DNA from: Pseudohalioglobus sediminis
GTDB taxonomy: Bacteria; Pseudomonadota; Gammaproteobacteria; Pseudomonadales; Halieaceae
NCBI RefSeq assembly: GCF_008370495.1
Contig: NZ_VTUX01000002.1
Span: forward strand, 372,001-436,000
DNA: 64,000 nt
Direction: 5' to 3'
Below, piece by piece: positions 1 to 64,000 of this stretch. The first letter of the stretch is position 1; the number at the start of each line of letters is the position of its first letter. The position numbers and the translations under genes were made by a program. Under the pieces are notes generated by a model. That model saw only the letters and a list, made by a program, of their open reading frames with translations, was not told the DNA's origin and searched no databases.

Positions 1-62
1 CCCCATCCATTTCCACTACTATTGGTACTCGACCCACATTCAGGCACCCCGCGAGGCTTTTC

Positions 63-1091
63 GTGCTGTTTATAAAGCGAATAGAAATCCTGACCTTGGC
101 ACTGTTGCTGCTCAGCCCCGGCGCCCTGGCCAGTCGCAAGACGGACATCATCAATATGTACAACGGCGACAGGATCACCGGGGAGATCGTCACCCTGTAC
201 GGCGGTATACTTAAAGTGAAAACGGATGCCATGGGGACCCTGAACATCGAGTGGCCGGAAGTGGCCTCCTTGACCAGCGAGTACCACTATGAACTGCGGC
301 TGAGCAACGGCGAGCGGCTCTACGGCTCGTTTGACGAGAGCGCCCGCCCCGGCCAGATCGACCTGGTCACCCTGTTCGGAAAACAAGACATCGAATGGCT
401 GGAGGTGGTGGAAATCCGGGCGATAGAGGACGACTTTCTCGAGCGACTCGACCTGTATCTATCCACTACCTTCTCTTACACCCGGGCCAGCAATATCGGC
501 CAGGTTTCCCTCAACACCGACATCAGCTACGAGAACGAGGACTCGCGCAATCGCCTGACCGGGCGCACCGATATTGTGGACTCCAACGAGGAACGCAGCC
601 AGAGCACGCGCTTCGATGTCAGCCGCGCCACCTGGCGCGGTGATCGCGCCGACGCCTTCCGCGCGCTCTTTGCCAACTACGAGGATAACGACGAGCTCGG
701 GCTCAACCGGCGGATTGGCGTGGGCGCCGGGATCGGCCGTTACTTCGTGGACACACACAGAAGCCGGTTGAATGGCGTTGCCGGACTGCAGCTTATCAGC
801 GAACGTTTCGCTGGCGAGGAAGACAACCAGGACGTGGAACTGATCCTGACCACGTCTTTTGCAACCTGGAAATTCACCACACCGGAACTGGATATCGACC
901 TCAGTTTCAGCCTGTACCCCAGCCTGACCGATTCCGGCCGCGTGCGCAGCGACGGTAACCTGCGCATCCGCTGGGAACTGGTCAGCGACCTGTACTGGGA
1001 CATCACCGCCTGGGTGACCACAGACAACCAGGCGGAGAACGACAATACGGTTGACTACGCGATCACCACTGGCGTGGGCTGGACTTACTGA
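63..1091 (+). CDS. DUF481-family outer-membrane protein
   Basis: The 342-residue product has an N-terminal signal peptide (hydrophobic residues about 9-20, likely cleavage after an Ala-Leu-Ala near residue 23). A region of about 110 residues follows with repeated small beta motifs (NGDRITGEI, NGERLYGSF). The C-terminal 220 residues consist of alternating polar/aromatic strands ending in Gly-Trp-Thr-Tyr, as in a small beta-barrel. This is the layout of DUF481 (YdiY-like, salt-induced) proteins, whose function is not established. The start is GTG at 63, chosen because it gives the signal peptide. The gene converges with the MscS-type gene on the other strand, leaving only 16 bases between them. 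Family assignment is good; any role is inference. Confidence 0.75.
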   Translation: MLFIKRIEILTLALLLLSPGALASRKTDIINMYNGDRITGEIVTLYGGILKVKTDAMGTLNIEWPEVASLTSEYHYELRLSNGERLYGSFDESARPGQIDLVTLFGKQDIEWLEVVEIRAIEDDFLERLDLYLSTTFSYTRASNIGQVSLNTDISYENEDSRNRLTGRTDIVDSNEERSQSTRFDVSRATWRGDRADAFRALFANYEDNDELGLNRRIGVGAGIGRYFVDTHRSRLNGVAGLQLISERFAGEEDNQDVELILTTSFATWKFTTPELDIDLSFSLYPSLTDSGRVRSDGNLRIRWELVSDLYWDITAWVTTDNQAENDNTVDYAITTGVGWTY

Positions 1092-1107
1092 TGATCCTGA
1101 ACCGGCG

Positions 1108-2787
1108 TCAGGCGTCTTCGCGGTAGACATGCACATCGCGCTGCGGGAACGGTATGGAAACCCCTTCCCTGTCGAAGCGCATTTTGACTTCTCGGGTGAT
1201 GTCCCAGTATACGTCCCAGTAGTCCTCTGTTTTCACCCAGGGCCTGACCACGAAATTGACCGAGGAATCGGCCAGCTCATGCACCTTGATCATGGTCTCG
1301 GGTTTCTCCAGCACCTTGTCATGCCCGGTCACCACGTCCTGCAGTATCTGCTCAGCGGTGGGGATATCGTCGCCATAACCGATACCAAACACCAGGTCTA
1401 CGCGACGCACTTTCTGCGCGGTCACGTTCTTGATGACATCGCCCCATATCTTGCTGTTGGGCACCACCAGTGTCTGGTTGTCGAATGTGGTAATGGTTGT
1501 CGAGACCAGGCTCATCTTTTTCACCAGGCCTGACGCGCCGGCGACCTCGACGTAGTCGTCCACATCGTAAGGTCTGTAGGCGAGAATCATGCCTCCCGCA
1601 GCGAAGTTGGACAGCGTATCCTGCAGCGCGAAACCCACCACAAAGCCGGCGACACCGAGACCGGCGAGCATGGGCCCGAGGGAAATCCCGACCTGTGCCA
1701 GGCCAATCAGAATACCTACCACCATCACCACGCTACCGCAGACAGACACCAGCACCTCCTTCAGCAAGGTGGATATATCCGTCCCCGGTCGCTCACATGC
1801 AGACCTGACGGCTCGCTTCACCAACCTGGCGAGAGCGCGGAATACCAGTACAATTACGGCAAAGAGCAGCAGGTTCAGCAGGAAATCCGGTGCATTTGCC
1901 GCCAGTGACTCCTTAAGTGCTGTCCAGCTGTCATCGAGCAGGCTGCCCAGTGCCCCGGTTTCCAGGGTGGCGATCGACAGGCCCTGGCCCTGTTCAAGCA
2001 GTACCGCACGGTACGCGACCGGGTCGTCCCCGAGCCGTTCCAGCAGGCCGACCGTGCTTTCCAGATTGCCCATATCGATTGACTGGGCGCGAAGCAGTTC
2101 GTCCACGGCAGCGTTCAGGTCGGTATTATCCGCGGCGTCTGACTTGCGTTGCTGAAGTATTTTCAGTGCCGCGCCATTGGCATCGATACGACCCGCCAGT
2201 GTTTCTGCCTGCTGGTAGAGCTGCGGCAGCAGGCGCTCGCGCAGGCCCGTCTCCGACTGCCCAAGTTTCTGTCGATACTCCACCAGGTCCATCAGGGCTT
2301 CATAGTAGCGGAACCACGATGACTGCAGGCTCTGCAGGTGTGCCTCGGTGGCGATCTGTGCCGCACCGCTCTGCTCCGCATACGCCGTCCGCAGGCTCTC
2401 TATGCGCTTTTCCAATTCCTCGATGCGCCGCAACAGGACTTCCTCTCCCGCCTGCAGGTATGCGGCCAGGCTCGCCGCAACTGACTCCCTGCCGGGGTCA
2501 TCTTCAGGCAACTGGGTCACCGCGGATACCAGCTTGCCCATATCCTTCACCAGGTGCAGGTTGCGCTGATCCCGCCGGTATACCAGCGCCTCACGATCAA
2601 GCGCGCCGGCAGCTGCAATCTGTGCATCAAGCCGGCCCAACTCCTGTATATCTCTCTCGATTGCCTCGGTCATCCCGGGTATGGCGGCCTCGCGGCCTGG
2701 CTCAGGCTCATTTGCCAGCACCGGGATGGCAAGGCAGCTCAAGACGAAGAAAACCGGCACAACAAACAAGCGGGGAAGAACGGGCAC
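1108..2787 (-). CDS. MscS-family mechanosensitive ion channel with periplasmic N-terminal coiled coil
   Basis: The 559-residue protein has a signal peptide ending around residue 25. An alpha-helical, coiled-coil-rich periplasmic region follows to about residue 290, then three membrane helices, and then the MscS core. The pore-lining helix is Ala/Gly rich (LGVAGFVVGFALQDTLSNF) and is followed by the beta-domain signature ending in VPNSKIWGDVIKN. Proteins of this family open under membrane tension to release solutes during hypo-osmotic shock. The extra N-terminal region makes it longer than E. coli MscS (286 residues), closer to the MscM/YnaI-type expanded channels. The start is GTG. It is divergent from the ion-channel gene at 2914 with a 126-base gap that must hold both promoters. 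Confidence 0.85.
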   Translation of the reverse strand: MPVLPRLFVVPVFFVLSCLAIPVLANEPEPGREAAIPGMTEAIERDIQELGRLDAQIAAAGALDREALVYRRDQRNLHLVKDMGKLVSAVTQLPEDDPGRESVAASLAAYLQAGEEVLLRRIEELEKRIESLRTAYAEQSGAAQIATEAHLQSLQSSWFRYYEALMDLVEYRQKLGQSETGLRERLLPQLYQQAETLAGRIDANGAALKILQQRKSDAADNTDLNAAVDELLRAQSIDMGNLESTVGLLERLGDDPVAYRAVLLEQGQGLSIATLETGALGSLLDDSWTALKESLAANAPDFLLNLLLFAVIVLVFRALARLVKRAVRSACERPGTDISTLLKEVLVSVCGSVVMVVGILIGLAQVGISLGPMLAGLGVAGFVVGFALQDTLSNFAAGGMILAYRPYDVDDYVEVAGASGLVKKMSLVSTTITTFDNQTLVVPNSKIWGDVIKNVTAQKVRRVDLVFGIGYGDDIPTAEQILQDVVTGHDKVLEKPETMIKVHELADSSVNFVVRPWVKTEDYWDVYWDITREVKMRFDREGVSIPFPQRDVHVYREDA

Positions 2788-2913
2788 AGTGAAAATCCGG
2801 ACTGGGAAGTTGCCACGATTCTAAGGGATTTCATCAACGATGGCACCAAAAGGCGAGGCGACGCCGTGCTAGACTTTATCGCCATCACAGCATCGCAAAG
2901 AGAGGGAACGGGC

Positions 2914-3585
2914 ATGGGTAGGCGAGTCCACGAGGAGAACAATTTTATCTTTTTCACCCTGGCGCTCCTGCTCCTCCTGCTGACCAGCGCCATCGTCGCT
3001 TCAGTTGCTGACGGCCGGGGAATGATGGTGGTTGAGGGCGTTATCCTGGTCACCCAGGTCGTCGCTTACATGAGCCTGCATTTCGGCAGGCGGTGGCGTG
3101 TATTTGTCGTGGTAACGCTGCTGCTGATCGCGCTGGCAAACAGCGTACATCGCGCCACGGACTGGCCGGGAGCCGCGCCGATCACCTTGACCCTGACCCT
3201 GGCATTTTTCGTCGGTGTCGCCTTTATGGTGGCGAGACGGGTACTGTTCCCGGGGCACGTCAACGCCAACATTGTGGTCGGCGCACTGGCAATCTACATG
3301 CTCCTGGGCCTGATCTGGGCCACACTGTACCTGCTGGTACTTGAAGTGTTCCCGCAGGCCATCAACGGCATGGAGCACATCTACTGGGCGGACAATTTCT
3401 CCAATGCGCTGTATTTCAGTTACATCACCATGACTTCGGTCGGTTACGGTGAGATCACCCCTGCCATGCCTATTAGCCGAACACTGGCCTATCTGCAGGC
3501 GATGATAGGCTCTTTCTACATGGCGGTTGTGGTCGCCAGTCTGGTCGGCGCGCACCGGCTATGGCGAAAGTCGGGGCCTGACTAG
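2914..3585 (+). CDS. Two-pore-domain-style potassium/ion channel (Ion_trans_2)
   Basis: The ATG at 2914 follows an AGAGGGAAC ribosome-binding site and gives 223 residues; the longer open frame upstream overlaps the divergent gene and is rejected. Several hydrophobic helices occupy residues 10-150. A pore loop follows with the potassium selectivity filter Ser-Val-Gly-Tyr-Gly (residues 175-179) and then a last membrane helix. No cytoplasmic regulatory (RCK/TrkA) domain is present. The protein resembles small bacterial channels with an Ion_trans_2 pore. Ion specificity is inferred from the GYG filter. The MscS-type channel lies back to back with it, which suggests a shared part in osmotic or ionic homeostasis. 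Confidence 0.8.
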   Translation: MGRRVHEENNFIFFTLALLLLLLTSAIVASVADGRGMMVVEGVILVTQVVAYMSLHFGRRWRVFVVVTLLLIALANSVHRATDWPGAAPITLTLTLAFFVGVAFMVARRVLFPGHVNANIVVGALAIYMLLGLIWATLYLLVLEVFPQAINGMEHIYWADNFSNALYFSYITMTSVGYGEITPAMPISRTLAYLQAMIGSFYMAVVVASLVGAHRLWRKSGPD

Positions 3586-3781
3586 AGCCATGGCATGAAT
3601 AGTTGGCCGATGCGAGATTTTCCTGACCCGGAGGCCCGGCCTGCCTTTACTCCGGGCTCGAGGCAACTGATATTGTTGCGCGTACGGCCGGCGATATGAC
3701 CGACCCAATAGACATAAAAAATGAACGGACAATATGGGAACCAACGTCCCCATGGATGTTCGTCCGCAAGTGAGGTGCCCG

Positions 3782-6103
3782 ATGCAACAGACTGTTTCCT
3801 TTCGCAAGACAATACTCGCCACTGCCCTGGCAGCTGCGACCGCGCCCTCGCTAGCGCAGCAGCTCGCGTTGGAGGAGGTTATTGTCACTGCCACCAAGCG
3901 TGCCGCGACGGTGCAGGATATCGCCGCCACGGTGAACGTGGTAACCGGTGAAGACGTGGACCGCTTCAGTGCCTTTACCTTCAGTGACCTGGAAGACCAG
4001 ACCGCTGGATTATCATTGGGCACGCCAAATGCGCGCACCTCTACCCTCGCCCTGCGTGGTGTCTCGGTGGACCCTGAATCGGGCGCGGCGGCTACCGTTG
4101 ATACCTACTGGAACGACATGGTGATCGCCGCCGATGTCGCCTTCAGTGAACTGTATGACCTGGAACGTGTAGAGGTCCTGCGCGGGCCGCAGGGAACCCT
4201 GCAGGCGCGCACCTCCCCCGGTGGCGCGATCAACATCATTACCCGCAAACCCGACCTGACCGAAGCCAGCGGCTATGTGCAACTGACTGCGGGCGATGCC
4301 GACGTGCTCAACGGCCAGGTCGCCTGGGGCGGGCCCATCGTGGAAAACGTATTTGGCCTGCGGGTCGCGGCAGTCTACGACGAGGATGATATCGGGGGCG
4401 CAGAGAACGCCGTCACCGGCACCGATGCGAACCGCGATGCCACTTCGGCGCGCTTGAGCGGCCTGTGGCAGATCACCGACGACTTGTCCGCAGACTTCGC
4501 TTACCAGTATTTTGATCGTGACTACGAAAGCCCCGCCGCGGTTGCCGGGGTCGACAAGCTCGGGGAAAGGCCCTCCCTGAAGCCGGCGGACCGCACCGCA
4601 CTGGGCAGGACAGACAACCCCGGTGACTTTTCCTTCGATCTTTACAACCTCACGCTGAACTGGGCCATCGGTGAAAACCTGGAGGTCACGTCAATCACCT
4701 CCTACTACACCACTGACAAGGAAAATAACGAACAGCGCGACCGCGCCGCCTACTTCGAGGACCCGCAGGCGAATTCCACACAAACCTCGGTCACCGAATA
4801 CGAGGACCTGATGCAGGAAGTGCGCCTGGCTTCCCTGAACAATGATTTCTGGGACTGGATGCTCGGTGTTTACTACCAGGATCGCAAAACCGACACTACC
4901 TTCTTCACCAATACACCGGTCGCGGCTCTGGGGGCAGTAATCAGCCTGGGTTCGAACGGCGAGATTCCAGTGGCCTCCAAGCAGTGGAGCGTGTTTACTG
5001 CCAACAGCCTGTTCCTGACCGATGACTTGACCCTCGAGTTTGGCCTGCGTTACACCGACTATGAGAATTCGCGCCGCGCTGACCTGTTCTACGGTGGCCT
5101 CACCTACGTTGCCGAGGGCTCCAACCCCACAGGCGTGTCGATCATTGATGCGGGAGCCGGCTCACGTTTCCCCTACGAGGCCATCCCGGAAGATGAGGTC
5201 GACAGTGACGAGAACGCGGTGACCGGCTCCCTGACCCTGCGCTGGGACTGGACCGACGACACGGCGCTGTACACCAACTACAACCGCGGTTACCGCCCCA
5301 GTGGTATATCCATCAACCCGGACCCGAACCTGCGCCTGTTCCCGGATTTCCCCAATGACGTCAAGCACGACGAGGAAACCAGCGATTCCATTGAACTGGG
5401 CTTCAAGAGCCGGCTAATGGACGGGCAGGCGTCGCTGAACGGCGCGCTCTACTACCAGAAATATGACGGCTACCTCGGCTTCGTGCGCAGCCTGCAACTG
5501 GCTGACCCGGATACGGGTAACGTGCAGGCGGAATTGCCCGGCGGCATTATCTACAACGGCGATGCTGTGGTCTGGGGTGCCGAGTTGGAGGGCCAGCTCC
5601 GGCTCACGGAAACCTGGATAATGGGTGGTGCCCTGTCTTACGTGAACGCGACCTGGGACGGTGCTGAAGCACCCTGCAACGAACGCGAACCCGGCGAAGT
5701 GTTTGGCACCTGTGACGTGGATGGGGACAATATCGGTGGCGAGCCAGAGTGGTCTGCGAGCCTCAATACGGAGTACTACTTCCCGCTGCAGTCCACTGAA
5801 ATTTACCTTCGCGGCCTGTACAAGTACACGGGCGAACGGGACAACACTGACGCTTCCGCCGGCATTGGCGAGGTACTGGACGAATTTGAGGCCTATCACC
5901 TGCTCAACGGTTACGTCGGCTGGCGCAGCAGTGAGCAGACCTGGGATGTGTCGCTATGGGCGAAAAACCTGCTGGATGAAGACGAAATCATCTACCAGCG
6001 CGGCCCGGACCAGTTCGATATCGCGATCTCCGGTGGGTCCTACACCCAGCCCAATGTGCTGGCCGAGCGTTCTTACGGCATCACCGCACGCTACAACTTC
6101 TAG
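3782..6103 (+). CDS. TonB-dependent outer-membrane receptor
   Basis: The ATG at 3782 follows GTGAGGTG and encodes a signal peptide ending Ser-Leu-Ala-Gln; the total is 773 residues. After cleavage comes a TonB-box-like segment (LEEVIVTATKR). Next is a plug domain with the typical VEVLRGPQGTL and GGAINIITRKP motifs (residues about 130-165). A 22-strand-type barrel follows and ends in a C-terminal Phe (ITARYNF), the outer-membrane insertion signal. Such receptors import siderophores, vitamins or oligosaccharides using TonB/ExbBD energy. The substrate cannot be read from the sequence; similar receptors are expanded in marine gammaproteobacteria. No ECF sigma/anti-sigma pair or transporter lies next to it, so substrate inference from context is not possible. 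Confidence 0.9.
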   Translation: MQQTVSFRKTILATALAAATAPSLAQQLALEEVIVTATKRAATVQDIAATVNVVTGEDVDRFSAFTFSDLEDQTAGLSLGTPNARTSTLALRGVSVDPESGAAATVDTYWNDMVIAADVAFSELYDLERVEVLRGPQGTLQARTSPGGAINIITRKPDLTEASGYVQLTAGDADVLNGQVAWGGPIVENVFGLRVAAVYDEDDIGGAENAVTGTDANRDATSARLSGLWQITDDLSADFAYQYFDRDYESPAAVAGVDKLGERPSLKPADRTALGRTDNPGDFSFDLYNLTLNWAIGENLEVTSITSYYTTDKENNEQRDRAAYFEDPQANSTQTSVTEYEDLMQEVRLASLNNDFWDWMLGVYYQDRKTDTTFFTNTPVAALGAVISLGSNGEIPVASKQWSVFTANSLFLTDDLTLEFGLRYTDYENSRRADLFYGGLTYVAEGSNPTGVSIIDAGAGSRFPYEAIPEDEVDSDENAVTGSLTLRWDWTDDTALYTNYNRGYRPSGISINPDPNLRLFPDFPNDVKHDEETSDSIELGFKSRLMDGQASLNGALYYQKYDGYLGFVRSLQLADPDTGNVQAELPGGIIYNGDAVVWGAELEGQLRLTETWIMGGALSYVNATWDGAEAPCNEREPGEVFGTCDVDGDNIGGEPEWSASLNTEYYFPLQSTEIYLRGLYKYTGERDNTDASAGIGEVLDEFEAYHLLNGYVGWRSSEQTWDVSLWAKNLLDEDEIIYQRGPDQFDIAISGGSYTQPNVLAERSYGITARYNF

Positions 6104-6248
6104 GGTATCGCCAGGCCGGAGGGGCGGCTGACGCCGTCCCTTCGCGCGCGGCGGGCAATCGACGCCGCCTTCCTGCCAGCGTTCGCGCAACGATGCAGCC
6201 GCAATGAACCTGGCAAACAACAATCGAAGCCACAGCCGCTGAGCCCGC

Positions 6249-7256
6249 CTAGCGAATAGTGGAAATGCCCACCGCGTCACGAACCGAGCGCATCAGCGGC
6301 GCGCTGTATTCGCGCGCGCGCTCGGCGCCCTTTTGCAGCTCGTTTTCAATATACCCGGGATCTTCCATCAGCTGGTCGTAACGCTCACGCGCCTCCGCCA
6401 ACTCACTGTTCACCAGTTCGAACAGCTGTTTCTTGGCTTCGCCCCAGGCTATGCCATTGGCGAATTCCTCGCGCATACGCGCGGTCTCGCTCTCGTCGGC
6501 AAAGGCGGCCCACATCTGGAACACGGTGGAGGTATCCGGGTCCTTGGGCTCACCGGGTTCAAGCAGATTGGTCTTGATCTTGTTGATGTGCTTGCGCAAG
6601 GGCTTTTCGGCGAGGAACAACGGTATGGTGTTGTTATAGCTCTTGGACATCTTGCGGCCATCGAGCCCCTGCAGCACAGCGACGCTGTCATCCACCACCG
6701 CCTCCGGCAGGGTAAAGACATCGCGGAAGTTATGGTTGAAGCGCGCCGCGATATCCCTTGCCATCTCCACGTGCTGTATCTGGTCACGCCCGACGGGAAT
6801 ACGATGTGCATTGAACATGAGTATGTCGGCCGCCATCAGCACCGGGTAGCTGAACAGGCCCATGGTGATCGCGTGATCGGGGTCCTCTCCAGCCTCTTCA
6901 TTGGCCTGCACGGCAGCTTTGTAGGCATGCGCGCGATTCATCAGCCCCTTGGCCGCGTTGCAGTTCAGGATCCAGGTCAGTTCCGGGATCTCCGGAATAT
7001 CGGACTGCCGGTAAAACAGCGCCTTGTCAGTATCCAGGCCTAACGCCAGCCACGTTGCCGCGATTTCCTTGGTCGACTGCCGCACCATGTCGGGGTCATG
7101 GCACTTGATCAGCGCATGGTAGTCGGCGAGGAAGAAAAATGAATCCAGTGTCTCATCGCGAGAAGCCGCAATTGCCGGGCGGATAGCGCCCACGTAATTA
7201 CCCAGGTGCGGTGTGCCTGTGGTGGTGATCCCGGTGAGTACCCGTTGCTTTGCCAT
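6249..7256 (-). CDS. trpS: Tryptophanyl-tRNA synthetase
   Basis: This class I aminoacyl-tRNA synthetase charges tRNA-Trp. The 335-residue product shows the HIGH-type motif as [11 protein letters not shown] near the N-terminus and the KMSKS loop as [10 protein letters not shown] near residue 195. The ATG at 7256 is preferred over an upstream in-frame codon at 7292 because it puts the family-typical start (MAKQRVLTG) first; the length then matches bacterial TrpS (about 330-340 residues). It is the last gene of a minus-strand run with the glycosyltransferase, apeB and the dehydrogenase gene, 46 bases behind the glycosyltransferase stop. Confidence 0.95.
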
Positions 7257-7302
7257 AGTGTTTTTTCTGGTCTGGGAAAAGCCGCCAATCATACCAGCTT
7301 GG

Positions 7303-8406
7303 CTAGCGGTTGCTATCCTGCAGGGCGCGGATCGTGCGTTCGTATCTGCCAGACAGCACCTGCGGAAAATATGCGGACAGGTCCGGTGGCGGTGGCAGCG
7401 CCTTTCCGAAAGCGCAGATCAGCTCGGCAGCGGCAGCAGCCTCGCTGGCCGGCGTTTGTGGACTGGATGGATAACGATACAGCGGGTCATAGATTTCGCG
7501 GTAGACCAGGCGGTCGGGCACCACCGGGACGCAGCCGCATTGCACTGCCCGCATCAGCGCCAGGCCCTGGAACTCGTGCAGGGCCGTGGACAACGCCACA
7601 TTGGCCCACTGCATCAGTTCGGTATAGCGGGCCTCGCTGTCGACGTAACCGAACTGCACCAGTCGGTGGGAGAATTCTCGCTCGATCTCTGCGAACACTG
7701 GCGGCGAGCGCCTGAATTGCTGTCCGGTCACCGCGACCTCGAAGTCCTCCTGTGCCGCTTCGAGATTGTGCAGAATCCGCAGCAGCCCCTCGCCGCCCTT
7801 GTCGTGTTCGAAGCGGGCGCTCCACAACAGGCGTATTCCTGCACGCCGGTCAGGCGTGGCAGCGCCCTGCCCCGCGCGCGGTTCGGCCGGCATCAGCGGC
7901 ACCGGCAATATGCATGACTTGTCACGCAGTGACGTCACCACTCCCGCTGGCACCCGATCCGGTAAGCGCGCCAGCAGTGCGTCACAGCCATCCAGGAACG
8001 TGTCGCGATTGAACCGCGAATTAAAGGCGATGGTATCCGCAGCCAGCGCGCCATACAGACTCACCATCTGCGCTTCCAGCAGGCTGTGCTGCTGTTTGTC
8101 CTGCGGATAGGCGAACTGGTTTTCGTGAAAATACAGCAGCGCCGGGATCTCCCCCAGGGCGGGCACCAGCCCGCGCAGCGTGGCCAGGTCGGACATCGAG
8201 GTAGCGATCAACAGATCATGGGGCGCCTGCAACAGTTCGCGCTCGGCGATACTCCAGTACAGCGGGTTACCCCGCACCCGCCAACTGAAGTAGCGTGGCG
8301 GTAATTCCAGCACGGTCCACGACCAGCGGGGGAACATCTGCTGCAGGGCTGCCTGCCAGTAGCGGTGGCTCTGTGCGGCGTAGGCTGACAGCAGCAATAC
8401 CCGCAT
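7303..8406 (-). CDS. Glycosyltransferase of the queuosine-tRNA mannosyltransferase type (DUF3524 plus GT-B domain)
   Basis: The 367-residue protein opens with [17 protein letters not shown], followed by [17 protein letters not shown]. Both stretches are hallmarks of the DUF3524 N-terminal domain of tRNA-queuosine alpha-mannosyltransferase (QTMAN/GTDC1-like) proteins. The C-terminal half is a group-1 GT-B fold with the nucleotide-sugar region [19 protein letters not shown]. The family modifies queuosine at tRNA position 34, which is well described in animals; the bacterial activity is inferred by homology. The ATG at 8406 gives the canonical N-terminus; the longer open frame overlaps apeB. It is 7 bases downstream of apeB and upstream of trpS, a tRNA-related neighbour. 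Confidence 0.75.
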
Positions 8407-8413
8407 CCGCTGC

Positions 8414-9724
8414 TCAGGCCGCGCCGAGATTGCCCGGGTAATTGTAGAATCGTGCCAGCAGGCGGGCCAGATCATGCGCATCGGCACTACCGGCGAGTTC
8501 ACGCACCGAATGCATGGCGAAGGTGGGCACACCGATATCCAGCGTCTTGACCCCTACCTCACCCGCCGTGATCGGCCCGATGGTGCTGCCGCAGGCCATA
8601 TCCGTGCGCACTACAAAGGACTGCAGCGATACCCCCTCCTCTGCGGCCAACATACGAAACAGACCGCTGGTCTCGCTGTTCGAGGCGTAGCGCTGATTGG
8701 CATTGATTTTCAGCACCGGCCCACGATTGAGCAATGGACCGTGGTTGGCGTCGTGGCGGTCGGCATAGTTGGGGTGAATGCCGTGGGCATTGTCTGCGGA
8801 CACCATCATGGAGCGTTCGGTCAACGCCGCATATCCGGTCTGGCTGTTTGCAATGCGCTTCAGCGTGGCAGACAGGAACGGGCCGTTGGCGCCAGCGGCG
8901 GACAGGGAGCCCACTTCTTCATGATCATTGCACACCAGCAGGACACTTGTGGCGCCGTCCCAGCGCTGCAAAGCCTGCAACCCGGTATAACAGCTCAACA
9001 GGTTGTCCAGGCGCGCAGCGGCGACAAAATCGCCGCGCAAACCGACCACGGCCGGACGCTGGGTATCGTACAGGCACAGCTCGTAATCCAGCACCCTGTC
9101 TGCAGCACACCCGGGATGCTCCTCGCACAGCCGCTCCAGTAGCAGCTGGCGGAAGTCCAGCACTTCCTCACCCTGCAACTGGCACAGCAGCGGCACGATG
9201 TCTTTCTGGGGATTGATCGAGCGGCTTTTGTTGGCCTCGCGATCAAGGTGTATCGCCAGGCTGGGAATAACGGCAATCGGGTCGCGAAAATCGATCAGCG
9301 CGGTACGCAGCACGCCGTCCCGACACTGGTAACTGAGGCGACCGGCAATGGACAGGTCGCGATCGTACCAGGGGTTGAGTAAGGCGCCGCCATATACTTC
9401 CACGCCCAATTGCATATAGCCCTGTTGGCGCACTTCGGGCACTGGCTTCACCATCAGGCAGGGGCTGTCAGTGTGTGCGCCCACCATGCGCATACCTCGT
9501 TCCGGCGCTGCATCCCGGCCCATGCCAAAGGCGATCAGCGAACTGCCATTGCGGGTGAGATAGTAGCGGCCGCCGGGCTCCAGTGCCCACTCGGCGTCCT
9601 CGTGCAGTCGTTGGTAACCCGATGCGTCCAGGCGCTGCACCATCTCTGACACGGCGTGGAAAGGCGTGGTAGCGCGACTTATGAACTCACACAGGCCCTG
9701 GTTGAACTGTTCGCGTTCTGACAT
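8414..9724 (-). CDS. apeB: M18-family aminopeptidase
   Basis: The 436-residue product is a cytosolic dinuclear-zinc aminopeptidase of the aspartyl aminopeptidase family. It shows the family blocks [13 protein letters not shown] (first zinc His/Asp), CNDHEEVGS (catalytic Glu and metal ligand), [10 protein letters not shown] and the C-terminal FAMHSVREL (metal His). The ATG at 9724 overlaps the previous gene's stop by one base (TGATG), which indicates translational coupling; a GTG one codon earlier is an alternative start. The length agrees with bacterial ApeB (about 430 residues). Confidence 0.93.
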
Positions 9725-10617
9725 CACTCATTTCCCTCTGCGGCATGGCCGCCCATGGACCGCATGCGGGCGAACAGGCTGGATGTGTCCCAGCGCCCTC
9801 CACCCATCGACTGCACATCGGCATAGTAGGTATCCACCAGTTCAGTCACCGGCAGGGACAATTGCAGTTCTTCTGCCTGTTCCAGCACCATGCCAAGGTC
9901 CTTGCGCATCCAGTCAACGGCGAAGCCGTGATCGTATTCCCCGGCCAGCATGGTCTGGTAGCGATTTACCATCTGCCAGGACTGGGCCGCACCCTGTGAA
10001 ATCACCTCGATCACCGCAGCCGTGTCCAGCCCGGCACGCTCGGAGAACTCCAGGCCCTCGGCCAGGCCCTGCACGATTCCTGCGATACAGATCTGGTTGA
10101 CCATCTTGGCCAATTGTCCACTGCCAGCGGGACCCAGCAGACGTACACAACGTGCGTAGGATTCCAGGACGGGCTGCACTCGCGTAAACACGTCTGCATC
10201 TCCGCCTACCATGATGGTCAGGGCGCCGTTTTCGGCGCCGGCCTGGCCACCCGATACCGGCGCGTCGAGAAAGCCCAGCCCCTGCGCCCGCGTGGTTTCT
10301 GCCAACTCACGAGCCAAACCAGCCGATGCGGTGGTGTGATCGACAACCACTCCGCCGGCACGCATACCGGCAATAACGCCGTCGTCGCCCAGCATCACAC
10401 TGCGCACGTCGTCGTCATTGCCCACGCAAAGGCAAACAATATCCGCAGCACTCGCGGCCTGTCCCGGGGTGCTCGCACGGGCACCACCGTATTCTTCAAC
10501 CCAACTTGCCGCCTTGTCGGCGCTGCGGTTGTAGACCGTGACCTCGTGACCGGCGCGTTGTAAATGTCCCGCCATGGGATATCCCATCACGCCAAGCCCG
10601 ATGAAAGCCAGTTTCAT
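9724..10617 (-). CDS. NAD(P)-dependent oxidoreductase of the 3-hydroxyisobutyrate dehydrogenase family
   Basis: The 297-residue protein begins with the Rossmann motif [14 protein letters not shown]. It carries the family substrate-binding signature [14 protein letters not shown] (about residues 117-130) and the catalytic-Lys segment [10 protein letters not shown]. The family includes 3-hydroxyisobutyrate dehydrogenase, tartronate semialdehyde reductase and related beta-hydroxyacid dehydrogenases. The exact substrate cannot be assigned. No valine-degradation or glyoxylate genes are adjacent, so context does not settle it. It is co-transcribed with apeB (one-base overlap) and lies 15 bases behind uppP. 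Confidence 0.85.
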
Positions 10618-10632
10618 TGCATCACTCCCTGT

Positions 10633-11436
10633 TCAAGCCAGCCAGAAAAAGTACAGTACGCCCGCCAGCGCGATCCGGTAATAAACAAACGGCATCATAC
10701 CCACCCGATCCAGCAGGCGCAGGAACACGGCGATGCACAGATAAGCGGTGACACCGGATATGGCCGCGGCCACCAGCATCAGCGCCCAGTCCACCGCTGC
10801 GGCACCTGCGGCCAGTTGCGCTCCCTTGAGCAGGCCGGCGCCCGTTATAACCGGTATCGACAACAGGAACGAAAAGCGCGCGGCGTCCTGTCGACTCATA
10901 TTGAGCAGTAAGGCAGCGGTGATGGTCGCACCCGAGCGCGACACCCCCGGCACCGGCGCCATCGCCTGGGCGAGACCGATCAGCATCGCGACCTTGAAAT
11001 CCAGCGTACGTTTTCCCGGTTTGCGTGCCGCATGGCGATCAGCAAAGCCCAGCAACAGCCCGAAGACCAGTGTGGTGGTCGCAATAACCGGCAAGTTGCG
11101 TGCCTGCGCTTCAATAAAGTCGCCCTGGAAAAAGCCCATCAAACCGGCTGGCACCGACGCCAGGAGCAGATACCAGACCATACGGCTTTGCGCTGTCGCA
11201 GGACTACCCCTCAGTGAAGCGGCCCAGGCCGTGACGATGTCCAGCAGGTCACGCCGGTAGTAGACGATGACCGCCGCCAGCGTACCCACATGCACGGCAA
11301 CATCAAAGGCCAGGCCCTGGTCAGGCCAGTTTAATACCAGTGAGGGGATCACCAGGTGGGCAGAACTGGAGATCGGCAGAAACTCTGTCAGCCCCTGCAC
11401 AATAGCCAGTGCCACAGCCTGGAACCAATCTATCAC
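10633..11436 (-). CDS. uppP: Undecaprenyl-diphosphate phosphatase
   Basis: The 267-residue membrane protein of the BacA type recycles undecaprenyl pyrophosphate to the monophosphate lipid carrier for peptidoglycan and surface glycan synthesis. It shows both active-site signatures: VQGLTEFLPISSSAHLV near the N-terminus, with the Glu-rich and Ser-rich loop, and PGVSRSGATIT around residue 170, with the catalytic Arg. About eight hydrophobic helices span the rest. The start codon overlaps the tsaB stop by four bases (ATGA), so the two genes are translationally coupled. Confidence 0.95.
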   Translation of the reverse strand: MIDWFQAVALAIVQGLTEFLPISSSAHLVIPSLVLNWPDQGLAFDVAVHVGTLAAVIVYYRRDLLDIVTAWAASLRGSPATAQSRMVWYLLLASVPAGLMGFFQGDFIEAQARNLPVIATTTLVFGLLLGFADRHAARKPGKRTLDFKVAMLIGLAQAMAPVPGVSRSGATITAALLLNMSRQDAARFSFLLSIPVITGAGLLKGAQLAAGAAAVDWALMLVAAAISGVTAYLCIAVFLRLLDRVGMMPFVYYRIALAGVLYFFWLA

Positions 11437-12143
11437 TTGCGTTTTCCCTGCTCTGGAATCTTCTTCCAGTTGATCTCGTCACGCACATAAACGGGTTGCA
11501 CATCACGGGCAAGTTGAGTCTCTCCCCTGGCCGCACTGTGTCGGGCCAGAGGCACCAGATCCCGGGCCTCGGGCAACAGATCAGGCGCCACAACACCCAG
11601 GGCCTGTCGCACGTTTGCCGGCATATGCTCGAGAAAGCGGCAGCCACTGCCTATGCCAACTGCGGCCACTATGGCATCGGGTAACGTTACCTGCTTGGGC
11701 GAACATGCCAGTGCCTGCGTCAACGGTACAGCCAGCCCTTTTTCAAACTGGTACCAGGCATAGTAAATCTCGTTGATACGCGCATCGATGGCACTGAACA
11801 CGAACTGGCCGGGAGCGGCCAGCCCGAGACGCAAAGCCGTTTGTGCCTGCGCCGCCAGCGTGGACACCGGTATTGCGGGCAGTGCTGCGCTGTAGGCCAG
11901 CCCCTGCACCGCACTGGAGGCAATGCGCAGACCAGTGAAAGAACCCGGGCCGGCCCCGTAGGCTATGGCATCTACGCCATGGCGCTGCAGGCCGCCGCCG
12001 GGGAGCAGCTCTTCCAGCATCGCCAGCAGCCGCTGGCTGTGCTGCCTCGGCGTAATCTCGTGCCGCTGTTCGACAACATCGCCACGTGCCAGGGCGAGCG
12101 AACAGGCCTCTGTCGCTGTCTCGATAGCGAGAATGGTTTTCAT
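11433..12143 (-). CDS. tsaB: tRNA threonylcarbamoyladenosine biosynthesis protein TsaB
   Basis: TsaB is the partner of TsaD in formation of t6A37 in ANN-decoding tRNAs. The 236-residue product has the ASKHA-type phosphate loop ILAIETATEACSLAL at the N-terminus and the conserved GPGSFTGLRI segment near residue 68. Its length matches E. coli TsaB (231). It heads the minus-strand run tsaB-uppP and is divergent from mobA across an 85-base gap. Confidence 0.93.
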   Translation of the reverse strand: MKTILAIETATEACSLALARGDVVEQRHEITPRQHSQRLLAMLEELLPGGGLQRHGVDAIAYGAGPGSFTGLRIASSAVQGLAYSAALPAIPVSTLAAQAQTALRLGLAAPGQFVFSAIDARINEIYYAWYQFEKGLAVPLTQALACSPKQVTLPDAIVAAVGIGSGCRFLEHMPANVRQALGVVAPDLLPEARDLVPLARHSAARGETQLARDVQPVYVRDEINWKKIPEQGKRK

Positions 12144-12228
12144 GGCGATCGTGATCGGCCCCGGTAGTGCGTGCTAAGCTGCGATTATCCCACAGCCGCC
12201 TGCAGGTAAGAACCGTTGCGAGTCCGTT

Positions 12229-12837
12229 TTGTCGATAGATAGGCCAAACCTTCACGGCATCGAGGCGCTGGTACTGGCGGGCGGCGCAGGCCGGCGCGTC
12301 GGCGGCCAGGACAAGGGCCTGCTACCCTGGCATGGCAGGCCACTGATTGAACACGTTATTGAACGGATAAGCCCCCAGGTCTGTTCCCTGCACATCAGTT
12401 GTAACCGCAATCGACATGTCTATGCCCGACATGCGCCGTTGACACCGCCGGACCTGCGCCAGGATTACCAGGGACCACTCGCCGGACTGGAAGCGGCACA
12501 AGCTGTTTTACACCATGCACGCGTGCTACTGGTACCTTGCGACACCCCCCGCCTGCCACAGGATCTCGCCGCCAGGCTGTTGAGCAAGCTGGAAAGCGTT
12601 CCCGACGCGCAGGTCTGTTATGCCAGTACAGGGGATAAGGCCCACTACCTGTGTGCCCTGTTGCGCCGGGAAGCCCTGACCTCACTCACTGCCTTTCTCG
12701 ATAGCGGTGAACGTGCCGTACACCGGTGGTTTGCGCAAATGGGCGCAGTGGCGGTGAGTTTTGACGACCAGCGCGAGTGTTTCCTCAATATTAACGCCAT
12801 GGAAACGCCCGCTACAGGCCAGACGACAGCCACCTGA
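12229..12837 (+). CDS. mobA: Molybdenum cofactor guanylyltransferase
   Basis: MobA transfers GMP from GTP to molybdopterin, producing the bis-MGD cofactor precursor. The nucleotidyltransferase signature is LVLAGGAGRRVGGQDKGLL (about residues 15-33), with the metal-binding Asp in LVPCDTPRLP and a QGPLAGL substrate loop. The length of 202 residues is typical. The start is a TTG at 12229 because no ATG precedes the signature; this start is uncertain. No other molybdopterin genes are adjacent. It is not the F420 guanylyltransferase, which is fused to Fo synthase at 41 kb. Confidence 0.88.
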   Translation: MSIDRPNLHGIEALVLAGGAGRRVGGQDKGLLPWHGRPLIEHVIERISPQVCSLHISCNRNRHVYARHAPLTPPDLRQDYQGPLAGLEAAQAVLHHARVLLVPCDTPRLPQDLAARLLSKLESVPDAQVCYASTGDKAHYLCALLRREALTSLTAFLDSGERAVHRWFAQMGAVAVSFDDQRECFLNINAMETPATGQTTAT

Positions 12838-12846
12838 TTGGGGAGC

Positions 12847-12878
12847 AAAAAAAACCCGCAGTCGTAAACAACTGCGGG
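12847..12878 (-). terminator. Rho-independent terminator after the H1-like gene
   Basis: An 8-base perfect inverted repeat (CCCGCAGT at 12855-12862 and ACTGCGGG at 12871-12878) with an 8-base loop is followed on the minus strand by eight U residues (12847-12854). This is a strong intrinsic terminator for the minus-strand gene ending at 12915. It also lies 10 bases past the mobA stop, but on the plus strand it lacks a U run. Confidence 0.9.
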
Positions 12879-12914
12879 CTGTTTCTGGCACTGGTGTTCA
12901 GCGCCTGCTGGATG

Positions 12915-13745
12915 CTACTTCTTTGCGGCGGCCTTCTTTTTGGGAGCTGCCTTTTTCCTGGCTACGGCCTTTTTCTTTGGCGCCGCCTTTTTCTTGGCTG
13001 CAGCTTTTTTCTTGGGTGCGGCTTTTTTCTTGGCGGCGGCCTTCTTCTTGGGCGCGGCCTTTTTCTTGGCGCTTGCCTTCTTCTTGGCCGGCTTGCCTCC
13101 ACTTACCATGGATTCGATTTTCTTGGCCGCAGCGCGTGCTTTAGCCTCTGCTTTCTTTTCCGCTGCCTTGGCTTTGGCCATTGCCTTCTTCTCTGCGGCA
13201 GCTATCTGCTTGGCCAGGCGCTTCTCCAATGCGGCCAGTTTTTTCTTGTCTTGCTTGGCCCGCTTCTTCATCCAGGACTCGGCATGCTTTGCCATTGCCT
13301 TGGCTTTATCCATTTCCGCTTTGGCAGCCAACTCGGCCTTGTGCGCGAGCTTTTTCTCCTCAGCTGCCATCTTGACGGCCTTCAACCTGGCAGCTTCAGC
13401 GACCTCGGCTGCACGATGTTTTGCGTCGGCCACTTTTTCACGCATTGCCTTGATGCGGGCCGAACTCTTAGCCGAAGCGTTTTGCGCTGCCTTCACTGCA
13501 CGCTTGTTAGCTGCCGTGGCATTCTTGGCAGCCTGTTTACGCGCGGCTTCCAGTTTCTTGCGAGCGCTTTGCAATGCTTTCTTTTCAGAATCCACCGCTT
13601 TTTGCAGCTTGGCCAAAGCCTCGTTAGCTCGTTTCACAGCGGGTGAAACCGTCGTCTTGCTGGCGGCGGCTTTCTTCTTCGCAGGTGCCTTTTTACGCGC
13701 AGTAGACGCCTTCTTTGCAGGTGTTTTCTTTTTTGCCTGTGCCAT
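12915..13745 (-). CDS. Histone H1-like Lys/Ala-rich DNA-binding protein
   Basis: The 276-residue protein is dominated by Lys and Ala. It has a short basic N-terminus (KKKTPAKKAS...), a predicted long alpha-helical centre (residues about 35-205) with charged heptad-like repeats, and a C-terminal tail of KKKAAP/KKKAAA hexapeptides. This resembles eukaryotic histone H1 tails and bacterial AlgP/Hc1/HCT-type nucleoid proteins. Binding to DNA is inferred from composition; no enzymatic domain is seen. The ATG follows a GGAGACGAG ribosome-binding site. It is a monocistronic unit with its own putative promoter (13787-13815) and strong terminator. Sequence similarity searches are compromised by low complexity, so orthology with AlgP is not claimed. 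Confidence 0.8.
   Translation of the reverse strand: MAQAKKKTPAKKASTARKKAPAKKKAAASKTTVSPAVKRANEALAKLQKAVDSEKKALQSARKKLEAARKQAAKNATAANKRAVKAAQNASAKSSARIKAMREKVADAKHRAAEVAEAARLKAVKMAAEEKKLAHKAELAAKAEMDKAKAMAKHAESWMKKRAKQDKKKLAALEKRLAKQIAAAEKKAMAKAKAAEKKAEAKARAAAKKIESMVSGGKPAKKKASAKKKAAPKKKAAAKKKAAPKKKAAAKKKAAPKKKAVARKKAAPKKKAAAKK
12931..13092. repeat. Nine 18-bp tandem repeats encoding KKKAA(P/A) hexapeptides
   Basis: Nine consecutive 18-base units occupy 12931-13092 inside the 3' end of the H1-like gene, each of the form GCCTTYTTCTTGGGNGCN on the plus strand. They differ mostly at synonymous positions, which implies selection on the peptide repeat. The number of units could vary between strains by slippage without breaking the frame. 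Confidence 0.85.
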
Positions 13746-13786
13746 TACGCTCGTCTCCGAAATAGTTTGTCAGGTAACGCAACTCA

Positions 13787-13815
13787 AAAATAGCAACATT
13801 AAACCGGGCTTACAA
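13787..13815 (-). promoter_or_regulatory. Putative sigma-70 promoter of the H1-like gene
   Basis: On the minus strand, TTGTAA (13810-13815) is separated by 17 bases from TATTTT (13787-13792), about 40 bases ahead of the ribosome-binding site and ATG at 13745. Spacing and hexamers are compatible with a housekeeping promoter. This is prediction only. Confidence 0.4.
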
Positions 13816-14089
13816 CAACTCCCGTGCAGAAAATCCTCGCGAAAACAGGAATTTAACGCTGTTTTGACAGCTTTGCCTGTTGTCTGGCGCAAGTTGCGAC
13901 GGTCAGTGGAACAAGAAACAGTGCTTTGGCCGCATCACCGATTACTCTGCTGCCACAGAAAAAACGCTACATTCGCTGATGATTCCCGACACCCTGCTTA
14001 CTGCAACGCTTTTTCCAGATACGCCGATACGCGAATGTGAACGTCGTTTTCTGGCCGACGTGTGAACTGCGCCACGGACATGCAGATAC

Positions 14090-14114
14090 AAAAAAGGGGA
14101 GCAAAAGCTCCCCT
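14090..14114 (-). terminator. Rho-independent terminator after adk
   Basis: An 8-base stem (AGGGGAGC at 14095-14102, GCTCCCCT at 14107-14114) with an AAAA loop is followed on the minus strand by six U residues. It lies 19 bases past the adk stop codon and should end the transcript that includes adk. Confidence 0.9.
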
Positions 14115-14133
14115 CTCGGAATGCCCGAACGGG

Positions 14134-14841
<708 letters not shown>

Positions 14842-14888
14842 TTACGAAGGGCGAACACGATACACAGCGCTCCAGCAGGATACAACCC

Positions 14889-15719
14889 CTACTTTTGGCG
14901 AGTATCAGAGCGCTTTGCGCGTTCCCACAGCGCGTCGAGGGCGGCCTCATCGAGCGAATCCACATTCGTCCCTTGAGCCTCCGCCAGGGCTTCCATGAGG
15001 CGGAATCGTCTTTCGAACTTACCGGCAGAATCACGCAGGGTGGTCTCCGCATCAAGGCGCAGGTGACGGCACAGGTTGACACAGCTGAACAGCAGGTCGC
15101 CCATTTCCTCACGCACCGATGCGCTATCCCCGCTGTCCATGGCCTGGCGCAACTCGTCGAGTTCCTCGGCAATTTTTTCCAGCACCGGCGCACTGTCCGG
15201 CCAGTCGAAGCCGACTCCGGCAGCGCGTTTCTGTAATTTCTGTGCGCGCGGCAGCGCCGGCAGCGCCACCGGCACATCGTCCAGGACACCATGCTGCGCG
15301 CGCCCGCTGCGTTCCTGTTTCTTGATCGCCTCCCAGGTCGCATTGACCTGTTCGACATCTGCGGCGGCATCGACCACACCTTCTATCGCGCCACCGGCAA
15401 ACACGTGCGGATGGCGACGCACCAGTTTTTCCACCAGCGTATTGACGATGGCGTCGAAACTGAACAGACCCTGCTCACGCCCCAGCTGGGCATAGAAAAC
15501 CACCTGGAACAGTACGTCTCCCAACTCTTCACCCACATGATGAAAGTCTTCCTGTTCTATGGCATTGGCGAGTTCGTAACATTCCTCCAGCGTCGAGGGC
15601 ACGATGCTGCGGAAATCCTGCTCCAGGTCCCAGGGGCATCCGTGTTCGGGATCGCGCAAACGCTCCATGACACGCAGCAGGTCGTCAATGCCATACACCA
15701 CCGGCTGCTCCGCGCTCAC
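14889..15719 (-). CDS. mazG: Nucleoside triphosphate pyrophosphohydrolase
   Basis: MazG hydrolyses NTPs to NMP and pyrophosphate and in E. coli is linked to relA. The 276-residue protein has two MazG domains. The first carries CPWDLEQDFRSI and the metal-binding EECYE...EELGD motif; the second carries EELDEL...EEMGDLLF. The GTG start at 15719 overlaps the relA stop by four bases (GTGA), which indicates translational coupling and preserves the classical relA-mazG pair that adjusts nucleotide pools during the stringent response. Confidence 0.95.
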   Translation of the reverse strand: MSAEQPVVYGIDDLLRVMERLRDPEHGCPWDLEQDFRSIVPSTLEECYELANAIEQEDFHHVGEELGDVLFQVVFYAQLGREQGLFSFDAIVNTLVEKLVRRHPHVFAGGAIEGVVDAAADVEQVNATWEAIKKQERSGRAQHGVLDDVPVALPALPRAQKLQKRAAGVGFDWPDSAPVLEKIAEELDELRQAMDSGDSASVREEMGDLLFSCVNLCRHLRLDAETTLRDSAGKFERRFRLMEALAEAQGTNVDSLDEAALDALWERAKRSDTRQK

Positions 15720-17947
15720 TGGCTCACCCTTGTCGCGGAAATCACGTTGTGCAGCCGGTTTATGCGCTCCAGCATTTTCGACAGGGAAGCCAGGTTCGGC
15801 ACTTCAACACGCAGCCGCATGGTCGCCGTATGGCTCTTCTTGTTGGTCTGGGTGTTGATCGACAACACGTTAATGTGCGCATTGGCGAACAGGCCGGTGA
15901 TATCCCGCAGCAGCCCATGCCGGTCATACGCTTCGATGGCCACGTCAACTTCATAGTTATCTGTGGGTGTGGTGCCCCACTCTACATCTATGACACGCTC
16001 CGGCGTGGCCTCGGCGAGCTTCACCAGTCGGGCGCAGTCTGTGCGATGAATACTCACACCCCTGCCCTGGGTGATAAATCCGGTAATCGCATCCCCGGGC
16101 AGTGGCTTACAACACCCGGCCATATGGTTGAGCAGATTACCGACACCCTGCACCTGCACTTCGCGCCGGTAACGCGTGGCGCCCGGGCGTGCCAGCTTCA
16201 GCTGCGGTTCCTGCCGCCGTTCGACCAGGCCCTGCGCCGCGTTTAACACCTGTGCTGATGGCAGGTCGCCGTAACCCACCGCTGCATACATGTCCTCCAC
16301 CGTCCGCATATGCACTTTGCGGGCCACACGCTGGTAATCCACGCTGGTGAGCGCCAGGCGCTTGAACTCACGCTCCAGCAGATGACGACCGGCATCGACA
16401 TTTTCCTCACGCGCCTGGGTACGAAACCAGTGCTGCACCTTGGCGCGGGCGCGGGAGGTGCGCAGGTAACCCAGGCCGGGCTGCAGCCAGTCGCGCTTGG
16501 GGGAGCCGTCCTTGCTGGTCAGTATCTCCACGCGCTCGCCGGTCTGCAGGACATACGTGAGCGGCACAATGGCCCCGTTTACCTTGGCACCACGGCAGCG
16601 ATGCCCAACCTCGGTATGCACGTGGTAGGCGAAATCCAGCGGCGTGGCACCCTGAGCCAGGTTGACCACATCGCCCTCGGGGGTAAACACGTAAACACGA
16701 TCCTGCGCGACGTTAAAACTGAACTGTTCGGCCACGCTGCCGGTATCGCCGGTTTCATCGTGCCAGTCGAGAACCTGGCGCAGCCAGGCGATCTTTTCCT
16801 CGTAGGTGCTGGCCATGCCCTCGCCGGCATCTGAGCCCTTGTAGCGCCAGTGCGCACACACGCCCAGTTCCGCTTCCTCGTGCATCTGCCGGGTGCGGAT
16901 CTGCACCTCGAGAATCTTTCCCTCCGGCCCGATCACCGCCGTGTGCAGGGAGCGATAGCCGTTTTCCTTGGGATTGGCGATATAGTCATCGAACTCGTTG
17001 GGAATATTGCGCCACAGGCCATGAACCAGCCCCAGGGTGGCGTAGCAGTCCTTGATCTCGGGTACCAGTATGCGCACCGCGCGTATGTCATAGACTTGCG
17101 AAAAGCCGATACCCTTGCGCTGCATCTTTCGCCATATGCTGTAGATATGCTTGGCGCGACCATCAATCTGGAACTCCAGGCCGGCATTGCCCAGCACTTT
17201 CGTCAGTATGGCTTTCACGTCGACAATAAACTGGTCCCGCTCCAGGCGTTTACCATCGAGTAACCGGGCTATCTTGCGGTACGCGTCTGCGTATATGTAA
17301 CGGAAGGACAGGTCCTCCAGTTCCCACTTCAGGTGACCTATGCCCAGGCGATGGGCCAGCGGGGCATACACATCAAACACTTCCCTGGCGACGTGTTCGC
17401 GACGCGCCTCGTCATTCTTCACTGCGCGGATGGCGCAGGTCCGCTCCGCCAGTTTTATCAGGGCCACGCGCACGTCATCAACCAGGGCGATCAACATTTT
17501 GCGGATGTTGTCTTTCTGTGCGTGCGCCTGGCCCAGCACAGGGCGATCCTGCTGCAATCGCAGTTCGCCGATCGCAGCCATACGCAGCACACCACACAGC
17601 AGGTCACCCGCTGTGGTGCCAAACTCTTCGTTAACCTCGGCCAGCGAGATACGCTGCTCACGCACCACCCGGTAGAGCAATCCCGCAACCAGGCAATCCG
17701 TGCCCACGTGCAGTTCGGCCATTATCAGGGCGATATCGAGACCGGCGCGAAACGGATCACTTTCCAGTGCCCAGTCGCCCTGGTCGACACCGGGAACTGC
17801 ACAAAGCTCACGCACACGCCCGGCGGTCTGAAGCAGGCGCTGGCGCTCTTCCTGCTCCAGTTGCACCGGCAGGCTGTCCAGCCAGAGCTCGAGATCTACT
17901 TTCTCGGGCTCGGCATTGTGATGGGATTGATGGCGTACCTGGACCAT
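15716..17947 (-). CDS. relA: GTP diphosphokinase RelA ((p)ppGpp synthetase I)
   Basis: The 743-residue multidomain protein makes pppGpp/ppGpp on starved ribosomes. The N-terminal hydrolase-like domain lacks the HD and catalytic residues (LLYRVVRE where SpoT has an HDxxED motif), so it is synthetase-only. The synthetase domain carries YDIRAVRI, the acidic FDDYIANPKENGY loop typical of RelA, and EVQIRTRQMHEEAE. A TGS domain (DRVYVFTPEGDVVNL), a zinc-finger/helical part and a C-terminal ACT domain follow. The ATG at 17947 is chosen because the longer frame runs into cysM. It lies 1 base downstream of cysM and overlaps mazG. Confidence 0.95.
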   Translation of the reverse strand: MVQVRHQSHHNAEPEKVDLELWLDSLPVQLEQEERQRLLQTAGRVRELCAVPGVDQGDWALESDPFRAGLDIALIMAELHVGTDCLVAGLLYRVVREQRISLAEVNEEFGTTAGDLLCGVLRMAAIGELRLQQDRPVLGQAHAQKDNIRKMLIALVDDVRVALIKLAERTCAIRAVKNDEARREHVAREVFDVYAPLAHRLGIGHLKWELEDLSFRYIYADAYRKIARLLDGKRLERDQFIVDVKAILTKVLGNAGLEFQIDGRAKHIYSIWRKMQRKGIGFSQVYDIRAVRILVPEIKDCYATLGLVHGLWRNIPNEFDDYIANPKENGYRSLHTAVIGPEGKILEVQIRTRQMHEEAELGVCAHWRYKGSDAGEGMASTYEEKIAWLRQVLDWHDETGDTGSVAEQFSFNVAQDRVYVFTPEGDVVNLAQGATPLDFAYHVHTEVGHRCRGAKVNGAIVPLTYVLQTGERVEILTSKDGSPKRDWLQPGLGYLRTSRARAKVQHWFRTQAREENVDAGRHLLEREFKRLALTSVDYQRVARKVHMRTVEDMYAAVGYGDLPSAQVLNAAQGLVERRQEPQLKLARPGATRYRREVQVQGVGNLLNHMAGCCKPLPGDAITGFITQGRGVSIHRTDCARLVKLAEATPERVIDVEWGTTPTDNYEVDVAIEAYDRHGLLRDITGLFANAHINVLSINTQTNKKSHTATMRLRVEVPNLASLSKMLERINRLHNVISATRVSQ

Positions 17948-17948
17948 G

Positions 17949-18845
17949 TCAGTGCGCCGCGAATACGCCCGTGGAGAGGTAGCGATCACCGCGATCACAG
18001 ATGATCGCCACAATCACCGCATTTTCCAGTTCAGCTGACAGTCGCAACGCTGAAGCGACCGCACCACCGGAAGACACACCACAAAATATCCCCTCTTCCG
18101 ATGCCAACCGGCGCATGGTCTGCTCCGACTCGCGCTGTGAGATATCCATAACCCGGTCCACCCTCGCGGCATTATAAATGGCAGGCAGGTAGGCCTGCGG
18201 CCAGCGCCTGATTCCGGGTATGCTGGAACCATCTTCGGGTTGCAGGCCCACGATCTGCACGTCAGGGTTCTGGCCCTTCAGGTAAGCCGAGCAACCCATG
18301 ATCGTGCCCGTTGTACCCATAGAGCTGACAAAGTGGGTGATGGTACCGCCGGTCTGGGACCAGATTTCCGGCCCTGTGCTGGTCAAGTGAGCATGTGGAT
18401 TGTCGGCGTTGCCGAACTGGTCGAGTACGCGGCCCTCACCGCGGGCCTGCATGGCCATAGCCAGGTCACGTGCGCCTTCCATGCCCTCTTCCTGGGACAC
18501 TTCAATCAGTACCGCACCGTATGCCGACATGGCTTGCTTGCGCTCATCACTCATGTGACTGGGCATGATCAGCACCATACGGTATCCGCGAATGGCTGCG
18601 GCCATGGCCAGGGCAATACCGGTGTTGCCGCTGGTGGCCTCGATAAGCGTGTCGCCGGGCTTGATTTCGCCGCGCTCTTCCGCACGCGCAATCATGCTCA
18701 TAGCCGGCCGGTCCTTGACCGAACCGGCCGGGTTATTGCCCTCTAGTTTCAGCAGGATGGTGTTACTGGTTTGTCCCTGCATGCGTTGCAGCCGGATCAA
18801 TGGTGTATTGCCGACACACTGTTCAATGGTGGGGTATTCGCGCAT
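17949..18845 (-). CDS. cysM: Cysteine synthase B
   Basis: CysM is a PLP-dependent O-acetylserine (thiol)-lyase that makes cysteine and can use thiosulfate. The 298-residue product starts MREYPTIEQCVGNTPL. It carries the PLP Lys in NNPAGSVKDRPA, the phosphate/substrate loop EATSGNTGIAL, and the SSMGTTGTIMG glycine loop. The length fits CysM (E. coli 303) better than CysK. The ATG at 18845 gives the canonical N-terminus. The pairing with relA-mazG downstream is also seen in pseudomonads, though here no rlmD gene intervenes. Confidence 0.93.
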   Translation of the reverse strand: MREYPTIEQCVGNTPLIRLQRMQGQTSNTILLKLEGNNPAGSVKDRPAMSMIARAEERGEIKPGDTLIEATSGNTGIALAMAAAIRGYRMVLIMPSHMSDERKQAMSAYGAVLIEVSQEEGMEGARDLAMAMQARGEGRVLDQFGNADNPHAHLTSTGPEIWSQTGGTITHFVSSMGTTGTIMGCSAYLKGQNPDVQIVGLQPEDGSSIPGIRRWPQAYLPAIYNAARVDRVMDISQRESEQTMRRLASEEGIFCGVSSGGAVASALRLSAELENAVIVAIICDRGDRYLSTGVFAAH

Positions 18846-18926
18846 GACTACTCTACATCGTGTTGCCCGTGCAGCAGTGTACCGCTTCACGCCGGCCTGT
18901 GCATGTCCGGGGCGGGATTCAGGCCT

Positions 18927-19298
18927 TTAAACCAGCACTGCAAAAGCGATCACACAGTCTTCCTCGTCCGCCAGGCTCAGGGCCACCCGCGTGCCGCCTT
19001 GTTCACTGGCAACGCGCAGAGCACCGCCGCTGAGCTCCACCTGCGGCGCACCGCTGGCGTCGTGCGTGATCAATATATCCTGCCAGCTGACGCCGCGGCC
19101 TATGCCGGTGCCCAGCGCCTTGGCGACCGCTTCCTTGGCGGCGAAACGTTTGGCCAGCAGGTTTCCAGGACGCCCGCTGAGCGCATACTCCTCGCACTCG
19201 GCCGGGCACAGTATGCGCTTTACAAAACGCTCCCCCTGGCGTTCGACCACGGAGTCGATGCGTGCAAACTTGAGAATGTCAGTACCCACTCCTATCAC
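18927..19298 (-). CDS. acpS: Holo-[acyl-carrier-protein] synthase
   Basis: AcpS transfers 4'-phosphopantetheine from CoA to acyl carrier protein. The 123-residue product has both family motifs: VGTDILKFARID at the N-terminus (Mg-binding Asp) and RFAAKEAVAKALGTG around residue 52 (catalytic Glu and CoA-binding Lys). The start is GTG at 19298, two bases behind the recO stop. In many gammaproteobacteria pdxJ lies between recO and acpS; here it is absent. Confidence 0.95.
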   Translation of the reverse strand: MIGVGTDILKFARIDSVVERQGERFVKRILCPAECEEYALSGRPGNLLAKRFAAKEAVAKALGTGIGRGVSWQDILITHDASGAPQVELSGGALRVASEQGGTRVALSLADEEDCVIAFAVLV

Positions 19299-19300
19299 CG

Positions 19301-20026
19301 CTATTCCCCCTTTCCGCGGGTTCGCGCCCGAAACAGTTCCCGGCTGCGCAATGGCGCATCCCCCAGGTGCACAGCAAGCACCTGTCGCATCAGGCGGCGT
19401 GCGGCCAGGCGGTTTTCGCCGGCAAACTCACCGCGTGACATGGCCAGCAACTCATCCCCCCGGTATGCGGGCTGCACAGTCCTGTATGCACCGGCACTCG
19501 CCACCATGCCGTGATCAGGATGAAATTGATACCAGGCTTCCGGGTCCAGGCCCTCACCACTGTGTCCATCATGGCAGAGGGAGAAACTGTAGCCCAACTG
19601 TTCCAGCAAACCCAGCTCGAAACGGCGCAATACAACCTCAACGTCTGCCTCGGCAGCGAGTTCTTCCACCACCAGCGTGTAGTCGGCAAAAAGCCGGGGG
19701 TGTGGATCATGTTTGTGCAGCAGGCGCATCAGCAACTCATTAACATACAGTGCGCTGTACAGGTTTTGGCCGCGCAAGGCTTGCGCCAGCCCGGCGGGCT
19801 CTACCTGGGTCAGGGTTTTCAACTCGCTGCGGCCACTGAAAGACAGTAGCAAGGGGGTGAAGGGTTGCAACAAGGCAGACGTGCTGCCACCGCGGGCCCT
19901 GCGCCGCGCGCCTTTGGCGACCAGGCTGATCCTGCCGTGTTCGGCGGTAAACGCCTCCAGTATCAGACTGCTGTCCCGGTATGGTCGACCGTGCAGGATA
20001 TAGGCGGGCTGCAGGGAAACACGCAT
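19301..20026 (-). CDS. recO: DNA repair protein RecO
   Basis: RecO promotes RecA loading on SSB-coated single-stranded DNA with RecR in the RecF pathway. The 241-residue protein shows the N-terminal OB-fold start (QPAYILHGRPYRDSSLIL), the basic VAKGARRRARG loop and the helical C-terminal half typical of the family (E. coli RecO 242). It lies 14 bases behind era and 2 bases before acpS, the conserved era-recO order. Confidence 0.95.
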   Translation of the reverse strand: MRVSLQPAYILHGRPYRDSSLILEAFTAEHGRISLVAKGARRRARGGSTSALLQPFTPLLLSFSGRSELKTLTQVEPAGLAQALRGQNLYSALYVNELLMRLLHKHDPHPRLFADYTLVVEELAAEADVEVVLRRFELGLLEQLGYSFSLCHDGHSGEGLDPEAWYQFHPDHGMVASAGAYRTVQPAYRGDELLAMSRGEFAGENRLAARRLMRQVLAVHLGDAPLRSRELFRARTRGKGE

Positions 20027-20040
20027 GCTGGCCAGGCGCC

Positions 20041-20943
20041 TCAGGGGTCGTCGTAGCCCAGGCTGCGCAGGGCCCGTTCATCGTCGGACCAACCGCTCTT
20101 GACCTTGACCCACAGGCGCAGCATCACCTTGCAGTCGAACAGTCGCTCCATATCCTGTCGCGCTTCGGTACCGATGGAGCGCAGTCGACTGCCCTTGTCG
20201 CCGATGATGATTTTTTTCTGGCCGTTGCGCTCAACCAGGATCAGTGCTGAGATGTGTGCCACGTTATTCTCAAAGCCAAACTCCTCGATCTCCACCGTGA
20301 CCGCGTAAGGCAGTTCATCCCCGAGTTGGCGCATGATTTTTTCCCGCACGATCTCCGCAGCGAGAAAACGCTGGCTGCGGTCCGTGATCTGCTCTTCGGG
20401 AAAGAAAAATTCCGACTCGGGCAGGTATTTGCGGATCTCCTGTTCCAGGAGGTCTATGTTGCGCTGGCGCAAGGCCGACACCGGTATGATCGCCGCGAAA
20501 TCCCCGCGCTCGGCCAGTGACTGGAGGTGCGGCAACAGGCTGTTCTTGTCCTGCAACAGGTCAACCTTGTTTACCACCAGCAGCACTGGCCGGCCCGACT
20601 GCTGCACCTGCTCGAGCACCATCTGGTCTTCTTCTGTCCACGCTGTGCGATCTACCAGAAAAAGCACCAGGTCCACATCACGTATGGCGCTGCTGGCGGC
20701 GCGATTCATGAAGCGGTTTATCGCTTTTTCACCACCCTGGTGTAGCCCGGGCGTGTCGACAAAGATTATCTGGCAGCCACCCTCGGTCTTGATACCCAGG
20801 ACCTGGTGACGGGTGGTCTGTGGTTTGCGTGAGGTGATGCTGATTTTCTGGCCCAGCAGATAGTTCAACAGGGTCGACTTGCCCACGTTGGGTCTGCCAA
20901 CGATGGCGACGTAACCGCAGTGTTTAGTCTCTTCTTGGGACAC
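20041..20943 (-). CDS. era: GTPase Era
   Basis: Era is a GTPase that binds 16S rRNA near its 3' end and assists 30S assembly. The 300-residue product (E. coli 301) has G1 [10 protein letters not shown]3 DTPGLH and G4 NKVD. A C-terminal KH domain contains [15 protein letters not shown]. The start is taken as GTG at 20943, because this gives the family N-terminus; the open frame continues upstream out of frame within rnc. The gene overlaps rnc by 20 bases, so the two are translationally linked. Confidence 0.95.
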
Positions 20944-21619
20944 CCAGGCTCTCCAGTGCTTGGCCGGCAGCGGCCTGCTCGGCCTTGCGTCTGCTGCTGC
21001 CGGCACCCTCCACGACCATCTCGGGGCTGGTGAGTCGACAGGCAACCTGGAACTGCTGGTCATGATCGGCGCCGGTAGTGCCCAGCAGTTCGTAGTTGGG
21101 CAGTGGTCGACCGCGACCCTGCAGGTATTCCTGTAGCTGCGTCTTGGCGTCTTTATGCGCACTGGCAGGATCCAGATCCTCCAGGCGACCATCAAACCAG
21201 GTGTGTACACAGCGGCGGCAGGTTTCAGCGCCCGCGTCGAGCAGGATGGCCCCGGCAATGGCCTCCAGCGCATCGGCGAGTATGGACCCGCGGCGTTTGC
21301 CACCACTCTTGCGTTCACCGGTACCGAGCACAAGGTAGTCGCCGATATCCAGTTCGCGGGCAATCCTCGCCAGAGTATCTCCCTTGACCAGCGACGCGCG
21401 CATGCGGCTCAGTTCGCCCTCGCTGGCGCGCGCGAACTGGTGGTAAAGGGCCTCTGCGACAATGTGATTGATGATGGAGTCACCGAGAAACTCGAGGCGC
21501 TCATTGTTGCGGCCTCCCGCGCTGCGATGTGTCAACGCCAGTTCCAGCAAACCGGTGTCAGTGAACACATGGCCCAGGGCGCGCTGCAGGCGCCCGAGTT
21601 GCTGCTGGCGGTCCGTCAC
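20924..21619 (-). CDS. rnc: Ribonuclease III
   Basis: RNase III cleaves double-stranded RNA in rRNA and mRNA processing. The 231-residue product has the catalytic signature [14 protein letters not shown] (residues about 38-51), a second acidic cluster [14 protein letters not shown], and a C-terminal dsRNA-binding domain ([15 protein letters not shown]...[14 protein letters not shown]). The start is GTG at 21619, overlapping the DUF4845 gene stop by four bases (GTGA). Confidence 0.96.
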
Positions 21620-22002
21620 CTGGGCTCAGGCTTCCCCGCCTCGATCAGCAGGTCGTCGAACTTCATGACTGCGTCGATACGCCAGGCCAGCGGAACCCGC
21701 GCTTCATACCGGGCATCGATGTAGGTGACACCCTTCTCCCGATAGATATCCACGTCGCCGACCTTCAGGGCATAAATCTGGTTGGTGTTGAACAGGCGAT
21801 CGATGCGCCGTCTGACCTGGCCCACGGTGGTGCTGCCCGGTTCGTGCTCATCCGCCACAGTCTGGACAATGTTTTTGACCGACGTGTATTCGAAGTAATG
21901 CGGGACCATCTTTACAAAGCACATAACGTAAAAACCGGCCATGATGGCGATGATCAACATGCCCGGAATGGACATCCCCCTCTGACGCTGCGGTGTGCGC
22001 AT
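21616..22002 (-). CDS. DUF4845 single-span membrane protein
   Basis: The 128-residue protein has a short basic N-terminus, one membrane helix (IPGMLIIAIMAGFYVMCFVKM, about residues 12-32) and a soluble domain of about 95 residues on the far side. DUF4845 proteins are typically encoded between lepB and rnc, exactly as here. Their function is unknown. It overlaps rnc by four bases and follows lepB by 27 bases. Confidence 0.85.
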   Translation of the reverse strand: MRTPQRQRGMSIPGMLIIAIMAGFYVMCFVKMVPHYFEYTSVKNIVQTVADEHEPGSTTVGQVRRRIDRLFNTNQIYALKVGDVDIYREKGVTYIDARYEARVPLAWRIDAVMKFDDLLIEAGKPEPR

Positions 22003-22029
22003 ATCCCTGTCTCCCCTGACTGTCTTATA

Positions 22030-22878
22030 TCATTCTATGGCGCCAACGCGGCTGAAGCTGGGCAGGCTGAAGAATGAGTCCCAGTGCATCCATACCGCGA
22101 AGGCCTTGCCTACTATATCCTTTTCCGGGACCTGACCCCAAATACGTGAATCCGCGCTGTTGTCGCGATTATCGCCCATCATGAAGTAGTGTCCGGGCTT
22201 CACCACCACCGAGAAGTTCAGTGGCCGTCTGGCGTCGTTGACCTGCATCATGAAGCTGGCATCGCCCAGTACTTCCTGGCCCATGCGATAGCGACCATTG
22301 GGGCCTGGCACCACAGCCACCTCTTCATGAGCTACCGCTTCACCATTCACGTAAAGACGTTTGTTGCGATAGGACACCGTATCCCCGGGGAGACCAATCA
22401 CCCGCTTGATATAATAGGTGTCATTCATGTGTGGCGGGAAAAACACCATCACATCTCCGCGCTGGGGTTCGTTCAGGTCCAGTACCTTGGTACGAGTGAC
22501 CGGGAGGCGAAGACCATAGGTATACTTGTTGACCAGTATATAGTCGCCCACCTGCAGGGTCGGCACCATGGACGAGGATGGAATCTGGAAAGGTTCGACC
22601 ATGAAGGAGCGCAGTACGAATACCACGAACAACACCGGGAAAAACGAGCGCGCGTATTCAACGACCAGGGGCTCCCTGGCACTGTCCTTCACCCTGGCTG
22701 CGTACTGTTGTTCCTGGGGGTTGCCCTCCTGGTCCCAGTTCGGGTATTGCTGCTGCAGATCGGCAATGGTCTGTTTACGCCCGGGGGCCAGAAACAAGGT
22801 ATCGAGCAGCCAAATGAGCCCGGAGCCGGCCACGAGAATGACCAGTATCAACGGAAAATCTATTGTTACCCCACCCAT
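22030..22878 (-). CDS. lepB: Signal peptidase I
   Basis: LepB cleaves signal peptides of Sec and Tat substrates in the inner membrane. The 282-residue product has an N-terminal hydrophobic helix (about 5-25) and a second around 80-98. The catalytic Ser lies in IPSSSMVPTLQVGD, the catalytic Lys block is IKRVIGLPGD, and box E is GDNRDNSADSRIWG. The ATG overlaps the lepA stop by one base (TAATG). The lepA-lepB pair is the conserved order. Confidence 0.96.
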   Translation of the reverse strand: MGGVTIDFPLILVILVAGSGLIWLLDTLFLAPGRKQTIADLQQQYPNWDQEGNPQEQQYAARVKDSAREPLVVEYARSFFPVLFVVFVLRSFMVEPFQIPSSSMVPTLQVGDYILVNKYTYGLRLPVTRTKVLDLNEPQRGDVMVFFPPHMNDTYYIKRVIGLPGDTVSYRNKRLYVNGEAVAHEEVAVVPGPNGRYRMGQEVLGDASFMMQVNDARRPLNFSVVVKPGHYFMMGDNRDNSADSRIWGQVPEKDIVGKAFAVWMHWDSFFSLPSFSRVGAIE

Positions 22879-24677
22879 TAACCGTCCACCTTCAGCACCG
22901 CCAGAAACGCTGACTGGGGTATTTCAACCCGTCCCACCTGTTTCATACGCTTCTTCCCTTCTTTCTGCTTCTCCAGCAACTTCTTCTTGCGGGTGGCGTC
23001 GCCGCCATAACATTTCGCCGTCACGTTCTTGCGCAGCGCCTTGACCGTGGTACGGGCCACGATCTTGCCTCCCACCGCGGCCTGGATCGCCACATCAAAC
23101 ATTTGCCTGGGGATCAGCTCTTTCATCTTTTCGGTCAGCGCGCGCCCGCGATACTGGACATGATCGCGATGCACGATCACTGCCAGCGCATCGACCCGCT
23201 CGCCATTGATCAGCACATCCAGGCGTGACAGGGCTGCCGCCTCGAAGCGCTCGAAGCTGTAGTCCAGGGATGCATAACCACGGCTGACGGACTTCAGCCT
23301 GTCGAAGAAATCCAGCACGACTTCCGCCATGGGAATGTCATAGGTCACCTGTACCTGGGCGCCAAGGAACTGCATATCCACCTGGGCACCGCGCTTTTCC
23401 ACACAAAGGGTAATGACATTACCCAGGTAATCCTGCGGCACCAGGATATTGCAGCGAGCGATCGGTTCGCGCATTTCCTCGATATCAGCCACATCGGGCA
23501 GTTTCGACGGGTTGTCGACCTTGATCACATCACCGTTCTTCTTGACCACCTCGTAGATAACCGTCGGTGCGGTGGTGATCAGGTCGAGATCGTACTCGCG
23601 TTCCAGCCGCTCCTGGATGATCTCCATATGCAGCATGCCCAGAAAGCCGCAGCGGAAACCAAAACCCAGCGCGTCAGAAGTCTCGGGCTCGTAGAACAGC
23701 GAGGCGTCATTCAGCGTGAGTTTGCCAAGCGCGTCGCGAAAATCCTCGTAATCGTCCGAGGAGATAGTGAAAATGCCGGCGTATACCTGCGGCTTGACGG
23801 TTTTGAATCCCGGCAAAGCGGGTACGTCGGGGCTCTTGTCGTGCACCAGGGTGTCGCCCACCGGCGCACCGTGAATATCCTTGATGCCAGCGACAACAAA
23901 GCCTACCTCGCCGGCCTGGAGGCAATCGCGTTCCTGCCTCTTGGGGGTGAAAATACCGACGCTGTCGACCTGGTGCGCCTTGCCTATCGATTTGGCGACG
24001 ATTTTGTCCCGTTTGCGCAATACACCCTGTTTCACGCGCACCAGGGACACCACGCCCAGGTAGTTGTCGAACCAGGAGTCGATAATCAGTGCCTGCAACG
24101 GGGCATCGCGGTCGCCCTCTGGTGGCGGGATAGACTCAACCAGGTACTCCAGCGCATCCTCTATACCCAGGCCTGACTTGGCGCTGACCGGGCACGCCTC
24201 GGTGGCGTCAATGCCGATAATCTCCTCGATCTCCTGCTTCACCCGATCAGGATCCGCCTGCGGCAGGTCCATCTTGTTGAGTATGGGCAAGACTTCCAGC
24301 CCCTGCTCGATGGCGGTGTAGCAGTTGGCCACGGACTGGGCTTCCACACCCTGCCCCGCATCGACCACCAGCAAGGCGCCCTCGCAGGCGGCCAGGGAGC
24401 GGGACACCTCGTAGGAAAAATCCACGTGGCCAGGTGTGTCGATGAAATTCAGCTGATAGATCTCGCCATTGCGGGCTGGATAGTCGAGGGTGACGCTCTG
24501 GGCCTTGATGGTGATGCCCCGCTCGCGCTCGATGTCCATGGAATCGAGTACCTGCTCGTCCATCTCGCGATCAGAGAGCCCGCCACAGTGCTGTATGAAA
24601 CGGTCGGCCAACGTCGACTTGCCATGGTCGATGTGGGCGATGATGGAAAAATTCCGAATGTGTTGGAGATCGCTCAA
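22878..24677 (-). CDS. lepA: Elongation factor 4 (LepA), ribosome back-translocation GTPase
   Basis: LepA is an EF-G-like translational GTPase. The product shows G1 AHIDHGKST, the switch/G2 region with RGITIKAQ, G3 DTPGHVDF and G4 NKMD, followed by domains II and III, the family C-terminal domain and a basic tail. I choose a TTG start at 24677, which gives the family N-terminus ([12 protein letters not shown] after Met) and 599 residues, the E. coli length. An ATG at 24707 would add ten residues and has no better ribosome-binding site, so the start is uncertain. Confidence 0.93.
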
Positions 24678-24790
24678 TGCTTGGGTCCAGACAAAATAAG
24701 GCGGCACTCATTGAGGGCCGCCAAAAAACGCCGGATTGTACCTGAAAGCGCCCGCTGCGGCTATCGCCACACCCTGGCGCGTCGCCGGCT

Positions 24791-24832
24791 GCGCGTCCCG
24801 GACTGCGCGTCCCGGACTGCGCGTCCCGGACT
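24791..24832. repeat. Three perfect 14-bp tandem repeats between mucD and lepA
   Basis: The unit GCGCGTCCCGGACT is present three times without mismatch at 24791-24804, 24805-24818 and 24819-24832. It lies in the non-coding gap between the mucD stop (24845) and lepA (24677). Each unit is GC-rich and contains the near-palindrome GTCCCGGAC. It may be a replication-slippage product or a small regulatory/terminating structure; nothing in the sequence decides this. Confidence 0.85.
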
Positions 24833-24844
24833 CAGCCTGCAGGA

Positions 24845-26248
24845 CTAGTCGGGCAACTTGATCCCGATGAACATGGGCGAGCCCCGGCGCATGAGGCGCA
24901 GCGGCACGGAACTGCCCCCGCGCAATTTCTCTTCTGCCTGTTCAAACGCATCGACAGACTTGACCGGGGAATTGCCCACCAGGGTAATGATATCGCCAGG
25001 CCGGATACCCGCCTCGGCAGCCGGTGAGCCCGGCACAACCTCGCGCACCTGCACGCCGCCGGACAGGCTCCAGCGCTCCAGTTGCTCCTGCGGCGCCTCG
25101 GCCACAATCACACCCAGCTTGCCGCCCTGGCCCTCGGCGCTGTCGCCGCCGCGCAAGCTGAAGCTGTCATCCGCATTCAGGCCCCCTACTTCCACCTTGA
25201 TAGTCTTGCGCTTTTTATCGCGCATGATTTCTACGGGCACACGTGAACCCGGTGCAATCAGGCCGACCACGTGAGGCAGGTGGGATGAGGTGGGAATGTC
25301 CTTGCCATCAAAGCGAACGATAACGTCGCCCTCGCGCAGGCCAGCATCGTCAGCGGGCCCGTCCTCGGCCACCTGTACCACCAGCGCACCGCGCGGGCGA
25401 TCGAGACCAAAAGACTCTGCCAGGTTCTTGTCCACATCCTGGATAGTCACACCCAGCCAGCCGCGTGTCACTTTGCCGTCTGCTTTCAGCTGATCAACGA
25501 CATTGCGCACCACGCTCACCGGAATCGCGAAAGACAGCCCGATAGAACCGCCACTGCGGGTAAATATCTGTGAGTTCACTCCGACCACCTCGCCGGCCAG
25601 ATTGAAGAGCGGACCGCCTGAGTTGCCGGGATTGATCGCCACGTCAGTCTGGATAAACGGCACGTAGTTCTCGTTGTTCTCCGTGGGCAGGCTGCGCCCC
25701 TTGGCCGAGACAATACCCGCAGTAACGGAATAATCGAGGCCGAACGGCGAACCGATTGCCAGCACCCATTCACCCACTTCAAGCTCGTCGTTTTTAGCGA
25801 GCCGCAGGGTGGGCAGATCTTCGGCATCAATTTTCAACAACGCGAGGTCTGATCGCGGGTCGGTGCCAATCACCTCCGCTTCGAACTCGCGGCGGTCGCT
25901 CAGGCGCACCAGCACACTGTCGGCGCCTTCCACCACGTGATTGTTGGTGACGATATAACCGTCACCGGAAATGACAAATCCGGAACCCATGCCCATACGC
26001 TGGTGAGGTGCCGGTGGTGCACCGCGGAATTCAAAGAAACGTCGCAGGTACTCGGGAATCTCCTCCGGCCCCGGCTGGCCACTGCCCGGCCTGGGCCCGC
26101 TGGCCTCGACGATAATCTTCACCACGGCGGGCGAACTTTGCTTGACGATATTGCGAAAATCGGGAAGTTCAGCGGCCCTGACCTGCAGGGCGCAGAGCAC
26201 GGTGATGCCAAAAACCAGTACGGAGGTCAATCGTGTCAATACAGTCAT
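24845..26248 (-). CDS. mucD: Periplasmic serine endoprotease DegP/MucD-like
   Basis: The 467-residue secreted Do-family protease/chaperone has a signal peptide ending near Val-Arg-Ala-Ala. It has a trypsin-like domain with His in VTNNHVVEG, Asp in RSDLALLKID and Ser in INPGNSGGPLF, and two C-terminal PDZ domains. It sits directly after rseC in the sigma-E operon, as mucD does in Pseudomonas, where it removes misfolded envelope proteins and dampens the stress signal. The ATG at 26248 is preferred over a TTG four codons earlier. The 41-base gap after rseC is compatible with co-transcription. Confidence 0.93.
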   Translation of the reverse strand: MTVLTRLTSVLVFGITVLCALQVRAAELPDFRNIVKQSSPAVVKIIVEASGPRPGSGQPGPEEIPEYLRRFFEFRGAPPAPHQRMGMGSGFVISGDGYIVTNNHVVEGADSVLVRLSDRREFEAEVIGTDPRSDLALLKIDAEDLPTLRLAKNDELEVGEWVLAIGSPFGLDYSVTAGIVSAKGRSLPTENNENYVPFIQTDVAINPGNSGGPLFNLAGEVVGVNSQIFTRSGGSIGLSFAIPVSVVRNVVDQLKADGKVTRGWLGVTIQDVDKNLAESFGLDRPRGALVVQVAEDGPADDAGLREGDVIVRFDGKDIPTSSHLPHVVGLIAPGSRVPVEIMRDKKRKTIKVEVGGLNADDSFSLRGGDSAEGQGGKLGVIVAEAPQEQLERWSLSGGVQVREVVPGSPAAEAGIRPGDIITLVGNSPVKSVDAFEQAEEKLRGGSSVPLRLMRRGSPMFIGIKLPD

Positions 26249-26288
26249 TCCAGCGTCCAATCAGCTTGAGTTGTTACTGCCGGCCGGT

Positions 26289-26765
26289 TCAGCCGACGTG
26301 TAGAGCCTGCACGCGGCGGTGCAGAATACCTTCCAGTGTCGGTTGCAGGGAGTCGTCGTTGCGGTGCCGGTGTGCGTGGGCCCGCACCAGCATGAAGCCG
26401 GCGACAAATCCCGCTACCGCGCCCAGCGCCGCGCCAAGATCGGCGTTGGCTGCAACCCAGGTACTACCGAAGAATGCCCCCGCGAGCATAAGCAGCAGCG
26501 GCAGGATATAGACGATCAGCGAGCCTCGAAGAATGACATCTTCCGGAATGGCTATGCGCACCTCGTCGTCCACCGCGCAATCGCTGGCAGCGACCTTGCC
26601 GGGCAGCACGCGTATCAGCGAGCGATGCCCGTCGGATATCCGGTTGAGCAGGCCATGACCACAGCCCTTCTGCGCGGCACAGGCACCACAGGTCGACTGC
26701 CGGATGGTTTCGACCCAGACACTGTCGGCCTCCACTGCCACCACTCGTCCCGTTTCCAACAACAC
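26289..26765 (-). CDS. rseC: RseC/MucC-family membrane protein
   Basis: The 158-residue inner-membrane protein has an N-terminal cysteine motif (CGACAAQKGCG, residues about 26-36), an OB-like region, and two hydrophobic helices near residues 80-115. RseC/MucC proteins are encoded in sigma-E operons and modulate the stress pathway; in E. coli RseC also belongs to the SoxR-reducing system. The start is GTG at 26765, one base after the rseB stop. Assignment rests on motif plus position. Confidence 0.88.
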   Translation of the reverse strand: MLLETGRVVAVEADSVWVETIRQSTCGACAAQKGCGHGLLNRISDGHRSLIRVLPGKVAASDCAVDDEVRIAIPEDVILRGSLIVYILPLLLMLAGAFFGSTWVAANADLGAALGAVAGFVAGFMLVRAHAHRHRNDDSLQPTLEGILHRRVQALHVG

Positions 26766-26766
26766 G

Positions 26767-27723
26767 TCAGCGTACCCACCTTACCGAATCGGCCACCATT
26801 CTAGCGGTGTTGACCGGCACTTCGCCAACCACGGTAATCAACAGCGGCGAACCGGTGAGGCTCAGGCCGCGGCTGTAGGATGTGGTGCTGCCCTCGCGCA
26901 CAAGGCCCTCTCCGGGACGGATCTCCCGGTCCAGGACTTCAACGAACACAGAAAACACGGCCAGGCCATCGGTAAAGGTCTTGCGTCCGGCATTCGCCGG
27001 CTCGCTGGCGGTGGCCACAAAGCCCTGCGGCAACCAACCCAGGCGCCATCCCTGTGGCAGTCGCGCCGGTTGCTGCACGGCGCCCGGGGCCGGGTGCTCG
27101 GCCTCGTGCACGACATTGATATCGACACCTTCGGGAACGCGCTTGTTATAGGAAATCTCGGCGAACTGGAACTGCTCCAGGACCCGGTTGCCACGACCCA
27201 GTGTCGTTGTCTTGAGCAACAGGCCGGTCTTGCGATCGAGATCCATGGCATAGCCGTAGCGATACATGTCGCGAGGGCTGATCAGCACCCTCACCGCCTT
27301 GCGACCGGCCACGCGCTCGCCGTCTGTCACCTGGAAGCGGTATTGCGCGGCGACGCCACAATACCCGCCATCAATCTGGTTGCTCAGCCGCAGCAGCTTG
27401 TGTCCGGGGTGTACGCAGTCCAGGGGATGCTCAGGACGCACTATTTGTGCGCCCTGCCCCGTCAGCTGGGTCAAGCGCTCGGAGCTGGTATCACCGGTGA
27501 CGGAGTGGGACACCTGCATGACCTGCATGTCCATGTCGCCACGCTGGTAGGTGACCACACCGTGATAGCTGACTTCGTGCACGCTGCGGGACATCCTGTC
27601 CAGCCACTCCAGTGCTTCACGGTCTACTTCGGGACAGGTGTCAGCGCTGGCCGCTGCGGACAGCAACAGGGTGATGGCAAAAAACGCTCCACGCACCGCG
27701 CCGATGTTGGGCAAAACTGGCAT
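26767..27723 (-). CDS. rseB: Sigma-E regulatory periplasmic protein RseB/MucB
   Basis: The 318-residue protein carries a signal peptide (to about residue 27, ending SAAASA). A large N-terminal LolA-like domain (ALEWLDRMSRSVHEVSYHGVVTYQRG...) and a smaller C-terminal domain follow. RseB binds the periplasmic part of RseA and protects it from DegS cleavage until lipopolysaccharide or lipid signals release it. The ATG at 27723 follows the rseA stop by 7 bases. Confidence 0.92.
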   Translation of the reverse strand: MPVLPNIGAVRGAFFAITLLLSAAASADTCPEVDREALEWLDRMSRSVHEVSYHGVVTYQRGDMDMQVMQVSHSVTGDTSSERLTQLTGQGAQIVRPEHPLDCVHPGHKLLRLSNQIDGGYCGVAAQYRFQVTDGERVAGRKAVRVLISPRDMYRYGYAMDLDRKTGLLLKTTTLGRGNRVLEQFQFAEISYNKRVPEGVDINVVHEAEHPAPGAVQQPARLPQGWRLGWLPQGFVATASEPANAGRKTFTDGLAVFSVFVEVLDREIRPGEGLVREGSTTSYSRGLSLTGSPLLITVVGEVPVNTARMVADSVRWVR

Positions 27724-27730
27724 GCGCTGC

Positions 27731-28324
27731 TTACTCGCGTATTTCCGGGACGCGGGCAAAAGGAATCAGACCGTGCGGCGAATTCAGGGCGGCGTGCTCC
27801 GCGTGTTCCTGCATATACATCTGCATACGCTGGCGCGCCAGCTCCTTGTATGCGGTGCGCGCAGCCGGCTCCAGCACGGGCACCGCCTCAGTTCCGTAGC
27901 TGGCCTGCACTGTGGTCGCCCCGAGGCTGTTGACCATGCCTACCGGCGATACCCCGCCACCGGCGAACGCATTGGCGCCCTGGGGATCGGCGCCCAGCTG
28001 CGACAGTTGCTGCCCGCCGATCACCACGGTTGCGGCCACTGAGGCGGCCACTGCGAAACTGGCAACAGGGCGAAACAGTCTCTCACGCAACGAGGGCTTT
28101 GCGGCCGGCTCGGTGGCGATTGCCTCGCGTACGCGGGCCGAAATATCCAGCTGCATGTGACTTACGTCCTGGCCAGCCATGACCGAGCGCACGGCGTTAT
28201 AGCGAACCCAGGTTGATCGCAGCTCGGCATCGCCATCCAGCTTTTTTAGCAGACGCTGCAGTTCCAGCTCATTGGCCTCGTCGTCCATTAACGCTGAAAG
28301 CGATTCCCGCAATTGCTCACTCAT
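27731..28324 (-). CDS. rseA: Anti-sigma-E factor RseA/MucA
   Basis: The 197-residue single-span membrane protein has a cytoplasmic N-terminal RseA domain (ESLSALMDDEANELELQRLL, STWVRYNAVRSVM) that sequesters RpoE. The membrane helix is near residues 88-105 (FAVAASVAATVVIG), and a periplasmic tail would be cut by DegS-type proteases. The ATG at 28324 has a good GGAGGAAC ribosome-binding site. It is the second gene of the rpoE operon. Confidence 0.92.
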   Translation of the reverse strand: MSEQLRESLSALMDDEANELELQRLLKKLDGDAELRSTWVRYNAVRSVMAGQDVSHMQLDISARVREAIATEPAAKPSLRERLFRPVASFAVAASVAATVVIGGQQLSQLGADPQGANAFAGGGVSPVGMVNSLGATTVQASYGTEAVPVLEPAARTAYKELARQRMQMYMQEHAEHAALNSPHGLIPFARVPEIRE

Positions 28325-28409
28325 TGTTGTTCCTCCGCACCGGGTGCGTTTACTTGTTTCAACGCAGGGCCTGCAATCACCCCGCTTGATAATCGACACG
28401 CCCAGGGCG

Positions 28410-28988
28410 CTAACCGTCGATCTGTTCTCTTACCTTGGTGTCTATGGCCTCACGCGCGCGGAATATTCGCGAGCGCACCGTACCAACCGGACAATCCATG
28501 ATTTCGGCGATGTCCTCATAACTGAGACCATCAAACTCGCGCAAAGTTACCGCACTGCGCAGGTCATCAGGCAAATCCCTTATCGCGGCCTCCACAACCT
28601 CTTTTAACTCGGCCCCGAACAGTGCATTTTCCGGCGATTCGATATCCCGCAGTGCACTGCCGCCTTCGTAATACTCGGCATCCTCCACTTCCACGTCGGA
28701 ACCAGGGGGGCGCCGCGAGCGCGAAACCAGGTGATTTTTCGCCGTATTCACAGCAATCCGGTATAACCAGGTATAGAACTGACTGTCACCGCGAAACCTG
28801 GGCAGGGCGCGATAGGCCTTGATAAAGGCTTCCTGTGCGACATCCTGTACTTCATCGGCGTCGTGTACATAGCGACCAATGAGACTGAAAATCTTGTGCT
28901 GGTATTTCAGCACCAGCATGTCAAATGCTCTCGAGTCGCCTTGTTGTACTCTGGCGACGAGCTGCTGGTCCGTTTCGGCAGCCGTCAC
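28410..28988 (-). CDS. rpoE: RNA polymerase sigma-E factor (AlgU type)
   Basis: The 192-residue ECF sigma factor directs transcription of envelope-stress genes. Region 2 (FDMLVLKYQHKIFSLIGRY...DVAQEAFIKAYRAL...FYTWLYRIAVNTAKNHL) and region 4 (LREFDGLSYEDIAEIM, VGTVRSRIFRARE) are nearly canonical. The start is GTG at 28988. The product and gene order rpoE-rseA-rseB-rseC-mucD match Pseudomonas algU-mucABCD. A plausible sigma-E-type promoter lies upstream (29051-29078), consistent with autoregulation. Confidence 0.96.
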   Translation of the reverse strand: MTAAETDQQLVARVQQGDSRAFDMLVLKYQHKIFSLIGRYVHDADEVQDVAQEAFIKAYRALPRFRGDSQFYTWLYRIAVNTAKNHLVSRSRRPPGSDVEVEDAEYYEGGSALRDIESPENALFGAELKEVVEAAIRDLPDDLRSAVTLREFDGLSYEDIAEIMDCPVGTVRSRIFRAREAIDTKVREQIDG

Positions 28989-29050
28989 GCCCCTAACCCC
29001 TCCGTGGCCAACGGCATTGCTGCGCTGACTCTGCTCTCGTATCCGCCAAC

Positions 29051-29078
29051 ATAGACCGCAAGGACGTGCCTGAGTTCA
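29051..29078 (-). promoter_or_regulatory. Putative sigma-E-dependent autoregulatory promoter of rpoE
   Basis: On the minus strand TGAACTC (GAACTC at 29072-29077) is followed after 16 bases by TCTAT (29051-29055). Sigma-E promoters have a GAACTT -35 element, about 16 bases of spacing and a TCTGA/TCAAA-like -10 element, so the match is good at -35 and partial at -10. The predicted transcript would have an untranslated leader of about 55 bases before the GTG at 28988. The surrounding region (28989-29256) separates rpoE from the divergent nadB and holds no gene. Confidence 0.45.
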
Positions 29079-29256
29079 CTGACAACGGGAAAGTTGTGGG
29101 AAAGTGCGAAAAAGTGCCGCGATGCAGACCACACGGTGGTGATTCCTTGTTCAGGCGGAAGTCGTAATAATTGACTTCCAGGGTGATGTTCAGTGGCGCT
29201 AAGTTGTTGAGCCATATAATATATTTGACTCCCCACAGCGGCAAGCGAAGAGGCCC

Positions 29257-30879
29257 GTGCCCAAAACCTACCAACACGACGTACTGATCATCGGCAGTGG
29301 CGCTGCAGGACTGAGCCTGGCCCTGCACCTGCCCTCTCACTACAGGGTAGCACTGCTTTCCAAGGCCGACCTGAACCAGGGCTCCACCTACTGGGCCCAG
29401 GGTGGCATGGCGGCGGTGCTGCATGACCGGGACACGGTTGACGCACATGTCGAGGATACGCTCACCGCCGGAGCGGGCCTGTGCAAACGGGAAGCCGTGG
29501 AATTCACCGTGCGCAATAGCCGCCGCTGCGTGGAATGGCTGGTCAGCCAGGGCGTGGATTTCGACCTGCGCCAGGATCGCCCGGAGACCCAGGGGCGTGA
29601 GTTCCACCTGACCATGGAAGGGGGGCACAGTCATCGCCGCATCATTCATTCCGCCGACCGCACCGGGCGGGCCATATCCGAGGTACTGACGGAAAGAGCA
29701 CTGGCAGCGGACAACATCGAAGTTTTTACCCATCGCGTTGCCGTCGACCTCGTCAACGAGGACAATCGCTGCAGCGGGGCCTACATCCTCAACCGGGAAA
29801 ACGAACGCGTGGACCTGTTCCAGGCGCAGGCTGTCGTGCTGGCCACAGGTGGCGCCAGCAAGGCCTACCTTTATACGAGTAACCCCGATGGCGCCAGTGG
29901 CGACGGTATCGCCATGGCCTGGCGCGCGGGCTGTCGCGTGGCCAACCTGGAATTCAACCAGTTCCACCCGACCTGCCTGTACCATCCCGAGGCCAAGTCA
30001 TTCCTGGTGACCGAAGCTGTCCGCGGTGAAGGCGGCCGCCTGCTGCTGCCTGACGGCAGCCGGTTTATGGACAAGTTCGACAGCCGCGGCGAACTGGCGC
30101 CGCGCGACGTCGTCGCGCGCGCGATCGACCACGAAATGAAGCGCCTGGGTGCTGACTGCGTGTACCTGGACATTTCACACCGCCCCAGGGAATTCCTGGA
30201 AAGCCACTTCCCGACTGTAATGCAGCGCTGCCTCGAACTCGGTATGGATATGAGCAAGGAACCGATACCGGTAGTGCCTGCGGCGCACTACACCTGTGGC
30301 GGCATTATTGTCGACACCGCGGGGCGCACAGACCTACCCGGTCTCTATGCCATTGGAGAAGCATCCTGCACGGGCCTGCACGGAGCCAACCGCATGGCAT
30401 CCAATTCGCTGCTGGAATGCATCGTGTACGCCGAGTCCGCTGCCGGAGACATTGCCGGTGCACTGCAGCGTGGCGCGACACCCGCCGCTGCGCCGCCGTG
30501 GGATGAAAGCCAGGTTACCGATTCCGATGAGGATGTCGTCATCTCTCACAACTGGGACGAGCTGCGTCGCTTCATGTGGGATTACGTGGGCATCGTGCGC
30601 ACCAACAAGCGGCTGCAACGGGCCCTGCACCGGGTCACGCTGTTGCAGTCTGAAATCGCCGAGTACTACGGCAATTACAAGGTCAGCAACGACCTGCTGG
30701 AACTGCGCAATCTCGCCATGGTCGCGGAGCTGATGATTCGCTGCGCCATCGAGCGCAAGGAGAGCCGCGGCCTGCACTACACACTGGACTACCCCGAACT
30801 GCTCGCTGAAGCCGTTGACACGGTACTCAAGCCGGAAAACTCACCCCTCGAGAGCCAGGCGCACGCGCAAGCGCCTTAG
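29257..30879 (+). CDS. nadB: L-aspartate oxidase
   Basis: NadB is an FAD enzyme that oxidises L-aspartate to iminoaspartate for quinolinate and NAD synthesis. The 540-residue product has the dinucleotide motif [15 protein letters not shown], the [13 protein letters not shown] segment, ESGHSHRR-like active-site residues ([14 protein letters not shown]), and the C-terminal [16 protein letters not shown] motif. The start is GTG at 29257 after a GAAGAGG ribosome-binding site. Its divergent position next to rpoE is conserved in gammaproteobacteria. Its 3' end overlaps the convergent ygfX gene by 39 bases. Confidence 0.96.
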
Positions 30880-31260
30880 CTGCTGCCGATCTGAGGCGTC
30901 GGCAAATAGCCACAGCTGCCCGTGCAGGCCATTGTCCTCGCGCCAGCACAGATAGGTCACCCAGGGCAGGCAATGCGCCCGCCGCAGGGCAATACTGCGA
31001 CAGTCACTGCCCCGCTCCAGCGTCCAGCGCCCTGCGTTCCAGGCCAGCACCGCGCCTTCGACATTGGACTGACGCGCGCGGATCAAGACACCGCTCTGCA
31101 ATATTAGCAGCGCGAGCGCCAGCCAGGGATAACCATACAGGGCGGTATGCAGCACGGCAGCCGCGAAAGCCACCACCAGCACTGCCGCCGCGATGCGCCG
31201 GGTGGGTGACTCAGCGATCCTCAGGCGCAGTGTGGGTGAAATCGAGTATCTTGCCGACAA
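30841..31260 (-). CDS. ygfX: YgfX-family membrane protein
   Basis: The 139-residue protein has two adjacent hydrophobic helices (residues about 22-60) and a soluble C-terminal part. The layout and weak sequence features ([30 protein letters not shown]) agree with E. coli YgfX (135 residues), the partner encoded after sdhE and reported to affect cell division proteins. The start is uncertain: I use a TTG at 31260, which overlaps sdhE by 50 bases, because it gives the family length. The 3' end overlaps nadB by 39 bases in convergent orientation. Confidence 0.6.
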
Positions 31261-31477
31261 TGGCTGCCAGTTCTCCGTCCTCAGGTTGTTCCCGGCGCAG
31301 GAACCAGCCGAACAGCTCCTGGTCCTCGCAACGCATCAATGCCTGGAAGCGATCGCGATCTGCTGCATCCAGCCCGGCGTAACGCATCTGCACAAATGGC
31401 TCCAACACCAGGTCGAGTTCGAGCATGCCGCGACGGGCCGCCCAGCGCATACGGTTGATTTCTTCATTGGATACCAT
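31211..31477 (-). CDS. sdhE: FAD assembly factor SdhE
   Basis: SdhE is a small protein needed for covalent flavinylation of succinate dehydrogenase. The 88-residue product carries the diagnostic RRGMLELDLVLEPF (E. coli RRGMRELD...PF) and a following acidic helix (EDQELFGWFLRREQP). It is divergent from ygfZ and upstream of ygfX, the usual gammaproteobacterial cluster. The 130-base gap to ygfZ should hold both promoters. Confidence 0.93.
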   Translation of the reverse strand: MVSNEEINRMRWAARRGMLELDLVLEPFVQMRYAGLDAADRDRFQALMRCEDQELFGWFLRREQPEDGELAAIVGKILDFTHTAPEDR

Positions 31478-31607
31478 GCCAGTCTTGCCTTGAACTATAC
31501 AGATCAGAGGCCCACATTATACCCCCATCAGGTATCACCGTGGCGACTGCTGACAGGCCCCGGTACAGGCCCTATCATTAGCCCCCTACCCCAGCGAGGA
31601 ACTCACT

Positions 31608-32543
31608 GTGACTGCCTTCTACGCTCCACTGCAACAGGAAGCACTGCTGCACATCAATGGCCCCGACGCCCTGGCATTTCTGCAGGGCCAGACCACCTGC
31701 GACACACGCAAGGTCGATGCCGGTCAGGCCACACCCGGTGCCTATTGCACACCCAAGGGGCGCATGGTTTGCGATTTCCTGCTGCTGCAACTGGGCCCGG
31801 ATCACCACGCGCTGCGCATGCGCAGGGACATCCTCGACCACGCCGCCGCCACTTTTGGCAAGTACATCGTCTTCTCCAAGGCGGAAATCGAAACGCAGCG
31901 AACAGACTGGCAGGTGATCGGCTGCTGGGGGGACGAACTCAAGGACCGCCTGAACAGGCTGGGCATCACCAGCCCCGGCGAGCGCTACGGGGTGAGCGCC
32001 GGCGAGGGCTACGTACTGGTGCAGCTTGACGACGCCGGTACGCAGTATGAGGCCTATATCGACATGCAACAGCACGCCGAACATTTCGCCGCGCTTGAGG
32101 ACGCCCTGCAGGCGGGCACCGAGAGCGCCTGGCAGGCACAGCAGATCAGGGCGGGCATCGGCCGCGTGGAGGCGGCAACGATAGAAGAGTTCCTGCCACA
32201 AATGCTGAACTACGATGTCACCGGACACGTGAGCTTCAACAAGGGATGCTATACCGGCCAGGAAATCGTCGCGCGCCTGCACTATCGCGGCAAGGCCAAA
32301 CGCCGCATGTACCTGGCCGGCCTGAACGCAGCAGCACCCATACCTGCGGGTACGTCACTGTACAGCCCTGGCTCGGATCAGGCCACGGGCACCGTGGTCA
32401 ACAGCAGCGTAGACGAACACAAATGCCTGTGCCTGGTCAGCGCCACCGAGTCAGGTATCGCCAGCGGCCTGTACCCTGAAGGCACAGACAGCTTACTCAT
32501 ACTGGCTTCGCTACCCTACACGCTGGCGGAAGACGGCGCCTAG
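31608..32543 (+). CDS. ygfZ: tRNA-modifying/Fe-S assembly protein YgfZ
   Basis: YgfZ is a folate-binding, GcvT-like protein that supports certain iron-sulfur enzymes such as MiaB. The 311-residue product contains the diagnostic NKGCYTGQEIVARLHYRGKA segment (residues about 211-230) with its conserved Cys. An N-terminal HINGPDALAFLQGQTTCD stretch is also typical. The start is GTG at 31608 after GCGAGGA. It is divergent from sdhE, the usual context. Confidence 0.93.
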   Translation: MTAFYAPLQQEALLHINGPDALAFLQGQTTCDTRKVDAGQATPGAYCTPKGRMVCDFLLLQLGPDHHALRMRRDILDHAAATFGKYIVFSKAEIETQRTDWQVIGCWGDELKDRLNRLGITSPGERYGVSAGEGYVLVQLDDAGTQYEAYIDMQQHAEHFAALEDALQAGTESAWQAQQIRAGIGRVEAATIEEFLPQMLNYDVTGHVSFNKGCYTGQEIVARLHYRGKAKRRMYLAGLNAAAPIPAGTSLYSPGSDQATGTVVNSSVDEHKCLCLVSATESGIASGLYPEGTDSLLILASLPYTLAEDGA

Positions 32544-32585
32544 CGCGCCCTGCACCGCTGCGCCCGGCGCTACCGGGGCGGAAGG

Positions 32586-34319
32586 CTAGAGGTTGGCCTC
32601 GACGGCATCGAGGAATCCGCACATATCCACTACCTTCTCGGCAGCGGGATCCGTGGTCTTGCCCTTGAGGTCGCCGGTGATGGTGCCCTGTGCAACAGTT
32701 TCGATCAACGCCGTCTTCAGGCTGCTGGCATAGTCACAGAGCGGCTGGTTGTCTTCCCTGCGGCCGAGTTCCTCGAGTGCATTGCCCACGGCAAAGATCA
32801 GCGCCGAGGAATTGAAGTTGGCTTCCTTGCCATCGGTTTCGAGGTAGCGCAGGTAAAGATCGTGGGCCGTACCGTGCGGCGCCTCGTAAAGCATGGTCCC
32901 GTCCTTGCTCTCGATGACCGAACTGGCCGTGGCAAGACTGCCGCCGAGGGCGGCGGAAATGTCGGAAAAAATATCGCCGTCAAGGTTCTGCGCAGGGTAC
33001 AGGCCCCAGCGCGGGGGATCGCAGATCATCTTGCTGAGCTGGCGCGAGGGCCGCATTATCATGAACGACGGCGGCGGCGTATCCAGTGCTGCCAGTTCCT
33101 TGCGAATTTCCAGGATAATGGAGCTGAAGACTTCGTCGTAATTAACAAACTCACGCTTGAGGCCGAAGTACACTTCTTTCTTGTTCAACGAGGCATCGCG
33201 AAACACCTGCTTGACCCAGTCCTTGATGGCGTCGCGGTCATTGGACATGAACAGGATCGGGTCATTGGCCTTGACGAAGCGGGCATGCTTTTCCTGCCCG
33301 TCCACCACCACCTTGATGATGCCGTCCTCGCTGGCAGGGGTATTGTAGCTACCATACTGGTCTCCGCCGCCTGCACTCATGCGGGAGATGGAGACATGTG
33401 CCTTGCGTTCCGGCAAACCGTAGCGCTTCAGCTGTTGCACCAGCTTGTAGAGTTTCATCCCGCTGACGTTGTCGGGCACGCCCCACAGCGCGCGTTCTGG
33501 CGGGTTGGAAATAATGCGCGCCGCCTGGGCATCGATAAGTTCATAGTGGTAGCTGAGGCCGGCCGCAGCAACCTTGTCCTTGTAATCGCTTTCGTAGATG
33601 TCTTCGATGGCTGCCCGCATGACACCGTCATAGCCTGGCACCACGGTGTCCTTCAGCCCCAGGTATATGTCGCGTTTCTCATCGAGGGCACGCTGGAAAA
33701 ACCGGTGCGCCCAGGCCTTCACTTCTTCCACGCTGTTGGTGGCAAGCATCCAGGGATCGCCCTTCTTCAGGGTACGACGGTGCAATTCCTGTGGGTCGCC
33801 GCTGCTGCCGACAAACATGACCTTGGCCACGCCGGTGGCCGCGGACAATTCACTGTAACTGAAATCGAGGCCGCCACTGTCCATGGTATCGACTTCGATG
33901 TCGCGATCGACCCAGTCCGGACGCACACTTCTCAGGTTGCGGAACTCGATATCCTCCCGCGTGATATTGCCGCCGATGCCCTTGCGAATGGCACCGTTGG
34001 GCGACTTGGTCGCCAGCTTGTCCAGTTCCGCCTCGCGGATATCCGGGTGCTTTGCCATCAACTCGTCCAGTTGCGCGCGATTCACCGTCATCCCGGCATT
34101 CTTGACACCCACTCCGTGCGTTTTCAGGGCATCGATCGCCTCCCGCACCGCCTGGCCATTCGTCACCAGGCGATTCTCTGCGGTCAGGTCCACTTCGACC
34201 AGTTCAATGTCGAGGCGCGAGGTGACGAACTGCTCCAGGATGCGCTCGAAAGCGATCTGCGCCATCTCATCCCCATGCAGAATGACCAGTGGCTTTTCGA
34301 CTTTGATCCTAGAACTCAT
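32586..34319 (-). CDS. icd: Type II isocitrate dehydrogenase with internal duplication, predicted NAD-dependent
   Basis: The N-terminal 130 residues match eukaryotic-type homodimeric IDH (GDEMAQI, KSPNGAIRKGIGG), and the C-terminal 120 residues match the end of that fold (EAPHGTA, NALEEL). At 577 residues it exceeds the usual 410 by about 165. The excess is a tandem duplication of the middle: residues about 128-295 and 296-459 align to each other (RDIYLGLKDTVVPGYD / KEVYFGLKREFVNYDE). Copy 1 keeps the Lys and ELID segment; copy 2 keeps GGGDQY and NLDGDIFSD. At the coenzyme site Asp487-Leu488 replaces the Arg-His or Lys-Tyr of NADP enzymes, predicting NAD use. As I recall, a Congregibacter litoralis enzyme with Asp487/Leu488 was shown to be NAD-specific. 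A GGGAGGAAG site precedes the ATG. Confidence 0.9.
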   Translation of the reverse strand: MSSRIKVEKPLVILHGDEMAQIAFERILEQFVTSRLDIELVEVDLTAENRLVTNGQAVREAIDALKTHGVGVKNAGMTVNRAQLDELMAKHPDIREAELDKLATKSPNGAIRKGIGGNITREDIEFRNLRSVRPDWVDRDIEVDTMDSGGLDFSYSELSAATGVAKVMFVGSSGDPQELHRRTLKKGDPWMLATNSVEEVKAWAHRFFQRALDEKRDIYLGLKDTVVPGYDGVMRAAIEDIYESDYKDKVAAAGLSYHYELIDAQAARIISNPPERALWGVPDNVSGMKLYKLVQQLKRYGLPERKAHVSISRMSAGGGDQYGSYNTPASEDGIIKVVVDGQEKHARFVKANDPILFMSNDRDAIKDWVKQVFRDASLNKKEVYFGLKREFVNYDEVFSSIILEIRKELAALDTPPPSFMIMRPSRQLSKMICDPPRWGLYPAQNLDGDIFSDISAALGGSLATASSVIESKDGTMLYEAPHGTAHDLYLRYLETDGKEANFNSSALIFAVGNALEELGRREDNQPLCDYASSLKTALIETVAQGTITGDLKGKTTDPAAEKVVDMCGFLDAVEANL

Positions 34320-34475
34320 GCTTCCTCCCGGCTGGTTAACCGGGCGTATGGGACCGTGAAAAGGTCCAACCCGGCGAAAAGCCGCAACTGTAAAGGCTTT
34401 GCTGCGGCGAGACCAGTCGATTTTAGTCGAAAGACCGCTGTCAGCGCCTGCCGTGCCCTGCCATAATCGCGGCCC

Positions 34476-35717
34476 ATGAAATCCTTCCTACCTCTAGTGC
34501 GCGCGGAATGGCGCTTGCTGCTTTTCGGTTTCCTGATGGCATTTGCCTCCAGCATGGGGCAGACCTACTTCATCGGACTGTTCAGCGGCGCAATCCGGGA
34601 CGACCTTGACCTATCCCACGGTGACTTCGGCACGCTCTACTCCGCGGCGACGCTGGCCAGTGCGTTACTGCTGCTATGGACCGGCTCCCTGGTGGACCGG
34701 ATGTCGCTGCCCCGGTACGCCTGCAGCGTGAGTCTGGGCCTCGCCCTGGCCTGCTGGCTGATGGCGGCAACACCCAATGCGCTCATACTGTTCTTCGCGC
34801 TGTTTGCCCTGCGGCACCTGGGACAGGGACTGATGAGCCTGGCCGGCAGTACCGCGATGGTACGGTATCTGGAGCACCAGAAGGGCAAGGCCAATGCCCT
34901 GGGCGGCATGGGCTACTCCTTTTCCGAAGCGTTGCTGCCCTCGCTCGCCATTGCACTGCTGGCGCTGTGGGGGTGGCGTGTGTCCTGGGTGTTCTGGGGT
35001 GCGCTGCTGGTTCTACTGCCGCCACTGGTGCTCTGGTTGCTGCGCGGGCACCGGCAACGCCACGATGCCTACCTCGCCAGCATCAATCACGGCCCCGCCG
35101 GGGACGAGACCCGCCAGCAACGCCAGTGGCGGCGAGACGAGGTCATACGGGACCCGAACTTCTACCTGTTCCTGCCGGCACTGCTGGCACAACCCCTGCT
35201 GTTCACCGGTTTCATGTTTCACCAGGTCCAGCTGGTGGACGAGAAAGGCTGGAGCTTCGCGGCGTGGGGCGGACTGTACCTGTTCTATGCGCTGATCAGC
35301 ACGCTGTGCAAATTGCTGGCGGGCCTGGTGGTGGACCGCTACGGGGCCGTGCGCCTGGTACCGCTGGTCTGCCTGCCGCTGGGAGCCGGCCTGCTGGGCC
35401 TGTCGACAGGCGACAGTTTCCTGCTCGCGATCCTGTTCATGGGCCTGATGGGGGTCTCGGTCGGCTTCTACTCCACCCTGTCTTCACCCTTCTTTGCCGA
35501 GATGTACGGCACCCTGCACCTCGGTTCCATCAAGTCCCTGACCACAGCGGCAATGGTATTCGCAACCGCTATCGCCCCGGTGCTGATGGGCTGGCTGATT
35601 GATCACGGCACCAGCATGGATAGCATGGCCCTGGGCGGTGTGCTCTACACACTGGCCGCCAGTGCGCTGGCAGCATGGGCCTTTTACCTGCGGACGCCCC
35701 CCTCAGCCTCCAACTGA
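34476..35717 (+). CDS. Major facilitator superfamily transporter
   Basis: The 413-residue protein has about 12 predicted membrane helices with a cytoplasmic loop near residue 195-225. The MFS motif A-like segment between helices 2 and 3 is GSLVDRMSLPRYA, and a matching segment GLVVDRYGAVRLV occurs in the second half. The substrate is unknown; no catabolic or biosynthetic partner lies beside it. Its 3' end overlaps the convergent PhlG-like gene by 34 bases. It is divergent from icd across 156 bases. Confidence 0.85.
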   Translation: MKSFLPLVRAEWRLLLFGFLMAFASSMGQTYFIGLFSGAIRDDLDLSHGDFGTLYSAATLASALLLLWTGSLVDRMSLPRYACSVSLGLALACWLMAATPNALILFFALFALRHLGQGLMSLAGSTAMVRYLEHQKGKANALGGMGYSFSEALLPSLAIALLALWGWRVSWVFWGALLVLLPPLVLWLLRGHRQRHDAYLASINHGPAGDETRQQRQWRRDEVIRDPNFYLFLPALLAQPLLFTGFMFHQVQLVDEKGWSFAAWGGLYLFYALISTLCKLLAGLVVDRYGAVRLVPLVCLPLGAGLLGLSTGDSFLLAILFMGLMGVSVGFYSTLSSPFFAEMYGTLHLGSIKSLTTAAMVFATAIAPVLMGWLIDHGTSMDSMALGGVLYTLAASALAAWAFYLRTPPSASN

Positions 35718-36433
35718 AAATGATTGCCGCGATCGCGCTGGGCATACAGCGCCGGGAGGAAAAACTGCAGGCTGCCTACTTCTTCTACCTGATGCCGCTG
35801 CCACTGCGCCATAAACTGTGGATGGAATACCCACGTACGGATCGCCAGGTTCACCAGCGGCCCCAGCAGTGGCCAGTCCACCCCGATGATCGCGTCGACG
35901 CGGTAACGGGTGCCCCCCGCTTCGGCCTGCCAGTGGTGTTCGACGCGCCCCATATCAAGCCCGGCAAACTGCGGCACCGCCAGCATGCCCTGGTCGGAGA
36001 ATGATCGCAGGCGCGCCCTGCCGCGACTGTCATAGGGACCAAACCATTCTTCACGCATGATCATGGCGCCACGACCCATTCCCGCCACCCCGTTTTCAGC
36101 GGGGTCCAGCACCCGGATACGCCCGTGTTCGGTGGGATGAAAAATATGATAGAGCGGGTACCTGGTACCAGCATAGTCAATGGTGGAAATTGGCAGCTGG
36201 CGATAGAACCACGCCACCATTTGCGGACTGATATCACGCAGGAACAGGTGCTCGACCTCGTTCCTGATACGCCCATAATCATCCACATACCAGTGCACCG
36301 ATGCCTGACGGTAATCGGGCAGCACCCAGGGCAGTTGTCGCGGCGCATCCCGCTTCAATGGGGCCGGCACCACAAACCAGGCGCCCAGCACCACCACCAG
36401 CACCGGGATCACTGCCAGCAACCACTTTTTCAT
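35684..36433 (-). CDS. Membrane-anchored protein resembling DAPG (PhlG-type) hydrolases
   Basis: The ATG at 36433 follows GGAGGGTGGG and gives 249 residues. A short basic start and one hydrophobic helix (WLLAVIPVLVVVLGAWFVV) suggest an uncleaved anchor or lipid-free signal, with the rest periplasmic. The soluble part has RYPLYHIFHPTEHGRI, REEWFG and a C-terminal His-x3-Glu (RHQVEEVGSLQFF). This pattern resembles the zinc-binding residues of PhlG-type 2,4-diacetylphloroglucinol hydrolases. The family call is tentative and the substrate unknown. A generic SRPBCC-like lipid- or aromatic-binding protein is the alternative. Confidence 0.5.
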   Translation of the reverse strand: MKKWLLAVIPVLVVVLGAWFVVPAPLKRDAPRQLPWVLPDYRQASVHWYVDDYGRIRNEVEHLFLRDISPQMVAWFYRQLPISTIDYAGTRYPLYHIFHPTEHGRIRVLDPAENGVAGMGRGAMIMREEWFGPYDSRGRARLRSFSDQGMLAVPQFAGLDMGRVEHHWQAEAGGTRYRVDAIIGVDWPLLGPLVNLAIRTWVFHPQFMAQWQRHQVEEVGSLQFFLPALYAQRDRGNHFQLEAEGGVRR

Positions 36434-36605
36434 CGCCCACCCTCCTGCACGCAAGCTCGCATGATGACATCCTGTATCGAGCACGCCAACTGCGCCCGGG
36501 GCTGTTGCAGGCGTCTGCACACCAGCGCAGGCAGCAGCTCTCGCTTGTGGCCAAGTCTGGTAGTATTCGCGGCGGATCAATACCACCACAGACGACGGTG
36601 ACACC

Positions 36606-37184
36606 ATGCCAGTGCAGAAAACCTACATCGACGCCAACCAGCTACTACTGGATTCCTATGAACTGGCCCTGCATGTTTTGGAGAGTTCTTACACGCCCGA
36701 CTACATTGTTGGCGTATGGCGTGGTGGCGCACCGGTTGGCATCGCCATACAGGAGCTACTGCATTTTCTCGGGCTGCAAACGGATCATATCGCGATTCGC
36801 ACCTCCCACTACACTGGGATTGGCCAGACTGCTGCTTCAGTGAGCGTGCATGGGCTGGGGTATCTCGTGAAGCGGGTCAAGGCCGACAGCAGGCTGCTGC
36901 TGGTGGATGATGTCTTCGACACCGGGCGCAGCGTGGAACAGGTCATCCTCGACCTTGAGCGTCGCTGCGGTGAAAACATGCCACAGGTGAAGATAGCCAC
37001 CCCCTACTTCAAGCCAGCCAACAACCTCACCAGCCTGGAGCCCGATTTCTATCTGCATGAGCGCGATGAATGGCTGGTGTTTCCGCACGAACTGGACGGC
37101 CTCAGCGACAGCGAAATCGCCGAGCAGAAACCCGGGCTCGGGCACCTGCGTGACCGCATCCTGCGCCATCGCCAGGCGCTTTAG
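36606..37184 (+). CDS. Phosphoribosyltransferase-family protein
   Basis: The 192-residue protein has the type I phosphoribosyltransferase fold. The PRPP-binding motif is LLLVDDVFDTGRSVEQV (residues about 98-114), an early VGVWRGGAPVGIAIQE corresponds to the pyrophosphate loop, and a hood-like C-terminus follows. It resembles hypoxanthine or xanthine-guanine phosphoribosyltransferases, but I cannot assign the base. It is divergent from the PhlG-like gene (172-base gap) and convergent with ung, 11 bases away. It could be a purine salvage enzyme. Confidence 0.75.
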   Translation: MPVQKTYIDANQLLLDSYELALHVLESSYTPDYIVGVWRGGAPVGIAIQELLHFLGLQTDHIAIRTSHYTGIGQTAASVSVHGLGYLVKRVKADSRLLLVDDVFDTGRSVEQVILDLERRCGENMPQVKIATPYFKPANNLTSLEPDFYLHERDEWLVFPHELDGLSDSEIAEQKPGLGHLRDRILRHRQAL

Positions 37185-37195
37185 CGCGACACCCG

Positions 37196-37906
37196 TCAGC
37201 CCTGCTCCGGCAGTGACCAGTCGATCGGTGCCTCACCGCGTTGCTGCAGGTAATCGTTGGCAGCGCGAAAATGCCCGCAGCCAAAGAATCCCCGGTGGGC
37301 GCTCAGGGGTGAAGGGTGCGGTGCCTTCAGCACGCAGTGCCGATTGCTGTCGATGATGGCGCCCTTGCGCTGGGCGTAGCTGCCCCAGAGCATAAATACC
37401 ACGCCTTCACGTTCGCGGTTGACCAGTTCGATCACGCGGTCAGTAAACGTTTCCCAGCCTTTGCCCTGGTGGGATGCCGCCCTGGCACACTCCACGGAGA
37501 GCACACTGTTCAACAGCAGAACGCCCTGGTCCGCCCAGCTGGTCAGATAACCGTGGCTGGGCACCGGCAGGCCAAGCTCCGCGTTAATCTCCTTGTAAAT
37601 GTTCTGCAGGGACGGCGGCACCTTTACTCCGGGCTTTACCGAAAAACACAGGCCGTGTGCCTGGCCTTCACCGTGATAGGGATCCTGCCCCAGAATCACC
37701 ACCTTCACCGCGTGCAGCGGCGTGTGCTCGAAAGCACTGAAGATTTCACTGCCCGCTGGAAAGATACGCTTGCCCTGGCGTTTTTCACTGCGCAAAAACT
37801 CAGCCAGCTGCTGCATGTAGGGTTGCTGGAATTCGGCGCCCAGCTTGTCCAGCCAGCTGCGTTCGAGCCTGATATCTGCCGTTGTCACGCCAGCCTCACT
37901 GCACAC
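37196..37906 (-). CDS. ung: Uracil-DNA glycosylase
   Basis: Ung excises uracil from DNA in base-excision repair. The 236-residue family-1 enzyme has the catalytic motif [17 protein letters not shown], the uracil-recognition block [10 protein letters not shown] and the [13 protein letters not shown] leucine-loop motif. I use the GTG at 37906; a GTG at 37888 is an alternative. The gene starts 12 bases after the end of the CofC-CofG-CofH fusion, so it may be read through from the F420 operon, although no functional link is known. Confidence 0.96.
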
Positions 37907-37918
37907 ACGGCGCCGGCC

Positions 37919-40900
37919 CTAGTCACAGGCCGCCAGCAAAAATACCTGGGGTTCACCGTCCGCAGGCACCGGCGAGCGAGGCTGCCCACTGGCTGCCAGT
38001 TGCAGCGTGGGGATCAGCTTGTCACGCTGACGCTTGCCGGCGCTGGCATTGCGCGCCGCAGCAAGTGGCGCAGCGGCAAACGCCGCGTCACGCTGTGCCT
38101 CCGGCGCGTCCGCGTAAAGCGTGGTGCGCATGCGCGGCTCCCTGTGCAAACGCCTGATCTGCTGTTCCATTTGCGTTGGTGACCACTCCTGGCCGTGGCC
38201 GGACCCTGCCGCACGGGTGATACTTTCATTCATCAGGGTTCCGCCGAGGTCATTGGCACCGGCTGCCAGGCAGGTGGCGACACCCTCCGCTCCCATCTTC
38301 ACCCAGGATGTCTGGATATTGTCGATAAGGCCGTGGAACACCAACCGCGCTACCGCATGCATCAGCACCGCTTCGCGGAAAGTCGGCCCGCGGCGGGCGT
38401 TGCCCTTGAGATACAGAGGCGCTTCCATGTGCACAAAGGGCAGCGGTACGAACTCGGTGAAACCGCCGGTGCGCTGCTGCAGTTCGCGCACCAGGCGCAA
38501 GTGCCTTGCCCAGTGGCGCGGCGCCTCCACATGGCCGTACATGATCGTGGCCGTGGTGCGCAGCCCAAGCTCGTGCGCCGCCTCCATAACGTGTAACCAT
38601 TGCGCCGTGTCGAGCTTATCCGGGCACAGGACGGCCCGCACCTCGTCGTGGAGAATTTCCGCAGCTGTACCCGGCAGCGTGCCCAGCCCGGCGTCACGCA
38701 GCTGGCGCAGGTAGTCCCGGACCTCGATTCCCAGCGTCTGCGCCCCCTGCCATACCTCCAGTGGTGAAAATGCGTGCACATGCATCCCCGGGGTTGCCAG
38801 GTGCACCGTGTGCAGGATGTCCAGGTAGGTCTGGCCGGTGTAATCCGGGTGGATACCACCCTGCATGCAGACCTCGGTCGCGCCACGTTCCCAGGCCTCG
38901 GTGCAGCGACGCGCTATCTCCTCACCGCTGATATCGTAGGGGCGACCGCGCAGGTTTTCGCTGGCCTTGCCCTTGGAAAACGCGCAGAACTGGCATTTGA
39001 AATAACACACATTGGTGTAGTTAATGTTGCGGTTCACCACATAGCTCACGCTGTCACCCACGGTGCTCGCGCGCAAGTCGTCAGCCTGCTTTACCAGGTA
39101 GGCGAAATCGGCGCCGCGGCTCTGGAACAGCCGCTCGATGTCCGCATCAGCAAGTTGCGCCTGCGCTCGACAGCGTTTGACGATTTCCCGGAGTTCGGGG
39201 GAAACCGCTGCAGGCGCCGGATCCAGCGCCAGTAGACCCCGCTCCACTTCGGGTATGTCGCGCTCTTCACCGGGCACCCATGGGTCGCGACGCGCAAAGC
39301 CCATGCTGTCACTGTGGTTCAGCACCGCCGTGTGCACGGCAGGATCCAACCAGCGCGCTCGCCCGGCCACATAGGCCGGATAGATGGTGAGCCGCTGATC
39401 CAGGAATTTTCCCGCAGCCGCGGTCTCACGTGCCAGTTTATCCAGGTGTGGCCACGGCGCCTCAGGATTGACATGATCAGGCGTCAGCGGCGACACACCG
39501 CCCCAGTCGTTGATGCCCGCCGCGACCAGTTGCTGCAGGACACCAGGGCTGAGGTTCGGCGGCGCCTGGATGCTCATCCGGGCACCAAAGACGAGCCGCG
39601 CCACGGCAATGGTCCAGAGCAGTTCCTCGAGGTCAGGCTCCGGAGCCTCGGCCATCAGGGTGCCTGGTTTGGCGCGAAAATTTTGGATGATCACTTCCTG
39701 CAGGTGGCCGTGACGCGCGTGCACGTCGCGCAGCGCCAGCATGGATTCGATACGCTCCCGGCGTGTCTCACCAATACCGATCAGAATGCCGGAGGTGAAC
39801 GGCACCGCAGCCTGGCCCGCCAGCTCCAGCGTCTCCAGGCGGCGCTCGGGCTGCTTGTCCGGGGACCCGTAATGCGGCATACCCTTGTCACACAATCGCG
39901 GTGCCGAGGATTCCAGCATGATTCCCATGGAGGCACTGACCTGGCGCAGCGAAGCGAGTTCCTCTGCCGTCATGCAACCGGCATTGATATGCGGCAATAG
40001 CCCGGTCTCCTGCAATACCCGGGCGGCCACATCGCGCAGGTATTCCAGCGTGGTGCCATAGCCCATCTCCGCCAGCGCTGCGCGGGCGGCGTTATAGCGT
40101 AGTTCGGGTCTCTCACCGAGGGTAAACAGCGCTTCCTGGCAACCCATGGCGGCACCGCGCCGGCACAGTTCCAGCACCTCTTCTACCGGCATGAAGGGGC
40201 TGTCGATGCGTTTTGGCGTCTGTGCAAAAGTGCAGTAGTGACACACGTCACGGCAGAGCTGGGTCAGGGGAATAAACACCTTGCGCGAGTACGTCACCAG
40301 ATTACCGTGCCCACGGTCTCGCAGTTCGCCTGCCAGCGCCATCAGCGCAGGGGTATCGTCACACGCTGCCAGCGAAAGGGCCGCGCTAGCGCTGGGCAGT
40401 TCTCCAGCGAGCATGTCCTTGCGCAAGGTTTGCCACTGGCTCTCCGGGAGGGGCGCCATGCGTTGCGCCAGTCCGCTATCGAGCAGGAACTGCCGGGTAT
40501 GCAGGCCGGCATCCTCGTGTCTGATAAGGTGGGCGATATCCGCAAGCTCATCGACATCGAGAGCCAATCCTTCGCGCTGCAATACTTCAACCGTCATGCC
40601 ATCTACGTGTGCGGCGTCGGCGTGGCGCCGTTGGCTGTCCTCGCCAAATTCGAACTGCGGCAGGTAGTCGGCGCTAAACAACAGCATATTGGTGCCCTGG
40701 CCCGCCACGTCGGTAGCAATCACCACACCCCGCTGCGGGGGCAAGGCGTCCAGCGCCGCGTCCACGTCACCCGCGCGCATCAGCGGCAGGTCTGCGTGGC
40801 ACACCAGCAGCGCCTGCGCGCCCTGGCCTCTCAACCCGGCCGCCGTCTCCGCCAGCGCACCATTGAGGCCACGATGGTTTAGACCAGTCTCATCCACGAA

Positions 40901-41116
40901 ATCAATATCCAGCTCAGCCGCTATCTCAGCTGCCGCCGGATCGGGCGAAAGCAGGGTCACCGCAGCGATGCGGGGATGGCGTCGCAGGACAGTAAGCACG
41001 TCCCTGGCCATGGCCACCACCAGGCCCGCACGCTCCGCCGGCGTCAGCCAGGTCGACAGGCGGGTTTTCGCCGCGCTGAAACAGTTGAGTGGAACCAGGG
41101 CGTGGACTTTGTTCAC
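37919..41116 (-). CDS. fbiC: Trifunctional F420 biosynthesis protein: CofC-like guanylyltransferase fused to Fo synthase (CofG+CofH)
   Basis: The 1065-residue protein joins three domains. Residues about 1-205 are a CofC/FbiD nucleotidyltransferase (VPLNCFSAAKTRLS, CHADLPLM), which activates a phospho-acid (phospholactate, phosphoenolpyruvate or 3-phosphoglycerate) with GTP. Residues about 270-600 are the CofG radical-SAM half with C288-x3-C292-x2-C295. Residues about 660-1000 are the CofH half with C704-x3-C708-x2-C711. CofG and CofH together make the deazaflavin Fo from a pyrimidine intermediate and tyrosine. CofG-CofH fusion is normal in actinobacteria (FbiC); the extra CofC domain is unusual. 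The GTG start at 41116 overlaps the cofD stop by four bases (GTGA), after a CTGGAG site. The activated acid cannot be read from sequence. Confidence 0.93.
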   Translation of the reverse strand: MNKVHALVPLNCFSAAKTRLSTWLTPAERAGLVVAMARDVLTVLRRHPRIAAVTLLSPDPAAAEIAAELDIDFVDETGLNHRGLNGALAETAAGLRGQGAQALLVCHADLPLMRAGDVDAALDALPPQRGVVIATDVAGQGTNMLLFSADYLPQFEFGEDSQRRHADAAHVDGMTVEVLQREGLALDVDELADIAHLIRHEDAGLHTRQFLLDSGLAQRMAPLPESQWQTLRKDMLAGELPSASAALSLAACDDTPALMALAGELRDRGHGNLVTYSRKVFIPLTQLCRDVCHYCTFAQTPKRIDSPFMPVEEVLELCRRGAAMGCQEALFTLGERPELRYNAARAALAEMGYGTTLEYLRDVAARVLQETGLLPHINAGCMTAEELASLRQVSASMGIMLESSAPRLCDKGMPHYGSPDKQPERRLETLELAGQAAVPFTSGILIGIGETRRERIESMLALRDVHARHGHLQEVIIQNFRAKPGTLMAEAPEPDLEELLWTIAVARLVFGARMSIQAPPNLSPGVLQQLVAAGINDWGGVSPLTPDHVNPEAPWPHLDKLARETAAAGKFLDQRLTIYPAYVAGRARWLDPAVHTAVLNHSDSMGFARRDPWVPGEERDIPEVERGLLALDPAPAAVSPELREIVKRCRAQAQLADADIERLFQSRGADFAYLVKQADDLRASTVGDSVSYVVNRNINYTNVCYFKCQFCAFSKGKASENLRGRPYDISGEEIARRCTEAWERGATEVCMQGGIHPDYTGQTYLDILHTVHLATPGMHVHAFSPLEVWQGAQTLGIEVRDYLRQLRDAGLGTLPGTAAEILHDEVRAVLCPDKLDTAQWLHVMEAAHELGLRTTATIMYGHVEAPRHWARHLRLVRELQQRTGGFTEFVPLPFVHMEAPLYLKGNARRGPTFREAVLMHAVARLVFHGLIDNIQTSWVKMGAEGVATCLAAGANDLGGTLMNESITRAAGSGHGQEWSPTQMEQQIRRLHREPRMRTTLYADAPEAQRDAAFAAAPLAAARNASAGKRQRDKLIPTLQLAASGQPRSPVPADGEPQVFLLAACD

Positions 41117-42099
41117 GGGGACTCCAGGGCCAGGCAAGTTTTCGCCAGTTGCGTTTTGTCGTAAATATCATGCATCAGGGTGCGCGCAGTGTGCGGGCGC
41201 AAGCCGACGGCTTCAACTTCCTGTGCCAGTGTAGCGTCCGCATGATCCAGCAGGAAGTAGTCAACCAGGCCAGGATAGTTGTCCGCGTAGTGCCGGGCCA
41301 CGCCTGCCGCGGTGACCGGCACCTGCAGTTCGGCCATCATTTTTGCCGCCGGCCCCTTTATCGCCGCGCCCTGGATGATAGGTGACACCAGAATGACCGG
41401 CGCCGGGTGATCGCGCAGAGCCTGCCACATTCCGGGCAGCTTGAGTATCGGATCGATGCTGACATAGGGATTGGAAGGACAGACCACGATGTGACTGAGC
41501 TCCTTGCCGGCCAGCAACGCCATGACATCCGGATTGGCTTGTGCCTGGTCCAGCCCGGCGAAGGAAAACCCGTGCACCCGGGGCTGGCAGCGCCGGCGCA
41601 CGAAATAATGCTGGAATGGCAGGTCGCCCTCTGCACAGTGCACCGTGGTACGCACTGGCTGCGCGCTCATGGGGTGAACATGGCTGTGTACTCCCATGCG
41701 TGAGGCCAGCTCCCGCGTCACCGAGATCAGGTCAACGCCGGCAAGCAGCTGGCTGCTGCGCCAGAGGTGGGTCGCCAGGTCGCTGTCGCCAAGCTGGAAC
41801 CAGGTCTCGCCACCCAGCGCTTCCAGGGCTGCCATCACCTGCCAGGTCTCACCGGCCAGCCCCCAGCCCTGTTCCGGGTTGGCACGGTCGGAAAGCGTAT
41901 ATAGAAGCGTATCGATATCGGGGCTGATATGCAGGCCCAGGTGCTGGAAATCATCACCGGTGTTGACCAGAACGTGCAGGGCACCCGCGGGCAGGATGCG
42001 GTCTAGCCCCAGCGCCAGCTTGGCGCCGCCCACACCACCCGATAGCGCCAGCACACAAGTTTCCGCCGGTTTATCCTGCGCTGTGTCCCCCGGCGGCAT
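41113..42099 (-). CDS. cofD: 2-phospho-L-lactate transferase (CofD/FbiA)
   Basis: CofD couples the guanylylated phospho-acid to Fo, giving F420-0 (or dehydro-F420-0). The 328-residue protein has the family glycine loop ALSGGVGGAKLALGL, the substrate block VNTGDDFQHLGLHISPDIDT, and CPSNPYVSIDPIL. The ATG at 42099 overlaps the cofE stop by one base (TGATG), and its own stop overlaps the next start by four bases. The three genes are therefore translationally coupled, in the order of late-pathway enzymes. Confidence 0.95.
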   Translation of the reverse strand: MPPGDTAQDKPAETCVLALSGGVGGAKLALGLDRILPAGALHVLVNTGDDFQHLGLHISPDIDTLLYTLSDRANPEQGWGLAGETWQVMAALEALGGETWFQLGDSDLATHLWRSSQLLAGVDLISVTRELASRMGVHSHVHPMSAQPVRTTVHCAEGDLPFQHYFVRRRCQPRVHGFSFAGLDQAQANPDVMALLAGKELSHIVVCPSNPYVSIDPILKLPGMWQALRDHPAPVILVSPIIQGAAIKGPAAKMMAELQVPVTAAGVARHYADNYPGLVDYFLLDHADATLAQEVEAVGLRPHTARTLMHDIYDKTQLAKTCLALESP

Positions 42100-42866
42100 C
42101 AGCGAAACATATCCATGTGCCGCTCACGCAACAGGCTTTGTGAACCCACACTGGCCTCGGACAGCTTCAGCCCGCGTACCAGCACCACGGGGCAGCCCTC
42201 GGCCGCCTGCCCCATGACCAGTGAGGCCGCCGCTGCCAACTCATCGGCCACCGCCGGCTCAGTCACCTCAAGCACATTGCCGAACAGGTCACGCTCGCCC
42301 ACCTGGTTGTGCGTCGGCTGCAGGCCTGCGGTGCCGATGGCCATACCCACAGTGCCGTTGCGCCAGGCGCGTCCCACGCTGTCATTGATGATCACCTGTG
42401 GGTAAACGCCGCTGCGCTGGCCGAGTTGACGACGCAAACTGGCCGCGGACTGGTCGGGGTCATCCGGCAGCAGCAGCACCGTTGGATCCTCGGGAGAGTT
42501 CTCAATGTTGGACTTGTCGATGCCGGCATTGGCCATTACATAGCCATTGCGATGTTCTACGATCACCACTCCGGGTCGCACCCGCAGCACCTCGCGACTC
42601 TCCTGCAGCACGAGTTCCGCCTGACGCGGATCCTTGTCAGCACGCCGGGCGAGTTCCCGCGCCGCTGGCGAGGGTTGCACATCAGCCAGGCGCACATAGC
42701 GCCCTTCTGCCTTGGATACGATCTTCTGCGCCAGCACCAGCACGTCGCCTGCCTGCAGGCACAGCTGGTTGCTGCCCAGGCAGTCGAGCAACAGCGCCGC
42801 CAGGTCATCCCCGGGACTCACCAGGGGAAAATCGTCCAGCGCTAACAGCTGCACGGAATTTGCCAT
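42099..42866 (-). CDS. cofE: Coenzyme F420-0:L-glutamate ligase
   Basis: CofE adds gamma-linked glutamates to F420-0 with GTP. The 255-residue product contains VLAQKIVSKAEGR, NGYVMANAGIDKSNI and NDSVGRAWRNGTVGMAIG, all conserved in the family. It lacks the C-terminal FMN-binding nitroreductase-like domain that actinobacterial FbiB has, so reduction of a dehydro-intermediate, if needed, must come from elsewhere. I use the ATG at 42866 (19 bases after npdG); GTG at 42893 or TTG at 42896 would overlap npdG and are possible alternatives. Confidence 0.93.
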   Translation of the reverse strand: MANSVQLLALDDFPLVSPGDDLAALLLDCLGSNQLCLQAGDVLVLAQKIVSKAEGRYVRLADVQPSPAARELARRADKDPRQAELVLQESREVLRVRPGVVIVEHRNGYVMANAGIDKSNIENSPEDPTVLLLPDDPDQSAASLRRQLGQRSGVYPQVIINDSVGRAWRNGTVGMAIGTAGLQPTHNQVGERDLFGNVLEVTEPAVADELAAAASLVMGQAAEGCPVVLVRGLKLSEASVGSQSLLRERHMDMFR

Positions 42867-42885
42867 GCTAAAAAGCGGTCTGGAA

Positions 42886-43566
42886 TCAGTCACCAATGCC
42901 GGTAATGCGAATCCCGGCGTGGCAGCTGTACTGTTTGTTAATGACGATCAGCACCGAGGTGAGCGCCTCGGCGGCTGCGGCATTGTTGATCATGCCGGCG
43001 TGGAATCCACGCATACCGGCCGCTTCAACCAGTTTGATGACCTGCTCGCGGGCATCCTTCTTATTGCCACAAACCAGCACATCGCAGTCGACACCGCTGC
43101 CTTCCTGCAGGTGGGCTGCTGCCACATTCTGGAACGCCGACACCACGGCAACGTCCTCGCCAAGGAGGTCCTGGGCGATCTGCCCGGCGCTACCGCCCTC
43201 CGGTAACTGCACACGCCCCACGCGGGGGGGCACCAGCGGCACGGTGACATCGACCAGAATCTTGCCCTGCAGGGCGGGCTTCACCAGTTCCAGGGTGGCG
43301 GCCTGATGACTGAAGGGAACAGTAATGGCAACGATATCTCCGGCCTCGGCGGCGGCCAGGTTTTCCATGGCGCGAACGCTGACCTCGGCGACGCCACGCT
43401 CCGCCATCACCTCGTGCAGGTCAGCGACCGCGGTCTCGGCCTTGTCCAGCGTGCGCGAACCGATAATGACCTCATACCCGGCTTGCGCCCAGCGGCGCGC
43501 GAGACCGGTGCCAAGATCGCCAGTGCCACCGAGAATCGCCAGAACCGGAAGTGTATCTGTTGTCAT
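42886..43566 (-). CDS. npdG: F420H2:NADP+ oxidoreductase
   Basis: NpdG transfers hydride between NADPH and F420, linking the cofactor to the general redox pool. The 226-residue product has an N-terminal Rossmann loop (LAILGGTGDLGTGLARRW). The GSRTLDKAE segment that follows supplies Ser-Arg for the NADP 2'-phosphate, and a later VSAFQNVAAAHL helix is typical of the family. It resembles archaeal/actinobacterial Fno rather than 6-phosphogluconate dehydrogenases. It is the first gene of the F420 operon, with an AGGA ribosome-binding site 9 bases before the ATG. Confidence 0.92.
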   Translation of the reverse strand: MTTDTLPVLAILGGTGDLGTGLARRWAQAGYEVIIGSRTLDKAETAVADLHEVMAERGVAEVSVRAMENLAAAEAGDIVAITVPFSHQAATLELVKPALQGKILVDVTVPLVPPRVGRVQLPEGGSAGQIAQDLLGEDVAVVSAFQNVAAAHLQEGSGVDCDVLVCGNKKDAREQVIKLVEAAGMRGFHAGMINNAAAAEALTSVLIVINKQYSCHAGIRITGIGD

Positions 43567-43775
43567 AGTGTTTATCCTGATGAGGTTTGCATGGTGGGGA
43601 GTACAGCAATTATGACCAACTCCCGTTTGTATAATCTGCCCGGGGCACCCTTGCCGATAGCCGCTTTCCAGCCCTGTCGGGCTTCAGTTAGCATTGGCGC
43701 CGCCGCCAGCATATTATGGCTTTAGGCCAACCACCACAAGCGCCCCCGGCGGGCCGACGCCCCGAGTAAACATAT

Positions 43776-44576
43776 ATGGACAATGCAGTACAAATTAGCC
43801 CCGCAGAAGCGATGGACTTTTCCGGAAAAGCCGTGATTGTTACCGGGGGAGGCAAGGGAATCGGCCGCGGCATCAGCGAGTGCTTCCTGGCGGCTGGCGC
43901 GGATGTGCTTATTTGCGGTCGCTCTGCTCCGGAGACTCTGCCCGAGGCAGGCGGCAAGTGCGCGCTGTTCACTGCCTGCGATGTACGTGATTTTGAGCAG
44001 ATCGAGGCCTGCGTGGAATACGCCGTTTCCCGGTTTGGTCGCCTCGATGTGTTAGTGAACAACGCCGGCGGCGCGCCGCACGCCGATGCCGCAACCGCTT
44101 CACCCCGGTTTTCCGAGGCGATCATACGGCTCAACCTGATCGCCCCGCTGAATTTCAGCCAGGTGGCCAACCGCGTCATGCAACAGCAGGACAGCGGCGG
44201 CAGCATCATCAATATTGCCAGTGTCAGCACCATTCGCCCCTCCCCCGGCACAGCCGCGTACGGTGCAGCCAAGGCCGGACTGGTGAATCTCGGCACATCC
44301 CTGGCGGTGGAGTGGGCACCCAGGGTACGCGTTAATGCCATCATCGTCGGCCTGACCCAAACCGAGCAGTCGCACCTGCATTACGGCGACGAAGCCGGTA
44401 TCGCCGCAGTCGGTTCGACCATTCCCCTCGGCCGTATGGCCGTACCCGATGATGTAGGCAATGCCTGCCTGTTCCTGGCTTCGCCGATGGCATCCTATGT
44501 CAGTGGCACCAGTATTGCCGTGCACGGTGGCGGCGAAAAACCCGCATTCCTCGACGCGGCCAACGCTGGACAGTAA
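43776..44576 (+). CDS. Short-chain dehydrogenase/reductase
   Basis: The 266-residue classical SDR has the cofactor loop TGGGKGIGRGISE, the NNAG motif, the catalytic Ser in NIASVSTIRP and the YGAAKAG catalytic Tyr-x3-Lys. The C-terminal segment is typical of 3-oxoacyl-ACP reductase-like members. The substrate is not determined. It is divergent from npdG (209-base gap). SDRs use NAD(P), so proximity to F420 genes does not imply that it uses F420. Confidence 0.85.
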   Translation: MDNAVQISPAEAMDFSGKAVIVTGGGKGIGRGISECFLAAGADVLICGRSAPETLPEAGGKCALFTACDVRDFEQIEACVEYAVSRFGRLDVLVNNAGGAPHADAATASPRFSEAIIRLNLIAPLNFSQVANRVMQQQDSGGSIINIASVSTIRPSPGTAAYGAAKAGLVNLGTSLAVEWAPRVRVNAIIVGLTQTEQSHLHYGDEAGIAAVGSTIPLGRMAVPDDVGNACLFLASPMASYVSGTSIAVHGGGEKPAFLDAANAGQ

Positions 44577-44636
44577 GCCGTGCGGCCACTGCCTGTTATA
44601 CTCGCGCCTTGACTGGCGCCACGGGACCTCGCTGCT

Positions 44637-46877
44637 TTGAATAAACTGCTCCACCCCCTTTACGGCTATCCCACGGCTGCCTGGGATTTCCTGTGCGCGC
44701 TTGCTGACAACCTGCGCCTGCTGGGCACCGATCATCGCCCCCTTGAGGCCTTTACCATCGGTGACGATTTCTTCGGTGTGAATGTCGCACCGGGCGACGC
44801 GCCCGCCACCGACGACTACATCCTTGAACGCCTGGCTGAACTGGGTATCGGGCAGGTGCGCATGGACTTCAGCTACGGTAGCCCGGGAAGCCAGGCCGAG
44901 CGCCTGCTGCAGCGCCTGTTGCAGGCGGGAATCGATGTCACCCTGGACCTGTTGCCACCCATGGCTGAAGCGCAACTGCTTTACCATGACCCCGAAGCCC
45001 AGCACCGCTGGCAACGCTTCCTCACCGACGTATTGCAGCAATATGCCGGCACTGTGGCCAGGTTTGAAATCGGCAACACACCCAACCGCGGCAAGTGGTC
45101 GGGGTTTTCCTCACGCAGCTTCATCACCGCCCTCGACATCGCCCGCCAGGTCACCAGCCAGGTGCAGCCGCAGGTGTGCCTGGTCGGGCCGAATGTGTCG
45201 GATTTCGAACCCCTGTATAACGCCAGCTATCTGCGCCTGATGCGTCGCCTGGGTGCCGTACCCGTCATCCACAGTGACAACCTGTTCGTGGAGCGCGTGG
45301 TAGAACCCGAAGCCTACGACCATCGCGTGCTCGGCTGGCTCCTGCGCGAACCACTCAAGCTGAACCTCATCAAGAAAGCACGCATGCTCAACCGCATGGG
45401 TCGTCGCGTTGGCGCCGGGGGCTTTTACTGCACCTACACCTGCTGGACGATAAAGCGACTGCGCCGACGCTCGGCCTGGCCCGAGCAAAAGCGCGTGGAC
45501 TACCTGGTCCGCTACCTGGTGCTGGCGGCCTCCAGCGGTGAACTCGATCGCGTTTACTGGGGACCATTGGTGTGCTCACGAGACGGGCTTATCGATGATG
45601 GCGCCGATGACTACCCCATCGTGGATCAGGTGAGTTTCTACGAGCGCATACGCGGCGAAGCCGCTGACTTTGTGCCGACAGCAGCGTATCGCGCGCTGGC
45701 GCATACGACGTCCAGGCTGCGCGGGGCCAGGTGCCTGGGCGCGCGACATGATCCGGCCGGGCTCAGCCTGTTTCACTTCCAATGCCGTGACGACAAACAG
45801 TGCCTTCTGGTGTGGACGAGGGACGCACAGGCCTGGCCTCTGCAGCAGCTGTTACCCGCACAGCTGCTGGAAACAGCGCGCTTTATGGATACATTTGGCG
45901 AAGCCGTGCAGGCACCGTTGGTGGCAACAGAACACCCGCTGTTCATCGAATTGTCCACTCCGTTCGATGTAGCGATGTGCCAGGACGTCGCTACCAGCCG
46001 CATCAGCAAGGTTGTTCACCTGTCGAGCCCCACGCACCAGTCGTTGCCGTTCAACGATACAAACTGGCACGGCGCCGTGATGCTGCGTGATGCCAGCGCG
46101 GCTTCGCCACAGGCCGCCAGTCGCGGCCTGCACCCCTCAGACATCGCTGCAGCCGCGGAGACGCGGGTCTTGCGCGACGCGCGCAACCGCCTCTGGAACA
46201 TCGCTGACCCCAGCGCAGCGGAGTCAGAGATCACGGTGAAGCTCAATCGGGTCAAGGGTTTCAAACGCCTGACCTACCGCTTTTATCCGAGCAAGGGGCG
46301 GCGGCACTGGAATAACGCCTGCGACATGTTGCGTCGCGATATCAACACCCCCCTGCCGCTGGCCTTCTTCGAGGCGCCAAAAAGCCCGGGAGTGCGCGAC
46401 TCCTGGTACCTTTGCCAGTTTATTCCGAACGCTTTCTCCTGCCGCGACGTGTACGCCGGGCTGCGCAATGGGGGCGGCGAATTCGCCGGGCTCTCCAGCC
46501 AACGGTGGTTTGACCTTATCGCCGGTTTCGTCTGCCACATGCACGACATGCAGGTCATACACCGCGACCTGTCCTCCGGCAACCTGATGTTTACCCAGGC
46601 CGACGATGGCGCGGTCACACCGATGGTTATCGATATCGGCCGGGCCCGCATCTGGTCGGGCCCCGGGTCGCGCGTGCGGCAACGTGATCGCATGCTGGAC
46701 CTCATCCGCATCGCCTACAAGCTCGACTGGCATGACCGGACCCGCTTCATGGAGTGCTACGAGGAGCATCACGGCAAGGCCTTGTCGCCACTATGGCGAA
46801 TCCCGTTCTGGTATTATGATCAGAAGCAGTCATGGAAGAAGGCCCTGAAAGGCAAGCGTAAACGCTCCCGCCAGTGA
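44637..46877 (+). CDS. Fusion of a glycosidase-like TIM-barrel domain and a WaaP/InaA-like lipopolysaccharide kinase domain
   Basis: The 746-residue protein starts at a TTG (no better start seen). Residues about 40-350 resemble a glycosyl hydrolase barrel; the strand carrying the acid/base residue reads EIGNTPNR (144-151) where retaining clan-A enzymes have GNEPN, so Thr148 stands in place of the catalytic Glu. Residues about 540-730 are kinase-like: HRDLSSGN (H642-N649) is the catalytic loop and DIGRAR (D666) the metal-binding DFG equivalent, as in Kdo/heptose kinases. This suggests a surface-glycan kinase with a sugar-binding, possibly inactive, glycosidase module. No signal peptide is apparent. 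Function is inferred. Confidence 0.65.
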   Translation: MNKLLHPLYGYPTAAWDFLCALADNLRLLGTDHRPLEAFTIGDDFFGVNVAPGDAPATDDYILERLAELGIGQVRMDFSYGSPGSQAERLLQRLLQAGIDVTLDLLPPMAEAQLLYHDPEAQHRWQRFLTDVLQQYAGTVARFEIGNTPNRGKWSGFSSRSFITALDIARQVTSQVQPQVCLVGPNVSDFEPLYNASYLRLMRRLGAVPVIHSDNLFVERVVEPEAYDHRVLGWLLREPLKLNLIKKARMLNRMGRRVGAGGFYCTYTCWTIKRLRRRSAWPEQKRVDYLVRYLVLAASSGELDRVYWGPLVCSRDGLIDDGADDYPIVDQVSFYERIRGEAADFVPTAAYRALAHTTSRLRGARCLGARHDPAGLSLFHFQCRDDKQCLLVWTRDAQAWPLQQLLPAQLLETARFMDTFGEAVQAPLVATEHPLFIELSTPFDVAMCQDVATSRISKVVHLSSPTHQSLPFNDTNWHGAVMLRDASAASPQAASRGLHPSDIAAAAETRVLRDARNRLWNIADPSAAESEITVKLNRVKGFKRLTYRFYPSKGRRHWNNACDMLRRDINTPLPLAFFEAPKSPGVRDSWYLCQFIPNAFSCRDVYAGLRNGGGEFAGLSSQRWFDLIAGFVCHMHDMQVIHRDLSSGNLMFTQADDGAVTPMVIDIGRARIWSGPGSRVRQRDRMLDLIRIAYKLDWHDRTRFMECYEEHHGKALSPLWRIPFWYYDQKQSWKKALKGKRKRSRQ

Positions 46878-46971
46878 CCCAGGCGGGGCGGTTTTAGCGC
46901 CACGGCATTGCGGTTATACTCAAAACGTTAAGCCGAGCCCGCCGGGCCAGCATCACCAGCGCAGGAGAGCG

Positions 46972-49900
46972 ATGTCCAGTCCTCATCCCAGGGATACCCA
47001 GCAACCAGCCCGGCTGTCGCTTTCTGGCGGCGCGCTGTTGCTTGGCGACGTCATCTGCCTGCCAGACGGCGCTATCCAGCTGCAGCAATTCAAGCTCAAG
47101 GCCGGCACCGCCCGCAGCGGCAAGGTCAGCCTGCATAAGGGCATGCGTGCAGAGCTGTCTTTGCCCGGCAAACCCTGGTGCGGGCCGATTGAGGTAAGTA
47201 TCAGTGGCGTCGACAAGGGCGCCCTGACGCTATCGCCGCGTCACCCGGACTCACCGCTGACTGACCGTTTCCTGAAAACCCTCTCCGGCGAAAGCATCAG
47301 CGCCGAGCGCGCCCCATCTGAACTGACTGGCGCCAATGACGACTACACGCGCCTCTTGCGAGCCTTCCATGACCGGGCTATCGACGACCTGGTCGCACGC
47401 CTGCCCCGCGCCATCGAAAGCATGCAGTTGGACCTGCTCGAACTGTCCACCCGCACCCGACCGGACTCCAAAGGACGCAATCGCCTCTACGAGACCGCCG
47501 TGACCCTGCGCCAACGCAAGGACGATATCGGCTTCACCCTGCTCGATAAAGTGGAAACCTATTTCGAGGAGATGGTCCCTGACAGCGGCGACCAGAGCTG
47601 GCAGCAGGGCAATGAAAACGCCAATCATCTGGGACTGGTCGACCTGGAAGAGTTCGAGGGGGACCTGGCGCTGGATCGCTGGGCCAGCGTCGCCGAGGAT
47701 ATCCACCATGTTGCCCTGGAAGCCCTGCTGATTCGTGTGGCCACGCTACTGGATGCAGATCCGCTGGCAGTGCGCCTTCCGGTGCACGTACGCCAGATCT
47801 GTACAGCCTTCCAGCAGGCGATGGACGTCAACGGCATCGCTGCAGAGTTGTCCAACGTGGTCTTCGAGTACTTTACCGAGCACCTTATCCGCCCCCTCGA
47901 CAGCTTTTACCAGTCACTCAACGCTGAACTCTCCGAGCATGGCATCAGGCCGGAGCTCGAGGAACTGATACAGGCCAAGGGAACGCTGCTGCGAAAGGAA
48001 AGCCAGGTGCACCAGCCTGAGCGCTCACACTCGCGGCAGGACGAGACGGCCGCAGCGCAGCGCACCGCGGCACCCAATGAGCCGACAGACAGCCCCGGCG
48101 AACCCCCAGCGGCGGACGCCACGGCATCCGGGCTCAGCGCGCAAGACGGAGAAATGCTGGTTGAGGCCGCTGCGGCACTGCGCCAGAGCGGGCTCACCTC
48201 CCAGAACGTATACCAGTCTGTCGTCGACGCGCTCAACTTTCGCCGCGAGGCGGAAGGGCTGGCCGACGGCGAGGCACTCGCCGCTGGCACCCCGGTTAGC
48301 GGCACCTGGGAAGGCGCCACGGTGGCCACTTCCGACCTGGATGAAGAGGCGCTCGCCGATGCGCACACCATCGCCGATGCCCTGCGCGGCCTGCAGGGCG
48401 ACCGCAACCTGCAGGCGCGCCTGCAGGAAGCCAATTCATTGCGTGCCTACCTCGCACAACACCGCGACCAGCTAAACCAGCTGCGTGAAACCAGTGGCCT
48501 GACCGCCGACAGCCTCAACCAGCTCGACCTCGTGGACAACCTGTTTGGCACCATACGCTCACAAACGGACGTCACGCCGGAGCTGCGACCAACACTGGAT
48601 AACCTGCAGATTCCACTGGCACGGCTTGCTTTACTGGACCAGCGTTTCTTCCTGGACAGGGATCATGTGGCCCGCGCCGTCGTCGACCAGCTCGCTGCAC
48701 TGGCCACCAGCGCCAACTTCCCCAACCCGGCACTGGAAGGCCGTATCAACAAGATTGTCGATGAAATCGTCACCGAGTATGAGGACGACACAGCGGTTTT
48801 CGATCGCGCCCTGACCAAGATACAAAAGCTCAGTTCGCAGCAGGAGCGCGCCCTGTCCCGCAACATCGAGCGCGTGGTGCGCATACAGGAAGGACAGGAA
48901 AAGCTGCAGCAGGCACGGCGCGCGGTGGCCGATGTGATCAACGAACGGGTCAAACCTCCCGCCGCTCCCCGGGTGCTGCTCGATCTTGTCGAGAGCGGCT
49001 GGCGCGACCTGCTGGTGCTCACCCACGTCAAGGAAGGGCCTGACAGTGCTACCTGGGCTGACCATATCAAGACACTTGACCAGCTGTCGCAATGGCTGGA
49101 GGACAAGCGCAACGGTGATCTCGACGAAGACATGATGATGCAGCGCGGCCTCGAGGCCGAGACGCTGATCGACATGGTCGACCAGCAGCTGGCTGCGGCG
49201 CTGCCCACCAACCTGAGTCACCAGAAAGTCCTCGATGAGCTACGCGCGATACTTGCCGGCAATAAGGAAGTCGACTCTGCCGAGGTGCCCGAGCAGCAGG
49301 ACACCGGGTCAGCAGAAAAAACCCGCGCCAAGGTGGAAGACCTGCCTCGCCTGCGTCGCTGGGTGCGGCGTGTCGAGCAATTGGAGCAGGGCTGCTGGCT
49401 GACCTACCGCGACAAGAAGGGCCAGAAGCGGCGTATGCAACTGGCGTGGGTCAATTCAAGCAAAGACCGCTACATTTTCGTTAACGAGCGCGGACAGAAA
49501 ATAGCCGACCTGACCGCCGTGCAATTGGCTCGCAAGCTCAGCACGGGGGTACAACCACCCGCCCCCGCCGATACACTCTCTGTGCTCGACCAGAGCCTGT
49601 ACCAGACCCTGGAGCATGTGCAGAAAACCCTGAGCTTCACCCGCAATCACGACAGCCTCACCCGCCTGATCAACCGCGAGACTCTGCTCGACCAGATGGG
49701 CAGGGCCCTGCGCCATGCCCAGGTCAAGAGTTCCCAACACGCCGTTCTCTATCTCGACATCGACCAGTTCAACCTGGTGAATGACATCTACGACGAGGTC
49801 ACAGGTGACGCGGTGCTACAGGAATTCAGCAACCTGTTGGCGCAATTGCATAGCAAGAAATCCTCCTCGGCGCGCATAGAGGGAGACCAGTTCGCCGTGC

Positions 49901-50949
49901 TGCTGATTGATCGCAGCCTGGAACAGGCCGAAGCGGTGGCCAGCAAGATCCGGGAAGATATCGAAAGCGGCAGTATGGAAATCGAGGGTGAGAACGTCAC
50001 GTTCACGGTCTCCATTGGCGTGGCCCCGATACTCGAGTACAGCCCCTCCGTTGACCAGGTACTGGAATCGGCGCGTTCAGCGATGGAACACGCCAAGGAA
50101 CAGGGCCGTAACCGGGTGCAGGTTTACAACGAGGACCAGTCACTGGCAGCGAGTTTCCGCCAGGAAAAGAATCTCACCCGGGAAAGCCTGGAACAGGCAC
50201 TTGCCACCGACCGCTTTGTCCTGCAGGCGCAGCCCATCGTGCAGGTGGCCATAGACAGCGACCAACCGGTGAGCCGTCACTACGAGCTATTGCTGGCGCT
50301 GTCCAACCCGGATGGAACGCTGTCATCCCCGTCGGACTTCATCAGCAGCGCGGAGCGCTATGGCTTCATGAACCTGGTGGATCGCTGGGTGGTGCGCGAG
50401 GCGTTCACCTGGGTCAGTCACCTGATGGACGAGGAAAAAGAGGTGCCGCACCTGTCTATCAACCTGTCGGGCAACAGTATTACCGATGACGACTTCCTCG
50501 AATACCTGCTGGAAGAGATATCCGAATTTGGCGTGGGCACCAGCCGCATCTGCTTCGAAATCACCGAGACGGGCACGATTTCAAACCTGGTAAAAGCCGC
50601 GGATTTTGTGCGCGCATTCCGCAATATCGGCTGCAAGTTTTCTATCGACGACTTCGGCACCGGGCTGGCCAGTCACAACTACCTGCGCGAACTGCCGGTG
50701 GATTACGTCAAGATTGATGGCACGTTTGTGACCGGCATCCACCAGAATCGCTCCGATTACGCCATGGCGCGCTCGATCAATGATCTTGCGCATTTCCTCG
50801 GCCAGGAGACCATCGCCGAATCCGTGGAAAACGAGGAAATCATCCAGAAACTGAAGGAAATCGGCGTAGACTACCTGCAGGGCTGGGGCATCGCCAGGCC
50901 GAAACCCCTGGCTGAGGTCACCGAGGACCTCTCCACCATCGCCAAGTAG
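46972..50949 (+). CDS. DUF1631-GGDEF-EAL protein (predicted c-di-GMP phosphodiesterase)
   Basis: The 1325-residue cytoplasmic protein has a long N-terminal DUF1631 region (to about 870, mainly helical and acidic), then a GGDEF domain and an EAL domain. The GGDEF signature is degenerate (EGDQF, residues 970-974), so cyclase activity is unlikely, though it may bind GTP. The EAL domain keeps the key residues: E1105 in ELL, Asn in INLSGN, Glu in EITET, the two Asp in DDFGTG, Lys in KIDG, Glu in AESVEN, and Gln in LQGWG. Hydrolysis of c-di-GMP is therefore plausible. A good AGGAGAG site precedes the ATG. The next gene starts two bases after its stop. Confidence 0.88.
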   Translation: MSSPHPRDTQQPARLSLSGGALLLGDVICLPDGAIQLQQFKLKAGTARSGKVSLHKGMRAELSLPGKPWCGPIEVSISGVDKGALTLSPRHPDSPLTDRFLKTLSGESISAERAPSELTGANDDYTRLLRAFHDRAIDDLVARLPRAIESMQLDLLELSTRTRPDSKGRNRLYETAVTLRQRKDDIGFTLLDKVETYFEEMVPDSGDQSWQQGNENANHLGLVDLEEFEGDLALDRWASVAEDIHHVALEALLIRVATLLDADPLAVRLPVHVRQICTAFQQAMDVNGIAAELSNVVFEYFTEHLIRPLDSFYQSLNAELSEHGIRPELEELIQAKGTLLRKESQVHQPERSHSRQDETAAAQRTAAPNEPTDSPGEPPAADATASGLSAQDGEMLVEAAAALRQSGLTSQNVYQSVVDALNFRREAEGLADGEALAAGTPVSGTWEGATVATSDLDEEALADAHTIADALRGLQGDRNLQARLQEANSLRAYLAQHRDQLNQLRETSGLTADSLNQLDLVDNLFGTIRSQTDVTPELRPTLDNLQIPLARLALLDQRFFLDRDHVARAVVDQLAALATSANFPNPALEGRINKIVDEIVTEYEDDTAVFDRALTKIQKLSSQQERALSRNIERVVRIQEGQEKLQQARRAVADVINERVKPPAAPRVLLDLVESGWRDLLVLTHVKEGPDSATWADHIKTLDQLSQWLEDKRNGDLDEDMMMQRGLEAETLIDMVDQQLAAALPTNLSHQKVLDELRAILAGNKEVDSAEVPEQQDTGSAEKTRAKVEDLPRLRRWVRRVEQLEQGCWLTYRDKKGQKRRMQLAWVNSSKDRYIFVNERGQKIADLTAVQLARKLSTGVQPPAPADTLSVLDQSLYQTLEHVQKTLSFTRNHDSLTRLINRETLLDQMGRALRHAQVKSSQHAVLYLDIDQFNLVNDIYDEVTGDAVLQEFSNLLAQLHSKKSSSARIEGDQFAVLLIDRSLEQAEAVASKIREDIESGSMEIEGENVTFTVSIGVAPILEYSPSVDQVLESARSAMEHAKEQGRNRVQVYNEDQSLAASFRQEKNLTRESLEQALATDRFVLQAQPIVQVAIDSDQPVSRHYELLLALSNPDGTLSSPSDFISSAERYGFMNLVDRWVVREAFTWVSHLMDEEKEVPHLSINLSGNSITDDDFLEYLLEEISEFGVGTSRICFEITETGTISNLVKAADFVRAFRNIGCKFSIDDFGTGLASHNYLRELPVDYVKIDGTFVTGIHQNRSDYAMARSINDLAHFLGQETIAESVENEEIIQKLKEIGVDYLQGWGIARPKPLAEVTEDLSTIAK

Positions 50950-50951
50950 GC

Positions 50952-52124
50952 ATGAGCATGCCCCCCCTCCCGGTCGACCCCCGTTACGACGAACTGGTCG
51001 GACTGATATACCAGGGGGCCCTGGAACCCAGGCCCTGGCAAAGCGCACTGCCCCGGCTGCGCGGGGTGCTTGATGCACAAGTGGCTTCACTGGTCCTGCG
51101 TCCGCCCTCGGAACAGGATCGCGGCGCCATACTCAACTGCGTGCGACCGGAACCCGGCGATGTCGAAGACACCCTGGCCGATCCCGATGCCTGGCAATCG
51201 GCCGCTTACCAGGAAGAGTTTTTTACCCTTGATCCCTTCATCAACCTGCCCCAGGACCAGGTAGTCGCACTCAGCGACATGCTCACCGAGCAGGAATTAC
51301 TGGCCTCAGAATACTATCGACAGTACCTGGAACCGGTCGGCTTGTTCCATATACTGGGCGTCGATACCGGCGAACCCGGGGGCATGCTGGCGCGCCTGCG
51401 CTTTTCCAGACGCCGGGAAGAAGGCGACTTCAATGACGACGAGCGCAATCTGCTAAGCCTGGTAGCCCCGCACCTGCGCCGCGCCATCCAGATCTACGCC
51501 ACGCTCAACCGCACTACATCGGAACGCGACATCTACGCGGGCGCTGTGTCGCAACTGGCCGTGGCCAGCATCATTCTCGACGAACAGGCCCGGGTCATCA
51601 GCGCCAATCCCGTTGCCCAGGCCCTGCTGGAGCAACAGGATGGGCTGTGGCTCAAGGACCAGCACCTGCAAGTGGCGGGACGCAATACCAATCGGGAATT
51701 GCAGCAGGCGGTGCAGGACATCATCCGTGCCCAGCATCGTGGAGAAGCCAGTGTGGTGCGTGCGCTGCGCGTGCCGCGAGCTGCGGGGCACTCGCCGCTG
51801 GGGCTGTTGGTGCGGCCGGTGCCGCCGTCGCAGGGGCGCGAGGGGCAGTCCAGCCCCTGTGCGGCCATTTTTATCTCCGACCCCGACCTGCACGAATCCG
51901 CAGACCGGCGGGCACTGGGTGAACTGTTCGAGTTAACACCCGCGGAGTGCAACCTGGCGATCCTGCTGGCACGAGGGCTCAGTCTCGCTGAAGCATCGGC
52001 TGCGCAGAGTATTTCCCAGCACACTGCCAGGGCCCAACTCAAATCCATATTTGCCAAGACCGGCGTATCGCGCCAGGCAGAACTGGTGCGCCTGGTCATC
52101 AAAAGCGTCGCGTCCCTGGGTTGA
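50952..52124 (+). CDS. LuxR-type transcriptional regulator
   Basis: The 390-residue protein ends in a LuxR-type helix-turn-helix (FELTPAECNLAILLARGLSLAEASAAQSISQHTARAQLKSI type; residues about 320-385). The N-terminal 300 residues contain a probable sensory domain with a PAS-like stretch (ASIILDEQARVISANPVAQALLE, about residues 208-230). It is not an autoinducer-binding LuxR type. It starts two bases after the c-di-GMP protein and is probably co-transcribed. The signal and targets are unknown. Confidence 0.82.
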   Translation: MSMPPLPVDPRYDELVGLIYQGALEPRPWQSALPRLRGVLDAQVASLVLRPPSEQDRGAILNCVRPEPGDVEDTLADPDAWQSAAYQEEFFTLDPFINLPQDQVVALSDMLTEQELLASEYYRQYLEPVGLFHILGVDTGEPGGMLARLRFSRRREEGDFNDDERNLLSLVAPHLRRAIQIYATLNRTTSERDIYAGAVSQLAVASIILDEQARVISANPVAQALLEQQDGLWLKDQHLQVAGRNTNRELQQAVQDIIRAQHRGEASVVRALRVPRAAGHSPLGLLVRPVPPSQGREGQSSPCAAIFISDPDLHESADRRALGELFELTPAECNLAILLARGLSLAEASAAQSISQHTARAQLKSIFAKTGVSRQAELVRLVIKSVASLG

Positions 52125-52133
52125 ATGACACGG

Positions 52134-52147
52134 TTGACGTGGATCAA
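52134..52147 (+). promoter_or_regulatory. FNR/ANR box upstream of hemN
   Basis: TTGACGTGGATCAA matches the FNR consensus TTGAT-N4-ATCAA with one mismatch. A GATAAG -10-like element follows at 52168-52173. A start site near 52180-52182 would put the box at about -40/-41.5, the classical activating position. HemN is a known FNR target in other bacteria. Confidence 0.75.
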
Positions 52148-52206
52148 CACCCGCTGATCCGGTTCCTGATAAGGTCCGCTTCATTGCAACCGGAAGCTGT
52201 ACCCAG

Positions 52207-53643
52207 ATGACCATAATGCCCAAAGACCTCGTCGCTTCTACCGCTTTACCAGCGAAGCACCAGGCGGAAATGGACCTCGCACGCAAATACGCGAGTCAGG
52301 GGCCGCGCTACACTTCTTACCCAACCGCACCGCAGTTCCGGCAGGATTTTCCGCTGCAGGGCTACCGCGACTGGCAGGGTCAGGATGGTGATCACAAGAG
52401 AGAGCCCCTGTCGCTTTACCTGCACATTCCCTTCTGTAACGACATCTGTTACTACTGCGCCTGCAACAAAATTGTTACTCGCGAGAAAAACGTGGCCCAG
52501 AATTACCTGGGTCACCTGCAACGCGAAATTGCCATGCAGGCAGAACTGGTCGGCAACCAGCGACCCATTACCCAGATGCACTGGGGAGGTGGCACGCCCA
52601 CCTATCTTGATAACGCCCAGATCACCGAGCTGATGCACTTGCTGGCGAGCCACTTCAGGCTGCTGGACAAGGGCTACCGCGAGTACTCCATTGAGATAGA
52701 CCCGCGCACCATCGAGACCAGCACCATTGCGCTGCTCAAAGGGGTGGGATTCAACCGCATCAGCCTGGGCATACAGGATTTTGACCCACTGGTGCAGAAA
52801 TCTGTGAATCGTATTCAGCCTTTCTCCCAGATTGCCGCTCTGGTCAACAGCATCCGCAGCCACGATTTCCGCTCACTCAGCTTCGACCTGATCTATGGCC
52901 TGCCCCACCAGGACCGCTACAGCATGGCAGAGACCCTGCGCAAGGTGATCGAATTACGCCCTGACCGGATTGCCTGCTACAACTATGCGCACCTGCCGGA
53001 ACGTTTCTCCAGCCAGCGTGCGATCGATCGACTCACACTGCCTGAACCCGACGAAAAACTGCTGCTGCACGAGATCATCAGTCACACCCTGCAGGAGGCC
53101 GGTTATCTCCACATCGGCATGGACCACTTCGTGCTGCCAGAGGACGAACTGGCACTGGCGCAGGTCGAGGGTCGGTTACAGCGCAATTTCCAGGGTTATT
53201 CACTGAAGATGGCCGACGACCTGCTCGGACTGGGCGTGTCCGCTATCAGCCAGATCGGCGACTTCTACCTGCAGAACGAACGCGAGCTGAATGGCTACTA
53301 CAAATTGCTCGACGAGGGTGAACTGCCGATCACAAGAGGCTGCAAGGTCAGCGACGACGACAAGCTGCGGCGCCACATCATCATGACGCTGATCTCCGAG
53401 TTGAGGCTGGATATCATCGACTGCAACCGCCAGTTCGGGATCGATTTCGAGCAGCAGTTCGCACGTGAACTGGCGGGCCTGGCGCCGATGATAGCGGACG
53501 ATCTGCTGACTTTGTCCGACTCTGCCATCGAGATCACACCACGCGGCAGGCCGTTCCTGCGCAATATCTGCATGCTCTTCGATGCCTACCTGGGCGCCCA
53601 CAAAGGCGACGAACCGCCACCCAACTTCTCTGCAACTGTATAA
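52207..53643 (+). CDS. hemN: Oxygen-independent coproporphyrinogen III oxidase
   Basis: HemN is a radical-SAM enzyme that decarboxylates coproporphyrinogen III during low-oxygen heme synthesis. The 478-residue product has the cluster motif CNDICYYCAC (two cysteines at spacing 3, one at spacing 2, plus the fourth Cys), PRYTSYPTAPQF at the N-terminus, and GGGTPTYL. It therefore belongs to genuine HemN rather than the HemW family. The ATG at 52207 is used; another at 52216 is possible. It is the first gene of the low-oxygen cluster and is preceded by an FNR box. Confidence 0.95.
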   Translation: MTIMPKDLVASTALPAKHQAEMDLARKYASQGPRYTSYPTAPQFRQDFPLQGYRDWQGQDGDHKREPLSLYLHIPFCNDICYYCACNKIVTREKNVAQNYLGHLQREIAMQAELVGNQRPITQMHWGGGTPTYLDNAQITELMHLLASHFRLLDKGYREYSIEIDPRTIETSTIALLKGVGFNRISLGIQDFDPLVQKSVNRIQPFSQIAALVNSIRSHDFRSLSFDLIYGLPHQDRYSMAETLRKVIELRPDRIACYNYAHLPERFSSQRAIDRLTLPEPDEKLLLHEIISHTLQEAGYLHIGMDHFVLPEDELALAQVEGRLQRNFQGYSLKMADDLLGLGVSAISQIGDFYLQNERELNGYYKLLDEGELPITRGCKVSDDDKLRRHIIMTLISELRLDIIDCNRQFGIDFEQQFARELAGLAPMIADDLLTLSDSAIEITPRGRPFLRNICMLFDAYLGAHKGDEPPPNFSATV

Positions 53644-53664
53644 ATATTCACCAACAAAACAGAG

Positions 53665-53694
53665 TTACAGCACTTTAGGGTTTTCGACTATAAT
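53665..53694 (+). promoter_or_regulatory. Putative sigma-70 promoter of fnr
   Basis: TTACAG (53665-53670) and a perfect TATAAT (53689-53694) are separated by 18 bases, about 30 bases ahead of the fnr ATG at 53724. No FNR box overlaps it, so fnr appears to be transcribed independently of the oxygen signal. Promoter activity is predicted, not shown. Confidence 0.55.
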
Positions 53695-53723
53695 TGCCCC
53701 TGCAATATGCCAGGGGAAGTAGT

Positions 53724-54476
53724 ATGACCAACATCGCCCAGTCCGGGGACGCCGCGTTGAAGCCTTGCACCCACGATTACCAGGTTAATTGTGGCAATTG
53801 TCGCCTTAACAGCATCTGTCTACCACTGGCGCTGGAAAGCGATGACATACAGCAACTGGACGACATCATCCAGCGCAGTAAACCCCTGCAAAAAAACCAG
53901 CACCTGTATCGCGAGGGCGATGAGTTCCAATCTGTGTTCGCGGTACGTTCCGGCACCCTCAAGGCCTACAAGACCACGGATGACGGTCGCGAGCAGGTCA
54001 CCGGCTTCTACTTCCCGGGAGAGATCCTGGGCATGGACGGCATCAGCAACAACGCCCATGCATCCTCGGCCAAAGCCCTGGAGACCGCCGCCATTTGCGA
54101 GATCCCGTTTGTTTCGCTGGAGAAGCTCAGCGCGCTGATGCCCAACCTGCAGCGCCATTTCTTCCAGTTGATGAGCCACGAAATCACCGAAGACCAGCAA
54201 CTGATCACGCTGCTGAGTAAAAACTCCGCCGACGAACGTGTGGCGGCGCTGATGCTCAGCATCTCCGGGCGCAACGCCCGACGCAAGCTCAGCGCCACAC
54301 AATTTCGCCTACCCATGTCGCGCGTCGACATCGGCAACTATCTCGGGCTCACGGTGGAAACCGTGTCCCGGGTGTTCAGCCGCATGCAGAAAATGGAGGT
54401 TCTGCGGGTAGATAACAAGGAAATCGAGATTCTGGACCCGGACGGTCTCAGGAGCATCGCCAACCTGGGACAATGA
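53724..54476 (+). CDS. fnr: FNR/ANR-type oxygen-sensing transcriptional regulator
   Basis: The 250-residue protein binds a [4Fe-4S] cluster that dimerises it when oxygen is low. The cluster ligands are C23-x2-C26-x5-C32 with C125 as the fourth, the usual FNR spacing. A cyclic-nucleotide-binding-like domain (RSGTLKAYKTTDDGREQ) and a helix-turn-helix with the recognition helix TVETVSRVFSRMQ follow; the Glu and Ser-Arg contact TTGAT. The ATG at 53724 follows CAGGGGAAG. Regulation of hemN and the cco genes is supported by FNR boxes on either side. Confidence 0.95.
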   Translation: MTNIAQSGDAALKPCTHDYQVNCGNCRLNSICLPLALESDDIQQLDDIIQRSKPLQKNQHLYREGDEFQSVFAVRSGTLKAYKTTDDGREQVTGFYFPGEILGMDGISNNAHASSAKALETAAICEIPFVSLEKLSALMPNLQRHFFQLMSHEITEDQQLITLLSKNSADERVAALMLSISGRNARRKLSATQFRLPMSRVDIGNYLGLTVETVSRVFSRMQKMEVLRVDNKEIEILDPDGLRSIANLGQ

Positions 54477-54501
54477 CCCTCGTTGCTGGTGCCCTGCTAC
54501 C

Positions 54502-54515
54502 TTGATTCACATCAA
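54502..54515 (+). promoter_or_regulatory. Perfect FNR/ANR box upstream of the YIP1-cco genes
   Basis: TTGATTCACATCAA matches TTGAT-N4-ATCAA exactly. A TAGAAT -10 element (54537-54542) lies so that a start site near 54549 would place the box at about -41. The first coding gene downstream is the YIP1-family gene at 54587, then ccoN; no other FNR box is seen before ccoN, so this site most likely controls the oxidase as a whole. Confidence 0.85.
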
Positions 54516-54586
54516 GGTGATTGCCGCTGGAAGTCCTAGAATGCTAGCGCAAACAACCAGAGTACCTTTGGGGAGACCATAACCTA

Positions 54587-55186
54587 ATGATTCAGCATAC
54601 CTTCGGCTTGTTAGTTAAGCCCAGTTCCCAGTGGAAGACCGTCGGCGAGTTGTCTGAAAGCTCGTTTCGGACTCTTCTGTTATACCCCTGGATTCTGGCG
54701 ATCATTCCAGCGGTAGCCTGGTACTACGGCACCACGCACGTGGGCTGGACGGTCGGTGATGGCGAAACCATCAAGCTGACCAAAGACAGCGCCATGACCA
54801 TCTGTATTCTGTTCTATATCACCCAGGTCGTCTGCCTGGCCGCCATCGGCTACTTCATCCACTGGATGTCAGACACCTACGGCGCCGAATCCACTATCAC
54901 CAAGGGCATCATCATCGCCTCACTGGCTGCCACCCCCCTGTTCCTGTTCGGCGCCGTGGGCTTTTATCCCATCCTGTGGCTGGACCTGCTCATCGGTATC
55001 GTCGCGGTCTGCTGGGCGGTCTACCTGATGTACCTCGGCATTCCCATCGTCATGGATATCCCCGAAGAGCGCGGTTTCCTGTTCTCGAGCGCGGTGATGG
55101 GTGTGGCCCTGGTGATACTCATCTGCCTGATGGTGGGTGCGGTGATTCTCTGGGACTTCGGTGCGGCACCGGCCTTTACCGATTGA
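54587..55186 (+). CDS. YIP1-family integral membrane protein ahead of ccoN
   Basis: The 199-residue protein has about five hydrophobic helices (residues 30-48, 68-90, 105-125, 125-150, 165-190) with polar loops. It fits the Yip1/DUF1282 family (HTFGLLVKPSSQW opening, GIPIVMDIPEERGF loop). The family function in bacteria is not known. Its position as first gene behind the FNR box of the cbb3 oxidase suggests a role in oxidase assembly or regulation, by inference only. The ribosome-binding site is TTTGGGGAG. Confidence 0.7.
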   Translation: MIQHTFGLLVKPSSQWKTVGELSESSFRTLLLYPWILAIIPAVAWYYGTTHVGWTVGDGETIKLTKDSAMTICILFYITQVVCLAAIGYFIHWMSDTYGAESTITKGIIIASLAATPLFLFGAVGFYPILWLDLLIGIVAVCWAVYLMYLGIPIVMDIPEERGFLFSSAVMGVALVILICLMVGAVILWDFGAAPAFTD

Positions 55187-55249
55187 TAGCAAGGCCTTCG
55201 GGCCAGAACGATTTTGTTGTTTTTAGAAATCTGACTTTGGAATGAAACC

Positions 55250-56689
<1,440 letters not shown>

Positions 56690-56702
56690 GGAGCGACAAG
56701 CA

Positions 56703-57311
56703 ATGAAACATGAAGCAATTGAAACCAATGTCGGCCTGATGATGATCGGGATTGTCATTGCCCTGAGCTTTGGCACCCTGGTAGAGCTGGTTCCGCTGAT
56801 GTTCATCAAGGAAACCAACGAGCCCATCGCCGGCCTCAAGCCACTGCCTGCGCTGGAGCTGGAGGGTCGTGACATCTACATACGCGAGGGCTGCAATACC
56901 TGCCACTCGCAAATGATTCGCCCCCTGCGCGCGGAGACCGAGCGCTACGGACACTACTCCGTTGCCGGTGAACACGTGTACGAGCACCCCTTCCTTTGGG
57001 GCTCCAAGCGCACCGGCCCGGACCTGGCTCGGGTGGGCCAGCGTTACAGTGACGACTGGCACCGCGCGCACATGTACAACCCGCGTGACGTGGTCCCCGA
57101 GTCCAACATGCCCGCCTTCCCCTGGCTTTTCGACAAGGAACTGTCCGGCGATAAAACCGGCAAGAAAATGGCCGCCCTGCGTGCCGTAGGGGTTCCCTAC
57201 ACCGACGAGGACATCGCCGGAGCCAAGGCGGCGGTTGAAGGCAGGAAAGAAATCGATGCCCTGGTTGCCTACCTGCAACAACTGGGCACCCTGCTGCAGA
57301 CAAGGCGCTAG
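56703..57311 (+). CDS. ccoO: Cytochrome cbb3 oxidase subunit II (CcoO)
   Basis: CcoO is a membrane-anchored monohaem cytochrome c. The 202-residue product has one N-terminal helix ([20 protein letters not shown]) and a haem c site CNTCH near residue 63. A distal Met lies in SNMPAFPW. The ATG at 56703 follows GAGGAGCG; the longer in-frame open stretch lies inside ccoN and is rejected. Confidence 0.96.
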
Positions 57312-57316
57312 AAGCT

Positions 57317-57496
57317 ATGGATATCAACGACCTCAGAGGCCTGAGCACGTTACTCCTGATGGTGACATTCATCGGGATGTGCTTCTGGGCTTACAGCAAA
57401 AAACGCAAAAAATCATTTGATGAAGCCGCCAACTTGCCATTCGCAGACGAGGAGCTGAATCAACGCACCATGCAGGAGGAAGGAAGGAATGGCTAG
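57317..57496 (+). CDS. ccoQ: Cytochrome cbb3 oxidase small subunit CcoQ
   Basis: This 59-residue gene sits between ccoO and ccoP. It begins MDINDLRGLST, has a single membrane helix (LLLMVTFIGMCFWAY) followed by a lysine-rich segment (SKKRKKSF), and ends EEGRNG. This is the CcoQ layout (short, one span, basic after the helix). It overlaps ccoP by 8 bases. CcoQ stabilises the oxidase. Confidence 0.9.
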   Translation: MDINDLRGLSTLLLMVTFIGMCFWAYSKKRKKSFDEAANLPFADEELNQRTMQEEGRNG

Positions 57497-58367
57497 TTTC
57501 TGGAGTTTGTGGGTAATCATCCTCACATCCATCACCATCGTTCTGATCACGTGGGTGCTGTTCGCCAACCGCACCCGCGAGCAGAATACCGAGGGCAAAA
57601 CCACCGGTCATATCTATGACGGCATCGAGGAGTACGACAATCCCCTCCCCGCCTGGTGGTTCATGATGTTCGTGCTCACCATCGTGTTCGGCATCGGCTA
57701 CCTGATTGTCTACCCCGGCATGGGCAACTACCCTGGCCTGTTGGGCTGGACGCAAATCGAGCAGCATGAGAAAGAGGTCGCCGCTGCCGAGGCCCGCTAT
57801 CGCGATATGCGCGACCGCTACCTGGCGATGCCGGTAGAGGAAATTGCCAAGGACCCCGCGGTGCGCAAGATGGGCGGACGTATTTTCGCCAACAATTGCG
57901 CGGTCTGCCACGGCAGTGACGCCAAGGGAGCCTACGGATTCCCCAACCTGACCGACGATGACTGGCTGTATGGCGGCTCACCCGAGGCTATCAAGACCAC
58001 CCTGATCCAGGGCCGCAAGGCAGCGATGCCAGGCTGGGAAGCCATACTGGGAGACCAGGGCATTGCCGAAGCGACGGCCTATGTCCAGTCGCTGAGCGGT
58101 CGTGTCGTGGACGAGGGCCTTGCCGAGGCCGGCGCCAAGCACTTCCAGACCTATTGCGCGGCCTGTCACGGTGCCGACGGCAAGGGCAACTATGCACTGG
58201 GCGCGCCCAACCTGGCCAATGGCATCTGGTTGTACGGCGGCAGCACCGAGCAGATCAGCCACACCCTGCGCAAGGGCCGCAACGGCGTCATGCCAGCCTT
58301 TGCAGATACGCTCAGCGAGGACAAAATCCATATCCTCACCGCCTACGTGTACAGCCTCTCCCACTAA
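57489..58367 (+). CDS. ccoP: Cytochrome cbb3 oxidase subunit III (CcoP)
   Basis: CcoP is a dihaem cytochrome c that feeds electrons to CcoN. The 292-residue product has two N-terminal membrane helices (residues about 7-24 and 56-77) and two haem sites, CAVCH and CAACH, each followed by Met ligands (KAAMPGW, NGVMPAF). The two-helix N-terminus is the common CcoP arrangement in gammaproteobacteria. It overlaps ccoQ by 8 bases. A hairpin lies in the 82-base gap to ccoG. Confidence 0.96.
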   Translation: MASFWSLWVIILTSITIVLITWVLFANRTREQNTEGKTTGHIYDGIEEYDNPLPAWWFMMFVLTIVFGIGYLIVYPGMGNYPGLLGWTQIEQHEKEVAAAEARYRDMRDRYLAMPVEEIAKDPAVRKMGGRIFANNCAVCHGSDAKGAYGFPNLTDDDWLYGGSPEAIKTTLIQGRKAAMPGWEAILGDQGIAEATAYVQSLSGRVVDEGLAEAGAKHFQTYCAACHGADGKGNYALGAPNLANGIWLYGGSTEQISHTLRKGRNGVMPAFADTLSEDKIHILTAYVYSLSH

Positions 58368-58400
58368 GACGGCTGCACTCTAGCCAAACCACGTTGTAGC

Positions 58401-58420
58401 GGGGCCTCACAAGAGGCCCC
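58401..58420 (+). terminator. GC-rich hairpin between ccoP and ccoG
   Basis: GGGGCCTC (58401-58408) and GAGGCCCC (58413-58420) form an 8-base stem with an ACAA loop. There is no U run after it, so it is more likely an mRNA-stabilising or attenuating structure that lowers ccoGHIS relative to ccoNOQP than a full terminator. Confidence 0.5.
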
Positions 58421-58449
58421 TCCTCTCACCACCCCGGATGTGAAGCATT

Positions 58450-59865
58450 ATGTCCCAGACTGACAAAGATCTGATCGATCTTCAGGAAGTCGCGCCTGCA
58501 GAAGTCGGCGAAGTTGACCTCTACCAGCGGCGCGAACGAATCTACACGCGCAAAGTGGAGGGCTTTTTCCAGAAAGTCCGTCTCTACACGGGCTGGCCAC
58601 TACTGCTCGGTTATTTCCTGCTGCCCTGGCTCAGTTGGAATGGACAGCAGGCAGTGCTGTTTGACCTGCCGGAACGCAAGTTCCACATACTCGGGCTAAC
58701 CTTCTGGCCGCAGGATTTTCCCATGCTGGCCTTCCTGCTGATCATTGCGGCGTACTCGCTATTCGCGGTGACCACGTTTGCCGGCCGCATCTGGTGCGGC
58801 TATACCTGTCCGCAAACCGTGTGGACCACCATGTTCATGTGGGTGGAGCAGAAAACCGAGGGCAGTCGCAACCAGCGCATCAAACTCGACAAAGCGCCCA
58901 TGTCGCTGCAAAAATTCACCAGGAAATTCATGAAGCACGCGGGCTGGCTGTTCATTGCCTTCATGACCGGCATGACCTTCGTCGGCTATTTTTACGGCAT
59001 CAAGGAACTGGCAGTTGACCTGGCCACGCTGCAGGTAGCCGGTTGGGGCCTGTTCTGGACACTTTTCTTCACCGTGGCCACCTACATCAACGCAGGCTAT
59101 ATGCGTGAGCAGGTGTGCAAGTACATGTGCCCCTATGCCCGTTTCCAGTCAGTGATGTTCGACCAGGACACACTGATTGTGTCCTACGACAAGCAACGCG
59201 GCGACCCGCGCGGCAGCCGCAAGAAGACAGCAGACCCGAAAGATCTGGGCCTGGGCCACTGCATCGACTGCGAGCTGTGCGTACAGGTCTGCCCTACCGG
59301 TATCGATATCCGTGACGGGCTGCAATATGAATGCATCGGCTGTGCCCTGTGCGTCGACGCCTGCAACTCCGTTATGGACAAGATGGACTACCCGCGCGGC
59401 CTGGTACGTTACACCAGTGAACATGAACTGGGTGGTGGTACCACGCACTGGCTGCGCCCGCGCATCATCGGCTACGTGGTCGTGCTGTGCGTGATGATCG
59501 GGGTTTTCTCTTACAATATGTTTTCACGCATTCCACTGGAATTGACCATTATCCGTGATCGCAACCAGCTGTATGTGACGACAGACAGCGGCGCTGTTGA
59601 TAACATATACACCCTGCAGCTGGTCAACATGGACCCGGAGAGCCACGTATTCGAGATCAGCATAGAAGGTCTGGATGCGGGCGAGATCATCGGTGACACG
59701 CGTTATGAGCTCAACGGCGGCGAGGTTCGCTCCATCAGCCTGCGGGTCAGGGCGCGTCCTGATGCACTGGATAAACCCAGTACCGCCTTTGATTTCCGGG
59801 CCCAGGCAACGGACAGGGAGTCCCTGCAAATCAGTCATGAATCCCGGTTTGTGAAACCGTTGTAG
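58450..59865 (+). CDS. ccoG: Cytochrome cbb3 oxidase accessory protein CcoG
   Basis: CcoG (RdxA/FixG) is a membrane iron-sulfur protein that reduces copper for the cbb3 oxidase. The 471-residue product has several N-terminal helices with CGYTCPQTVW, then CKYMCPYARF. Two [4Fe-4S] ferredoxin motifs follow (CIDCELCVQVCP and CIGCALCVDAC), then a further helix and a C-terminal Ig-like domain of the FixG type. It is the first gene of the maturation group ccoGHIS. Confidence 0.95.
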   Translation: MSQTDKDLIDLQEVAPAEVGEVDLYQRRERIYTRKVEGFFQKVRLYTGWPLLLGYFLLPWLSWNGQQAVLFDLPERKFHILGLTFWPQDFPMLAFLLIIAAYSLFAVTTFAGRIWCGYTCPQTVWTTMFMWVEQKTEGSRNQRIKLDKAPMSLQKFTRKFMKHAGWLFIAFMTGMTFVGYFYGIKELAVDLATLQVAGWGLFWTLFFTVATYINAGYMREQVCKYMCPYARFQSVMFDQDTLIVSYDKQRGDPRGSRKKTADPKDLGLGHCIDCELCVQVCPTGIDIRDGLQYECIGCALCVDACNSVMDKMDYPRGLVRYTSEHELGGGTTHWLRPRIIGYVVVLCVMIGVFSYNMFSRIPLELTIIRDRNQLYVTTDSGAVDNIYTLQLVNMDPESHVFEISIEGLDAGEIIGDTRYELNGGEVRSISLRVRARPDALDKPSTAFDFRAQATDRESLQISHESRFVKPL

Positions 59866-59872
59866 GAAAACT

Positions 59873-60370
59873 ATGAGTAACCAGTTCCCTCGTGAGGACA
59901 CCCAACCCTGGTACCGGCAGTTCTGGCCCTGGTTCCTGATTGCCCTACCCGCATTCGTGGTCGTGGCCGGCATCAACATGGTCTTCATAGCCCACGAGGG
60001 CGCCGATGACCTGGTCGTCGACGAGTACTACAAGGATGGCCTGGCCATCAATCGCAAGCTGGAGAAAAAACAACGCGCCGAGGAACTCGGCATCAGCGCC
60101 GATGTTGCCCTGACCAGCAGTGATGTCGTCGTTACGACCCGGGGTCCGGTGCAGGCAGAACAGCTCACCCTGCTGCTGTCTCACCCGCTGGAGTCGAATC
60201 GTGATTTCGAAGTGGCCCTGGTACAGAGCACCCCCGGTGAGTACCGGGGGCGCCTGCAATACCCCGTCGCTGAGCGTTGGCACTGGACCCTGATCTTCGA
60301 GGGTGAGGAAGCCTGGCGCCTGGACGGTTCTATCACCCGCGCAAATCTAAGCGCCGGGCACGGTGGCTGA
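59873..60370 (+). CDS. ccoH: Cytochrome cbb3 oxidase assembly protein CcoH (FixH family)
   Basis: The 165-residue protein has one membrane helix (FLIALPAFVVVAGINMVFIA) and a periplasmic domain with VVDEYYKDGLAINRKLE, the diagnostic start of FixH/CcoH. It follows ccoG by seven bases and its stop overlaps the ccoI start by eight bases. CcoH stays bound to the oxidase during assembly. Confidence 0.9.
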   Translation: MSNQFPREDTQPWYRQFWPWFLIALPAFVVVAGINMVFIAHEGADDLVVDEYYKDGLAINRKLEKKQRAEELGISADVALTSSDVVVTTRGPVQAEQLTLLLSHPLESNRDFEVALVQSTPGEYRGRLQYPVAERWHWTLIFEGEEAWRLDGSITRANLSAGHGG

Positions 60371-62795
60371 GCCCCTTCACGCCGCCGCATCGGGCATCGA
60401 CCCCTGTTACCATTGCGGCGAACCAGTACCCGCCGGCGCGCGTTTCGAGATAGAAATCGGCGGCGAGTCGCGGCCGATGTGCTGTCCTGGCTGTCGCGCC
60501 GTGGCCGGCATGATTGCCGCCAACGGCCTGGAAAGCTTCTACCAGCAGCGCACCGCCTACAGCGAGCGGCCCGCTGCCGCTGAATTCAGCCTCAACGATC
60601 AATACCTGATCTACGATGATGAAGACATGGCGGAACGCTTCTGCCAGCGCGAGACAGACGGCACCGTCACCGCGCGGCTGCTGCTCGGTGGCATCACCTG
60701 CGCCGCCTGTACCTGGCTGATCGAAAACTCCCTGGCACCGGTCACTGGCGTGGGCAGCGCGCTGGTCAACCTCCAACAGAGCCGGCTGGATGTGCGTTTC
60801 GATCCCGCCACTATCAAGCTGAGCGAAATATTTTCCCGGGTAGAGTCACTGGGTTATCGGCCTCGCCCTTTCCACGCCAGCACCCAGCGTGACCAGATGT
60901 CAGCCGACTACCGACGCGACCTGCGCCGTCTCGGGGTCGCCGGCTTTGGCATGATGCAGGTGGGCATGTTCGCCGTGGCCCTGCATGCCGGCGACATACA
61001 GGGCATTCAGGAGCAGTACCAGGGCTTGCTGCGCTGGTTCAGCCTGCTGGTCTCGAGTTTTGTCGTCTATTACTCGGCAAGCACCTTTTTTACCACAGCC
61101 TGGCGCCATCTGCGCCAGGGCGCCCTGGTGATGGACCTCCCGGTCGCGCTGGCGATCGGCCTGGCCTGGCTGGCCAGCGCCTGGGCCACGATCACCAACA
61201 GTGGCCAGGTCTATTTTGATTCCGTGGTGATGTTCACCTTCTTCCTGCTCCTGGGGCGCTTCATGGAAGCCAGGGTACGCCAGAAGCACAGCCTGACCTG
61301 GTTTGATGCCGAGAGCGCCCTGCCCGATGCGGTGAGCTGTGAGCGCGATGGCAGCTGGGTCACCGTGCCCAGGACCCAGGTTGGCGCAGGCGAGCGCGTG
61401 TTGCTGCGTCCCGGGGAAACCATAGCGGTAGACGCGGAAATCCTTTCCGGCGACAGCGCCGTGCGTGAAGACACATTCAACGGTGAACACCTGCCGCGGG
61501 CCGTGACCACGGGCGACACCGTTTACGCAGGCACGGTGAACGTGGAGGGCGCACTGGAAGCGCGGGTACTGGGAAGTTACCTGGAAAGCCGTCTCGCTGC
61601 CCTGCAGCAATCCGTGGAAGTCGCCCAAACCGAGAAACCCCGCCTGGCCCGACTGGCGGACCGCGTGGCCTCCTGGTTTGTTGCGGGCGTATTGCTGGTG
61701 ACATCGGCCACAGCACTGGCGTGGCTGCAAATCGATTCGTCCCAGGCGCTGTGGGTGGCACTCTCGGTGCTGGTTATCAGTTGCCCCTGTGCACTGGCCC
61801 TGGCCACACCAGCGGCGCTGACTGCTGCGGCCAGTTCGCTGCGCGGCAGTGGCGTGATCGTGCGCGGGGAAAACGCCCTGGAGGCGCTCTCACGTACCAC
61901 GCATTTGCTGTTCGACAAGACCGGCACACTGACCGAGGGGCAGTTGGAAGTCGCCCGGGTGGAGTTGCTGTCAGATGTCGAGCGCGAGCAGGTACTGGCC
62001 ATCGCAGCGAGCCTGCAACGTTGGTCCAACCATCCCATCAGCCAGGCCTTCCAGGGCATTGAGGGCGCTCCCGGCTTCGAACAGGTCAACTACCACGTCG
62101 GCCAGGGCCTGAGCGGCAGGCAGGGCGGGATCGCCTACCGGATGGGCAGTGAGGCTTTCTGTCGCGCCTTCTGCCCTGCCCTGTCACCCGCCCCCGAGGC
62201 GCCGCTGTACTGGGTAGCGCTGTGCACGGCAGACAGGCAGTTGGCGTGGATCGGGCTCAGCGACAAGGTGCGCGATGAGGCCGCCGAGGTGATCCGGACA
62301 GCGAAGCAAGCGGAACTTGAAGTGGGGCTGCTTACCGGTGACAGTTCCGCGCAAGGTCCACTGCTGGCAGCCCAACTGGGCATAGACAGGGTGGACATCG
62401 GCCTGGAGCCGCAGCAGAAAATGCAGCATGTGCAGGCTTTGCAGGCGGATGGTGCAGTGGTCGGCATGGTCGGTGATGGACTCAATGACGCCCCTGTATT
62501 GAGCCTTGCCGATGCCTCTTTCGCCGTTGCCGGCGCCACTGACCTGGCGCGTACCCAGGCAGATTTCGTCATTGTAGGCGGTGATTTGAGTGCTGTGACC
62601 AGCACCTGGCGCAAAGCCCGCGCCTGTCGCCGTATCATATTGCAGAATTTCGGCTGGGCCCTGGGGTACAATCTGAGCGCTATCCCGCTGGCAGCCATGG
62701 GCTACGTGCCGCCGTGGGCCGCCGCAATCGGCATGTCACTGAGTTCCCTGCTGGTGGTGGCCAATTCACTGCGCCTGAATCGCGACTCAGGCTGA
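60363..62795 (+). CDS. ccoI: Copper-translocating P-type ATPase CcoI for cbb3 assembly
   Basis: CcoI exports copper to the periplasm for insertion into CcoN. The 810-residue protein has an N-terminal cysteine-rich segment (CYHCGEPV, CCPGCRAVAG), a heavy-metal-associated domain with GGITCAACTWL, membrane helices, and the ion-path SCPCALAL. The phosphorylation motif is DKTGTLT (D518), and the hinge is GDGLNDAPVL. The start is GTG at 60363, overlapping ccoH. The N-terminal cysteines mark it as the FixI/CcoI type rather than CopA. Confidence 0.95.
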   Translation: MAEPLHAAASGIDPCYHCGEPVPAGARFEIEIGGESRPMCCPGCRAVAGMIAANGLESFYQQRTAYSERPAAAEFSLNDQYLIYDDEDMAERFCQRETDGTVTARLLLGGITCAACTWLIENSLAPVTGVGSALVNLQQSRLDVRFDPATIKLSEIFSRVESLGYRPRPFHASTQRDQMSADYRRDLRRLGVAGFGMMQVGMFAVALHAGDIQGIQEQYQGLLRWFSLLVSSFVVYYSASTFFTTAWRHLRQGALVMDLPVALAIGLAWLASAWATITNSGQVYFDSVVMFTFFLLLGRFMEARVRQKHSLTWFDAESALPDAVSCERDGSWVTVPRTQVGAGERVLLRPGETIAVDAEILSGDSAVREDTFNGEHLPRAVTTGDTVYAGTVNVEGALEARVLGSYLESRLAALQQSVEVAQTEKPRLARLADRVASWFVAGVLLVTSATALAWLQIDSSQALWVALSVLVISCPCALALATPAALTAAASSLRGSGVIVRGENALEALSRTTHLLFDKTGTLTEGQLEVARVELLSDVEREQVLAIAASLQRWSNHPISQAFQGIEGAPGFEQVNYHVGQGLSGRQGGIAYRMGSEAFCRAFCPALSPAPEAPLYWVALCTADRQLAWIGLSDKVRDEAAEVIRTAKQAELEVGLLTGDSSAQGPLLAAQLGIDRVDIGLEPQQKMQHVQALQADGAVVGMVGDGLNDAPVLSLADASFAVAGATDLARTQADFVIVGGDLSAVTSTWRKARACRRIILQNFGWALGYNLSAIPLAAMGYVPPWAAAIGMSLSSLLVVANSLRLNRDSG

Positions 62796-62808
62796 GAGGA
62801 GCCAATTC

Positions 62809-62997
62809 GTGGACAGTCTCTACCTGCTGATACCCGTTGCCCTGGTGTTTGTCGCCGTGGGCATCAAGCTGTTGCTATGGGCAATCGACAATGGCCAGTA
62901 TGACGATCTCGACAAAGAGGCCTGGCGAATTATCGCCGAAGAGCAGAAACACGATGCAAAACATCAACCTGAAGAAGGCAAGCGGCAACAACCGTGA
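62809..62997 (+). CDS. ccoS: Cytochrome cbb3 oxidase maturation protein CcoS
   Basis: The 62-residue protein has one membrane helix (LYLLIPVALVFVAVGIKLLLW) followed by DNGQYDDLDKEAW, the family signature. It has a GTG start with a strong GAGAGGA site. It overlaps the next gene by four bases (GTGA). CcoS is required for haem and copper insertion into the oxidase. Confidence 0.93.
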   Translation: MDSLYLLIPVALVFVAVGIKLLLWAIDNGQYDDLDKEAWRIIAEEQKHDAKHQPEEGKRQQP

Positions 62998-63848
62998 ATG
63001 AAGTCACCCTGGTCAGCGCCTTCGCATTGGGACTCGCCGGCAGCGGTCACTGCCTGGGCATGTGCGGCGGCATCGCCGCAGCACTTAACCTCGGCGGGCA
63101 GCGCTCCCTGCCCGTCACCCTCTCCTATCACAGCGGGCGCATCCTCAGCTACACCTTGCTCGGTGGGCTGCTCGGGCTGATCGCCGGCAGTATCGACCTG
63201 GTGGCATGGACCATAGCCTTACGCTACCTGGCCGGAATCCTGCTGATCGGCATGGGCCTGTCGGTGGCCAACTGGTGGCAGGGCATGCAGTGGCTGGAAA
63301 GAGCGGGCAGCGCACTGTGGCGGCCCGTGCAGCGCTACTCTTCGCGGTTGCTGCCAATACGCAATCCTGCACAGGGGCTGGCCCTGGGGCTCTGCTGGGG
63401 ACTGATGCCCTGCGGACTGATCTACTCGGCACTGGCCTGGTCAGCCACGTCCCAGGATGCGTTGACCGCCGCCAGCCTGATGTTCTTCTTCGGCCTGGGC
63501 ACCTTGCCCGCCATGCTCGCAGTGAGCCTCGGGGCCGACAGGCTACAGGGTTTCCTGCGTCGTCGCGGCCTGAAGCTGTTCATCGCGATCATGCTGATCG
63601 TTTCCGGCGTCTGGACACTCTACCTGGTAGCCGCTCACGGTGACCACCTGCGTCACCGGGCGCCGGGAGCAGAGCCGATGATGGACCACTCCCAAATGGA
63701 CCATTCCGGCATGGGCCACGGGGCGATGGACCACTCGAAAATGAAGCACCAGAACGCCGGCGCCGAAGCTGCACAGGAGTCCGCCGCACCGGCGGACAGC
63801 ACCACAACCGGGACCGACACGGGGCACTCCTCAGGCCAGCATAACTGA
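62994..63848 (+). CDS. TauE/SafE-like membrane protein with Met/His-rich tail
   Basis: The 284-residue protein has six to seven membrane helices. Conserved small-residue stretches (GLAGSGHCLGMCGGIAAAL, LGLCWGLMPCGLIYSAL) are typical of the sulfite exporter TauE/SafE or cytochrome c biogenesis-like families encoded beside ccoS. The last 60 residues are soluble and rich in Met and His, with several MDHS/MGHG/MKHQ blocks (63679-63753) resembling copper-binding segments of CopA- or CopB-type periplasmic proteins. With ccoGHIS this suggests copper delivery to the oxidase. The start is GTG at 62994. Confidence 0.7.
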   Translation: MNEVTLVSAFALGLAGSGHCLGMCGGIAAALNLGGQRSLPVTLSYHSGRILSYTLLGGLLGLIAGSIDLVAWTIALRYLAGILLIGMGLSVANWWQGMQWLERAGSALWRPVQRYSSRLLPIRNPAQGLALGLCWGLMPCGLIYSALAWSATSQDALTAASLMFFFGLGTLPAMLAVSLGADRLQGFLRRRGLKLFIAIMLIVSGVWTLYLVAAHGDHLRHRAPGAEPMMDHSQMDHSGMGHGAMDHSKMKHQNAGAEAAQESAAPADSTTTGTDTGHSSGQHN

Positions 63849-63989
63849 ACACCGGGCGGCTGCCGCTGTGCCGCGGCGGACTATCGTTTTTAGCGCCAGA
63901 TAGTCTCTGCCCACCCCTTCAAATCACCGGGCCTTGCGGGTAAACTGAGCGCCGCGAATGAGCCCCACTATTCAAGAGGCATTGAGAGC

Positions 63990-64000
63990 ATGACATTTGT
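63990..64000 (+). CDS. Start of a gene truncated by the window end
   Basis: An ATG at 63990 follows AAGAGGCATTGAGAG. The frame reads Met-Thr-Phe and leaves the window. Nothing about the product can be said. The preceding 140 bases (63849-63989) contain a GCCGC/GCGGC hairpin near 63863-63880 with a distant T run, but no clear terminator. Confidence 0.35.

What the first reader, a model, noticed from the sequence alone, without database searches (positions are those of the whole stretch)
37919..43566. Complete, translationally coupled coenzyme F420 operon in a gammaproteobacterial background
npdG-cofE-cofD-(cofC::cofG::cofH) are all on one strand; cofE/cofD and cofD/fbiC overlap by 1 and 4 bases. 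All four pathway steps (Fo synthesis, phospho-acid activation, transfer, glutamylation) plus the NADP link are present. F420 is best known from methanogens and actinobacteria and is uncommon in gammaproteobacteria. Everything else here is standard gammaproteobacterial, so this is either an ancient retained trait or an acquisition. What the cofactor does in this organism is open.
Basis: partly seen in the sequence, partly recalled or inferred. Interest (0 to 1): 0.85.

Follow-up and report, generated by a model that had tools for sequence, protein, structure and literature searches.

The report
Gammaproteobacterial F420 operon with triple-fusion enzyme
A marine-type gammaproteobacterium carries what looks like a working gene set for the redox cofactor F420, with three of the enzymes joined in one protein; the cofactor looks normal rather than odd for its family, but the three-part enzyme seems to have evolved several times and I found no description of it.

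Summary
The operon is real: npdG, cofE, cofD and a cofC::cofG::cofH fusion at 37919-43566, minus strand, all above curated cut-offs. The window's genus includes Seongchinamella unica (Halieaceae). The pathway is rare in the class (17 of 370 genomes), common in the order (97 of 391) and ordinary in the family (92 of 140; 24 of these, in one genus, carry a divergent version). In the tree 41 of 48 sampled family sequences, the window's included, group together; composition is flat; so it is inherited, not recent. The cofactor is probably used: 12 of 21 luciferase-like proteins pass F420-family cut-offs, two Ddn-type reductases are present, and the Ddn family occurs in 63 of 92 family genomes with the pathway and 0 of 48 without. 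Some users lie beside acyl-CoA catabolism genes, suggesting lipid or steroid-like breakdown (inferred). CofC has the residue of classical F420, not 3PG-F420. No reductase for a PEP-based route was found, so one step is unexplained. The unusual part is the CofC-CofG-CofH chain: it recurs in scattered lineages (at least 5-6 forced state changes), its CofC active-site residues stay intact, and I found no mention of it in the papers searched.

The parts
42886..43566 (-). npdG (fno), NADPH:F420 oxidoreductase, first gene of the operon
   Evidence: TIGR01915 195.2 bits against cut-off 149.8; best solved relatives are F420:NADP oxidoreductases 5n2i and 1jax
42099..42866 (-). cofE, F420-0:L-glutamate ligase, single domain, no nitroreductase domain
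   Evidence: TIGR01916 282.5 against 180.65; solved CofE relatives 7uld, 2phn, 2g9i; start ATG 42866 read
41113..42099 (-). cofD, transferase joining the phospho-acid to FO
   Evidence: TIGR01819 272.7 against 257.45; solved relatives CofD 3c3d and FbiA 6uvx
37919..41116 (-). cofC::cofG::cofH, one ORF, three domains
   Evidence: One ORF of 1072 codons from the TTG at 41137 or 1065 from GTG 41116; domain matches to TIGR03552, TIGR03550 and TIGR03551; AlphaFold2 mean pLDDT 89.6, pTM 0.87
40514..41101 (-). CofC domain of the fusion (guanylyltransferase)
   Evidence: TIGR03552 residues 13-208, 150 bits against 105; catalytic K, D, S, D, D kept and Gly at the specificity position
40376..40462 (-). 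CofC-CofG junction, predicted as ordered helix
   Evidence: pLDDT block means 88-97 over residues 201-260 with helices 205-214, 216-220, 225-236; sequence read
39323..40294 (-). CofG domain (radical SAM)
   Evidence: TIGR03550 residues 282-605, 507 bits against 213; motif CRDVCHYC in the sequence
38111..39148 (-). CofH domain (radical SAM)
   Evidence: TIGR03551 residues 664-1009, 575 bits against 374; motif CYFKCQFC in the sequence; best solved sequence relative MqnE 6xi9 over residues 629-1002 of the 1065
43776..44576 (+). divergently transcribed SDR dehydrogenase, conserved neighbour, role in the pathway unproven
   Evidence: PRK07856 396 bits against 255; a relative lies beside npdG in 7 loci: L059, L060, L062, L067, L068, L070, L124; in other loci of that call none was found

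Best explanation
This is a functional operon for classical coenzyme F420, vertically inherited within the family's main lineage. CofH and CofG make the deazaflavin head FO from tyrosine and a riboflavin precursor; CofC, fused in front of them, activates a three-carbon phospho-acid with GTP; CofD joins the two products; CofE adds glutamates; NpdG reduces F420 with NADPH. The reduced cofactor feeds luciferase-like and Ddn-type reductases, some beside acyl-CoA catabolism genes, so its likely use is hydride transfer during breakdown of lipid or steroid-like compounds. Gene identities, intact active-site residues of CofC, conservation and co-occurrence with user families are shown; cofactor production, F420 use by those proteins and the catabolic role are inferred. 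The fusion puts the makers of both CofD substrates on one chain in a fixed ratio; any advantage beyond that is inferred.
For: All genes pass curated cut-offs. CofC catalytic residues are kept in all 31 fused rows (29 distinct loci). The npdG-cofE-cofD-cofC-cofGH order recurs in records from several proteobacterial classes and Acidobacteriota bins. 12 of 21 LLM proteins pass F420-family cut-offs. Two Ddn-family proteins are present, with 0 of 14 control genomes positive, both over the TIGR00026 cut-off. Co-occurrence in 140 family genomes: PF04075 63 of 92 with the pathway against 0 of 48 without; TIGR03559 77 of 92 against 3 of 48 and TIGR03617 64 of 92 against 2 of 48. Outside genus g21: 63 of 68 against 0 of 15, 66 of 68 against 1 of 15, and 63 of 68 against 1 of 15. 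Acyl-CoA dehydrogenase, AMP ligase or methylmalonyl-CoA mutase-type genes lie directly beside four of the twelve F420-type LLM genes: L001, L042/L143, L043/L147, L008/L144.
Against: No F420 was measured. No gene over the dehydro-F420 reductase cut-off was found and the best-scoring nitroreductase does not track the pathway, so the phospholactyl step is unexplained. A non-F420 LLM family used as control also tracks the pathway, though less sharply (55 of 92 against 5 of 48; outside g21 51 of 68 against 3 of 15), so shared ancestry and genome size inflate all the P values. In genus g21, 0 of 24 pathway-bearing genomes have PF04075. F420 use by the LLM and Ddn proteins rests on family labels. The neighbours of LLM genes were picked by eye, with no test of enrichment.
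Confidence: 0.85

Rival explanations
1. The operon makes the variant 3PG-F420 known from Mycetohabitans, using 3-phosphoglycerate, which would need no reductase.
For: cofE has no reductase domain and no dehydro-F420 reductase was recognised; the best PDB sequence match of the CofC domain is the 3-PG enzyme 7p97.
Against: The diagnostic position (Mycetohabitans S162, Mtb FbiD G163) is Gly here and in all 31 fused rows; Hasan et al. 2022 (PMC8764529, first three of seven parts read) tie Ser or Thr there to 3-PG use.
Confidence: 0.08
2. Recent horizontal acquisition of a foreign operon that is not integrated in metabolism.
For: The pathway is rare in the class (17 of 370); deeper branches of the CofGH trees mix Alpha- and Gammaproteobacteria, Chloroflexota and Acidobacteriota; and within the family genus g21 (6 of its 24 bearers sampled) and a second copy in G042 group elsewhere, so transfers do happen.
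Against: The window's sequence groups with 40 other family rows, 22 of 28 genera have the genes, GC is flat at 0.62-0.65, ung downstream and, in 7 loci, the SDR are shared neighbours, and user families match.
Confidence: 0.05
3. The genes make only FO, for example as a photolyase antenna, and the later genes are relics.
For: FO is a known light antenna; 11 of the 97 positive order genomes carry cofG and cofH as separate genes (my reading).
Against: cofC, cofD, cofE and npdG are intact and over their cut-offs, and F420-type families co-occur. Photolyases were not searched.
Confidence: 0.04
4. The single ORF is not a functional fusion: CofC and CofGH are made separately by internal initiation or processing.
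For: An ATG lies at the window's junction, and 10 of 29 distinct fused loci have a Met in the stretch between the two matched parts.
Against: 19 of 29 have no Met in that stretch (GTG or TTG starts, and starts inside the matched parts, were not ruled out), and the junction is predicted as ordered helix.
Confidence: 0.12

Closest known systems
FbiC (CofG-CofH fusion) of Actinobacteria and Proteobacteria
   Same: Same two radical-SAM domains in the same order; the CofGH model PRK09234 scores 1161 bits against 1018.
   Different: Here a complete CofC guanylyltransferase is fused in front. The review PMC8498797 (sections 9, 23, 34 and passages read) describes the CofG-CofH and CofE-nitroreductase fusions; no CofC fusion appeared in the parts I read.
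F420 pathways of Alpha- and Betaproteobacteria (Paracoccus, Oligotropha, Mycetohabitans)
   Same: Same pathway with Fno as a reductase of F420 (review); the gene order here is that of several alpha- and betaproteobacterial loci. Paracoccus, Oligotropha and Mycetohabitans themselves were not compared.
   Different: This lineage has many F420-type enzymes, whereas the review says Mycetohabitans (P. rhizoxinica) lacks genes for known ones, and CofC here is not of the 3-PG type.
Mycobacterial F420 system (FbiABCD with LLM and Ddn families)
   Same: Same LLM families, including TIGR03559 named for Rv3520c, which two papers list among cholesterol-related genes (passages), and Ddn-type reductases (best PDB match 3r5l).
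   Different: No FbiB reductase domain, none of the 21 LLM proteins over the TIGR03557 (F420 glucose-6-phosphate dehydrogenase family) cut-off, and CofC is fused to CofGH.

Membership tests
F420 biosynthesis pathway | FO synthase with CofG and CofH domains, each with a CX3CX2C motif | tested here: met
   TIGR03550 and TIGR03551 over cut-off; motifs read in the translation
F420 biosynthesis pathway | CofC guanylyltransferase with its metal and substrate residues | tested here: met
   TIGR03552 over cut-off; K24, D116, S168, D194, D196 conserved in 31 of 31 fused rows, 29 distinct loci
F420 biosynthesis pathway | CofD transferase and CofE glutamate ligase | tested here: met
   TIGR01819 and TIGR01916 over cut-off; aligned to solved enzymes; single catalytic residues of these two were not counted
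F420 biosynthesis pathway | F420 or FO present in cells | not testable with these tools
   Needs LC-MS
3PG-F420 producers | Ser or Thr at the CofC position equal to Mycetohabitans S162 | tested here: not met
   Gly in the window and in all 31 fused rows
PEP route with dehydro-F420 reductase (mycobacterial type) | FbiB C-terminal-type nitroreductase | tested here: not met
   No match over the TIGR03553 cut-off, best 41.7 against 249.55 bits; that gene does not track the pathway. An unrelated reductase is not excluded
F420-dependent LLM and Ddn enzymes | Score over curated cut-off of an F420- or deazaflavin-labelled family | tested here: met
   12 of 21 LLM proteins and 2 of 2 PF04075 proteins
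F420-dependent LLM and Ddn enzymes | Binding of F420 rather than FMN | not testable with these tools
   Needs purified proteins

The most novel reading that the evidence does not exclude
CofC has been joined to CofG-CofH independently in several proteobacterial lineages because one chain that makes both halves of F420, the deazaflavin head and the labile GTP-activated tail, hands both to CofD. This would be a repeatedly evolved supply platform for an unstable intermediate, in a gammaproteobacterial order where F420 is a core catabolic cofactor.
Probability: 0.3. Interest if true: 0.65.

Novelty: new variant of a known kind. Interest (0 to 1): 0.5.

Why it matters
F420 is studied mostly in methanogens and Actinobacteria, and its physiological role in Gram-negative bacteria has been described as virtually unknown (PMC11104420, passages). 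A gammaproteobacterial family with named isolates, the pathway in most genera, natural pathway-free genera and enzyme families that track it makes that question testable. The recurrent CofC-CofG-CofH fusion is a natural experiment on how the unstable activated phospho-acid is passed to CofD, and a compact part for making F420 in E. coli.

Tried and rejected
A nitroreductase at C16:224661 (41.7 bits to the FbiB C-terminal model), next to an LLM gene, looked like a possible dehydro-F420 reductase. It does not track the pathway (36 of 92 with, 30 of 48 without) and was rejected.

The 3PG-F420 reading was rejected on the diagnostic residue. A recent foreign origin was rejected for the window on composition, synteny and trees. 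No RNA family (gathering cut-offs) or tRNA was found in the window. Promoter and terminator scans gave no more than chance (2 found, 1.6 expected; 6 found, 5.0 expected).

As a negative control for co-occurrence I used a non-F420 LLM family (TIGR03558). It also correlates with the pathway (55 of 92 against 5 of 48), so I do not lean on the P values; the sharper fact is 0 of 48 for PF04075.

On re-checking I found that my first trees held no genus g21 rows. One search fetched 20 more family loci and one search put 18 of them in the tree (two left out as repeats of L124 and L062, judged by equal contig length; four near-copies were also left out). This showed that family rows are not one clade: 6 g21 rows and one extra copy in G042 (L199) group elsewhere. 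The claim 'inherited from the family's ancestor' was narrowed accordingly.

In the fusion tree I dropped 40 loci before counting: 38 where no CofC was found upstream of CofGH on the same strand, and 2 duplicates. The 20 loci were picked partly because they looked fused or in frame, so the fused fraction among them is not a frequency. Fusion state was not scored for the loci.

Papers: PMC8498797 outline, sections 9, 23, 34 and passages; PMC8764529 first three of seven parts; PMC6450877, PMC11104420, PMC6429209, PMC4626898, PMC6279831, PMC5623714 passages only; all others in the listings were seen as listings only. Ney et al. 2017 was not held. 'Not found in print' rests on searches.
Full report
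Observation. The four ORFs are on the minus strand at the stated places and every domain scores above its curated NCBIfam cut-off. Junctions: TGATG between cofE and cofD, GTGA between cofD and the fusion, and a 19-base gap between npdG and cofE. The fusion is one open frame; the same single frame occurs in relatives assembled in one contig (G027 and G053) and in the named record of Seongchinamella unica (L059), so it is not a sequencing artefact.

Which organism. The window is contig C16:372001-436000 of a 4.43 Mb assembly. The same-genus locus L014 lies whole inside the named locus L059 of Seongchinamella unica, a member of Halieaceae. That same-genus genome is therefore this species or one identical there, and the window belongs to its genus group.

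How common. With the fusion protein as query, relatives were found in 92 of 140 family genomes and 22 of 28 genera, 97 of 391 evenly drawn order genomes and 40 of 137 genera, and 17 of 370 class genomes and 15 of 273 genera. All three include the window's own genome. Searches used genomes at least 90 percent complete and E <= 1e-80; one search used E <= 1e-30 with no completeness limit. In one search, 11 of the 97 have cofG and cofH as separate genes (my reading); one (G766) matches CofG only. Of the 92 family genomes, 24 belong to genus g21 and carry a version only about 55 percent identical. Rare in the class, common in the order and ordinary in the family.

Ancestry. In a 105-row CofGH tree, 41 of 48 family rows, the window's included, group together with four bins of unnamed family (support 92); the six g21 rows form their own distant clade (100*), and one extra copy, L199 of G042, groups with another gammaproteobacterial bin. 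So the window's operon belongs to the family's main lineage, while g21 probably got its version separately; only 6 of the 24 g21 bearers were sampled. Deeper branches mix classes and phyla. GC is 0.62-0.65 across the operon, within the 0.58-0.65 of the 22 kb profiled. The npdG-cofE-cofD-cofC-cofGH order recurs in many loci, and in seven Halieaceae and Spongiibacteraceae-type loci an SDR gene lies beside npdG. A deeper transfer into the order is possible.

The fusion. Among 98 loci with both genes (97 different sequences; L067 and L175 are the same), 29 have CofC and CofGH in one frame without a stop, 13 in the same frame with one or more stops between, and 56 in different frames. The fewest changes of the fused state are 11 on the 98-row tree, with at least 6 forced by starred branches, and 8 on a 42-row tree with bootstraps, with at least 5 forced; in 0 percent of 200 bootstrap trees are fused rows one group. 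Counts of change cannot tell gain from loss. The junctions differ in length (0 to 60 residues between the matched parts) and 21 of the 23 rows on the far side of the 98-row tree are out of frame, which suits repeated gain. Nine of the 13 in-frame neighbours are parted by a single stop, which shows how small the step can be. In the family table I count 19 of 92 genomes with one frame over the whole query, or 20 with G026, whose gene is cut by a contig end (my reading). Active-site positions of CofC are kept in all 31 fused rows, 29 distinct loci. AlphaFold2 gives mean pLDDT 89.6 and pTM 0.87 for the chain, with confident helices through the junction; the tool gives no inter-domain error, so a fixed arrangement is suggested, not shown. 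Only four of its 47 alignment rows are fused. Foldseek finds MqnE, and FbiD, Mycetohabitans CofC and M. mazei CofC; it lists no ranges, so the assignment to domains follows from match length and.

Which F420. By the alignment the window has FGEDS where Mtb FbiD has FGPDS; the paper PMC8764529 equates FbiD G163 with Mycetohabitans S162, the residue tied to 3-PG use. HMMER's own alignment to the Mycetohabitans enzyme has a gap there, so the register rests on FbiD. Gly is found in all fused rows. So classical F420 is expected. CofE has no nitroreductase domain, no gene passes the FbiB C-terminal cut-off, and the best nitroreductase does not follow the pathway. Whether 2-phospho-lactate or PEP is the start, and what reduces a PEP product, is open.

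Use. The genome has 21 LLM genes; 12 pass cut-offs of F420-labelled families: TIGR03559 twice, TIGR03617 three times, TIGR03619 five times, TIGR03841 and TIGR03857 once each. One passes a non-F420 family (TIGR03558); the remaining eight pass none. PF04075, the Ddn family, has two members with 0 of 14 control genomes positive; both pass TIGR00026 and the one tested has mycobacterial Ddn as its best PDB match. Of three PF01243 matches, one passes an FMN family and one falls below the F420 cut-offs; the third was not classified.

Co-occurrence. In 140 family genomes PF04075 is in 63 of 92 with cofGH and 0 of 48 without; TIGR03559 77 of 92 against 3 of 48; TIGR03617 64 of 92 against 2 of 48. The exceptions (G007, G082, G106, G111) are 60 to 84 percent complete. 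Outside g21 the figures are 63 of 68 against 0 of 15, 66 of 68 against 1 of 15, and 63 of 68 against 1 of 15. The control family TIGR03558 is 55 of 92 against 5 of 48, and 51 of 68 against 3 of 15 outside g21, so ancestry and genome size contribute; the zero is the stronger fact. In g21 PF04075 is absent from all 24 pathway-bearing members, so there the cofactor must serve other enzymes, if it is made.

Setting of the user genes. Neighbours of LLM genes were picked by eye and annotated, with no background for comparison. Directly beside four of the twelve F420-type LLM genes are an acyl-CoA dehydrogenase (L001), an AMP-binding ligase followed by two thiolases (L143), an acyl-CoA dehydrogenase (L147), and MeaB with methylmalonyl-CoA mutase (L144). 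Weaker cases: a thiolase-like gene below its cut-off (L148), an AMP ligase about 3 kb away (L146), a P450 about 4 kb away (L139). TIGR03559 is named for Rv3520c, which two papers list among mycobacterial cholesterol genes. I infer a role in lipid or steroid-like catabolism; no substrate is shown.

Known or new. A broad presence of F420 genes in Gram-negative bacteria is in print (PMC11104420, passage). The CofG-CofH and CofE-reductase fusions are known (PMC8498797). I found no mention of a CofC-CofG-CofH fusion, nor of F420 in Halieaceae, in the searches made; most subscription papers are not in that library and Ney et al. 2017 could not be read. I rate the operon itself ordinary for its family and the fusion a new variant of a known kind.

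Noticed in passing
L064, L065, L069, L074, L161, L162, L168, L174 (CofC), and L080: In 8 of 77 non-fused CofC rows the substrate-specificity position is Asp (motif FDGxS or YDGxS), and Asn in L080, a residue not discussed in the parts of the CofC specificity paper that I read; it may mark another substrate preference.
   Followed up: partly
G196, G223, G268, G287, G306, G360, G377, G423, G437, G495 (family f24, genus g51) and G229 (f35); Genomes of the same order carry separate cofG and cofH genes, roughly 50 percent identical to the window's domains; perhaps FO only, for photolyase.
   Followed up: no
G000 contig C16 (576 kb): 10 of the genome's 21 LLM genes lie on the contig that holds the F420 operon, about 13 percent of the assembly.
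   Followed up: no
G056-G112 (genus g21); L181-L186: 24 of 57 genomes have cofGH, in a divergent version that groups apart from the rest of the family (6 sampled), with no PF04075 and few F420-LLM genes: probably a second, separate F420 pathway in one family.
   Followed up: partly
G042: C5:9849-12161 (L199) and C61:11708-12838: One family genome carries two different CofGH sequences; the copy in L199 groups with a distant gammaproteobacterial bin. It may be a second pathway or contamination of the bin.
   Followed up: partly
L180:1768-5077: One Ddn-type gene lies beside an old-yellow-enzyme/FadH-like gene (best model a mycofactocin-system OYE, below cut-off) and a carboxymuconolactone decarboxylase-like gene, also below cut-off.
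   Followed up: no
L135: A bin labelled Rhodocyclaceae falls inside the gammaproteobacterial clade; probably a misplaced contig.
   Followed up: no
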